NCBI GenBank assembly: GCA_030524135.1
Contig: JAUNHA010000022.1
Coordinates: 1 to 35,357 of the forward strand
Direction: 5' to 3'
Source: Eubacteriales bacterium
GTDB taxonomy: Bacteria > Bacillota > Clostridia > Lachnospirales > Lachnospiraceae
DNA length: 35,357 nt
The stretch's first letter is position 1. Each line of letters begins with the position of its first letter. This document shows positions 1 through 35,357 of the stretch, in pieces. A program made the position numbers and the translations under genes. A model generated the notes under the pieces. The model saw nothing but the letters and a program-made list of their open reading frames with translations, was not told the origin of the DNA and ran no database searches.

Positions 1-50
1 CTCTTGCAGTGCGGGCAGTCATTTAAAATCATCATGGTAATTTCTTTCAT
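1..50 (-). CDS. Glutaredoxin/thioredoxin-like protein, 5' fragment
   Basis: The first 16 codons of a minus-strand gene start with ATG at 50 and run off the window edge. They read as a beta strand followed by a CPHC redox motif at residues 12-15, the layout of small glutaredoxin/thioredoxin-fold proteins. A clean AAGGAGC ribosome binding site lies 7-8 bases upstream, and a sigma-A promoter is at 128-156. Function is inferred only from the CxxC position at the end of the first strand; partner and substrate cannot be told from this fragment. Confidence 0.7.
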   Translation of the reverse strand, partial: MKEITMMILNDCPHCK

Positions 51-127
51 GTTAAAAGCTCCTTTCATTGATTATGCGTTGTATTGCAGCGCATGGAGGT
101 TTCTTTTTACAGATCACCTGCATCTGT

Positions 128-156
128 ATCATAAGCAAAATGAGGGGAAAAGTAAA
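128..156 (-). promoter_or_regulatory. Promoter of the glutaredoxin-like gene
   Basis: On the minus strand, TTTACT (151-156) and TATGAT (128-133) are separated by 17 bases. The implied start lies about 70 bases before the ATG at 50, leaving a short untranslated leader in which I see no strong structure. Confidence 0.55.
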
Positions 157-195
157 GAGCTGTTTAAAGACTGTTCAAAGCCCTGCGAAAACTGA

Positions 196-224
196 TTGAC
201 AAAAACGAAAGGTTTCCGTATAAT
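196..224 (+). promoter_or_regulatory. Strong sigma-A promoter of the tRNA cluster
   Basis: TTGACA (196-201) and TATAAT (219-224) are both perfect hexamers with the optimal 17-base spacer. It sits about 50 bases upstream of tRNA-Thr and probably drives at least tRNA-Thr and tRNA-Met. Confidence 0.9.
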
Positions 225-272
225 ATAAAAGCTGTCAGAAACGAAAGACAGCACATGCCGCGAGGCGCAATT

Positions 273-345
273 GCCGATATGGCTCAATTGGCAGAGCAGC
301 TGATTTGTAATCAGCAGGTTGAGGGTTCGAGTCCCCCTATCGGCT
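273..345 (+). tRNA. tRNA-Thr (TGT)
   Basis: The acceptor arms GCCGATA (273-279) and TATCGGC (338-344) pair fully, with discriminator T345. The anticodon stem GCTGA/TCAGC encloses a TTTGTAA loop, giving anticodon TGT. The T arm GAGGGTTCGAGTCCCCC is canonical. The 3' CCA is not encoded. Confidence 0.95.
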
Positions 346-350
346 TTGAT

Positions 351-424
351 GGTTCCTTAGCTCAGTTGGTTAGAGCAACCGGCTCATAACCGGTCGGTCC
401 CGGGTTCGAGTCCCTGAGGAACCA
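351..424 (+). tRNA. tRNA-Met (CAT), elongator type
   Basis: The acceptor arms GGTTCCT (351-357) and AGGAACC (417-423) pair, with discriminator A424. The anticodon stem ACCGG/CCGGT holds loop CTCATAA, so the anticodon is CAT. The first base pair is G-C, not the unpaired C-A of initiator tRNA, so this is elongator Met. A lysidine-modified Ile tRNA is possible but less likely. CCA is not encoded; a T run follows directly. Confidence 0.9.
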
Positions 425-530
425 TTTTTTGCTTGAAAGAGTAAAAAATGGTTGCAAAAGAAGCTCCGGACACTCCGGGACTGTGTATAAGAGCCCGACA
501 GAAGCGGAAAGAACTGGCATAATTCAATAT

Positions 531-616
531 GCCGGCATGGCGGAATTGGTAGACGCCTGGGACTTAAAATCCCATGAGCAGTAATGCTCGTACCGGTTCG
601 ACCCCGGTTGCCGGCA
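531..616 (+). tRNA. tRNA-Leu (TAA)
   Basis: The acceptor arms GCCGGCA (531-537) and TGCCGGC (609-615) pair, with discriminator A616. The anticodon stem TGGGA/TCCCA with loop CTTAAAA gives anticodon TAA. A long variable arm (GAGCAGTAATGCTC) marks a class II tRNA. It is about 105 bases from tRNA-Met; I see no good separate promoter, so it may be read from 196-224. Confidence 0.95.
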
Positions 617-628
617 GTCGTGATTTTG

Positions 629-711
629 GCGGAAAATCCTTATTTTACGGGGTTTTCCGCTATTATTATGTAAACCAAAAAGCTGTACAGAGTTGTACAG
701 CTTTATTTATA
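629..711 (+). terminator. Double hairpin ending the tRNA cluster
   Basis: A first hairpin at 629-660 (GCGGAAAA against TTTTCCGC) is followed by a second with an 11-bp perfect stem (679-689 with 694-704, loop GAGT) leading into CTTTATTTAT. The second resembles an intrinsic terminator, possibly working in both directions. Confidence 0.7.
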
Positions 712-757
712 GCCGTTTCAGGCATTTATTTATATCAAATTTGCAAAAATCACATAC

Positions 758-786
758 TTGTGCTGAACTACAAAATATGGTATACT
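758..786 (+). promoter_or_regulatory. mscL promoter
   Basis: TTGTGC (758-763) and TATACT (781-786) are spaced by 17 bases, giving a leader of about 65 bases before mscL. Confidence 0.6.
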
Positions 787-858
787 CCCGGATGGAAAAA
801 TACAAAAGGAAAGGGAACAGGTTAAAAAATACTGACCTGTTTAGAGTGAAAAGCTTTT

Positions 859-1272
859 ATGAAGGCATTTATTGAAGAGTTTAAGTCGTTTGCCATGAAG
901 GGCAACATGCTGGATATGGCAGTCGGTGCATTTATCGCGACTGCATTCTCGGGACTGGTTACATCCCTGTCTGATAATTTTATCCAGCCGATCCTGAATA
1001 TCGTATCAGGGGCTAATATCTACAGCCTGCAGGAGTGGATGGGCTTCGGCTCCGCTTTTGTATCTAACGTGATCGACTTCCTGATCAAGGCATTTGCACT
1101 GTTCTGCATCCTGAAGGCAATCAACAAGGCGATGGCGATCGGTCATAAGGAAGAGGCTCCGGCTGCTCCGACCACAAAGATCTGCCCGTTCTGCAAGTCT
1201 GAGATCCCGATCGATGCATGCAGATGCAGCCACTGCACGAGCGAGCTTCCGGCTGAGGAAAAGAAGGACTGA
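859..1272 (+). CDS. mscL: Large-conductance mechanosensitive channel with C-terminal zinc ribbon
   Basis: This 137-residue protein forms the pentameric inner-membrane pore that opens under high membrane tension and protects cells from osmotic downshock. The N-terminal amphipathic helix (MKAFIEEFKSFAMKGN), TM1 at about 17-40, a short outer loop and TM2 at about 66-92 match MscL. After TM2 the usual cytoplasmic helix bundle is replaced by an Ala/Pro linker and a CPFC(109-112)/CSHC(123-126) zinc ribbon with an extra Cys121. The start is chosen from the conserved MscL N-terminus; the ribosome binding site is weak. It is monocistronic, with its own promoter and terminator. Confidence 0.93.
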   Translation: MKAFIEEFKSFAMKGNMLDMAVGAFIATAFSGLVTSLSDNFIQPILNIVSGANIYSLQEWMGFGSAFVSNVIDFLIKAFALFCILKAINKAMAIGHKEEAPAAPTTKICPFCKSEIPIDACRCSHCTSELPAEEKKD

Positions 1273-1290
1273 TAACAGATAACAACAATC

Positions 1291-1338
1291 AAAAAGGATG
1301 TGCTGTCATGAACTGATCATGCGGCGCATCCTTTTTTG
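1291..1338 (+). terminator. mscL terminator
   Basis: The arms AAAAGGATG and CATCCTTTTTT (extended by TGC/GCG) enclose a loop of about 20 bases and end in a T tract. The A-rich 5' side means it could also serve the minus-strand dipeptidase gene ending at 1378. Confidence 0.75.
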
Positions 1339-1377
1339 ATGCCGTTTCGGTGTTTATTGTTTCCGGGCTCCTGCGGA

Positions 1378-2427
1378 TCAGCCGAGCACGGTGCGGTAGA
1401 CCCGCAGCACGTTTTTATAAAATACCTTTTCGATCTCGTCATCAGAGAAACCGGCTCTGTGCATACCGTCAGCCAGCTTCTGCATCTCTCCGGCGCCATT
1501 GATCTCAAGTCTGTCTCCAATTCCGTCAAAGTCCGTTCCGAGACCAATGATATCGAGGCCGGCTGTTTTTTCGATGTATCGGATATGCGCGATCATATCC
1601 TCAATGCGGCTTTGATATCCTGTGCTCTGGGAGAGCACATTCCGGTCCTCCGTTAAAAATGCGGCATAAAAGTTAATACCGCAGACACCGCCGCGCTCAG
1701 CGATCTGCCGGAGCATCTCATCGCTCAGGTTTCTGGGATGAAATGCCTGCCCTCTGGCATTGGAATGGCTTGCGATCACGGGCGTATCCGATCTGGTGTG
1801 GAGGAATACGTCACGGATTCCGGCGTCATTCAGGTGGGAAATATCGATGAGCATGCCGATGCGCTCCATTTCCTCTACAAATGAGATTCCAACAGGTGTA
1901 AGACCGTTCACAAGGTCAAGCCTGCTTTCCGGCGTGACATGGACGGCAGCGGCTTTTGCAGGCGGATTCGGAAAGCCGAGTTCATTTTCATAATTCCAGG
2001 TAAGTGTGGATTTCCTGACGCCTCTCCGGTAAAGCTCATGGAGATGGTCCAGACTTCCTTCGTAGACGCCGCCTTCTTCGACAGTTTTCAAGGCGGAGAG
2101 ATATCCCTCTCTGAAATTTTCCTCGATCTGGGAGGCTGAGACTGCCGGACGGATCAGATCGCTGTTTTTCCCGACTTCCCGGTCGAAGGTATCGGAAAGC
2201 GCGAGGACGTGCGCGAATGGTGTTTCGCCGGCGGCCTTTATTTCTTCAAGGTCGGTATAGAGTGCAAAGCTCTGGCACATATAACCTGCGGATTTCATCC
2301 TGAGAAGGTCGACGTGCAGACTGTTTTCGCGAAGTCCCGTGTTCCTGCGCGCTCCGTTTTTCCCGGAGGCGTGCCACCCGTTCAGAACGGCAACGGTATC
2401 GCAGTGCATATCAATGATCGGAAACAT
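1378..2427 (-). CDS. Membrane dipeptidase family (peptidase M19)
   Basis: A zinc dipeptidase of the renal-dipeptidase/M19 family, 349 residues, the usual full length. The N-terminal IDMHCDT carries the HxD metal pair. Later family signatures include a His-containing IDISHLND stretch, IASHSNAR, and GLGTDFDGI near the C-terminus. The family hydrolyses dipeptides, sometimes with D residues. No signal peptide is visible, so the enzyme is probably cytoplasmic, consistent with peptide salvage by a fermentative gut anaerobe. The start ATG has an AGAAAGG site about 8 bases upstream. It diverges from the M20 peptidase gene with a spacer of about 110 bases, so two peptidases share a control region. Exact substrate is not readable from sequence. 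Confidence 0.9.
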   Translation of the reverse strand: MFPIIDMHCDTVAVLNGWHASGKNGARRNTGLRENSLHVDLLRMKSAGYMCQSFALYTDLEEIKAAGETPFAHVLALSDTFDREVGKNSDLIRPAVSASQIEENFREGYLSALKTVEEGGVYEGSLDHLHELYRRGVRKSTLTWNYENELGFPNPPAKAAAVHVTPESRLDLVNGLTPVGISFVEEMERIGMLIDISHLNDAGIRDVFLHTRSDTPVIASHSNARGQAFHPRNLSDEMLRQIAERGGVCGINFYAAFLTEDRNVLSQSTGYQSRIEDMIAHIRYIEKTAGLDIIGLGTDFDGIGDRLEINGAGEMQKLADGMHRAGFSDDEIEKVFYKNVLRVYRTVLG

Positions 2428-2538
2428 AAGTATGCCTTTCTGTGTATAATTTATTGCTGTGATTATAGCACATACAGCGGCAAATGTGATATGATGTTTC
2501 TGATTTCAGGCGGTAGCAGGGAAGGAATGGAGATCGGT
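2428..2538. promoter_or_regulatory. Divergent spacer between the M19 and M20 peptidase genes
   Basis: This spacer contains a plus-strand TATGAT (2490-2495) and a minus-strand TATAAT (complement of 2462-2467), candidate -10 elements for the M20 and M19 genes. No good -35 partner is visible for either, and no clear operator is seen. Confidence 0.35.
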
Positions 2539-3696
2539 ATGCTGAATAAGGAAATAGAACAATATATCAAAGAGCATGAGGCGGAAGCGCTTGCGCTTTT
2601 AAAAGAGCTCGCACGTATTCCTGCCCCTTCGAACAGGGAGGAGAAGCGTGCGCGTTTTTGTATGGAATGGCTGAAGGCACAGGGCGCGGAGGGGGTGTAC
2701 TGTGATGATGCGCTGAATGTGATCTACCCGGTTGATGCGGAAGGCGACGGTCCGCTTGAAGTATTTGCGGCGCATATGGACGTTGTATTCCCGGATGAGA
2801 CGGAGTTGCCGCTCAGAGAGGAAGACGGCAGAATTTACTGCCCGGGCGTGGGAGATGATACAGCCTGCCTGGTCTGCCTGCTGCTTGTGGCAAAATATAT
2901 TGCAGCGCACCGTGAGGGCGGTGAATGGAAACGGCTCCGTCCAAAAGATGCCTCCGGTCTTCTGCTCGTATGCAACACCGGAGAAGAGGGGCTTGGAAAT
3001 CTGCGCGGCACGAGGGAGATCTGCCGGGCCTACGGTTCGAGAATCTGCAGCTTTTGTACCTTTGACGCCTGCTTCGGCCACATTGTCAACCGGGCTGTCG
3101 GTTCGAGACGCTACCGGGTGAGCGTGGATACAAAAGGCGGGCATTCTTTCGGAAACTTCGGTGCGGATAATGCGATCGAAAAGCTGTCGGGCATCATTCA
3201 GAAGCTCTACCACATAGAGGTTCCGAAAAAAGGGCATACAACCTACAACGTCGGAACCATTACAGGCGGCACATCCGTAAATACGATCGCCCAGCATGCG
3301 GAAATGCTGTATGAGTACCGGTCCGATACGGCCGCTTATCTGGATTATATGGAAGAGCGCTTTGCGGAGGTTCTGGAAGAGGAAGCGCGGAGAGAGGTGA
3401 AAATCAGCAGGGAACTGCTTGGCGAGAGACCCTGCGGATGCGCGGTGGATGAAGCAGGGGAAAAACGGCTTGTACGCCGGGCGGTCTCCGCAGTCAAGGC
3501 TGCAACAGGCAAAGTGCCCGTGACGGGAGCCGGCTCCACCGACTGCAATATTCCGTTGTCCCTGGGGATCCCCAGCGTATGCGTCGGCTGCTATGAGGGT
3601 CAGGGCGCGCACACGCGGGAGGAATATGTAGAAACGGCATCCCTGAAAAAGGGATACCGCGTGGCATTTGATATGATACTGGGATACGAGACCTGA
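2539..3696 (+). CDS. M20-family metallopeptidase (peptidase T-like)
   Basis: A 385-residue cytoplasmic di-zinc aminopeptidase-type hydrolase. Expected M20 metal ligands are present in order: HMD in AAHMDVVFP, GDD in GVGDDTA, the catalytic EE pair in NTGEEGLGN, an Asp in CTFDAC, and a C-terminal His in GQGAHTREE. The lid/dimerisation domain lies between (DTKGGHSFGNFG onward). An in-frame reading extends upstream to 2209 but lies opposite the M19 gene. ATG 2539 has GGAG six bases upstream; ATG 2527 is the alternative. Its likely role is the last steps of tri- or dipeptide breakdown, but M20 substrate range is broad. Confidence 0.87.
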   Translation: MLNKEIEQYIKEHEAEALALLKELARIPAPSNREEKRARFCMEWLKAQGAEGVYCDDALNVIYPVDAEGDGPLEVFAAHMDVVFPDETELPLREEDGRIYCPGVGDDTACLVCLLLVAKYIAAHREGGEWKRLRPKDASGLLLVCNTGEEGLGNLRGTREICRAYGSRICSFCTFDACFGHIVNRAVGSRRYRVSVDTKGGHSFGNFGADNAIEKLSGIIQKLYHIEVPKKGHTTYNVGTITGGTSVNTIAQHAEMLYEYRSDTAAYLDYMEERFAEVLEEEARREVKISRELLGERPCGCAVDEAGEKRLVRRAVSAVKAATGKVPVTGAGSTDCNIPLSLGIPSVCVGCYEGQGAHTREEYVETASLKKGYRVAFDMILGYET

Positions 3697-3711
3697 TCCT
3701 GCATAACGGCG

Positions 3712-4797
3712 TCAGGAGATCGTGCCGCCGCCGACGACCGTATCGCCGTCATAGAGAACGACTGACTGACCCTTTGTGACGGCGCGCTGCGGCTCGTCAA
3801 AGCGTACATGCAGCGTATCGGCATCCGGCTGTGTAACGGTGGCCCACTGTTCTTTCTGACGGTAACGAATCTTTGCTTTTACGCGCATTTCTCCTTCGAT
3901 CCGGGGAACAGAGATCAGATTAATGCCGTGTGCGGTCAGGCTGTCTGAATACAGACCGCTTTCGGGAGAGAGCGTGACCGTATTGCGGACCGGATCGATG
4001 GCACAGACGTACAGCGGCTCCGGTACGGCAAGCCCGAGCCCCCGCCTCTGACCGATCGTATAATGGATGATGCCGCGGTGCCGTCCGAGCACTCGGCCAT
4101 CCCGGTCAATAAAATCACCTTCAGGGAAGTTCTTTCCCGTGCGTTTCTCAATAAAACCCGCATAATCCCCGTCCGTCACGAAGCAGATATCCTGACTGTC
4201 GTGCTTGCGGGCATTGATGAAACCCTGTGCCTCGGCAATTTCGCGGGCATGGGTCTTTTCCATGCCGCCGAGCGGAAACAGGGTATGCGCCAGCTGATCC
4301 TGTGTCAGCGTATACAGCACATAGCTCTGGTCCTTCGTATCATCTGCTGCTTTTTTCAGGAGATAGCGGCCGCTGTTTTCATCCTGCACGATTACGGCAT
4401 AATGCCCTGTGACCACATAATCATAGGACAGGGCGGCTGCCCTGCGGTAGAGACCGTCAAATTTCAGATAACGGTTGCAGTCGATGCAGGGATTTGGCGT
4501 GATGCCCTGTTCATACGCCGAGATAAAACGGCAGATGACATCTTCCTCAAACCGTTCTGAAAAGTTAAATACATGATAGGGGATGCCGAGCGTATAGGCC
4601 ACGCTTCTGGCATCCTCCACATCATCGAGGGAGCAGCAGCTGTGCGCGCGGGGCATTTCATCCCCGTCATCGGTAAAGAGCTTCATGGTAACGCCCATAC
4701 ACTCAAAGCCACGTTCTTTCATCAGATAGGCTGCCACGCTCGAATCCACGCCGCCGCTCATTGCGATCAGCGCGCGTTTTTTTATATGATCTGTCAT
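3712..4797 (-). CDS. mnmA: tRNA-specific 2-thiouridylase MnmA
   Basis: This 361-residue enzyme adenylates U34 of Lys, Glu and Gln tRNAs and transfers sulfur to give 2-thiouridine. The PP-loop SGGVDSS is near residue 13. NPCIDCN carries the first catalytic Cys and DSQDICFV the second, followed by the C-terminal beta-barrel. The frame is open far upstream to 5067, but that part is antisense to nothing and overlaps the desulfurase gene. ATG 4797 has GAGAGG seven bases upstream and gives the normal N-terminus. It lies 34 bases after the cysteine desulfurase gene on the same strand, the pairing seen for yrvO-mnmA in Bacillus, where the desulfurase is the dedicated sulfur donor. It converges with the M20 gene with only 15 bases between stops. 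Confidence 0.95.
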   Translation of the reverse strand: MTDHIKKRALIAMSGGVDSSVAAYLMKERGFECMGVTMKLFTDDGDEMPRAHSCCSLDDVEDARSVAYTLGIPYHVFNFSERFEEDVICRFISAYEQGITPNPCIDCNRYLKFDGLYRRAAALSYDYVVTGHYAVIVQDENSGRYLLKKAADDTKDQSYVLYTLTQDQLAHTLFPLGGMEKTHAREIAEAQGFINARKHDSQDICFVTDGDYAGFIEKRTGKNFPEGDFIDRDGRVLGRHRGIIHYTIGQRRGLGLAVPEPLYVCAIDPVRNTVTLSPESGLYSDSLTAHGINLISVPRIEGEMRVKAKIRYRQKEQWATVTQPDADTLHVRFDEPQRAVTKGQSVVLYDGDTVVGGGTIS

Positions 4798-4831
4798 AAG
4801 TAACCTCTCAAAGATAAAAATATGCCTGAAC

Positions 4832-5968
4832 TTATGCGTTCCGCAGCCGGGAAACGCATTCTGAAACCGCGCAGACGATCTGGTCTGCTTCATCTTCAGT
4901 CGTTTCTCCGGAGAGCGTGAGCCGGAGTGCGCCTCTGGCTTCCGTCGGGGAAAGACCCAGCGCGAGGAGTACATGGCTCGGTTCCATAGAGCCTGAGGCG
5001 CAGGCGGAGCCGGAGGAAGCGCAGATCCCGTGCTCCGAAAGAAGCAGGAGCAGCAGTTCCGCTTCAATGCCCTCGAAGGAAATGTTGATGTTGCCGGGGA
5101 GCCGTTTTGTGAGGCTGCCGTTTATCCGTGTTCCCGGGATGGCGAGAAGTCCCGTAAGCATCCGTTCCCGCAGGATGGAAAGGTGTTTGTGTGACCGGTC
5201 AAGAGATGCGTTTGCTTCGGCAAGCGCCGCTGCCATGCCGGCGATTGCGGCGACATTTTCCGTCCCGGCCCTCCTGCCGCGTTCCTGTTCGCCGCCAAGG
5301 ATCAGGCTTTTCAGTGGGGCATTCACATCGGCGTACAGAACACCGATTCCCTTTGGCCCGTGAAACTTGTGAGCGGAGAGCGCAAGCAGATCTATTCCAT
5401 CCCGCGGGATATTGACCGGAAGCTGGCCTGCAGCCTGCACCGCGTCTGAGTGGAACAGGATGCCGCGTTCCCGGCAGAGTGCGCCGATCTCCTGAACGGG
5501 CTGTATTGTACCGATCTCATTGTTCGCATACATTACGGAGACAAGTGCCGTATCCGGCCGGATGGCTGCAATAAGCTCTGCAGGACGTACAATGCCATCC
5601 GCGTGAACCGGAAGCAGCGTGATGTCAAAGCCCCGTTTTTTTAACTGCTCCAGAGGTTTCAGTACGGCAGGATGCTCGATCGCTGTGGATATGATGTGCC
5701 GTTTTCCGCTGCGTTCTCCGATCGCGGCTGCGGAGCAGAGCGCCTGATTGTCCGCTTCGCTTCCGCCGGAGGTGAAATAGATCTGCTTTGCGCTGCAGTG
5801 AAGGACGGCGGCGATCTGCTCGCGCGCATGCCAGAGCGCTTCCTGTGCGCGTCTGCCTGCTTCATGCGGACTGCCGGGATTTCCGTAGAGCGTATCAAAA
5901 AAAGGAAGCATAGCCTCAATTGCCGCCTTACTCATTTTGGTTGTAGCCGCGTTGTCAGCGTAGATCAT
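4832..5968 (-). CDS. Cysteine desulfurase (NifS/IscS class)
   Basis: A 378-residue PLP enzyme that takes sulfur from cysteine as a protein persulfide. The N-terminal MIYADNAATTK, the PLP lysine in SAHKFHGPKG, and the class I catalytic-Cys loop SSGSACASGSMEPSHVL are all present. ATG 5968 is preferred as the family start although its nearest AAAGGA is 15 or so bases upstream. A TTG start at 6019 would add 17 residues. Position directly before mnmA suggests its main client is MnmA (YrvO-like role); supply to Fe-S assembly is also possible. A minus-strand promoter lies at 6063-6091. Confidence 0.93.
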   Translation of the reverse strand: MIYADNAATTKMSKAAIEAMLPFFDTLYGNPGSPHEAGRRAQEALWHAREQIAAVLHCSAKQIYFTSGGSEADNQALCSAAAIGERSGKRHIISTAIEHPAVLKPLEQLKKRGFDITLLPVHADGIVRPAELIAAIRPDTALVSVMYANNEIGTIQPVQEIGALCRERGILFHSDAVQAAGQLPVNIPRDGIDLLALSAHKFHGPKGIGVLYADVNAPLKSLILGGEQERGRRAGTENVAAIAGMAAALAEANASLDRSHKHLSILRERMLTGLLAIPGTRINGSLTKRLPGNINISFEGIEAELLLLLLSEHGICASSGSACASGSMEPSHVLLALGLSPTEARGALRLTLSGETTEDEADQIVCAVSECVSRLRNA

Positions 5969-6062
5969 GGCTGTGTCTGCCTGTCCTTTCTGAAGGATGG
6001 AAAGCAAATGCGCTTCCAAAGATACTGTCCGTCGAAGCTGTGACGGAGGTTGCTGTCAGCCT

Positions 6063-6091
6063 AGTATACTATAAGATAAAAAAAATATCCA
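6063..6091 (-). promoter_or_regulatory. Promoter of the desulfurase-mnmA operon
   Basis: Reading the minus strand, TGGATA (6086-6091) and TATACT (6063-6068) are 17 bases apart. It is back to back with the cysK promoter. Confidence 0.5.
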
Positions 6092-6109
6092 GAAGCTTGC
6101 AAATGATGC

Positions 6110-6137
6110 TTGACAAAGAGAAAAAAGGTGCTATTAT
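6110..6137 (+). promoter_or_regulatory. cysK promoter
   Basis: A perfect TTGACA (6110-6115) is followed after 16 bases by TATTAT (6132-6137). A dyad operator begins two bases downstream (6139-6161). Confidence 0.75.
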
Positions 6138-6138
6138 A

Positions 6139-6161
6139 AAACCTATAAATTAACTAGGTTT
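6139..6161 (+). promoter_or_regulatory. Dyad operator at the cysK start site, candidate Rrf2/CymR site
   Basis: The inverted repeat AAACCTA (6139-6145) / TAGGTTT (6155-6161) is separated by nine A/T-rich bases and covers the transcription start region, a repressing position. The nearest likely regulators are the Rrf2 protein at 7274-7711 and the LysR protein at 7866-8807. Assignment to Rrf2 is inference from the cysteine pathway context. Confidence 0.55.
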
Positions 6162-6216
6162 AATAAGAAATGTAAAGCAAAGAACGAAAACCGAACGCAA
6201 TGAGGAGGACATGATC

Positions 6217-7143
6217 ATGAAAACATACGACAGAATTACCGACCTGATCGGCAGAACCCCGCTTTTGAAGCTGACGAACTATATCGAAGCGCATGAACTG
6301 CCGGCGGAGATCTATGCGAAGCTTGAGTATTTTAACCCGGCGGGAAGTGTGAAGGACAGGATCGCGAAGGCGATGATCGATGACGCGGAGGCAAAGGGGC
6401 TTTTAAAGCCGGGAGCGGTGATCATTGAACCGACGAGCGGAAATACGGGCATCGGGCTTGCGGCAGTGGCAGCCTCCAGAGGATATCGTGTCGTGCTTAC
6501 GATGCCCGAGACGATGAGTGTGGAGCGGCGCAACCTGCTGAAGGCATATGGCGCAGAGCTGGTGCTGACAGAGGGAGCGAAAGGTATGGCGGGCGCGATC
6601 GCAAAGGCGGAGGAGCTTGCAAAGGAGACGCCGGGAAGCTTTATTCCGAGCCAGTTTACCAATCCGGCGAACCCGAAGGTTCACCGGGAGACGACCGGTC
6701 CTGAGATCTGGGAGGATACGGATGGAAAGGTCGACATCTTTGTTGCCGGCGTCGGTACAGGCGGTACCCTTTCGGGTGTGGGCGGATATCTGAAGAGCAA
6801 AAATCCGGATATTAAGATCTATGCAGTAGAGCCTGATACCTCTCCGGTCCTCACAAAGGGAACCGCAGGACCGCATAAGATCCAGGGAATCGGAGCCGGG
6901 TTTGTTCCGGAGACGCTGGATACTACCATATATGATGAGGTTCTTGACATCGACAGTGAGGATGCATTTGCGGCAGGCAGAGAGCTTGCGAGAAAGGAAG
7001 GCCTGCTCGTGGGCATCTCCTCCGGTGCTGCGGTGCATGCGGCAGCACTGCTTGCAAAGCGCCCGGAGAATAAGAGCAAGGTGATCGTGGCGCTTCTGCC
7101 GGATACCGGAGAGCGGTATCTTTCCACGCCGATGTTTTCGTGA
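6217..7143 (+). CDS. cysK: Cysteine synthase (O-acetylserine sulfhydrylase)
   Basis: A 308-residue PLP enzyme making cysteine from O-acetylserine and sulfide. The PLP lysine lies in NPAGSVKDR, followed by the TSGNTG substrate loop, [10 protein letters not shown] phosphate cup and GISSGAA near the end, all typical of CysK. GGAGG at 6204-6208 is eight bases from ATG 6217 and only two from ATG 6211, so 6217 is chosen. It has its own promoter, an operator over the start site and a strong terminator. The divergent desulfurase-mnmA pair consumes cysteine while this gene makes it, so joint control by cysteine status is plausible. Confidence 0.95.
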
Positions 7144-7173
7144 TAAAAACGTAATAAAGCATGATAAAACGTA

Positions 7174-7217
7174 AAAAACAGCAGGTCAGGGGATCACTGC
7201 CCCGGCCTGCTGTTTTC
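7174..7217 (+). terminator. cysK terminator
   Basis: An 11-bp stem, AAAACAGCAGG with CCTGCTGTTTT, encloses a loop with its own GGGG/CCCC pairing. The A run on one side and T run on the other make it likely bidirectional, also ending the convergent Rrf2 transcript. Confidence 0.85.
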
Positions 7218-7273
7218 ATAAAAGATTCTTTATTTTAAAAGGAATAGCTGCCAGTTTAAAAAGCTTCAGATCT

Positions 7274-7711
7274 TCAGATCACAAAATCATTCACAAACCC
7301 TGCCCTTTTCCGGTCGAGGATGTCCTGCAGCGTGATGCCGTCCAGATATTCATTGATCACCTGATAGAGACCCTCCCAGACGGGGAGCGTGGCACAGTCG
7401 TCACAGCGCTCACAGGGGTTTGGTTTACAGTCAAGGCAGGCAACGGGAGCAAGGCTTCCCTCCGTCATGCGCAGAATATCTCCCACCGTGTATTCAGACG
7501 GCGCCTTTGCAAGCTGATAGCCGCCCTGAAAGCCGCGGTTCGTCCGAAGCACATCGGAACGGTTCAGGACAGGAACGATCTGCTCGAGATATTTTTTGGA
7601 AATTCCCTGACGCTTTGCAATATCCTTTAAGGCGATATAGCCCTCGTTCTGATGCTCTGCGAGGTCAAGAAGCATGCGCAGCGCATAACGGCCCTTGGTT
7701 GATATTTTCAT
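7274..7711 (-). CDS. Rrf2-family transcriptional regulator (CymR/IscR-like)
   Basis: This 145-residue regulator has an N-terminal winged helix (MKISTKGRYALRMLLDLA is the family signature) and a cysteine cluster C93-x2-C96-x4-C101-x2-C104-x2-C107. IscR uses three Cys and a His here for a [2Fe-2S] cluster; classical CymR does not bind a cluster. The five cysteines therefore suggest cluster or metal sensing, which is inference. The start has AAGGAAGG upstream and a clear promoter at 7737-7765. It is convergent with cysK and divergent from the LysR gene. Likely target: cysteine and sulfur genes, including the dyad at 6139-6161. Confidence 0.92.
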   Translation of the reverse strand: MKISTKGRYALRMLLDLAEHQNEGYIALKDIAKRQGISKKYLEQIVPVLNRSDVLRTNRGFQGGYQLAKAPSEYTVGDILRMTEGSLAPVACLDCKPNPCERCDDCATLPVWEGLYQVINEYLDGITLQDILDRKRAGFVNDFVI

Positions 7712-7736
7712 AACTTACCTTCCTTTACGATGCCTT

Positions 7737-7765
7737 ATGATACCATATTTGAAGCGGGCATTCAA
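7737..7765 (-). promoter_or_regulatory. Promoter of the Rrf2 gene
   Basis: On the minus strand, TTGAAT (7760-7765) and TATCAT (7737-7742) are 17 bases apart, with the start about 25 bases before the ATG. Confidence 0.65.
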
Positions 7766-7772
7766 GTTTGCC

Positions 7773-7802
7773 TTGACAAAAAGACGATACGGGGATTAGG
7801 AT
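7773..7802 (+). promoter_or_regulatory. Promoter of the LysR gene
   Basis: A perfect TTGACA (7773-7778) has a weak TAGGAT (7797-7802) 18 bases on. The poor -10 fits a promoter that needs activation. It lies only 7 bases from the -35 of the divergent Rrf2 promoter, so the two could share regulators. Confidence 0.5.
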
Positions 7803-7865
7803 AAACTATCTGTATAAAAGGACGCATGTAAAAGCCTGATGCAGTTAAGAGAAACGGAGAATGAT

Positions 7866-8807
7866 ATGACATTACAGCAGATACATTATGCGATCACGAT
7901 TTCGGAAACCGGCTCCCTCAACAAGGCGGCGGAGGTCCTTTATGTCGCCCAGCCTTCCTTAAGCGGCGCGATCCGGGACCTTGAGGAGGAGCTTGGCATT
8001 CAGATCTTCCACAGGAGCGGCAGAGGCGTGACGCTTACAAACGACGGAACGGAATTCATCACGCATGCAAGGCAGCTTTATCATCAGTATGAGACGATCC
8101 TTGACAAATACGGGGAGCAGGGAACGCTTAAGAAAAAATTCGGCGTTTCGGCACAGCACTATACCTTCGCGGTAAAGACCTTTGTGGAAATGGTAAAGCA
8201 GTTCAACATGGACGAGTATGAGTTTGCGATTCGTGAGACGAAGACCAGAGAGGTCATAGAGGATGTCAGTACTCTGAGAAGCGAGATCGGCATTCTGTAT
8301 CTCAATGATTTTAACCGCAATGTGCTGATGAAGCTGTTCAAGTCAAATGATCTCGAATTTCATCATCTGATCGACTGCAGTGCTTATGTCTATCTCTGGA
8401 ACGGACATCCGCTGGCAAAGGAAAAGATGATCACGCTGGAGCAGCTTGCCCCATATCCGTGCCTTTCCTTCGAACAGGGCGGTACCGGTTCATTTTACTT
8501 TGCAGAGGAGCTCCTGAGCACGGGCGAATATGCGCGTACAATAAAGGTCAATGACCGTGCGACCGTGCTCAATCTCATGAAGGGGCTGAACGGGTATACC
8601 CTGTGTTCCGGAATCGTCTGCGGAGACTTAAACGGAACGGAGTATCTTGCGGTGCCGTTCAAGGAAAACGCGAAAGCGGATTTCACGCGCATGGAGATCG
8701 GCTATATCGTGCGCAGAAATCAGATGCTGAGCAAAATGGGCGAGCTCTATATCCGGGAAACAAAGGAATATCTGACCAGAGAAGCCAGACTTCTGGAACA
8801 GGCTTAA
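7866..8807 (+). CDS. LysR-family transcriptional regulator
   Basis: A 313-residue regulator with the LysR helix-turn-helix at residues 1-60 (MTLQQIHYAITISETGSLNKAAEVLYVAQPS... motif) and a periplasmic-binding-like effector domain after about residue 90. The upstream in-frame ATG at 7839 lacks a ribosome site; ATG 7866 has CGGAG about seven bases before it. Location next to cysK and the Rrf2 gene suggests, but does not prove, a CysB/CysR-type role in sulfur assimilation with O-acetylserine-like co-inducers. The effector is not predictable from sequence. Confidence 0.9.
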   Translation: MTLQQIHYAITISETGSLNKAAEVLYVAQPSLSGAIRDLEEELGIQIFHRSGRGVTLTNDGTEFITHARQLYHQYETILDKYGEQGTLKKKFGVSAQHYTFAVKTFVEMVKQFNMDEYEFAIRETKTREVIEDVSTLRSEIGILYLNDFNRNVLMKLFKSNDLEFHHLIDCSAYVYLWNGHPLAKEKMITLEQLAPYPCLSFEQGGTGSFYFAEELLSTGEYARTIKVNDRATVLNLMKGLNGYTLCSGIVCGDLNGTEYLAVPFKENAKADFTRMEIGYIVRRNQMLSKMGELYIRETKEYLTREARLLEQA

Positions 8808-8871
8808 AACAGGAGGCGGCACTTCAACGCCTCGGGGATATCTATAAAAAAATGCCCCGCCGTACAATTTC

Positions 8872-8904
8872 TTAAAGAACCGTTTAAGAAGCCTTTAAGG
8901 AACC
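8872..8904 (+). repeat. Three 11-bp direct repeats; contains TTTAAG-N5-TTTAAG
   Basis: Units begin at 8872, 8883 and 8894: TTAAAGAACCG, TTTAAGAAGCC and TTTAAGGAACC. The second and third give TTTAAG-N5-TTTAAG exactly, the published streptococcal CiaR box. The 11-bp period is what an OmpR/PhoB-type response regulator dimer recognises. A fourth decayed unit may follow at 8905. The site is about 55 bases upstream of the -10 for the LCP gene. Confidence 0.6.
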
Positions 8905-8957
8905 TTACGATTGCCTGAAAAAAAAGTGTCATTTGTGGATTTTCCCACGCAATGCGT

Positions 8958-8963
8958 TATAAT
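8958..8963 (+). promoter_or_regulatory. -10 element of the LCP gene promoter
   Basis: A perfect TATAAT has no good -35 partner at 16-18 bases (GTGGAT at 8935-8940 is weak), which fits an activator-dependent promoter using the repeats upstream. Confidence 0.5.
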
Positions 8964-8985
8964 AGCCACGAACGTTGTGGACAAC

Positions 8986-9012
8986 ATGCCGCGATACAAC
9001 GCGGCATTTTTT
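8986..9012 (+). terminator. Intrinsic terminator inside the LCP leader
   Basis: ATGCCGCG (8986-8993) and CGCGGCAT (9000-9007) form a perfect 8-bp stem with a six-base loop and six T. It lies after the TATAAT at 8958 and before the coding start at 9046, so it may attenuate expression. A smaller GTTGT/ACAAC hairpin (8974-8985) precedes it. Confidence 0.75.
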
Positions 9013-9045
9013 AAAATCAGGATTTAAAGGCAAGAGGTTTTTGAA

Positions 9046-10794
9046 ATGAGACAGGAACATTACGATGCGGGCAGGAGCCGCCGGGCAAAACGATCCTCCG
9101 GACACGCTTATGCGGAAATTATGCGCGGCAGGCAGGAAGGGGAAACGGATTTCGAAGAGGATTTTCGAGACGGCTATGTCGAAGATGAGTTTGATACGCA
9201 GTGGGATGACGGAGAGCGGAATGACAGGTCCGTGAGAGCGCGGAAAACGCATAAAAAGGCAGTCGGGCGCGGGCGGAAAAGAAAACCTGTGCTTCTGATT
9301 CTGCTGGGGGTTCTGCTCGTGATCGGTGTTTATTTTGTGGGAAAGAACCTGCTGCAGGGCGAGAACTGGACGGTCGCTGTATTCGGCGTGGATTCAAGAG
9401 AGGGAAGCCTCGAGAAAAATACGCGTTCAGATGTCATCATGCTCGTGAACATCAATAAAAAGACGCATGAGGTGAAACTTGCTTCCGTGTACAGGGATAC
9501 CTATCTGCGCGTCAATGACGACAGCGAGTACAATAAGATCAACAAAGCCTATGAAGAAGGCGGACATGCGCAGGCGGTTGCGGCGCTCGAGGAAAACCTC
9601 GATATTAAGATCGATGATTATATGACCTTCAGCTGGGCGGCGGTCGCAAAGGGCATCAATGAGCTCGGCGGCGTCGACCTGGAGATCAGCGATGCGGAGT
9701 TTTCCATTATCAATGCGTTTATCACGGAGACGGTCAATTCGACAGGAATTGGCTCCGTGCAGCTTACGCATGCGGGCATGCAGCATCTTGACGGCGTGCA
9801 GGCGGTGGCATACGGCAGACTGCGCCTGATCGATACGGATTTTAACCGCACGGCAAGACAGCGGAAGGTCCTGTCGCTTGCGCTTGATAAGGCAAAACAG
9901 GCGGATCCCGGAAAACTCGTAAACCTTGCGGCGGCGCTTTTGCCGGAGGTTTCCACGAGCATCGGAATTGACGATATTGCACCGATGCTGAAAAATATCG
10001 GAGACTATCAGCTTACGGAGACGAAGGGCTTCCCGTTCTCGCTTAAAACAATGGATATCGGTAAGCTTGACTGTGTTGTACCGACGACGCTTGCAAGCAA
10101 TGTTGAGCTTCTGCACCAGTTTTTATTTGGAGAAACAGAGTATAAGGCAAGTGCGCGGGTACAGGAGATCAGCGACAGGATCGCGAGAGACAGCGGACTG
10201 ACGGAGGCCGGAACGGTACTCTCTGATTTCGGTACGGACGGCGGTGTGATCTACCATACCCCTGAACCGGAGACCGCAGCGCCGCAGGAGACGGAGCCGC
10301 AGTCATCTCAGGAAGAAAGCCTGAGCGGCGAGGCGGAAGAAACGGAAACCGGAACAGACGAAAGCACGGAAACGGAGAATGGCTCTGACGCGTCGGAGGG
10401 AGACGGGGAAGTGCCGGAAGAATCCACAGAGCAGGATGAGATGCAGTCAGAAGACAGTCAGGAAAATGGTTCGCACACTGATCGCCCGGAGAACGGACAG
10501 AGACCGGGAGAGACACAGAATCATTCCGGTGAAAATGCCGGCGAAGGCGCTGCCGGGGGAGAAACAGGGCCGCATGGAAACGGACCTTCGGTCACAGAGA
10601 CCCCACAGATCGGAGAAGTGCCGGGCGGAAATGTTCCGGAGGATTCCGGAAATACTTCGAATACGCAGAATACAGAGGGACCTGGCAGTCATAATGACCC
10701 TGGTACCGCTGCAGATACGAATAATACTGCCGGTCCCGGGGCCGCAGAGCCGGGCGCTGAATCAGAGACGGAGGCAGCAGGTCCGGGTGTTTAA
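9046..10794 (+). CDS. LCP-family (LytR-CpsA-Psr) cell wall glycopolymer ligase
   Basis: A 582-residue membrane protein that would attach teichoic acid-like or capsular polymers from lipid carriers to peptidoglycan. A charged cytoplasmic N-terminus (1-80) is followed by one TM helix (about 81-99) and the LCP domain (about 109-300). That domain carries the signatures FGVDSREGSLEKNTRSDVIML, ASVYRDTYL, LGGVDLEI and AYGRLR...FNRTARQRKV, which hold the Asp/Arg residues that bind Mg2+ and pyrophosphate. From about residue 400 the protein is a low-complexity tail rich in Glu, Thr, Ser, Gly and Pro, probably spanning the wall. AGAGG lies nine bases before ATG. The next gene encodes a membrane SH3 protein. 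Confidence 0.92.
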   Translation: MRQEHYDAGRSRRAKRSSGHAYAEIMRGRQEGETDFEEDFRDGYVEDEFDTQWDDGERNDRSVRARKTHKKAVGRGRKRKPVLLILLGVLLVIGVYFVGKNLLQGENWTVAVFGVDSREGSLEKNTRSDVIMLVNINKKTHEVKLASVYRDTYLRVNDDSEYNKINKAYEEGGHAQAVAALEENLDIKIDDYMTFSWAAVAKGINELGGVDLEISDAEFSIINAFITETVNSTGIGSVQLTHAGMQHLDGVQAVAYGRLRLIDTDFNRTARQRKVLSLALDKAKQADPGKLVNLAAALLPEVSTSIGIDDIAPMLKNIGDYQLTETKGFPFSLKTMDIGKLDCVVPTTLASNVELLHQFLFGETEYKASARVQEISDRIARDSGLTEAGTVLSDFGTDGGVIYHTPEPETAAPQETEPQSSQEESLSGEAEETETGTDESTETENGSDASEGDGEVPEESTEQDEMQSEDSQENGSHTDRPENGQRPGETQNHSGENAGEGAAGGETGPHGNGPSVTETPQIGEVPGGNVPEDSGNTSNTQNTEGPGSHNDPGTAADTNNTAGPGAAEPGAESETEAAGPGV

Positions 10795-10807
10795 ACAGGA
10801 TATAAGG

Positions 10808-10840
10808 AATCAGAACGGGCGGCTTTCGCCTGATCTGATT
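10808..10840 (+). other. Intergenic hairpin between the LCP and SH3 genes
   Basis: AATCAGA...GGGCG pairs with CGCC...TCTGATT around a short loop. There is no T tract, so it is more likely a processing or stability element, or a leaky terminator, within a two-gene operon. Confidence 0.45.
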
Positions 10841-10884
10841 TCGTCCGGGTGTATGGCATGAGACGAAGAGAGACAGGAGAACGA

Positions 10885-11280
10885 ATGAGAGAAAACAGAG
10901 CGGGAAAGGAAAGCAGAACACAGGAGCGCACTTCATGGCGCGGCGGCAGTTCTTTCCTTACGCTGCCTTTCATCGTTCTCTGCCTGTTTCTTTTTTGTAT
11001 TTCCGCATTTGCGGGATATCAGTATACGGCAGTACATGACAATGGTACGGTCTCTGAACGGGATGCCGCAATGGGCGCGGTAAAGATCATACAGAACTGC
11101 AATATCAGAGAAGCGCCGGGTACGGTATCTGAGGTGATCGGAGGCGGAAAAGAAGGCGATATCTATGAATATGCCGGAAGCACTGAGATCACAGGAGAGG
11201 ACAGCCGGTGGTTCAGCATCCGCTTTGAGGGGGGAATTGGCTGGGTCAGTGAGGCGGTTGCAGAACTTACCATTGATTAG
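10885..11280 (+). CDS. Membrane-anchored bacterial SH3-domain protein
   Basis: 131 residues: a basic cytoplasmic N-terminus, one TM segment (FLTLPFIVLCLFLFCISAF, about 27-45), then a C-terminal SH3b domain (VKIIQNCNIREAPGTVSEVI... to the end). SH3b domains often bind peptidoglycan stem peptides or other wall polymers. ATG 10885 has AGGAG five bases upstream, whereas in-frame ATGs at 10849 and 10858 lack one. It follows the LCP gene by 90 bases, so a role in wall assembly or sensing is inferred. No catalytic domain is present. Confidence 0.75.
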   Translation: MRENRAGKESRTQERTSWRGGSSFLTLPFIVLCLFLFCISAFAGYQYTAVHDNGTVSERDAAMGAVKIIQNCNIREAPGTVSEVIGGGKEGDIYEYAGSTEITGEDSRWFSIRFEGGIGWVSEAVAELTID

Positions 11281-11328
11281 AAAGCAGCTTCAACAAAAAG
11301 ATTGTATTTATTTTAGTACAATTGCCAA

Positions 11329-11357
11329 TAGAAAGAATCGCGTTCTTATGGTATTAT
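11329..11357 (+). promoter_or_regulatory. Extended -10 promoter before the gene-poor region
   Basis: TAGAAA (11329-11334), a 17-base spacer, then TGG-TATTAT (11349-11357). The TGn extension makes it a good sigma-A promoter with a start near 11364, and there is no protein gene for the next 260 bases. Confidence 0.6.
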
Positions 11358-11363
11358 AAAGAC

Positions 11364-11600
11364 AACTTAAGAAGACCTTATAAAAACTTCAAAAGCTTCC
11401 GGAAAATCAATGATTTATCAAATGTAAGCTGAATTATAAGAGCTTAATACTCGGACAGCAGCAGGACGCTTGGCAGATTGTTAAAGAAACGGTAAGCAGC
11501 TCATCATAAAAAATGAGTGTGAAGAACTTAATAAGGAGACCTTAAGACCCAGATAAAACTGAATAGCAAAATGACAACCGGATAATTATTTTAGATGAAG
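11364..11600 (+). ncRNA. Candidate structured non-coding RNA
   Basis: An AT-rich stretch follows a good promoter and has no credible reading frame. It can form a chain of short stems: TAAGCT/AGCTTA (11425-11430/11441-11446), a GCTT/AAGC stem around TTGTT-AAAG-AAACG (about 11469-11497), CTCAT/ATGAG (11500-11504/11513-11517), and AAGG-AGA-CCTT within 11527-11546. A-rich joining segments link them. Two related segments, near 11366-11380 and 11527-11546, share a CTTAAGAAG-CCTTA-like motif. This looks like a conserved RNA of the size of Clostridial raiA/ARRPOF-type RNAs, but the family guess is unverified. The 3' end is uncertain; no terminator is clear before 11802. Confidence 0.5.
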
Positions 11601-11626
11601 CTCAATTCAATGAACTGCATCAGAAC

Positions 11627-11734
11627 ATGCCAAAGAGAAAGGCAAAAAAGATAATTATTCAAAGCCAAAAGAAAGGGGAAACGTCCAATGGCAGAATGTC
11701 AGAGATAAGAGCTTCTGTGAAAAGAATTGAGTAG
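11627..11734 (+). CDS. Possible 35-residue basic peptide
   Basis: A short reading frame begins MPKRKAKKIIIQSQKKGE and ends at TAG 11732. It is Lys/Arg-rich and the frame stays open upstream to about 11570. There is no good ribosome binding site before ATG 11627, so it may be part of the RNA region or the relic of a longer gene. I do not recognise it. Confidence 0.2.
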   Translation: MPKRKAKKIIIQSQKKGETSNGRMSEIRASVKRIE

Positions 11735-11748
11735 CAGAGGCTCTTATC
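11704..11748 (+). other. Long inverted repeat after the candidate RNA
   Basis: GATAAGAGC and GCTCTTATC arms, extended by TCTG/CAGA, enclose a loop of about 17 bases. No T tract follows, so it is not a standard terminator. Confidence 0.55.
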
Positions 11749-11801
11749 CGTTTGGAAGATACATTCGAAAGATACAATTCTTATATCTGTTTTCATCTCT
11801 T

Positions 11802-11829
11802 AGCGGCAGCAAGCCTGCCGGCTTTTTAT
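11802..11829 (+). terminator. Terminator before the HTH pair
   Basis: AGCGGCAG and CTGCCGGCT pair around a short loop and are followed by TTTTTATTT. It would close any transcript from the promoter at 11329, about 57 bases before the first HTH gene. Confidence 0.7.
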
Positions 11830-11885
11830 TTCTACATTTAATCATACAATCATACCGGCACTTTCTGCCGGACATCAGGAGTTTT

Positions 11886-12098
11886 ATGATCAGTTATCAA
11901 AAATTATGGGTGCTTCTGAAAGAGCGGGGAATCACCCAGAGCATGCTGCGCAGAGAGTACGGCATTACTCCGCAGTGTATTTCCGCGCTGAAAGAGGACC
12001 GTTATGTAAGAACGGCGCTTCTGGATAAGCTCTGCCTTATTCTTTCCTGCGATGTATCCGAGATCCTTGAGCGAAAGGAGGATGCGGGTGAGATATGA
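11886..12098 (+). CDS. Small XRE-type HTH protein 1
   Basis: A 70-residue single-domain DNA-binding protein: W-LLKERGITQSMLRREYGI is helix 1-2 of a Cro/CI fold, and ITPQCISALKED the recognition helix region. ATG 11886 has CAGGAG four to five bases upstream. The frame is open to 11727 but without another good start. It overlaps the next gene, a diverged copy of itself. There is no effector or oligomerisation domain, so it may act as a small repressor or pair with its neighbour. Targets unknown. Confidence 0.75.
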   Translation: MISYQKLWVLLKERGITQSMLRREYGITPQCISALKEDRYVRTALLDKLCLILSCDVSEILERKEDAGEI

Positions 12099-12366
12099 CG
12101 GACTGTTTCTTTTGCTTCGGGAAAGGGGCATCCGAAGGACGGAGCTTGTAAAAAAGGGCGTGCTCTCGGCGGAGACCTTGATGCGGCTTCGGCGCAATGA
12201 ATCCGTATCCCTGCATACGATCGAACATCTGAGCAGATATCTTGACTGCGGGCTGTTTGATCTGATGGCCTCAGATTCGGCGGCGGAAAATGAAATAAAT
12301 CGTGAAAATGGGGAGAGAAACGCTGTTTTTCGGCATAAAATGGGAGCGAATCAACATAAAACTTGA
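12088..12366 (+). CDS. Small XRE-type HTH protein 2
   Basis: 92 residues. A GTG start at 12088 is chosen because AAGGAGG (12075-12081) is six bases upstream; ATG 12082 would be touching it. The fold LFLLLRERGIRRTELVKKGVLSAETLMRLRRNE parallels HTH protein 1 (LWVLLKERGITQSMLRREYGI), so the pair looks like a tandem duplication. The start overlaps the upstream stop by 11 bases, implying translational coupling. A charged tail of about 30 residues follows the HTH. The residue run SVSLHTIEHLSRYLDC is typical of HTH_26 (Cro/C1) proteins. Confidence 0.75.
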   Translation: MRYDGLFLLLRERGIRRTELVKKGVLSAETLMRLRRNESVSLHTIEHLSRYLDCGLFDLMASDSAAENEINRENGERNAVFRHKMGANQHKT

Positions 12367-12391
12367 AAAACAGCTTTGAAAGTGGTATATT
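12363..12391 (+). promoter_or_regulatory. Promoter of the HAD phosphatase gene
   Basis: TTGAAA (12363-12368), 17 bases, TATATT (12386-12391), with a TGG extension just before the -10. It begins at the stop codon of HTH protein 2. Confidence 0.75.
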
Positions 12392-12431
12392 GATTCTATC
12401 ATGCTATCATTTGACAGTAGAAAGGCATACT

Positions 12432-13106
12432 ATGGAAAAGAAATACATCCTGTTTGATCTGGATGGAACCCTTACGGATTCATATGAGGGCATTATCAAT
12501 GCCCTGTGCTATTCACTTTCAGAACTGGGCATCGCACCGAAGCCGGAAGGCTTCCGCAATGTAATCGGGCCTCCGTTAAGCCATACCTACATGGATACTT
12601 ACGGTATGACGGCGGCGGAGTCGGACAGGGCCGTGAATATCTTTCACGACTATTATGAGTCAAAGGGAAAATTCGAAAATCATCCGTATGAAGGCGTGCT
12701 GGAGATGCTGCAGACGCTCAATGCCCATGGCAAAAAGCTGATGATCGCGACGGCAAAGCCCGAGCATATGGCAGTAGATATTGCCGAGCATTTCGGGTTG
12801 AGCCCGTATCTGTGCTTTATTGCAGGGGTGACGGACGAGGGCATGATGGAGAACACAGCGCCCAACGTCAGAAAGAATAAGCGGGATGTGCTTGCGTATA
12901 TCCTCAAGTCCAACGATATTAAGGATCCGGAAAATGCCGTCATGGTAGGCGACCGGGCCTACGATATGACCGCAGCCGCAGAGCTGGGATTGCAGACGGT
13001 CGGCGTGCTCTATGGCTTTGGAACCGAGGAGGAGCTCTCATCAGCGGGCGCGCAGTATCTGGCCGGCTCTCCGTTGGATGTGACGAAGTATATCATCGAA
13101 TCGTGA
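12432..13106 (+). CDS. HAD-superfamily hydrolase (phosphoglycolate phosphatase-like)
   Basis: A 224-residue soluble phosphatase. Motif I is DLDGTLTDS at about residue 9, motif II IATAKP near 116, the conserved Lys lies around 160 (VRKNKRDVL), and motif IV is MVGDRAYDMTAA. An alpha-helical type 1 cap is inserted after motif I. The family covers phosphoglycolate, 5'-nucleotide and pyrophosphate-type substrates; the exact one cannot be read. GAAAGG precedes ATG 12432 by about seven bases. It is monocistronic with its own promoter and terminator. Confidence 0.9.
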   Translation: MEKKYILFDLDGTLTDSYEGIINALCYSLSELGIAPKPEGFRNVIGPPLSHTYMDTYGMTAAESDRAVNIFHDYYESKGKFENHPYEGVLEMLQTLNAHGKKLMIATAKPEHMAVDIAEHFGLSPYLCFIAGVTDEGMMENTAPNVRKNKRDVLAYILKSNDIKDPENAVMVGDRAYDMTAAAELGLQTVGVLYGFGTEEELSSAGAQYLAGSPLDVTKYIIES

Positions 13107-13115
13107 GGATAAGCC

Positions 13116-13180
13116 GGGGAGACTGCCCCGGATAGCATCATCGGAATATGGGTGCCTGCCATGCCGCAGGCACTTTTTTT
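13116..13180 (+). terminator. Terminator of the HAD gene
   Basis: A first hairpin CCGGGG/CCCCGG (13116-13133) precedes a classic terminator, GTGCCTGC (13152-13159) with GCAGGCAC (13166-13173) and seven T. Confidence 0.85.
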
Positions 13181-13407
13181 GGTTCGTCTGCGGGAATGAA
13201 TGCAGAGCTGCGGCAGTTCTTTTGACGGCGGTTTGTTTGTTAAAAATGTGACAAGTTTACCCTTGTCTTTTTTTTTATTTTATGAGAAAATAAATGGAGA
13301 AACAGCCGGGTTTGCACGGAAATCATCAGGGTATAGGGAAAAAAGCTCCTGTATTTTTCATGCATCGGCTTTTCGTGTTGAAGATAAATCGAAAGGAGCT
13401 AAATCGC
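13181..13407 (+). promoter_or_regulatory. Upstream region of the scaffold/GGGtGRT pair with a Rex-like site
   Basis: A Rex-like sequence lies at 13237-13254: TTGTTAA, four bases, GTGACAA. It matches 12 of the 14 fixed positions of a Rex operator if TTAACAA and TTCACAA half-sites are both allowed. Just after it, GACAAG/CTTGTC (13250-13267) forms a six-bp hairpin followed by nine T, which could be a weak terminator or attenuator. A weak promoter may be TTGTCT (13263)/GAAAAT (13286). The long leader up to 13407 shows only one AAAAGC/GCTTTT pairing. Confidence 0.4.
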
Positions 13408-14115
13408 ATGATTTACACACAGGAAGTTGAACACATGTGTCCTGTCGCACAGGGCGTACATCACGGCGCTGCACCGATTCCTGAAGAGGGAAAATGGGTT
13501 CAGGCAAAGGAAGTAAAGGATATTTCCGGCCTTACGCATGGTGTGGGCTGGTGCGCACCGCAGCAGGGTGCCTGCAAGCTGACGCTTAATATCAAGGAAG
13601 GCATCATCCAGGAAGCGCTTGTCGAGACCATCGGCTGCTCGGGCATGACCCATTCAGCAGCGATGGCAGCGGAGATCCTGCCGGGTCTTACGGTACTGGA
13701 GGCGCTTAACACGGATCTGGTATGCGATGCGATCAACACCGCTATGCGCGAGCTGTTCCTCCAGATCGCTTACGGACGTTCCCAGTCTGCATTTTCAGAT
13801 GACGGACTTCCTGTAGGAGCCGGACTTGAGGATCTTGGAAAAGGTCTCCGCTCCCAGGTTGGAACCATGTATGGTACGCTTAAGAAGGGTCCGCGTTATC
13901 TGGAGATGGCAGAGGGCTATGTAACCGGAATCGCACTCGATGAGAACGACCAGATCATCGGCTACGAATTCGTTTCTCTTGGAAAAATGACCGACTTCAT
14001 CAAGAAGGGCGACGACCCGAACACCGCCTATGAAAAGGCAAAGGGTAAGTACGGCCGTGTGGATGAGGCTGCAAAGATCATCGATCCGCGCACCGATCAG
14101 GAAGTCGAGAAATAA
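13408..14115 (+). CDS. IscU/NifU-like iron-sulfur cluster assembly scaffold
   Basis: A 235-residue protein. The middle region (about 55-110) matches the IscU fold: ACKLTLNIKEGIIQEALVE, then IGCSGMTHSAAMAAEIL, then LEALNTDLVCDAI. Cys77 and Cys106 are in the positions of the second and third IscU cluster ligands. Further cysteines sit at 11, 49 and 56. The C-terminal half (TMYGTLKKGPRYLEMAEGYVTGIAL onward) is an extension not found in IscU. AAAGGAG precedes ATG 13408; the upstream in-frame ATG has no support. It is 21 bases from the GGGtGRT gene and clearly co-transcribed. Whether it builds clusters generally or for its partner is unknown. Confidence 0.8.
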   Translation: MIYTQEVEHMCPVAQGVHHGAAPIPEEGKWVQAKEVKDISGLTHGVGWCAPQQGACKLTLNIKEGIIQEALVETIGCSGMTHSAAMAAEILPGLTVLEALNTDLVCDAINTAMRELFLQIAYGRSQSAFSDDGLPVGAGLEDLGKGLRSQVGTMYGTLKKGPRYLEMAEGYVTGIALDENDQIIGYEFVSLGKMTDFIKKGDDPNTAYEKAKGKYGRVDEAAKIIDPRTDQEVEK

Positions 14116-14136
14116 GGGTTAAGGAGGAGAGACGAA

Positions 14137-15147
14137 ATGGCACTTTTCGAAGGATACGAGAGAAGAATCAATAAGATAAATGAAGTCCTTAACTCATATG
14201 GAATTAAGGATATTGAAGAAGCAAGAAAGATCACGGAAGATGCAGGCCTTAACGTATACGATATGGTAAAGGGTGTGCAGCCGATCTGCTTTGAGAATGC
14301 ATGCTGGGCTTACATTACGGGCGCGGCAATCGCAATTAAGAAGGGCTGCAGAAATGCAGCGGATGCGGCAGCGGCGATCGGCGAAGGCCTTCAGGCCTTC
14401 TGCATTCCGGGATCCGTTGCGGACAACCGTAAGGTAGGTCTCGGGCACGGAAACCTCGGCAAGATGCTTCTGTCCGAGGAGACGGAGTGCTTCTGCTTCC
14501 TGGCAGGTCATGAGTCGTTCGCGGCGGCAGAGGGGGCGATCGGTATTGCAAACAATGCAAACAAGGTCCGTAAGAACCCGCTCCGCGTTATCCTGAACGG
14601 TCTTGGAAAGGATGCGGCAGTTATTATTTCCCGTATCAACGGCTTCACTTCCGTGGAGACGGAGTATGATCCGTATACCAATACCGTAAAGGAGATCTCC
14701 AGAACCGCATATTCAAACGGTCCGAGAGCAAAGGTCAACTGCTACGGCGCAAACTCCGTTCCGGAGGGCGTTGCGATCATGTGGAAGGAGAACGTGGACA
14801 TTTCCATCACCGGAAACTCCACGAACCCGACGCGTTTCCAGCATCCGGTAGCAGGTACCTATAAGAAGGAACGCATCGAGGCAGGGAAGAACTATTTCTC
14901 CGTTGCATCCGGCGGCGGAACGGGACGTACCCTGCACCCGGACAACATGGCTGCAGGACCGGCTTCCTACGGTATGACGGACACCCTGGGCCGTATGCAT
15001 TCCGACGCGCAGTTTGCGGGATCTTCTTCCGTACCGGCGCACGTTGAGATGATGGGCCTCATCGGCATGGGCAACAACCCGATGGTTGGTGCCACCGTTG
15101 CAGTGGCGGTTTCCGTACAGGAAGCTGCTCAGGCAGGAAAGTTCTAA
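14137..15147 (+). CDS. GGGtGRT-family protein, function unknown
   Basis: A 336-residue protein carrying GGGTGRT at residues 259-265, the motif that names this family of uncharacterised anaerobe proteins. Other striking stretches are GLGHGNLGKMLLSEETECFCFLAGHESFAAAEG, FAGSSSVPAHVEMMGLIGMGNNPMVGATVAVAV and many small-residue loops, giving a nucleotide- or cofactor-binding feel without a classical P-loop. Cysteines cluster in the first half (51, 56, 71, 89, 118, 120). There is no signal peptide or TM segment. GGAGG is about nine bases before ATG. It is paired with the IscU-like gene, so an Fe-S client or partner role is inferred. Confidence 0.85.
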   Translation: MALFEGYERRINKINEVLNSYGIKDIEEARKITEDAGLNVYDMVKGVQPICFENACWAYITGAAIAIKKGCRNAADAAAAIGEGLQAFCIPGSVADNRKVGLGHGNLGKMLLSEETECFCFLAGHESFAAAEGAIGIANNANKVRKNPLRVILNGLGKDAAVIISRINGFTSVETEYDPYTNTVKEISRTAYSNGPRAKVNCYGANSVPEGVAIMWKENVDISITGNSTNPTRFQHPVAGTYKKERIEAGKNYFSVASGGGTGRTLHPDNMAAGPASYGMTDTLGRMHSDAQFAGSSSVPAHVEMMGLIGMGNNPMVGATVAVAVSVQEAAQAGKF

Positions 15148-15209
15148 GCGGAAAATGAATTCAAATAAGACTTCCAGGGGCATGTAAAATATACCGGGAA
15201 GATACAGAG

Positions 15210-15239
15210 GGGAGAGCACCGTAATGTGCGCTCCCTTTT
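15210..15239 (+). terminator. Terminator of the GGGtGRT operon
   Basis: GGGAGAGCAC (15210-15219) pairs with GTGCGCTCCC (15226-15235) around a six-base loop, followed by TTTT. From here to 15420 the sequence is A/T-rich and I see nothing else. Confidence 0.8.
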
Positions 15240-15420
15240 GATATGGAAATTTGTATCATTTTTATATATGTATGTACGGTTATAAAAGCCATAATTATAA
15301 GTTATTAATCGGAATGGGTTCCAGAAGGATAAATTATAGAAAAGGCAAAAAACGGAGAAAATTTTATACATTTGGTATATTTTTTGAGAAAAATAAACGA
15401 TATATTTGTAAATATGACGG

Positions 15421-15449
15421 TTGACGACGGCACTTTGATTTGATAAACT
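15421..15449 (+). promoter_or_regulatory. Promoter of the T-box leader
   Basis: TTGACG (15421-15426), 17-base spacer, TAAACT (15444-15449). The predicted start near 15456 falls just before stem I of the T-box. Confidence 0.7.
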
Positions 15450-15455
15450 GTTGGC

Positions 15456-15736
15456 ACAATAAAGGCGATGACGAAGACGCCGGCAGAGTATGGTTTACAG
15501 AGAACCTGTGTTGCGCTGAGAGCAGGGGACCGGAGGCTGCCTAAGCTATCACTTCCGAGCCGGTACCCGAACACGAAAGTAAGTAGGCGTACACGCGAGG
15601 GCTGCGTTAGTGCCAAGGGCTTGTTGGAGCCTCAGAGTGGTACGGTGATGCCGTGCAATTTGAGTGGTACCGCGGAGTTGCGTATATGCAGCTTCGTCTC
15701 AAAGAAACTTAACTTTGGGACGGAGCTGTTTTTTGT
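15456..15736 (+). promoter_or_regulatory. T-box riboswitch, probably valine-specific
   Basis: Senses uncharged tRNA to allow readthrough into the lipoprotein gene. The base of stem I pairs ACGCC (15477-15481) with GGCGT (15586-15590). An AGTA bulge is on the 5' side (about 15486), and on the 3' side CGAAA is followed by GTA (15579-15581) and a purine, the usual specifier layout. The T-box proper is GAGTGGTACCGCGG (15662-15675). Its TGGT (15665-15668) needs a tRNA ending in ACCA. Valine tRNA has discriminator A; histidine (C) and serine (G) do not, which argues against CAC and AGT as specifiers. The terminator is CAGCTTCGTC.../...GACGGAGCTG (15689-15728) plus six T. Confidence 0.88.
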
Positions 15737-15827
15737 TGTCTGGAGGAAGAGAACAGCCCGGCGGTCACAAAACCGGTTCCGGCCCGCACTCGCAAAAAAA
15801 ATTTCTAGAACACGGGAGGAAAAAACA

Positions 15828-17084
15828 ATGAAGCACAGCATGAATGGAATGGCAACAGGAAACGGACAGAAGAATGCAGCAAAAAAGGCAGCGGTTTACA
15901 CGATGCTTGCTGCTGCGGCGGCAATGGCGGTGACCGGCTGCGGCGGTTCGTCAGCCGGCAGTGAAACAAGCGGAACGACAGCAGGCACGACAGCGGGAAC
16001 GGAAGCTTCCTCGGATGAGCTGATGTTTGTGCTCGGTGGAACGGGTCCTCTGACCGGCGCTACCGCGAACTATGGAAATGCAGTTAAATACGGAGAGCAG
16101 CTTGCTGTAGAAGAGATAAATGCAGCCGGCGGCATCAACGGCTATCAGATCAAATGGCTCTTTGAAGATGATGAAAATGATGCCGAGAAGGTGGTAAATG
16201 CATATAATGCACTCAGCGATCAGGGCATGCAGATCCTGGTGGGCGCAACGACTGCAGGACCGACGCTTGCGATCACCGCAAATACAGAGGATGATCATGT
16301 ATTCCAGATGGTGCCTTCCTCAACTGCGGCAGACGTAACAAAACCGGAAAATGTATTCCGTATGACCCTTTCAGGACCGGTACAGGGAGAAAAGGCTGCT
16401 GCTTATATCGCGGATCATCAGATGGCTCAGAAGGTCGGCGTGATCTATGACAGCTCCGATACCTATTCGGCGGATATCTACACACATTTCGCAAAGCAGG
16501 CGGAGGCATCCGGACTTGAGGTCGTGGATGTTGAGGCATACACGAACGAATCAAAGACCGATTTCAAGGCACAGCTTACAAAGCTTAAGGATGCAGGCGC
16601 GGAACTCGTGTTTATGCCGATCTATTATACGGAGGCGTCCCTGATCCTCCAGCAGGCAAAAGAGCTTAATTATGCGCCGCAGTTCTTCGGAGGCAGCGGC
16701 ATGGACGGTATCCTTGATATCCCGAATTTTGACAAGTCGGTAGCGGAAGACCTGATCCTTATCACGAGCTTTGCAGCGGATCCGGAAGATGCAGAGGCGA
16801 TGGAGTTCGTTAATACCTATAAGGAAAAGTTTGACGTGGCGCCGCTTCAGTTCTCGGCAGATGCATATGATTCGGTCTATGTAGTGAAAGCGGCAGCAGA
16901 AAAAGCAGGCCTCACCCCGGATATGGATCCGCAGGAAATGTGCGATAAGCTTATGCAGGCCATGACAGAGATCACATATTCCGGCCTTACCGGAAAGGAT
17001 GTAACATTTACGGCAGACGGAGAATCCCACAAGGATCTGACGGCAGTTGTGATCAAGGATGGCGAATATAACATCATGAAATAA
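15828..17084 (+). CDS. Branched-chain amino acid ABC transporter substrate-binding lipoprotein
   Basis: A 418-residue type I periplasmic-binding protein (LivJ/Peripla_BP_6 family). The N-terminal signal AAVYTMLAAAAAMAVTGC ends in a lipobox, so the mature protein would be lipid-anchored outside the membrane. A Gly/Ser/Thr linker follows, then FVLGGTGPLTGATANYG, EINAAGGINGY, LVGATTAGPTLAI and VGVIYDSSDTYSADI, typical ligand-cleft signatures. GGGAGGA is seven bases before ATG. No permease or ATPase gene follows in the window, and a terminator comes directly after, so it works with components elsewhere. Control by the T-box suggests valine-limited expression. Confidence 0.92.
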   Translation: MKHSMNGMATGNGQKNAAKKAAVYTMLAAAAAMAVTGCGGSSAGSETSGTTAGTTAGTEASSDELMFVLGGTGPLTGATANYGNAVKYGEQLAVEEINAAGGINGYQIKWLFEDDENDAEKVVNAYNALSDQGMQILVGATTAGPTLAITANTEDDHVFQMVPSSTAADVTKPENVFRMTLSGPVQGEKAAAYIADHQMAQKVGVIYDSSDTYSADIYTHFAKQAEASGLEVVDVEAYTNESKTDFKAQLTKLKDAGAELVFMPIYYTEASLILQQAKELNYAPQFFGGSGMDGILDIPNFDKSVAEDLILITSFAADPEDAEAMEFVNTYKEKFDVAPLQFSADAYDSVYVVKAAAEKAGLTPDMDPQEMCDKLMQAMTEITYSGLTGKDVTFTADGESHKDLTAVVIKDGEYNIMK

Positions 17085-17098
17085 TATCTATATGAAGG

Positions 17099-17197
17099 AA
17101 CAGCCCGGTGCCAGTGAAAGCGCCGGGCTGTTTTTCCCTGTATCCGTTTCGGTTTCTCCAACGAGAAACACCGCCGGGTTTGCAGCGGCGGTGTTTT
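17099..17197 (+). terminator. Two successive terminator hairpins
   Basis: The first is ACAGCCCGG/CCGGGCTGT plus TTTTT (17100-17135). The second, AAACACCGCCG/CGGCGGTGTTTT (17166-17197), ends in T and begins with A, so it could also stop traffic from the right. Confidence 0.85.
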
Positions 17198-17247
17198 CGG
17201 AAAAAATAACTATAATTATATCATTAGGTATAGGGAAATATTTTTTA

Positions 17248-17283
17248 GTTAGCTTTAACTAACTGACGTTAGTATATACTAAC
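17248..17283. promoter_or_regulatory. Tandem palindromic operators GTTAG-N6-CTAAC
   Basis: Two copies lie at 17248-17263 and 17268-17283. The second (spacer TATATA) is a perfect 16-bp palindrome. Their centres are 20 bases apart, two helical turns, as expected for two dimers on one DNA face. The site is about 160 bases upstream of the likely ppdK -10. No cognate regulator is identifiable in the window. Confidence 0.6.
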
Positions 17284-17389
17284 CTATACGATCTGTCAAC
17301 AACTTTTTTTATTTTTTTCAAATTTTTTTTCACCGGCCTTTGGGATGGTTTCACCTGGCTTTTTATCCTTTTTTTAAATTCTCCCCAAA

Positions 17390-17407
17390 TTGTTAAATTA
17401 ATAACAA
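17390..17407. promoter_or_regulatory. Rex-like redox operator upstream of ppdK
   Basis: TTGTTAA, ATTA, ATAACAA: matches the Rex consensus TTGTTAA-N4-TTAACAA at 13 of 14 fixed positions. Rex represses fermentation and reductant-handling genes when NADH is low. It lies about 40 bases upstream of the ppdK -10. Confidence 0.6.
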
Positions 17408-17422
17408 ATTGTTGTTTTGTAC

Positions 17423-17451
17423 TTTATTTTGTACATCAGATGTGATACAAT
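17423..17451 (+). promoter_or_regulatory. ppdK promoter
   Basis: TGA-TACAAT (17443-17451) is an extended -10; the -35 TTTATT (17423-17428), 17 bases earlier, is weak. Two TTGTAC direct repeats lie at 17418 and 17430 within it. The leader is about 95 bases. Confidence 0.55.
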
Positions 17452-17550
17452 GAAACACAGTATCCGGGTTCAGTTTGTGCAAAATAACAGCCCGCCGGTA
17501 CGAACAGGTGTGTTCAAACAAATTTATATATTTCAAGGAGGTAGTGAAGC

Positions 17551-20187
17551 ATGTCACAGAAATGGGTGTATATGTTTAAAGAGGGCAATGCAGAGATGCG
17601 TAACCTTCTCGGAGGCAAAGGCGCAAACCTTGCGGAGATGACCATTCTCGGTCTCCCGATCCCGCAGGGATTTACCGTTACGACGGAAGCCTGCACGGAT
17701 TATTATACGCAGGGCGGAAAGATTTCCGACGAGATTCAGGGACAGATTTTTGAAGCGCTTCGGCAGCTTGAGGAAATCAACGGCAAGAAGTTCGGTGACA
17801 ATGCGGATCCGCTTCTTGTATCGGTCCGTTCCGGTGCGCGCGCGTCCATGCCGGGCATGATGGATACGATTCTTAACCTTGGCCTTAACGACGTGGCGGT
17901 AGAGGGCTTTGCAAAGAAGACGGGTAATCCGCGTTTTGCGTATGATTCATACAGAAGATTTATCCAGATGTTCTCCGATGTTGTAATGGAGATTCCGAAG
18001 TCTACCTTTGAGAAGATAATTGATGAAGTTAAAGAAGAAAAAAACGTAAAGTTTGACATCGAGCTCGATGCGGACGATATGAAGACGCTTATCACCCGTT
18101 TCAAGGAATATTATAAGGAACAGAAGGGAACAGAATTCCCGCAGGATCCGAAGGAGCAGCTCATGGAAGCGGTGAAGGCAGTATTCCGCTCCTGGAATAA
18201 TCCGCGTGCGATCGTATACCGCCGCATGAACGATATTCCGGGCGACTGGGGCACTGCAGTCAATGTTCAGACCATGGTATTCGGAAACATGGGCAATACC
18301 TCGGGAACCGGCGTTGCATTTACGAGAAACCCGTCCACGGGTGCGACCGGAATCTACGGCGAGTATCTGATCAATGCGCAGGGTGAGGACGTTGTAGCCG
18401 GCGTTCGTACGCCGCAGCCGATCTCGAAGCTCGAGGAGGATCTGCCGGAATGCTATAAGGAGTTCATGGAACTCGCAATGAAGCTCGAGAATCATTACCG
18501 TGATATGCAGGACATGGAGTTTACCATTCAGGAAGGAAAGCTGTTCTTCCTGCAGACCCGTAACGGAAAGAGAACCGCTCCGGCAGCGATCAAGATCGCG
18601 TGTGATCTCGTTGACGAGGGTAAGATCACGCCGGAGGAGGCTGTATGCCGTATCGACGCAAAATCTCTTGATCAGCTTCTGCATCCGACCTTTGAGCCGG
18701 CAGCTCTCAAGGCAGGCACCGTGATCGGTTCCGCACTTCCGGCATCTCCGGGCGCTGCTGCAGGTAAGGTGTATTTCACCGCTGATGAGGCAAAGGCTGC
18801 CCATGAAAAGGGCGAGCGAGTGATCCTCGTAAGACTTGAGACATCTCCTGAGGATATCGAGGGTATGCATGCCTCCGAGGGTATCCTGACTGTCCGCGGC
18901 GGTATGACCTCTCATGCTGCAGTCGTGGCAAGAGGTATGGGAACCTGCTGTGTATCGGGCTGCGGCGAGATCAAGATCGATGAGGAAAAGAAGGTATTTG
19001 AGCTCGGCGGACATACCTATCATGAGGGAGATTACATCTCTCTTGATGGTTCAACCGGAAAGATCTATGACGGCGACATCAAGACTCAGGACGCGGTAGT
19101 CGGCGGCGATTTCAAGCGTATTATGGACTGGGCGGATCAGTACAGAGAGCTTGGCGTGCGCACGAACTCCGATACGCCGAAAGATACGGAGAATGCAGTC
19201 AGCCTCGGCGCTGAGGGCATCGGCCTCTGCCGTACCGAGCATATGTTCTTTGAGCCGGATCGTATCCCGAAGATCAGAAAGATGATTCTCTCTGAGACCG
19301 TAGAGGCGCGCGAGGCGGCGCTTAACGAGCTGCTTCCGTTCCAGAAGGGCGATTTTAAGGCGATGTACAAGACCCTCGAGGGAAGACCGATGACAGTTCG
19401 TTACATCGATCCGCCGCTTCACGAGTTTGTTCCGAAGACTGAGGAGGAGATCGCTGAGCTTGCAAAGGATATGGGCCTCAGCGTTGAGCATGTTAAGGAA
19501 GTCTGCGACAGCCTGCACGAGTTCAACCCGATGATGGGACACCGCGGCTGCCGTCTGTGCGTGACCTATCCGGAGATCGCAAAGATGCAGACGAGAGCGG
19601 TCATGGAGGCTGCGATCGAGGTAGCGGAAGAGACCGGAAAGGAGATCGTTCCGGAGATCATGATCCCGCTCGTAGGTGAGGTAAAGGAGCTTAAGTTTGT
19701 CAAGGATGTGGTCGTAGAGACCGCAGAGGCAGTCAAGAAGGAAAAGGGATCCGACATGCAGTATCACATTGGTACGATGATCGAGATTCCGCGTGCGGCA
19801 CTTATGGCAGGCGATATTGCGAAGGAAGCGGAGTTCTTCTCCTTCGGTACGAATGACCTGACCCAGATGACCTTTGGCTTCTCCCGTGATGATGCAGGCA
19901 AGTTCCTGGATGCATACTACAAGGCAAAGATCTATGAGTTTGATCCGTTTGCAAAGCTCGATCAGGCAGGTGTCGGCCAGCTGGTTAAGATGGCCGTTGA
20001 AAACGGAAGAAAGACCCGTCCGGACCTCAAGTGCGGTATCTGCGGAGAGCATGGCGGTGATCCGTCTACCGTAGAGTTCTGCGACAGCGTAGGCCTTAAC
20101 TATGTGTCCTGCTCGCCGTTCCGTGTGCCGATCGCGAGACTTGCGGCGGCTCAGGCAGCGCTCCACAGAAAAGGAATCGTTAAATAA
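17551..20187 (+). CDS. ppdK: Pyruvate, phosphate dikinase
   Basis: This 878-residue enzyme interconverts pyruvate, ATP and phosphate with PEP, AMP and pyrophosphate, and in many Clostridia serves PPi-linked glycolysis or gluconeogenesis. The N-terminal ATP-grasp begins WVYMFKEGNAEMRNLLGGKGANLAEM. The phosphohistidine domain carries the catalytic His in GGMTSHAAVVARGMG (about residues 450-465). The C-terminal PEP/pyruvate barrel includes EGIGLCRTEHMFF, MGHRGCRL and CGICGEHGGDPSTV with the catalytic Cys. The length is standard. AAGGAGG lies nine bases before ATG. No PPDK regulatory protein gene is adjacent. Upstream operators suggest redox control. Confidence 0.97.
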   Translation: MSQKWVYMFKEGNAEMRNLLGGKGANLAEMTILGLPIPQGFTVTTEACTDYYTQGGKISDEIQGQIFEALRQLEEINGKKFGDNADPLLVSVRSGARASMPGMMDTILNLGLNDVAVEGFAKKTGNPRFAYDSYRRFIQMFSDVVMEIPKSTFEKIIDEVKEEKNVKFDIELDADDMKTLITRFKEYYKEQKGTEFPQDPKEQLMEAVKAVFRSWNNPRAIVYRRMNDIPGDWGTAVNVQTMVFGNMGNTSGTGVAFTRNPSTGATGIYGEYLINAQGEDVVAGVRTPQPISKLEEDLPECYKEFMELAMKLENHYRDMQDMEFTIQEGKLFFLQTRNGKRTAPAAIKIACDLVDEGKITPEEAVCRIDAKSLDQLLHPTFEPAALKAGTVIGSALPASPGAAAGKVYFTADEAKAAHEKGERVILVRLETSPEDIEGMHASEGILTVRGGMTSHAAVVARGMGTCCVSGCGEIKIDEEKKVFELGGHTYHEGDYISLDGSTGKIYDGDIKTQDAVVGGDFKRIMDWADQYRELGVRTNSDTPKDTENAVSLGAEGIGLCRTEHMFFEPDRIPKIRKMILSETVEAREAALNELLPFQKGDFKAMYKTLEGRPMTVRYIDPPLHEFVPKTEEEIAELAKDMGLSVEHVKEVCDSLHEFNPMMGHRGCRLCVTYPEIAKMQTRAVMEAAIEVAEETGKEIVPEIMIPLVGEVKELKFVKDVVVETAEAVKKEKGSDMQYHIGTMIEIPRAALMAGDIAKEAEFFSFGTNDLTQMTFGFSRDDAGKFLDAYYKAKIYEFDPFAKLDQAGVGQLVKMAVENGRKTRPDLKCGICGEHGGDPSTVEFCDSVGLNYVSCSPFRVPIARLAAAQAALHRKGIVK

Positions 20188-20190
20188 ATA

Positions 20191-20316
20191 AGTCCCGCAG
20201 GGGACACCATATGCCGTGAACTACCCGGCACAAACCCCGTAAGGGGATCCCATTATGCACGGGAAAGATGTGCAATAATAAGGAAAAGAGGAGGCTTTTG
20301 GGCTTCCTCTTTTTTG
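20191..20316 (+). terminator. Hairpin cluster and terminator after ppdK
   Basis: Small hairpins GTCCC/GGGAC (20191-20204), TGCCG/CGGCA and CCCC/GGGG precede a terminator, AAAAGAGGA/TCCTCTTTT with a T run (20283-20316). The small hairpins may protect the ppdK 3' end; I see no riboswitch pattern. Confidence 0.7.
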
Positions 20317-20421
20317 TCTCCCTTTTTATCGTTTGATATATCCGCGTACCCCAGGCAGGCTTTCGGAGGGCAAACTCCTTCAAAATCATTTAAGTGTTTC
20401 AAAATTAAACAGTATATTTTC

Positions 20422-20449
20422 TTGTCTGAAGCAGGGATCTGTTTATAAT
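20422..20449 (+). promoter_or_regulatory. Promoter of the ECF/kinase operon
   Basis: TTGTCT (20422-20427), 16-base spacer, TATAAT (20444-20449). The 58-base leader contains a GCGGA/TCCGC hairpin followed by CTTTTT (about 20459-20496), a possible attenuator. Confidence 0.7.
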
Positions 20450-20508
20450 AAAAATGAGGCGGAGCGTACATGCGTGCGTCCGCTATCTTTTTATGTAGAG
20501 GTATTCCT

Positions 20509-21024
20509 ATGTCAAATGCAAAAAAACTGAGCATTTCCGCACTCTGTCTTGCGCTCTGCATGGTTCTGCCTTTTTTTACAGGACAGATCCCTGAGATCGG
20601 AAATATGCTTTCTCCAATGCACATTCCGGTATTTCTCTGCGGTTTTCTCGCAGGACCTTTCTATGGAGCCGCGGTAGGATTTATCGCGCCGTTTCTGCGC
20701 TACATGCTGTTTCATATGCCGCCGCTTATGCCGACCGGTACGGCTATGGCGTTTGAGATGCTGACTTACGGTCTGGTGACGGGGATTCTGTATCCGTTTT
20801 TCCGCGGAAAAACGGCAGCGATGTACGTTGCGCTTATTGCGGCGATGCTTGCGGGAAGAGCGGTCTGGGGCGTTGTGTCTCTGGTGCTGTACGGCGTGCA
20901 GGGCAATTCCTTTACCTTTGCGATGTTCCTTGCCGGCGCATTTCTGAATGCGGTACCTGCGATCATTCTGCACATCCTCATCGTGCCGCCGCTTGTAAAG
21001 GCATTGCAGAAAGCAGGGGTTTAA
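20509..21024 (+). CDS. ECF transporter S component
   Basis: A 171-residue integral membrane protein with about six hydrophobic segments. It starts with MSNAKKLSISALCLALCMVLP and carries LSPMHIPVFLCGFLAGPFYGAAVGFIAPFLRY, the usual loop-1 and TM2-3 pattern of ECF vitamin-binding subunits. The AxxxA helix that docks on EcfT is approximated near the N-terminus. It would pair with a shared EcfA/EcfT module elsewhere. AGAGG is seven bases before ATG 20509. The kinase gene starts one base after its stop, so the substrate is probably phosphorylated on entry, as for thiamine precursors, pyridoxal or pantothenate. The actual vitamin is not identified. Confidence 0.82.
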   Translation: MSNAKKLSISALCLALCMVLPFFTGQIPEIGNMLSPMHIPVFLCGFLAGPFYGAAVGFIAPFLRYMLFHMPPLMPTGTAMAFEMLTYGLVTGILYPFFRGKTAAMYVALIAAMLAGRAVWGVVSLVLYGVQGNSFTFAMFLAGAFLNAVPAIILHILIVPPLVKALQKAGV

Positions 21025-21025
21025 A

Positions 21026-21589
21026 ATGGAGGTGACAGGACCGGGCAATATCCGTCCGGCAGTCATCGCGATCGACGGCATGTGCGGCGCGGGCAAATCT
21101 TTTTTTGCGCAAACGCTGAAGGAACGCCTCGGTGCTGCGGTCATTCACATGGATGATTTTTTTCTGCCGCCGGAGCTTCGGACAGAGGCGCGCAGGGCAG
21201 AGCCTGGCGGAAATGTGGACTACGGGCGTTTCCTTACGGAAGTCATAGAACCGCTTCGGCGTATGCGGGAAAAAGGAGTACCGGAAGCGTTTTCCTACCG
21301 GCGTTTTGACTGCTCCCGTATGGCGTTTTCGGAAGAAGCGGTATTGCTGCCTGCGGCAGAGCTCTTCGTGGTCGAAGGCTCCTACAGTCTGAGAGAGGAA
21401 TTCTGCCAGGTATACGATCTTAAGATCTTCCTGCGCTGTTCAGAAGAAACGCAGAAGGCGCGCATCATAGAGCGGAACGGAGCAGAGCGCTATGAGGACT
21501 TTCGTGATCTGTGGATCCCGCTCGAAGAGGCGTATTTTAAGGCGCTTCATGTTCCGGAGCGTGCGGATCTTGTGCTGGGGACGGATTAG
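21026..21589 (+). CDS. Uridine kinase-like P-loop kinase
   Basis: A 187-residue P-loop kinase related to uridine kinase and pantothenate kinase CoaA. The Walker A is GMCGAGKS (18-25). MDDFFLPPE follows the first strand (Asp pair that contacts substrate in this family), and VVEGSYSL gives Walker B. YRRFDCSRMAF is a substrate-side loop. The GTG/ATG start is ATG 21026, with AGCAGGGG about six bases upstream inside the previous gene. Coupling to an ECF S component suggests metabolic trapping of an imported cofactor precursor. The 3' end overlaps the convergent regulator gene by 53 bases. Confidence 0.82.
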   Translation: MEVTGPGNIRPAVIAIDGMCGAGKSFFAQTLKERLGAAVIHMDDFFLPPELRTEARRAEPGGNVDYGRFLTEVIEPLRRMREKGVPEAFSYRRFDCSRMAFSEEAVLLPAAELFVVEGSYSLREEFCQVYDLKIFLRCSEETQKARIIERNGAERYEDFRDLWIPLEEAYFKALHVPERADLVLGTD

Positions 21590-22937
21590 TCTGCTCCGCG
21601 CTCTTTGCAAGACGCCACAGGGTCGTGCGGCTGATACCGAGCGATTTTGCGGCACGGGTCTGATTGCCGCCGTACTCCTTTAATACATAGAGTGCGATCT
21701 CGCGGGAGATCTCTTCCAGCGTTTTATGATGATCCACTTGAATATCCATTGCGTAAAGCGGGGCTGCAGCAGATGCTGTCTGTCCCGAAAAGCCGGTTTC
21801 CTTTGAGAGTGCTGCCCTGACAGCCTCCGCGGAGACCGGCATTTTTTGTGCATTGCCGGTTTCTTTTACGACCCGTTTTAACTGTGTCAGGTTGTAAGGC
21901 CAGTCAAAGGAGGCGAGCAGTCCGGCTGCTTCTTTGGAGAAAAAAGATGCTGCGGATGCATCCTGCTTCGGACGCAGTGCCGCCATGCACTTTTCTGCAA
22001 GTGCGGGGATGCGCGTCCGGTCCATGCGGAGCGGCTGAACGGGCAGGATGGAGAGACCAAGCATGTTGGCGTATTCCATTGCGGCATGGGGGAGCTTTCC
22101 ATCCGTTTTCTTTTCGCAGGAAAAGAGGAGACGGTTTCGTATATGCAGATTTGTGCCGAGGATATAGGCAAGCAGCTCCTTCTGCCGGTCGCGGGAAAGT
22201 GTATTCAGGTTTGCAAAATAAATGCTCTGGCGGTTATCGGAAAGCGGCGAGCGCTCACTTCCGAACAGAAACTGCCGGCTCTTCTCGGAGAGCAGCCTGC
22301 AGTTGATCAGATAGAGCGGTCTGTCGGCATAGCTGCTTCTAAGATAGAGATACTGTGCCAGCGTATCCCTTCCTGTTCCGATTTCTCCCGCGATCAGGAC
22401 ATTGTCGTCCGGTGAAAGATTACCGGCTGTCAGTCTTCCTTCGATGTGCACATCCGGCGGGCAGATATCCGCAAAGATCTCCTGCATCAGCTCTTTGCTT
22501 CCAAAAAACTGTTCCTCGCAGGCTGCCTCCGCCTGCAGGCGGTCGAGCGCGAGGATGCCGTATCGGGCATAGGATGCAGGAACCTTTGAATCAGAGATAT
22601 GAAAAATGTAATATAGAACTGACGCTTTGGAAAATGTATGCACATGGGCGGAAACGTGCCTTGTCCCTGTCTGCAGGAGAAAATGTCCGCAGTCATGTAT
22701 GCCACAGACGTGTTTATCTGCTTTCAGCACACCGGAAACAAGCAGACCGCGCGCAGCATCCGCAAGTCTGATGGTTTCAGCTTGTGTATCCGGCTGATAC
22801 AGGAGATGCTGATCTGCATCAAAGATCAGGCAGGCGGCATCGCCTGCAGAAAGTGCAGCCTCCAGGATATCCTGCGTCAGACCAAGTTCCAGGGCGGCTT
22901 TATGTGCAGAAGGTTTATGTGTAACGTGTTCCGGCAT
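21537..22937 (-). CDS. Degenerate sigma-54-activator-like regulator with Fis HTH
   Basis: 466 residues. An N-terminal PAS/GAF-like sensor region (about 1-140, with AACLIFDADQHLLY) is followed by an AAA domain (about 145-385) and a Fis-type HTH at about 415-450 (GGNQTRAAKSLGISRTTLWRLAK). The AAA part is eroded: Walker A is GEIGTGRDT (184-192) with Arg for Lys, the Walker B position reads SIYFANL without the DE pair, and the GAFTGA sigma-54 loop is missing. It therefore cannot act as a normal ATP-driven sigma-54 activator. It more likely works as a DNA-binding repressor or sigma-70 regulator, like TyrR. AAGGAGC precedes ATG 22937. Confidence 0.82.
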   Translation of the reverse strand: MPEHVTHKPSAHKAALELGLTQDILEAALSAGDAACLIFDADQHLLYQPDTQAETIRLADAARGLLVSGVLKADKHVCGIHDCGHFLLQTGTRHVSAHVHTFSKASVLYYIFHISDSKVPASYARYGILALDRLQAEAACEEQFFGSKELMQEIFADICPPDVHIEGRLTAGNLSPDDNVLIAGEIGTGRDTLAQYLYLRSSYADRPLYLINCRLLSEKSRQFLFGSERSPLSDNRQSIYFANLNTLSRDRQKELLAYILGTNLHIRNRLLFSCEKKTDGKLPHAAMEYANMLGLSILPVQPLRMDRTRIPALAEKCMAALRPKQDASAASFFSKEAAGLLASFDWPYNLTQLKRVVKETGNAQKMPVSAEAVRAALSKETGFSGQTASAAAPLYAMDIQVDHHKTLEEISREIALYVLKEYGGNQTRAAKSLGISRTTLWRLAKSAEQTNPSPAQDPHAPEHEAP

Positions 22938-23014
22938 GTTAAGCTCCTTATGTATTGTCAGATGTTGGGGCGTGCTGCCCGGTGCCGCAAAACGGCCCCG
23001 GCGCTGTCTGTTTC

Positions 23015-23043
23015 AGTATAGCAAGTTTGTGCCGTCCGGGCAA
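23015..23043 (-). promoter_or_regulatory. Promoter of the degenerate regulator
   Basis: On the minus strand, TTGCCC (23038-23043) and TATACT (23015-23020) are 17 bases apart, a sigma-70-type promoter. A GC-rich hairpin lies in the leader (about 22971-23003). Confidence 0.65.
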
Positions 23044-23096
23044 TCTGATGCTGTATCTGCTTTTATTGACTATTACAAGTCGATTTGACATGAAAA

Positions 23097-23201
23097 GAAA
23101 AATGTGTAAATTTTGACCAAATAACCCGGAAAAATGTGCAGATATCATCCAAAAAACCGGAAAAATGTGCATAATCGAGATGAAAAACCCGGAAAAACGT
23201 G
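23097..23201. repeat. Four-copy repeat array, 31-32 bp period
   Basis: GAAAAATGTG occurs at 23097, 23129 and 23160, and GAAAAACGTG at 23192. The last three are preceded by ACCCG- or ACCG-type sequence, so about 16 bases are conserved and the other 15 or so vary. The period is three helical turns. The array sits between the divergent regulator (minus strand) and ATPase (plus strand) genes. Confidence 0.8.
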
Positions 23202-23215
23202 TTATGATATCATAA
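23180..23215 (+). promoter_or_regulatory. Promoter and palindrome of the ATPase gene
   Basis: ATGAAA (23180-23185), 17 bases, TATGAT (23203-23208). The -10 lies within a perfect 14-bp palindrome TTATGATATCATAA (23202-23215), and the fourth repeat lies in the spacer, so repeat binding would block it. Confidence 0.5.
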
Positions 23216-23238
23216 ACGAAGCTGGAGAGGTGATGTGG

Positions 23239-24534
23239 ATGATACGAAGTGCAATGACAAAACTGAAAGATTGGAAAAACAGTCCGGAGAGAAAGCCGCT
23301 TATCATTCGCGGTGCACGACAGGTAGGAAAAACATGGCTGATGAAGGAATTTGGACGAAACTTTTATGAAAGCTTTGCCTATTTTAACTTTGATGAAGAG
23401 GATGAACTGAAATCCATATTTGAGGCGAATAAGAATCCGCAGCGCATCGTGGAGCTTTTGTCTTTGATCGCCGGAGAAAAAATAGTTCCTGGAGAGAAAC
23501 TGATTATTTTTGATGAGATTCAGGAGTGCCCGGAAGCGCTGAATGCGCTTAAATATTTTAAAGAGAAGGCAAATGACTATCATGTTATAGCGGCGGGCAG
23601 CCTTCTGGGAACGCTGCTTGCCAAGCCCAAATCCTACCCCGTGGGAATGGTCAATTTGCTTGATCTTTATCCCCTGTATTTTGATGAGTTTTTAGAGGCG
23701 GTTGATCCGATGCTGTTTTCCTATTATGAAAGCATTCGTAAGGATACGCAGATCGAGGAGATATTTCACAACAGGCTTCTGGAAGCCTATAATCATTATC
23801 TGATCATCGGCGGCATGCCGGAGTGCGTGGCTTCGTGGATGAATTACAGGGATCCGGCAATGGTTTCCCGTATTCAGCGGGAATTGATCGAGATATATGA
23901 GCACGATTTTTCCAAACATAATGGCAAGGTCAACAGCGGACGTATACTGATGGTGTTCCGGAGCATTGTCGCTCAGCTTGCGAAGTCTAACGAGAAGTTT
24001 ATCTATGGCGCAGTGCGGCAGGGCGGCAGGGCGCGGGATTTTGAAGAAGCGATTGAGTGGCTTGTATCTGCAGGAATGCTCAATCGTATCTATAATGTGT
24101 CAAAGGCGGAGCATCCGCTTACAGCTTTTGACAAGCTCGATCAGTTTAAATTATTTTTGTTTGATACGGGACTGCTGAAATATATGGCCGGAGTTGATAA
24201 CGGTGCCATTCTGCTGAAAGGCGATTATCAGTTCAAAGGTCCTCTTATAGAAAATTATGTACTGCAGCAGCTTCGCGGTCAATTTGCGGTAGAACCCAGA
24301 TATTTCGCTGATAAGTCAGGGGAGATCGATTTTGTGCTGCAGAATGGAGCAGAGATCGTTCCGGTTGAAGTAAAGGGCGGAGAGGATAAATCTGCGCCTT
24401 CATTCAAACGGTATATTTCTGAACGTCACCCGGAACATGCTATCCGTTTTTCAAAGCGCGGCTACCGTAAGGATGGTGCGATCACAAATATACCGCTTTA
24501 TCTTGTGGGAAAAGCAGCGGAACTCCTTGATTAG
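23239..24534 (+). CDS. AAA_14 / DUF4143 ATPase
   Basis: A 431-residue protein of the common AAA_14-DUF4143 family. The P-loop GARQVGKT (25-32) and Walker B LIIFDEIQECP (near 98) are intact. GSLLG follows as sensor, and the C-terminal DUF4143 part holds GEIDFVLQN...VPVEVKGG, a PD-(D/E)xK nuclease-like core. The family is abundant in gut anaerobes; its function is unclear, with defence and DNA-binding roles suggested. ATG 23239 is favoured because GGAGAGG is eight bases upstream; ATG 23233 is only two bases from it. It is preceded by the repeat array. Convergent with the RNPP-like gene. Confidence 0.88.
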   Translation: MIRSAMTKLKDWKNSPERKPLIIRGARQVGKTWLMKEFGRNFYESFAYFNFDEEDELKSIFEANKNPQRIVELLSLIAGEKIVPGEKLIIFDEIQECPEALNALKYFKEKANDYHVIAAGSLLGTLLAKPKSYPVGMVNLLDLYPLYFDEFLEAVDPMLFSYYESIRKDTQIEEIFHNRLLEAYNHYLIIGGMPECVASWMNYRDPAMVSRIQRELIEIYEHDFSKHNGKVNSGRILMVFRSIVAQLAKSNEKFIYGAVRQGGRARDFEEAIEWLVSAGMLNRIYNVSKAEHPLTAFDKLDQFKLFLFDTGLLKYMAGVDNGAILLKGDYQFKGPLIENYVLQQLRGQFAVEPRYFADKSGEIDFVLQNGAEIVPVEVKGGEDKSAPSFKRYISERHPEHAIRFSKRGYRKDGAITNIPLYLVGKAAELLD

Positions 24535-24583
24535 AAGTGTGATATGGACGAAAAACAGGTCGGCGTAATACAGCCTGCATTTA

Positions 24584-25510
24584 TTATTTTAAATCCATCC
24601 CCAGTTTATTTTTAGCATCGCGCTTTATAATTTCCAGATTGGCTTCGTCCTTCAATGCGTGGCAGACATAATAGCTTTCCATGAAATATTCCCGGCTTTT
24701 TTCAAACTCTCCTTTTTGGTGATAAGCATAGGCAAGGAGTTCAATCGTCATTGCCAGATAGGCGCTTGTGCGAAAGCGGATACAATATTCCTGCCCAAGT
24801 TTTGCCACGCGTATTGTTTCATCTGGGTCGTTTTCATAACTCAAATTTAGCGCGTGATTATAAGTAATCATACAGGCGACACCTGAAATACTATATAAAT
24901 TTTGCCCATATTTTTTTAGAAAGCGCTCAAGTTGACGATAGATTGCAAGCGCTTCTTTATGGCGGGCGTGATCCGTATATACAGCGGCGATTTGATTGAT
25001 CAGCTTTAGCTCTTCCACACTATAGACCCCATCTTCTATCCGATTGATGTCAAAATGAGGCTGTGTCAAATGCATGGCCTGTTGTAAAAGTGTGATCTGA
25101 CGATCCATGGGATAGGGAATGCGTTTGCCATCAGAAATTTCTCCGAGAGCCGTCCTTGAGCGTAATATGAACTGTTGGAACAGCACGTCATCTTCGGAAA
25201 GAAGCGCTGCCATCTCGTCCAACTTTTTTTGCATGGGTATCCAGTTGTGCCTGACATGCAGCATTCTGATTTCATCCTGACGGGCATAAAGATCTAAGAG
25301 ATCCTTTCCAATATATGAAATATAGTGCTGTTCAGGAAGCTGTAATCTTTGTAAAATTGCCTGTAATCGATTTGCTGAAGGCCCCCGCTTTCCGCTTTCA
25401 ATGCGTGAAAGCGTCGGTGGTTCACAGATACCTTCGCATAGTACTTCCTGTGTCAAACCCAGTTCCAGACGCCTGTGGCGAATTAGTTCTCCGATATGAT
25501 TAAGTTCCAT
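24584..25510 (-). CDS. HTH-TPR regulator of RNPP/Rgg type
   Basis: A 308-residue protein with an XRE HTH at residues 6-60 (IGELIRHRRLELGLTQ... SRIESGKRGPS) and helical TPR-like repeats from about residue 100 to the end (e.g. EALAIYRQLERFLKKYG, FEKSREYFMESYYVCHAL). This is the layout of Rgg, PlcR and PrgX, which bind short peptides. AGAGGATG lies seven bases before ATG. It diverges from an ABC half-exporter with a palindrome between them. No pheromone gene with a ribosome binding site is visible nearby, so the signal may be absent, distant or not a peptide. Confidence 0.82.
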   Translation of the reverse strand: MELNHIGELIRHRRLELGLTQEVLCEGICEPPTLSRIESGKRGPSANRLQAILQRLQLPEQHYISYIGKDLLDLYARQDEIRMLHVRHNWIPMQKKLDEMAALLSEDDVLFQQFILRSRTALGEISDGKRIPYPMDRQITLLQQAMHLTQPHFDINRIEDGVYSVEELKLINQIAAVYTDHARHKEALAIYRQLERFLKKYGQNLYSISGVACMITYNHALNLSYENDPDETIRVAKLGQEYCIRFRTSAYLAMTIELLAYAYHQKGEFEKSREYFMESYYVCHALKDEANLEIIKRDAKNKLGMDLK

Positions 25511-25582
25511 GTAAACATCCTCTTATTTTCTCTTTTGCATATGACTGCAAAGCTCAATTTATCTGCAAGGGGGCATATTAAT

Positions 25583-25609
25583 AGTATAATAATGCAAATG
25601 TTATTTCAA
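25583..25609 (-). promoter_or_regulatory. Candidate promoter of the HTH-TPR gene
   Basis: On the minus strand, TTGAAA (25604-25609) and TATACT (25583-25588) are 15 bases apart, a short spacer. The plus strand has TATAAT at 25585-25590 without a good -35. Confidence 0.4.
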
Positions 25610-25614
25610 TGATA

Positions 25615-25642
25615 TTTGAGGCAAATCCGGGATTACCTCAAA
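25615..25642. promoter_or_regulatory. 28-bp dyad operator between the HTH-TPR and ABC genes
   Basis: The arms TTTGAGG (25615-25621) and CCTCAAA (25636-25642) are continued inward by AATCC/GGATT, giving near-complete twofold symmetry. It is a natural binding site for a dimeric HTH protein; autoregulation by the HTH-TPR protein and control of the exporter are inferred. Confidence 0.6.
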
Positions 25643-25724
25643 CGTCATAGATTCTTTCAGCGGGATGAGATAACATAAATACCGCAATTAATAAACACAG
25701 CTAGTGCTTGCTAAGGAGAAATAT

Positions 25725-27335
25725 ATGATCACATTCATCCTATCCTTCCGAAAATCTGTGTTCCGGGGCGTGCTGTTTATTCTGCTCGCCAATCTCTTCT
25801 GGACGCTGACACCGCTCTGCATCATGCAGCTGTTTGAGGCGGCGGTGAGCTTTGACGTGAAACGGCTTTTGTGGTTTCTTTTTCTCGATTTTTTGCTGTT
25901 TATGCTTTATGTGTTGTTTGGCTACTGCCGCGACTTAAACCTGTACGGTGCGGTCCGTGAAATGAATACGGCGCTCCGCGCGAGGATCAGTGAAAGTCTT
26001 CTCGGACGGGATTATCAGAGCTTTGACGAGGCGGATACCGGCACTTATCTGTCCTGGTACTCAAATGATCTCCATCAGCTTGAACAGCAGGGCTTTCTCC
26101 CGTTTTATCAGCTGCTGGATGCTGTGGTGCGGACGCTGTTTTCCGCCGTCGCTCTTTTTTATCTGCACTGGATGTTCGGTCTGTCCGCACTCGTGCTGGG
26201 CGTGCTTTTATGCCTTGCCCCGCGGCTTTTTAACGGCAGGATCGAGCGGAAATCGGCAGTGTTTTCCGGGCAGCAGGAGCGGTTTACGGGGGAACTTAAG
26301 GACCTGTTATCCGGTATGTTTGTATTGAAATCCTTTGGAGCATCGGACCGCTTCCTTCGCCTCATGAAACAGAGCAATAAAGCGTATGAGGATACGAAGT
26401 ATGAAAGTGCGAAGACGCGGGCGGACGGAAATGCGCTGCTGACTGTGCTGAATATTCTATGCCAGATATTAAATAATCTCATGATCTTCGGCTTTGCCGT
26501 GCTGGGACTTGTGCCCATGCGCTATATCATGGGCAGCGGAAATTACTGCAGCGCGGTCTATAACGGGCTTGCGGATATTTCGCAGCTGAGGCTTACGCTT
26601 ATGAGCGCGGAGCCGTTTTACGGAAAGCTTCCGAAGCCGGATGAGGTTACGGCGCATCCGGCTCACACGGCTGTGCTTCCTCCGCTCACAAAAGGCATCA
26701 GCGTATCGCAGCTTTCTTATTCCTATGGGGAAAAGACAGTGCTTAAGGACGCGGATTTCTTCTTTGCTGCCGGCAGAAAATACGCGCTTACGGGACCGTC
26801 CGGCTGCGGCAAAACAACGCTTATTAAGATATTGCTCGGATACCTGCGGGATTACACCGGGACGCTTTTGTTTGACGGCACTGACGCGCGGGCGATCAGC
26901 ACGGAGCAGATCTTCTCAGAGGCGGCTTATATTCCGCAGGAGGTCTACCTGTTCAATACGACTGTCCTTGACAATATCACGCTTGGAAAAACATTTACGG
27001 AAAATGAGATCGAAAGTGCCGTGCGGGAGAGCGCGCTGTCAGAGGATCTTTCCCGTATGCCGGAAGGGCTTCTTACAAAGGTTGGAGAAGAAGGAAGAAA
27101 CCTTTCGGGCGGACAGCGTCAGCGCGTTGCGATCGCAAGGGCACTGATCCACAAAAAGACGCTGCTCTTCGTGGATGAGGGAACCTCGGCGCTTGATAAG
27201 GAAAACGCAGACCGCATCGAAACGGCGCTGCTCGGAAAAGAAGGCCTCACGCTCATCCTGATCAGCCATCATCTTTCCGCAAAGCGGCGCGCGCTCTTTG
27301 ATGGGATTTATGAGCTTGCCCCCAAAAAGGCGTGA
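25725..27335 (+). CDS. ABC half-exporter (fused permease-ATPase)
   Basis: A 536-residue type IV ABC exporter: six TM helices over about 1-300, then a nucleotide-binding domain. Walker A GPSGCGKTT is at about 357, the signature LSGGQRQR at about 460, Walker B LLFVDEGTSALD with catalytic Glu near 485, and the switch His in LISHHLS. AAGGAG is six bases before ATG 25725; an in-frame GTG at 25704 is unsupported. There is no peptidase C39 domain, so it is not a bacteriocin-processing exporter. Divergence from the HTH-TPR regulator suggests regulated export of a drug, peptide or lipid. It would need to form a homodimer, since no partner half is adjacent. Confidence 0.9.
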   Translation: MITFILSFRKSVFRGVLFILLANLFWTLTPLCIMQLFEAAVSFDVKRLLWFLFLDFLLFMLYVLFGYCRDLNLYGAVREMNTALRARISESLLGRDYQSFDEADTGTYLSWYSNDLHQLEQQGFLPFYQLLDAVVRTLFSAVALFYLHWMFGLSALVLGVLLCLAPRLFNGRIERKSAVFSGQQERFTGELKDLLSGMFVLKSFGASDRFLRLMKQSNKAYEDTKYESAKTRADGNALLTVLNILCQILNNLMIFGFAVLGLVPMRYIMGSGNYCSAVYNGLADISQLRLTLMSAEPFYGKLPKPDEVTAHPAHTAVLPPLTKGISVSQLSYSYGEKTVLKDADFFFAAGRKYALTGPSGCGKTTLIKILLGYLRDYTGTLLFDGTDARAISTEQIFSEAAYIPQEVYLFNTTVLDNITLGKTFTENEIESAVRESALSEDLSRMPEGLLTKVGEEGRNLSGGQRQRVAIARALIHKKTLLFVDEGTSALDKENADRIETALLGKEGLTLILISHHLSAKRRALFDGIYELAPKKA

Positions 27336-27380
27336 TGCTATAATAGGGCCTGAGATTTTATAGTGAAAAAGGAAAGATGA

Positions 27381-28085
27381 ATGGCCCGTAAGAAAAAACA
27401 GTTTGCCGGACAGGCAGCAAAGGAATTGAATAAACAGATCAATGCTTCCATCAAAAAGGGAAATAAAAAACGGGCTCTGCTGCTGATCGCGGCAGGGCTT
27501 GTGCTTGCGTTATATTCCGGACGGAGCATCAATCCGTACCTGAGCGATCTTGGAAAGGTGACGGAAGGCGGACTTCTTTCCGGGGAGGATACTTCCGGGA
27601 CCGAAGCCGCCGCGGAGGCGGAAGAGGCAAAGCTTGAATCCGTCGTGGATGGCGATACGCTCTGGGTACGCGTGAATGGGGCGCGGAAAAAAGTGCGGCT
27701 CCTGCAGATCAACGCACCGGAATCGGTGCATAGCGATGAAAGTAAAAATACAAGCTATGGGCGCGAGGCTTCCGCGCACTTAAAAGAGATGCTTGCGGAT
27801 GTGGATACGGTCTGGATGACAAGGGATTATTCGGATGAGGATCAGTACGGCAGGCTTCTACGTATGATCTGGCTGAAAAAGCCTTCGGATCCGTTTTCCG
27901 AGGCGGAGCTTCGGGAAAACTGCGTGAACGCGCGAATGCTTCTGGACGGCTATGCGCAGGTAGTGGTATTTGACGATAAGTCGTATACGGACCTGTTTGA
28001 CAGCTTTGTAAGTGAGGCGAAGAAACATAAAAACGGGCTGTGGGCAGAGGATGGCTGGAAGCGTTATGTGAGGGAACATGAATAA
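27381..28085 (+). CDS. Membrane-anchored thermonuclease-like protein (SNase fold)
   Basis: 234 residues: a basic N-terminus, one TM segment (about 31-46), a Gly/Glu-rich linker and an SNase domain from about 84. Active-site equivalents are Arg106 and Glu114 (VRLLQINAPE) and Arg158 (DQYGRLL). The Asp that binds calcium in staphylococcal nuclease is Asn here (Asn111), a change seen in other family members but possibly affecting metal use. ATG 27381 follows AAAGGAAAG. The stop overlaps the next gene by eight bases, so it is translationally coupled to a membrane ferredoxin. Likely faces outward and degrades nucleic acids for salvage; this is inference. Confidence 0.85.
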   Translation: MARKKKQFAGQAAKELNKQINASIKKGNKKRALLLIAAGLVLALYSGRSINPYLSDLGKVTEGGLLSGEDTSGTEAAAEAEEAKLESVVDGDTLWVRVNGARKKVRLLQINAPESVHSDESKNTSYGREASAHLKEMLADVDTVWMTRDYSDEDQYGRLLRMIWLKKPSDPFSEAELRENCVNARMLLDGYAQVVVFDDKSYTDLFDSFVSEAKKHKNGLWAEDGWKRYVREHE

Positions 28086-29025
28086 CGGACATCCGGGAAA
28101 ACTGAGGCTGTTTATTCAGGCGGCGTTTTTTGCTCTGACGAACAGCTATATCGAAGGCTTTGCGGGCGGAAAGATCTATAAGGGACCGCTTAAGAAGCTC
28201 TGCGTGCCGGGGCTTAACTGCTATTCCTGTCCGGGTGCGCGTTTTTCCTGCCCGATCGGATCCCTGCAGGCGGTGCTCGATTCAGGGCAGTACCGCATGA
28301 GCCTCTATGTGCTTGGGATGATGTCGGTCTTCGGTATCCTTCTGGGGCGCGTCGTCTGCGGCTTTTTGTGTCCGTTCGGGCTCGTGCAGGATCTTTTGTA
28401 CCGGATTCCGGTGTTTCGGAAGAAACAGGCTCCCGGCAAATGGGCAAAGCGGAAGAACCTTCTGGGACACAGGCTGCTTTTAAAGCTTAAATATCTGGTG
28501 CTGCTTTTCTTTGTCATCGTGCTTCCGATGACGGTGACGAGCTTTGCGGGCATGGGTGATCCGTGGTTCTGCAAATATATCTGTCCGAGCGGTACGCTTG
28601 CGGCAGGACTTCCGCTGCTTTTGACAAATGAGTCTCTGCGCGGTGCGGCAGGTATTCTGTTCGGATGGAAGGCGTTGGTACTGTTTGCGATCATATTGCT
28701 TTCCGTCGCGTTTTACAGACCGTTCTGCAAATATCTCTGCCCGCTCGGCGCGTTTTACGGTTTTTTTAACCGGGCGGCATTTTACAGGCTTGAGGTCAAT
28801 GAAGAGAAATGCATCCGCTGCGGAAAGTGCCAGGCGGTATGCGGTATGGATATCCGGACTTTTGAGACACCGAACAGCATGGAGTGTATTCGCTGTGGCG
28901 CGTGCCTTTCGGCGTGTCCGACGGATGCGATTTCCTCAAGCCTTTCGGAACTCATGAAAGGAATCGGAAAGAAGACTGCGGGAGGAGATACTGTATGTAC
29001 GAAATCTTCGGATTTAAGATCCTGA
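28078..29025 (+). CDS. Membrane 4Fe-4S protein, NapH/YccM-like
   Basis: A 315-residue polytopic protein. The N-terminus contains NCYSCPGARFSCPIGSLQ. Several TM helices are interspersed with CGFLCPFGLVQ, CKYICPSGTLAAG and CKYLCPLGAFY, Cys-Pro motifs typical of NapH/NosR-type quinol- or FMN-linked electron carriers. Two classical [4Fe-4S] ferredoxin motifs follow near the C-terminus (CIRCGKCQAVC and CIRCGACLSACP). It is thus a membrane electron-transfer component; its partners are not in the window. GAGGGAAC precedes ATG, which overlaps the nuclease gene. The next gene starts within its last 31 bases. Confidence 0.88.
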   Translation: MNNGHPGKLRLFIQAAFFALTNSYIEGFAGGKIYKGPLKKLCVPGLNCYSCPGARFSCPIGSLQAVLDSGQYRMSLYVLGMMSVFGILLGRVVCGFLCPFGLVQDLLYRIPVFRKKQAPGKWAKRKNLLGHRLLLKLKYLVLLFFVIVLPMTVTSFAGMGDPWFCKYICPSGTLAAGLPLLLTNESLRGAAGILFGWKALVLFAIILLSVAFYRPFCKYLCPLGAFYGFFNRAAFYRLEVNEEKCIRCGKCQAVCGMDIRTFETPNSMECIRCGACLSACPTDAISSSLSELMKGIGKKTAGGDTVCTKSSDLRS

Positions 29026-29303
29026 CAAAGAAGGAACAGAAAGAGCGTGACGAAGCGTTTGCACGCATGGTTTTCCCGAATGGAGACGCACAGAAAAAGG
29101 AAGTTCTGGAGCACCTTAAGAAGGAGATTCCGGGATGGGATGAGATGGAGCTTTTGTATCTGTATGCTTCTGTCGTCCAGGGGATGAAAGAAAAAGGACA
29201 GGACTTCATTCAGGCGCTTGGGCGGATGAAAAGTCCCGGATTCCGGAAACTAAAAGCGGAGGAAACCGAAGCCCTCCGCCGGATTGTGGAACGATATTAT
29301 TGA
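28995..29303 (+). CDS. Small uncharacterised helical protein
   Basis: 102 residues, highly charged (MYEIFGFKILTKKEQKERDEAFARM...), with no TM segment, signal or recognisable motif; predicted mostly helical. GGAGGAG is about seven bases before ATG 28995, and it overlaps the ferredoxin gene by 31 bases, strong evidence of co-expression. I do not recognise the family. It may be a chaperone or accessory protein of the membrane ferredoxin. The 3' end overlaps the convergent gene by seven bases. Confidence 0.7.
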   Translation: MYEIFGFKILTKKEQKERDEAFARMVFPNGDAQKKEVLEHLKKEIPGWDEMELLYLYASVVQGMKEKGQDFIQALGRMKSPGFRKLKAEETEALRRIVERYY

Positions 29304-29686
29304 TTAAGCAGATCCGTGAGCGCTGTGGGGGAAAGATTGCTCTGATCCATCAGCTGAATGAAGATCTGTGAGAGCCTTGGTCCGAGCACCGGATCGCGGA
29401 TCGCTTCATAAAAGCTCAGGATCATGAGGAAAAACAGGAGACTTAAGATCGCTGAGGTCGCGCAGAGGATGAGACCCGGAATGCAGGAACGGCCGCTTTC
29501 ACGTTTTGCGGTGAGCGCGCAGGCAAAGCCCGTAACACCGAGGAAAAAGCCGATATACATACCTGCCGGAAAGATCAGGCAGACGGAGAGCAATCCGGAT
29601 ACGCCGCAGATGACGCTTGTGCGGCCAAAGTCGAACTGCGGCGCAGTCTTCTGTTTGTTTTCATTTTCAAAAAAATTCTTATCCAT
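29297..29686 (-). CDS. Small membrane protein, two or three TM segments
   Basis: 129 residues: a short polar N-terminus, TM segments around 24-60 (VICGVSGLLSVCLIFPAGMYIGFFLGVTGFACAL), a basic loop, and another around 73-95 (LILCATSAILSLLFFLMIL). The length and layout resemble DUF4190-type proteins, but I cannot name it. ATG 29686 has no clear ribosome binding site. The predicted transcript start is only about four bases before it, so it may be nearly leaderless. It is convergent with the small helical protein. Confidence 0.65.
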   Translation of the reverse strand: MDKNFFENENKQKTAPQFDFGRTSVICGVSGLLSVCLIFPAGMYIGFFLGVTGFACALTAKRESGRSCIPGLILCATSAILSLLFFLMILSFYEAIRDPVLGPRLSQIFIQLMDQSNLSPTALTDLLNQ

Positions 29687-29696
29687 ATTGAAAGTA

Positions 29697-29725
29697 ATCT
29701 TATCACCGAATTGCCGAGCTTGCAA
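29697..29725 (-). promoter_or_regulatory. Minus-strand promoter sharing its -35 with tsaE promoter
   Basis: TTGCAA (29720-29725) is its own reverse complement. Read leftward it is 17 bases from TAAGAT (complement of 29697-29702). Confidence 0.4.
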
Positions 29726-29748
29726 GCAAAGTTTGCATCGGTTATAAT
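29720..29748 (+). promoter_or_regulatory. Promoter of the tsaE operon
   Basis: TTGCAA (29720-29725), 17 bases, perfect TATAAT (29743-29748). This is the only good promoter before the seven-gene block ending at 34885. Confidence 0.75.
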
Positions 29749-29829
29749 GTAAAGAACGGTCAGACGTGCGCTTTGCATGCGTCCGGACACATAGACAGAC
29801 TGGAAAGGAAAGGCAGAAGGAACGGCAGG

Positions 29830-30252
29830 ATGATGATTAAGGAAAGCTTCAGTGAGGAAGAAACGTATTTATTTGCGCGTTCGCTCGGAGCGCATGCGAA
29901 GCCGGGTGAGATCTACTGTCTTGACGGGGATCTGGGCGTCGGAAAGACGGTGTTTGCAAAGGGATTTGCAGAGGGGCTTTCCATTGGGGAGCCGGTGACC
30001 TCACCAACCTTCAATATTGTCAGGGAATACGATGGCGGCAGACTGCCGCTTTATCATTTTGATGTGTACCGCATAGCGGATCCGGATGAGATGTACGCGA
30101 TCGGCTATGAGGATTATTTTTTCGGAGAGGGCGTCTGCCTGATCGAATGGAGCGAGCTGATCGACGAACTGATTCCGGAGAACGCGCGGCGTGTCGTGAT
30201 AGAAAAGGACATGTCGAAGGGGCCTTCTTACCGGCGGATCACAGTGGGATAA
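29830..30252 (+). CDS. tsaE: t6A synthesis ATPase TsaE
   Basis: A 140-residue P-loop ATPase that drives turnover of the TsaBDE complex making threonylcarbamoyl-adenosine at position 37 of ANN-decoding tRNAs. Walker A GDLGVGKT (about 34-41), then TSPTFNIVREY and LYHFDVYRI, are family hallmarks. ATG 29830 (or 29833) follows AAGGAA; the open frame to 29773 is unsupported. First gene of the operon, 16 bases before tsaB. Confidence 0.93.
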   Translation: MMIKESFSEEETYLFARSLGAHAKPGEIYCLDGDLGVGKTVFAKGFAEGLSIGEPVTSPTFNIVREYDGGRLPLYHFDVYRIADPDEMYAIGYEDYFFGEGVCLIEWSELIDELIPENARRVVIEKDMSKGPSYRRITVG

Positions 30253-30268
30253 GCAAAGGAGCGGACAG

Positions 30269-31117
30269 ATGGTAATACTTGGAATAGAAGCTTCCGGGCT
30301 TGTGGCTTCTGCCGCAGTCTGGGAGGACGGCGTGCTTCGCGCGGAATATACGATCAACAATAAGCTGACGCATTCACAGACGCTGCTTCCGATGATAGAG
30401 GCGATGCTTTCGCTTTCGGAGACTGCGCTCGATTGCGTGGATGCGATCGCGGTTTCCGAGGGGCCGGGATCGTTTACCGGGCTTCGGATCGGTGCGGCGA
30501 CAGCAAAGGGGCTTGCGCTGGCAAAGGACATTCCCGTGATCGGAATTTCTTCCCTGCGCGCGCTTTCTGAAAATGAAGCAGACAGCGGTATGCTTGTGGT
30601 TCCGCTGATGGATGCAAGGCGCGGGCAGGTCTACTGCGGTGCATGGCAGGATGGCAAAGAGATCATTTCGGAGCGCGCGGTGCCGATAGAGGAACTGATC
30701 GGGACGCTCCGGCAGGCGTTGCCGGACGGCTCCGCCGGGGAAAAAACGGCGCCCGCGGTGCTGTTTCTTGGAGACGGCGTTCCGGTGCATAAAGAGACGA
30801 TTCTGAAGACGGCGGATTTTCCGTGCCGTTTTGCTTCGGCAGGGAATGCGCGCCAGAGGGCAGCGTCCGTTGCAGAGCTCGGGGCGGCGGATTATGCGGC
30901 ATGGCTGTCAGAAAACGGATTTTCCGCTGAAGAGGCGAAGGCACTCGGGGCGGACAGACTTTCCGGGCTTGGAAAATTTAGCGGTTCCGTGATGAATTCG
31001 GACGAGTTTGTTCCGAAGTATCTGAGAAAACCGCAGGCGGAACGGGAAAAAGAAGCGGGGCTTCTTGAGGATCCCGGTATGCGCAGTCTGAGAAAAATCG
31101 CGCGCGGAGCGTGTTAA
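30269..31117 (+). CDS. tsaB: t6A complex subunit TsaB
   Basis: A 282-residue inactive ASKHA-fold paralogue of TsaD that dimerises with it. The N-terminal LGIEASGLVASAAVW, SEGPGSFTGLRIG and LMDARRGQVY are typical TsaB. It lacks the metal-binding His pair of TsaD. AAAGGAG is seven bases before ATG. A somewhat long C-terminal part (after about 200) is Ala/Glu-rich. Followed by the nfeD-like gene after 41 bases. Confidence 0.92.
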   Translation: MVILGIEASGLVASAAVWEDGVLRAEYTINNKLTHSQTLLPMIEAMLSLSETALDCVDAIAVSEGPGSFTGLRIGAATAKGLALAKDIPVIGISSLRALSENEADSGMLVVPLMDARRGQVYCGAWQDGKEIISERAVPIEELIGTLRQALPDGSAGEKTAPAVLFLGDGVPVHKETILKTADFPCRFASAGNARQRAASVAELGAADYAAWLSENGFSAEEAKALGADRLSGLGKFSGSVMNSDEFVPKYLRKPQAEREKEAGLLEDPGMRSLRKIARGAC

Positions 31118-31158
31118 TTGAATGAGGCACCGCAGATTCGGTGCGGAAAAGAGGCGGC

Positions 31159-31623
31159 ATGGAATTTGCAGCAGTATTCTGGCAGTTTTTTTATCAGTTT
31201 TTCTGGATCATTGTTATGATCGCGGCAGGCGTGATCGAGATATTGACGGTCTCGCTCGTTTCGATCTGGTTTGTGGCGGGCGGCGCTGTGGCTTTCGTAC
31301 TGAGCCTTTTAGGCGTGCCGCCGTTCTGGCAGTGGATCGCGTTTGCGCTCGTATCACTTCTTGTGCTGTTTTTGTTTCGCGGCAAAATTGCGGAGAGGCT
31401 TCGTAAAAATCACGTTCCGACCAATGTGGACGTTATGATCGGAAAGACGGTCGTGCTGAAGGAGACCGTGGACGAAGAAAAGGAAACGGGACGTTTTGTG
31501 ATCGGAGATCAGGAATGGATGGCGCGTGCGGAGGATCCGCAGATGATCATAGAGGCGGGAAGCCTGGTTGAGATCGTGCGCATCGAGGGCGTGAAGGCAA
31601 TCGTGCGCCCGGCAGCAGAGTGA
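31159..31623 (+). CDS. NfeD-family membrane protein
   Basis: 154 residues: an N-terminal hydrophobic pair or trio of helices (about 5-85) and a C-terminal OB-fold domain (TNVDVMIGKTVVLKETVDEEKETGRFVIGDQEWMARAED...). NfeD proteins usually partner with stomatin/SPFH proteins in membrane organisation, but no SPFH gene is next to this one. AGAGG is five bases before ATG 31159. It is an unusual insertion between tsaB and rimI. Its stop overlaps the rimI start by one base (TGATG). Confidence 0.85.
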   Translation: MEFAAVFWQFFYQFFWIIVMIAAGVIEILTVSLVSIWFVAGGAVAFVLSLLGVPPFWQWIAFALVSLLVLFLFRGKIAERLRKNHVPTNVDVMIGKTVVLKETVDEEKETGRFVIGDQEWMARAEDPQMIIEAGSLVEIVRIEGVKAIVRPAAE

Positions 31624-32156
31624 TGGCGGCAGGTGCGGCATTGCCTGAAGCAGCAGGCAGCGGCAGACTGTGGGAGCTTCTTCCGGAGAGCGAAGGGGCG
31701 GAGCGCTGGGTTTCGGAAACGGCGCTTCTTGAACGGCGGATCTTCGGATCGTCCGCCTGGCCTGAAGAGAGCTTCCGGAAGGCGGCGGAAAATGTATATG
31801 ACAGTCTCTTTCTGTATACGGGCACGACAGGTACCGGCACAGGAAGCGGCGGTGCATGCGGGACGGAGCGGCTTCTGGGCTATGCGCTCATCAGGCAGCT
31901 CGATGTTGCGGAGCTTCTGATCATAGGTGTGTCAGAGGACGCGAGGCGGCAGGGAATTGGAGCCGCATTGATGAAAAAGGTGCTTTCGGCGGCAGGCTGC
32001 CTTCCGGTGTTTCTTGAAGTCCGGGAAGGGAATGCCGCGGCAAGGCGCCTGTATGAAACCTGCGGTTTCCGGGAGTACGGGCGCAGGAAGAATTATTACG
32101 AGCATCCTTCAGAGGATGCGGTACTGATGAAATATGAGGATATAATAAATGCTTGA
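31623..32156 (+). CDS. rimI: Ribosomal protein S18 alanine N-acetyltransferase RimI
   Basis: A 177-residue GNAT acetyltransferase. LLIIGVSEDARRQGIGAALMKKVL carries the acetyl-CoA pyrophosphate loop (RRQGIGAAL), and FLEVREGNAAARRLYETCGFREYGRRKNYY the C-terminal GNAT signature of RimI. The N-terminal region (1-30) and a TGTTGTGTGSGG insert (about 68-80) are longer than usual. The start ATG overlaps the nfeD stop, so translation is coupled. Co-location with tsaB, tsaE and tsaD is the common bacterial arrangement. Confidence 0.92.
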   Translation: MAAGAALPEAAGSGRLWELLPESEGAERWVSETALLERRIFGSSAWPEESFRKAAENVYDSLFLYTGTTGTGTGSGGACGTERLLGYALIRQLDVAELLIIGVSEDARRQGIGAALMKKVLSAAGCLPVFLEVREGNAAARRLYETCGFREYGRRKNYYEHPSEDAVLMKYEDIINA

Positions 32157-33069
32157 TGTATGTTTACTTGGAACCGGCGGAATGATGCCGATGCCGAAGC
32201 GATGGCTGACTTCGCTGATGCTGCGCTGCGACGGATCAAATATCCTGATCGACTGTGGCGAGGGCACGCAGATCGCGATGAAGGAGGTCGGGTGGTCTCC
32301 GAAACCGATCGATATCATGTGCTTTACGCATTATCATGCGGATCATATTTCCGGACTTCCGGGCATGCTCCTTTCCATGAGCAATGCGGACCGGACGGAA
32401 CCGCTTGTCATGATCGGCCCGAAGGGACTTTTTAATGTCGTGCGTTCCCTGCGCTCGATCGCACCGGAGCTCACATTTGAGATCCGTTTTATCGAGCTTG
32501 ACCAGAATACCGAGGAATACAGGATCGGTCCGTATGTGATCAGCTGCTTCAAGGTCAATCACAACATTGCCTGCTACGGATATTCGGTAACGGTACCGCG
32601 GCTTGGGCAGTTTGATGTAAACCGCGCGAAGGAAGGGAATATTCCGGTGAAATACTGGAATGCGCTGCAGCACGGCGAGACCGTCACGGACAAGGATACC
32701 GGCCGCGAATACCGCCCGGATATGGTCATGGGACCGGCAAGGCGCGGCATCAAGGTGACATATACGACGGACAGCCGTCCCTGCGAGAATATCACGAGGG
32801 CGGCGGCAGATGCGGATCTGTTTATCTGTGAGGGCATGTACGGAGAGCCGGGGCTTGAAAACAAGGCGCGCAGCTATAAGCACATGACGATGTATGAGGC
32901 GGCCGCCATGGCGAAGGCGGCAGACCCGCAGCCGAAGGAAATGTGGTTTACACATTACAGCCCGTCCATGATCAATCCGCGCCAGTACCTTGATGAGGTA
33001 AAGAAAATCTTCCCGCGCGCACGCTGCGGCAAGGATGGTATGCAGCGGGAACTCATGTATGAGGATTAA
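32149..33069 (+). CDS. rnz: Ribonuclease Z
   Basis: A 306-residue metallo-beta-lactamase-fold endonuclease that trims tRNA 3' ends, chiefly precursors without encoded [13 protein letters not shown] and DCGEGTQ begin the fold; [11 protein letters not shown] gives the HxHxDH zinc motif; later ligands are [15 protein letters not shown] (usual TGDTRP), KHMT and FTHYSP. All metal ligands are present. It overlaps rimI by eight bases. All five tRNA genes in this window lack an encoded CCA, so RNase Z would be needed for them. Confidence 0.94.
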
Positions 33070-33076
33070 GAGACCT

Positions 33077-34102
33077 ATGCAGAAAAAAGACTGTGTTATT
33101 TTGGGAATCGAAAGCTCCTGCGACGAGACGGCGGCTGCCGTCGTGAGAAACGGGAGAGAGGTTCTTTCCAATATTATTTCTTCCCAGATCGATATCCATA
33201 CGGTTTACGGAGGCGTGGTGCCCGAGATCGCTTCAAGGCTGCATTGCGAAAATATCAACGGTGTGATCAGGCTTGCGCTGAAGGATGCGGGCATGACGTT
33301 TTCCGATATTGATGCGATCGCGGTGACCTATGGCCCCGGGCTCGTTGGCGCTCTGCTCGTCGGCGTATCCGAAGCGAAGGCGCTCAGCTATGCGCTGGGG
33401 AAACCACTTGTCGGCGTGCATCATATCGAGGGGCATGTTGCGGCGAATTTTATCCAGTATCCGGAGCTTGAACCGCCGTTTGTCTGCCTGATCGTTTCCG
33501 GCGGACATACGCATCTTGTGATCGTGCGGGATTACGGCGAATTTGAAATCATCGGACGAAGCAGGGACGATGCGGCGGGAGAAGCCTATGACAAGGTTGC
33601 GCGTGCGGTCGGTCTGGGATATCCGGGAGGCCCGAAGGTGGATAAGGCTTCGCAGACGGGGAATCCGCATGCGATCGTATTTCCGGAGGGGGAGGTCAAG
33701 GATCATCCGTATGATTTTACGTTTTCCGGCCTCAAATCCGCGGTGCTCAATTATATCAACAAGGCAAATATGACGGGAACCGAGATCAATGTGCCGGATC
33801 TCTGCGCTTCGTTTCAGTATGCGGTCGTGGATGCGCTTGTATCGAGAACACTGCGCTGCGCGAAGGAACAGGGCTTTCAGAAAGTGGCGATGGCGGGCGG
33901 CGTGAGCGCAAACAGCACGCTTCGCAAGGCGATGGAAGCTGCCTGCAGGGAGAATGGCATGGAGTGCTATTATCCGGCGCCGGTCTACTGCACGGATAAC
34001 GCTGCCATGATCGCGGCGGCGGGGTATTATGAATACCAAAAAGGCGTGCGCTCAGGGACGGACTTAAACGCGGTTCCGAATCTGAAGCTGGGCGAGCGCT
34101 GA
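33077..34102 (+). CDS. tsaD: t6A synthesis catalytic subunit TsaD
   Basis: This 341-residue enzyme transfers the threonylcarbamoyl group to A37. [16 protein letters not shown] starts the ASKHA fold, HHIEGH holds the metal-binding His pair, and [16 protein letters not shown] and [10 protein letters not shown] follow. ATG 33077 is used; ATG 33059 inside rnz would add six residues. GAGGATTAAGAG lies upstream. It follows rnz by seven bases. Confidence 0.95.
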
Positions 34103-34162
34103 TGCTCTGTGCTTAAAAACGTTCTAATGGATCAGGGTTCTGATCGGACAGGATAAAAACTT

Positions 34163-34885
34163 ATGGAAGAAACAGGCAGGAAAAAACCGAAATTTGTGGC
34201 GGTCGTGCTGGCAGCAGGAACCGGCAGCCGCATGCATTCGGATGTGAAAAAACAGTATATGGAGCTTCGGGGACTTCCGGTCGTGGTGAGAAGCCTGCTC
34301 CGGTTTGAAGAGAATGAGCTGATCGATTCCGTGGTTCTTGTAACAGGAAGGGATGATCTGCAGCTTGCGCTGAGCCTCAGTCTCAAATACAACCTTCGCA
34401 AGGTGAAGAACATCGTAGAAGGAGGAGACCAGCGCTATAAGTCAGTGTATAACGGCGCGAAAGCAGCAGGAGAAGACACGGATTATATTCTGATCCATGA
34501 CGGGGCGCGCCCGCTTGTATCAGATGAGCTGATCACGCGCTGCTGCAGGGAGGTGGTACTGTCCCGCGCGTGCGTCGCCGCTGTTCCGGTAAAGGATACG
34601 ATCAAGCGCTGCGATACATCAGGCTTTGCGGCTGAAACACTTGAGCGGGCAAGTCTGTTTGCGGTGCAGACGCCCCAGGCATTTTCCTATCCGCTGTTTA
34701 TGGAGGCGTATGCAAATCTGTTCCGGACGATCCGCGCGTATCATCCTGATGAGTCGAAGATTACGGATGACGCGATGATCGTGGAAGCGATGAGCGATCA
34801 GAAGGTGAAGCTGATCCCGGGAGACTATAAAAATATAAAGCTTACGACACCTGAGGATATGGTGATTGCGGAAGCGTTTCTTTAA
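34163..34885 (+). CDS. ispD: 2-C-methyl-D-erythritol 4-phosphate cytidylyltransferase
   Basis: A 240-residue enzyme of the MEP pathway that joins CTP to methylerythritol phosphate. VVLAAGTGSRMHSDVKKQY is the nucleotide-binding start; VEGGDQRYKSVYNG, HDGARPLV and VQTPQAF are IspD signatures; PEDM closes the protein. The start has only GGACAGGA upstream. A GATCAG/CTGATC hairpin (34131-34146) lies in the 60-base gap after tsaD, with no T tract, so it is probably co-transcribed. Confidence 0.93.
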   Translation: MEETGRKKPKFVAVVLAAGTGSRMHSDVKKQYMELRGLPVVVRSLLRFEENELIDSVVLVTGRDDLQLALSLSLKYNLRKVKNIVEGGDQRYKSVYNGAKAAGEDTDYILIHDGARPLVSDELITRCCREVVLSRACVAAVPVKDTIKRCDTSGFAAETLERASLFAVQTPQAFSYPLFMEAYANLFRTIRAYHPDESKITDDAMIVEAMSDQKVKLIPGDYKNIKLTTPEDMVIAEAFL

Positions 34886-34926
34886 CAAAACTTTGAAAAA
34901 TTATTTTGGAAATGCCAAAAAACAGC

Positions 34927-34955
34927 TTGACATTCAGACACGATTCAAGTATCAT
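34927..34955 (+). promoter_or_regulatory. Promoter of the tRNA-Ser pair
   Basis: TTGACA (34927-34932), 17 bases, TATCAT (34950-34955), about 50 bases before the first tRNA-Ser. Confidence 0.8.
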
Positions 34956-35008
34956 ATTCAAGCACGCTCACGAAGGCGGTATATTTTGATGCTGCTTAAG
35001 TGCCTTAA

Positions 35009-35094
35009 GGAAAGGTATCGAAGTGGTCATAACGAGGCGGTCTTGAAAACCGTTTGTCCGCAAGGGCGCGAGGGTTCGAATCCCTCCCTTTCCG
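35009..35094 (+). tRNA. tRNA-Ser (TGA)
   Basis: GGAAAGG (35009-35015) pairs with CCTTTCC (35087-35093), discriminator G35094. The loop CTTGAAA gives anticodon TGA. A long variable arm (TTTGTCCGCAAGGGCGC) marks serine. CCA is not encoded. Confidence 0.95.
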
Positions 35095-35148
35095 CTTGGA
35101 AGCGGAGACGTTTCCGGACTTAATTAAATAAGAGATTTAGCTCAACCT

Positions 35149-35237
35149 GCAGAAGTACCCAAGTGGTTGAAGGGGCTCCCCTGGAAAGGGAGTAGGCTGT
35201 TAATAGCGGTGCGAGGGTTCAAATCCCTCCTTCTGCG
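35149..35237 (+). tRNA. tRNA-Ser (GGA)
   Basis: GCAGAAG (35149-35155) pairs with CTTCTGC (35230-35236), discriminator G35237. The stem CTCCC/GGGAG with loop CTGGAAA gives anticodon GGA, plus a long variable arm. CCA is not encoded. Confidence 0.95.
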
Positions 35238-35290
35238 CTCGGCTTGATTGGATGACTGAAAAAGAAATTCAAAAAAGTTGAAAAAACCGG

Positions 35291-35319
35291 TTGACAAGCA
35301 CAAAAGAGTGTGATAAAGT
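35291..35319 (+). promoter_or_regulatory. Strong promoter at the window edge
   Basis: TTGACA (35291-35296), 17 bases, TGA-TAAAGT (35311-35319, extended -10). The following leader GCGAGAGCGGCAGGAAAGA is purine-rich without an ORF; an rRNA operon or more tRNAs beyond the edge is likely, by inference. Confidence 0.6.
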
Positions 35320-35357
35320 AATCGGGCTGTCGCGAGAGCGGCAGGAAAGAAAGAAGC

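Follow-up and report, generated by a model that had tools for sequence, protein, structure and literature searches.

The window, by which we mean the whole stretch of 35,357 nucleotides analysed here, contains two adjacent genes that form a strict two-gene unit, the first (gene 1) encoding an IscU/NifU-like protein and the second (gene 2) a GGGtGRT protein. In our judgement the chances are evenly balanced that this pair is an abundant, iron-linked complex of two proteins, perhaps under redox control, with a metal or Fe-S site that an IscU-derived subunit would hold for the GGGtGRT partner. The two genes and the hairpins around them are the following.

13150..13175, plus strand: terminator-like hairpin from the hairpin scan, 3' of an upstream HAD-type gene (named by eye)
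13408..14115, plus strand: gene 1, IscU/NifU-like protein of 235 amino acids, ATG start at 13408
14137..15147, plus strand: gene 2, GGGtGRT protein (PF14057) of 336 amino acids
15210..15239, plus strand: hairpin with a tail of four T, 3' of gene 2, spotted by eye

The unit is well supported by phylogenetic profiling, in which the two genes occur together wherever the assembly permitted checking. A profile search of 199 genomes of the phylum, a sample that includes the genome of the window (G000), found PF14057 in 10 genomes, each of which also carries full-length gene 1 (409-455 bits), and no genome with one gene alone; the remaining gene 1 matches in this sample score below 34 bits, and the nine that were fetched are ordinary IscU. 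In the family sample of 100 genomes, G000 again included, 78 have both genes, 19 have neither, and three (G216, G246, and G296) show a mismatch, with a gene truncated by a contig end in each. Counted singly, PF14057 is present in 79 of these 100 genomes and gene 1, at more than 40 bits, in 80, while a gene 1 tally of 83 counts three genomes with a weak match alone. The preliminary description regarded frequent separation of the genes as the observation that would speak against it; we looked for such separation in both genome samples and in the individual loci, and the genes were not often apart.

The arrangement of the pair is equally regular. The order gene 1, then gene 2, on one strand holds in 39 of 39 loci, the window not counted, and in 85 of 86 further loci, the sole exception (L046) being a locus that begins 46 bases 5' of gene 2; these counts take in gene 1 fragments at contig starts and four loci with a longer reading of gene 2 that overlaps gene 1. 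The 86 further loci consist of the best 80 of 586 genome_contigs matches and six records from the plasmid and phage collections, so that the set, being mostly best matches, leans to close relatives. The gap between the genes is 12-26 bases in 76 of 123 loci, with a range from -20 to 263. The pair has a single copy in G000, and another genome carries a second, diverged copy (G283:C1:1346985-1348673) that is again a pair, 21 bases apart (384 and 534 bits). The distance matrices of gene 1 and gene 2 correlate over 120 loci (r = 0.90, the highest shuffled value being 0.27), a correlation that we discount as evidence because common ancestry alone could yield it; FastTree trees of the two genes agree poorly. 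A small annotated open reading frame of 63 amino acids lies between the genes in Parabacteroides (L124:5800-5991); the Bacteroides finegoldii annotation shows none at this place.

Among 79 loci of stated lineage, 54 are Lachnospirales, which makes G000 probably a member of the Lachnospiraceae. The fetched loci span Bacillota, Bacteroidota, Collinsella, Vibrio, Persicobacter, Parabacteroides, and Subdoligranulum. The pair had been attributed to gut anaerobes, which is too narrow, since Vibrio loci (65% identity) and Persicobacter loci carry it. The distribution is patchy, with the family in 3 of 247 genomes of the phylum reached via a locus titled Alistipes and in one of 14 control genomes (Bacteroides ihuae).

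Within the window, the two genes are both on the plus strand and 21 nucleotides apart, as first described, and from this spacing, the common strand, and the hairpins we infer that they are co-transcribed. Because the hairpin at 13150-13175 follows the HAD-type gene, the start of the pair is probably that of a new transcript; the hairpin at 15210-15239 is absent from the list of the hairpin scan, which requires five T. Rfam at gathering thresholds gave five tRNA genes alone in the window, near both ends (273-616 and 35009-35237), and no known RNA element upstream of the pair. Among 79 loci there is no conserved third gene beside the pair beyond lineage-local neighbours, the widest neighbour being a topoisomerase-like gene (named by eye) in 28 of them. 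In a Collinsella locus (L125:1-3361) a transposase gene separates the pair from a SUF operon upstream of it.

To judge from profile comparisons, gene 1 is a distant relative of IscU/NifU, and the residues on which this assignment and the comparison with gene 2 depend are listed here.

About residues 33-102 of gene 1: IscU-like core, as delimited by hhalign
13546..13569, plus strand: gene 1 loop G47-G54 (GWCAPQQG), with invariant C49, in place of the IscU CGD
13630..13650, plus strand: gene 1 loop I75-T81 (IGCSGMT), with C77 opposite the second cluster cysteine of IscU
14908..14934, plus strand: gene 2 loop S258-L266 (SGGGTGRTL), invariant in a 77-row alignment and following a predicted strand (254-257)

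The likeness of gene 1 to the IscU/NifU N-terminal domain (PF01592, TIGR03419, TIGR01999) is confined to residues 33-102 with their GC cysteine, the part that hhalign matches to 11 canonical IscU sequences with a probability of 96.7% and an E-value of 3.6e-10; an hmmsearch of the PDB (best E-value 4.8e-5) agrees with homology of the IscU-like core. In contrast to members of this domain, gene 1 falls below the curated cut-offs (18.9 bits for Pfam NifU_N, cut-off 22; 21.9 and 17.9 bits for the NCBIfam IscU/NifU models, cut-offs 187.9 and 192.4), has neither CGD nor LPPVK nor an alignable HC cysteine, is longer by about 130 residues at the C-terminus, and comes linked to gene 2. This long C-terminal extension, noted from the beginning, is real and covers about residues 103-235, the single Pfam match of gene 1 ending at 113. 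LPPVK is the chaperone motif of Isc-type IscU; it is absent from the gene 1 sequence, and the fetched canonical IscU sequences have LPP, or LPA/LPE with K. One locus (L114:7305-7996, from a metagenome-assembled genome) has gene 1 in two overlapping frames, a frameshift or an assembly error.

Three gene 1 cysteines, C49, C77, and C106, are invariant in 120 of 120 sequences, and C56 is conserved in 98% of the 120. That two of the IscU cluster cysteines are kept is therefore half right: C77 is the GC cysteine, but the CGD cysteine is missing at its aligned place (Q52-Q53-G54), where Q52 faces the cysteine and G54 the aspartate, and C49 stands three residues before the aligned position. C106 lies outside the part aligned by hhalign, and to match it with the third IscU cysteine (HC) is a guess. 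Canonical IscU with CGD, GC, and HCS was read in 15 genomes of the two samples besides G000. The pair is also present in six of these (G264, G220, G224, G291, G284, and G273), so that gene 1 in those six adds to the scaffold and does not stand in for it. In G000, the gene 1 model, the sole search made for canonical IscU, picked up none.

Gene 2 is a full-length member of PF14057 (634.8 bits, cut-off 27, profile positions 1-327 of 327 covered), from which no difference was seen, and the GGGTGRT loop recognised in it earlier is present at residues 259-265. Neither the Pfam name nor the papers found give the family a function. The six cysteines pointed out in the first 120 residues are also there (C51, C56, C71, C89, C118, and C120), but none is invariant, their conservation in 120 sequences being 89, 68, 84, 96, 97, and 40%, respectively; with no invariant cysteine anywhere among these sequences, we rejected the idea that gene 2 cysteines are cluster ligands. 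Six histidines are invariant in the same 120 sequences. The AlphaFold2 model of gene 2 has a helical N-terminal third followed by a part, half of the fold, that is probably Rossmann-like. Matches to it include glycosyltransferases, sugar epimerases, short-chain dehydrogenases, Rex, and universal stress proteins, a list that is not exhaustive; in comparison with such proteins, the match of gene 2 is spread over many families at 3-17% sequence identity and barely covers the helical residues 1-111. Among solved structures no sequence relative of gene 2 is convincing, the best E-value being 0.0079 (a guanylyl cyclase), or 0.16 with a profile, and a profile comparison found no homology between gene 1 and gene 2. 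One alignment, in which a fused protein stood among single-gene rows, was excluded, as it matched the gene 1 rows to the half that corresponds to gene 2.

The region upstream of gene 1 contains two candidate control elements.

13237..13254, plus strand: Rex-like operator TTGTTAAAAATGTGACAA, with 2 mismatches to TTGTTAANNNNTTAACAA
13262..13291, plus strand: proposed promoter, with the -35 TTGTCT and the extended -10 TGAGAAAAT (13283-13291), common to related loci

The proposed promoter is not in the list of the consensus promoter scan. An extended -10 of the form TGNGAAAAT, with the unusual hexamer GAAAAT, occurs in 57 of 117 regions upstream of the pair and in 8 of 416 control regions, and in the loci printed it is mostly preceded by a -35-like TTGAC, TGGAC, or similar. 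With TTGTTAANNNNTTAACAA, which we take to be the consensus of the Rex operator, sites with at most 2 mismatches are present in 13 of the 117 upstream regions and 6 of the 416 controls, and sites with at most 3 mismatches in 35 and 29, respectively. The 117 regions come from all fetched loci, the window included, and are mostly Lachnospiraceae-like, while the 416 controls come from L042-L121 only and are slightly shorter and lower in AT (238 versus 260 bases, 61 versus 63% AT). An unbiased palindrome search placed TTGTTAA with a spacer of 4 among its top words (13 occurrences, versus 0.5 in shuffles), other top words being derived from the ribosome-binding site. The window alone is not significant, its 3 Rex-like sites comparing with a mean of 0.96 in an approximate shuffle and being matched in 12 of 100 shuffles; the palindrome search and the comparison with the 416 regions are the better controls. 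Fisher values, which count related loci as independent, do not enter the evidence. A Rex-type gene is present in G000, and the pair may be under Rex (NADH/NAD) control. A further Rex-like operator, with 1 mismatch, is found at 17390-17407, 143 bases 5' of the gene at 17551.

The link of the pair with iron finds its support in published expression data for Bacteroides and Clostridium, within the accessible parts of the two papers concerned. In iron-depleted Bacteroides thetaiotaomicron, BT0173-74 drop 12.8 to 11-fold, and the text available for that paper does not name GGGtGRT for its two other species (PMC10434189). In Clostridium, the GGGtGRT protein F502_05012 rises with iron, 7.1-fold early and 2.2-fold late, as does F502_05017, labelled "NifU-related domain" and represented by two spots (2.4 and 3.7-fold early, 1.6 and 2.9-fold late, with the column order as we interpret it in the part available; PMC5395762). 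The two locus tags adjoin. Taken together, these data indicate that gene 1 and gene 2 both track iron in two phyla. Weaker support comes from three other studies: the neighbouring tags DFSSTS7063_01431 and _01432, bearing both labels, are down in a table in which most proteins are down (PMC12014591), both labels are down in another data set (PMC13041051), and both are named, from different species, in a third (PMC7035244). A NifU-family gene of C. difficile adjoins iscS2 (PMC6311696), and by this position we take it to be a different gene from that of the pair.

Codon usage suggests that the pair is highly expressed. Among 50 loci from L042-L121 with at least 14 kb and at least 5 neighbours, there are 40 in which no neighbour has an effective number of codons as low as that of gene 2, where chance would give about 5 (there are 9.4 neighbours per locus on average); gene 1 is on average more strongly codon-biased than 86% of its neighbours (49 loci). 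In the window, gene 2 has an effective number of codons of 35.8, and the gene at 17551, named by eye as a pyruvate phosphate dikinase, one of 39.0. Metaproteomes point in the same direction, since their "NifU" entries are likely gene 1. In the rumen, the part of the report at hand lists "nitrogen-fixing protein NifU" for three cows with values of 0.28, 1.72, and 1.47%, percentages whose base is ambiguous as the 25 listed families total nearly 100, and discusses the abundant protein as a sign of rumen nitrogen fixation (PMC6043501). In the human gut, COG0822 makes up 1.0% of the core spectra, and the available text treats the NifU homologue as a helper to be expected in Fe-S assembly (PMC3261163). 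The Parabacteroides and Collinsella records give gene 1 the label "nitrogen-fixing protein NifU", a label that is ambiguous, given that a Bacteroides record names gene 1 otherwise and COG0822 also covers IscU. GGGtGRT is described in the accessible portion of a study of chicken caecum as highly expressed in distantly related taxa (PMC11204068), and the labels of the pair appear in listings alone in the parts available of PMC12643325, PMC12101220, PMC9942572, PMC7671984, and PMC13386881.

We infer for the pair a physical complex, a metal site, and catalysis, and the mechanism that we propose is as follows. The products of gene 1 and gene 2 would together form one dedicated complex, gene 1 being an IscU-derived subunit that has lost the general scaffold role and may hold a metal or Fe-S site of its own through C49, C77, and C106. 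Gene 2 would be the partner with the Rossmann-like part, whose invariant loops AGHES, GLGKD, TGNSTNP, and SGGGTGR are predicted to cap strands and to shape one crevice; its stretch from GGGTGR to DAQFAG probably becomes ordered only when gene 1 or a ligand binds. The complex would be made in quantity under ample iron, reduced under iron shortage, and possibly controlled by Rex through NADH/NAD. A bolder version, which we put forward tentatively as a possibility short of an even chance, is that the IscU-derived subunit permanently holds the cofactor for a catalytic protein of Rossmann-like fold, the two being a novel two-subunit metal enzyme, among the more abundant function-less proteins of gut and rumen and hidden under the name "nitrogen-fixing protein NifU".

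If the complex exists, proteins in the top 25 of human gut and rumen metaproteomes have an uncharted iron-dependent biochemical role, and the pair offers an alternative to the nitrogen-fixation reading (PMC6043501) and the assembly-helper reading (PMC3261163) given in the accessible parts of those reports. It would also exemplify, in clean form, an IscU fold that may have changed from scaffold to subunit, and BT0173-BT0174 are a two-gene target in a tractable bacterium. The earlier statement that the two proteins have no known joint function agrees with the open-access literature, in which we found neither such a function nor a functional study of the gene 1 or gene 2 protein; subscription papers and preprints were outside this scope.

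Three other readings have to be weighed. An iron-sulfur reserve or buffer, in which the pair stores iron and sulfide when cells are rich in iron and releases them later, with gene 2 as a shell or assembly partner, would suit the signs of high expression (codon bias and metaproteome listings), the sharp drop of the pair without iron, and a two-gene unit lacking common pathway neighbours in the loci examined. We nevertheless consider it unlikely, because gene 2, according to its model, resembles a Rossmann-like protein with invariant loops and not a cage, and because a true ferritin is also present in the genome of the window. Of the 81 genomes of the family sample that have either gene, 20 have ferritin (at least 100 bits), as do 3 of the 19 lacking both, counts that give no sign of the pair replacing ferritin, an idea that we dropped.

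The IscU-like core with its GC cysteine and the strict gene pairing could likewise be read as a dedicated scaffold, in which gene 1 builds or carries a cluster and then releases it, the client being gene 2 or another protein. The cysteine and aspartate of CGD are, however, missing at their aligned place, LPPVK is absent, the general scaffold is retained in pair-carrying genomes (which supply 6 of the 15 canonical IscU genes), and gene 2 has no invariant cysteine to accept a cluster. Scaffold proteins are usually less abundant than this pair appears to be, and the signs of high expression together with the lost CGD count against a plain delivery scaffold, which makes this reading quite unlikely in our view. 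It is improbable that gene 1 binds zinc or relays sulfur like SufU, or is a structural partner alone, with the pair unrelated to Fe-S. In favour of this reading is the weak core likeness of gene 1 to SufU (TIGR01994; 16.4 bits, below the cut-off), whose PDB name is zinc-dependent sulfurtransferase; against it, gene 1 lacks the aspartate of CGD, which the SufU of the Collinsella locus L125 has, and expression tracks iron in two phyla.

The complex with an IscU-derived subunit remains our preferred reading. As to a phage or plasmid origin, we claim no mobility of the pair. Gene 2 was found in six records of the phage collection, two of them covering most of the gene, and among viral_contigs gene 2 was found in 1 and 7 loci and gene 1 in 4, several being truncated at one end of the stretch. 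The plasmid records, 10 in number, are large Vibrio and Persicobacter replicons and "plasmids" of gut strains that have a chromosomal look.
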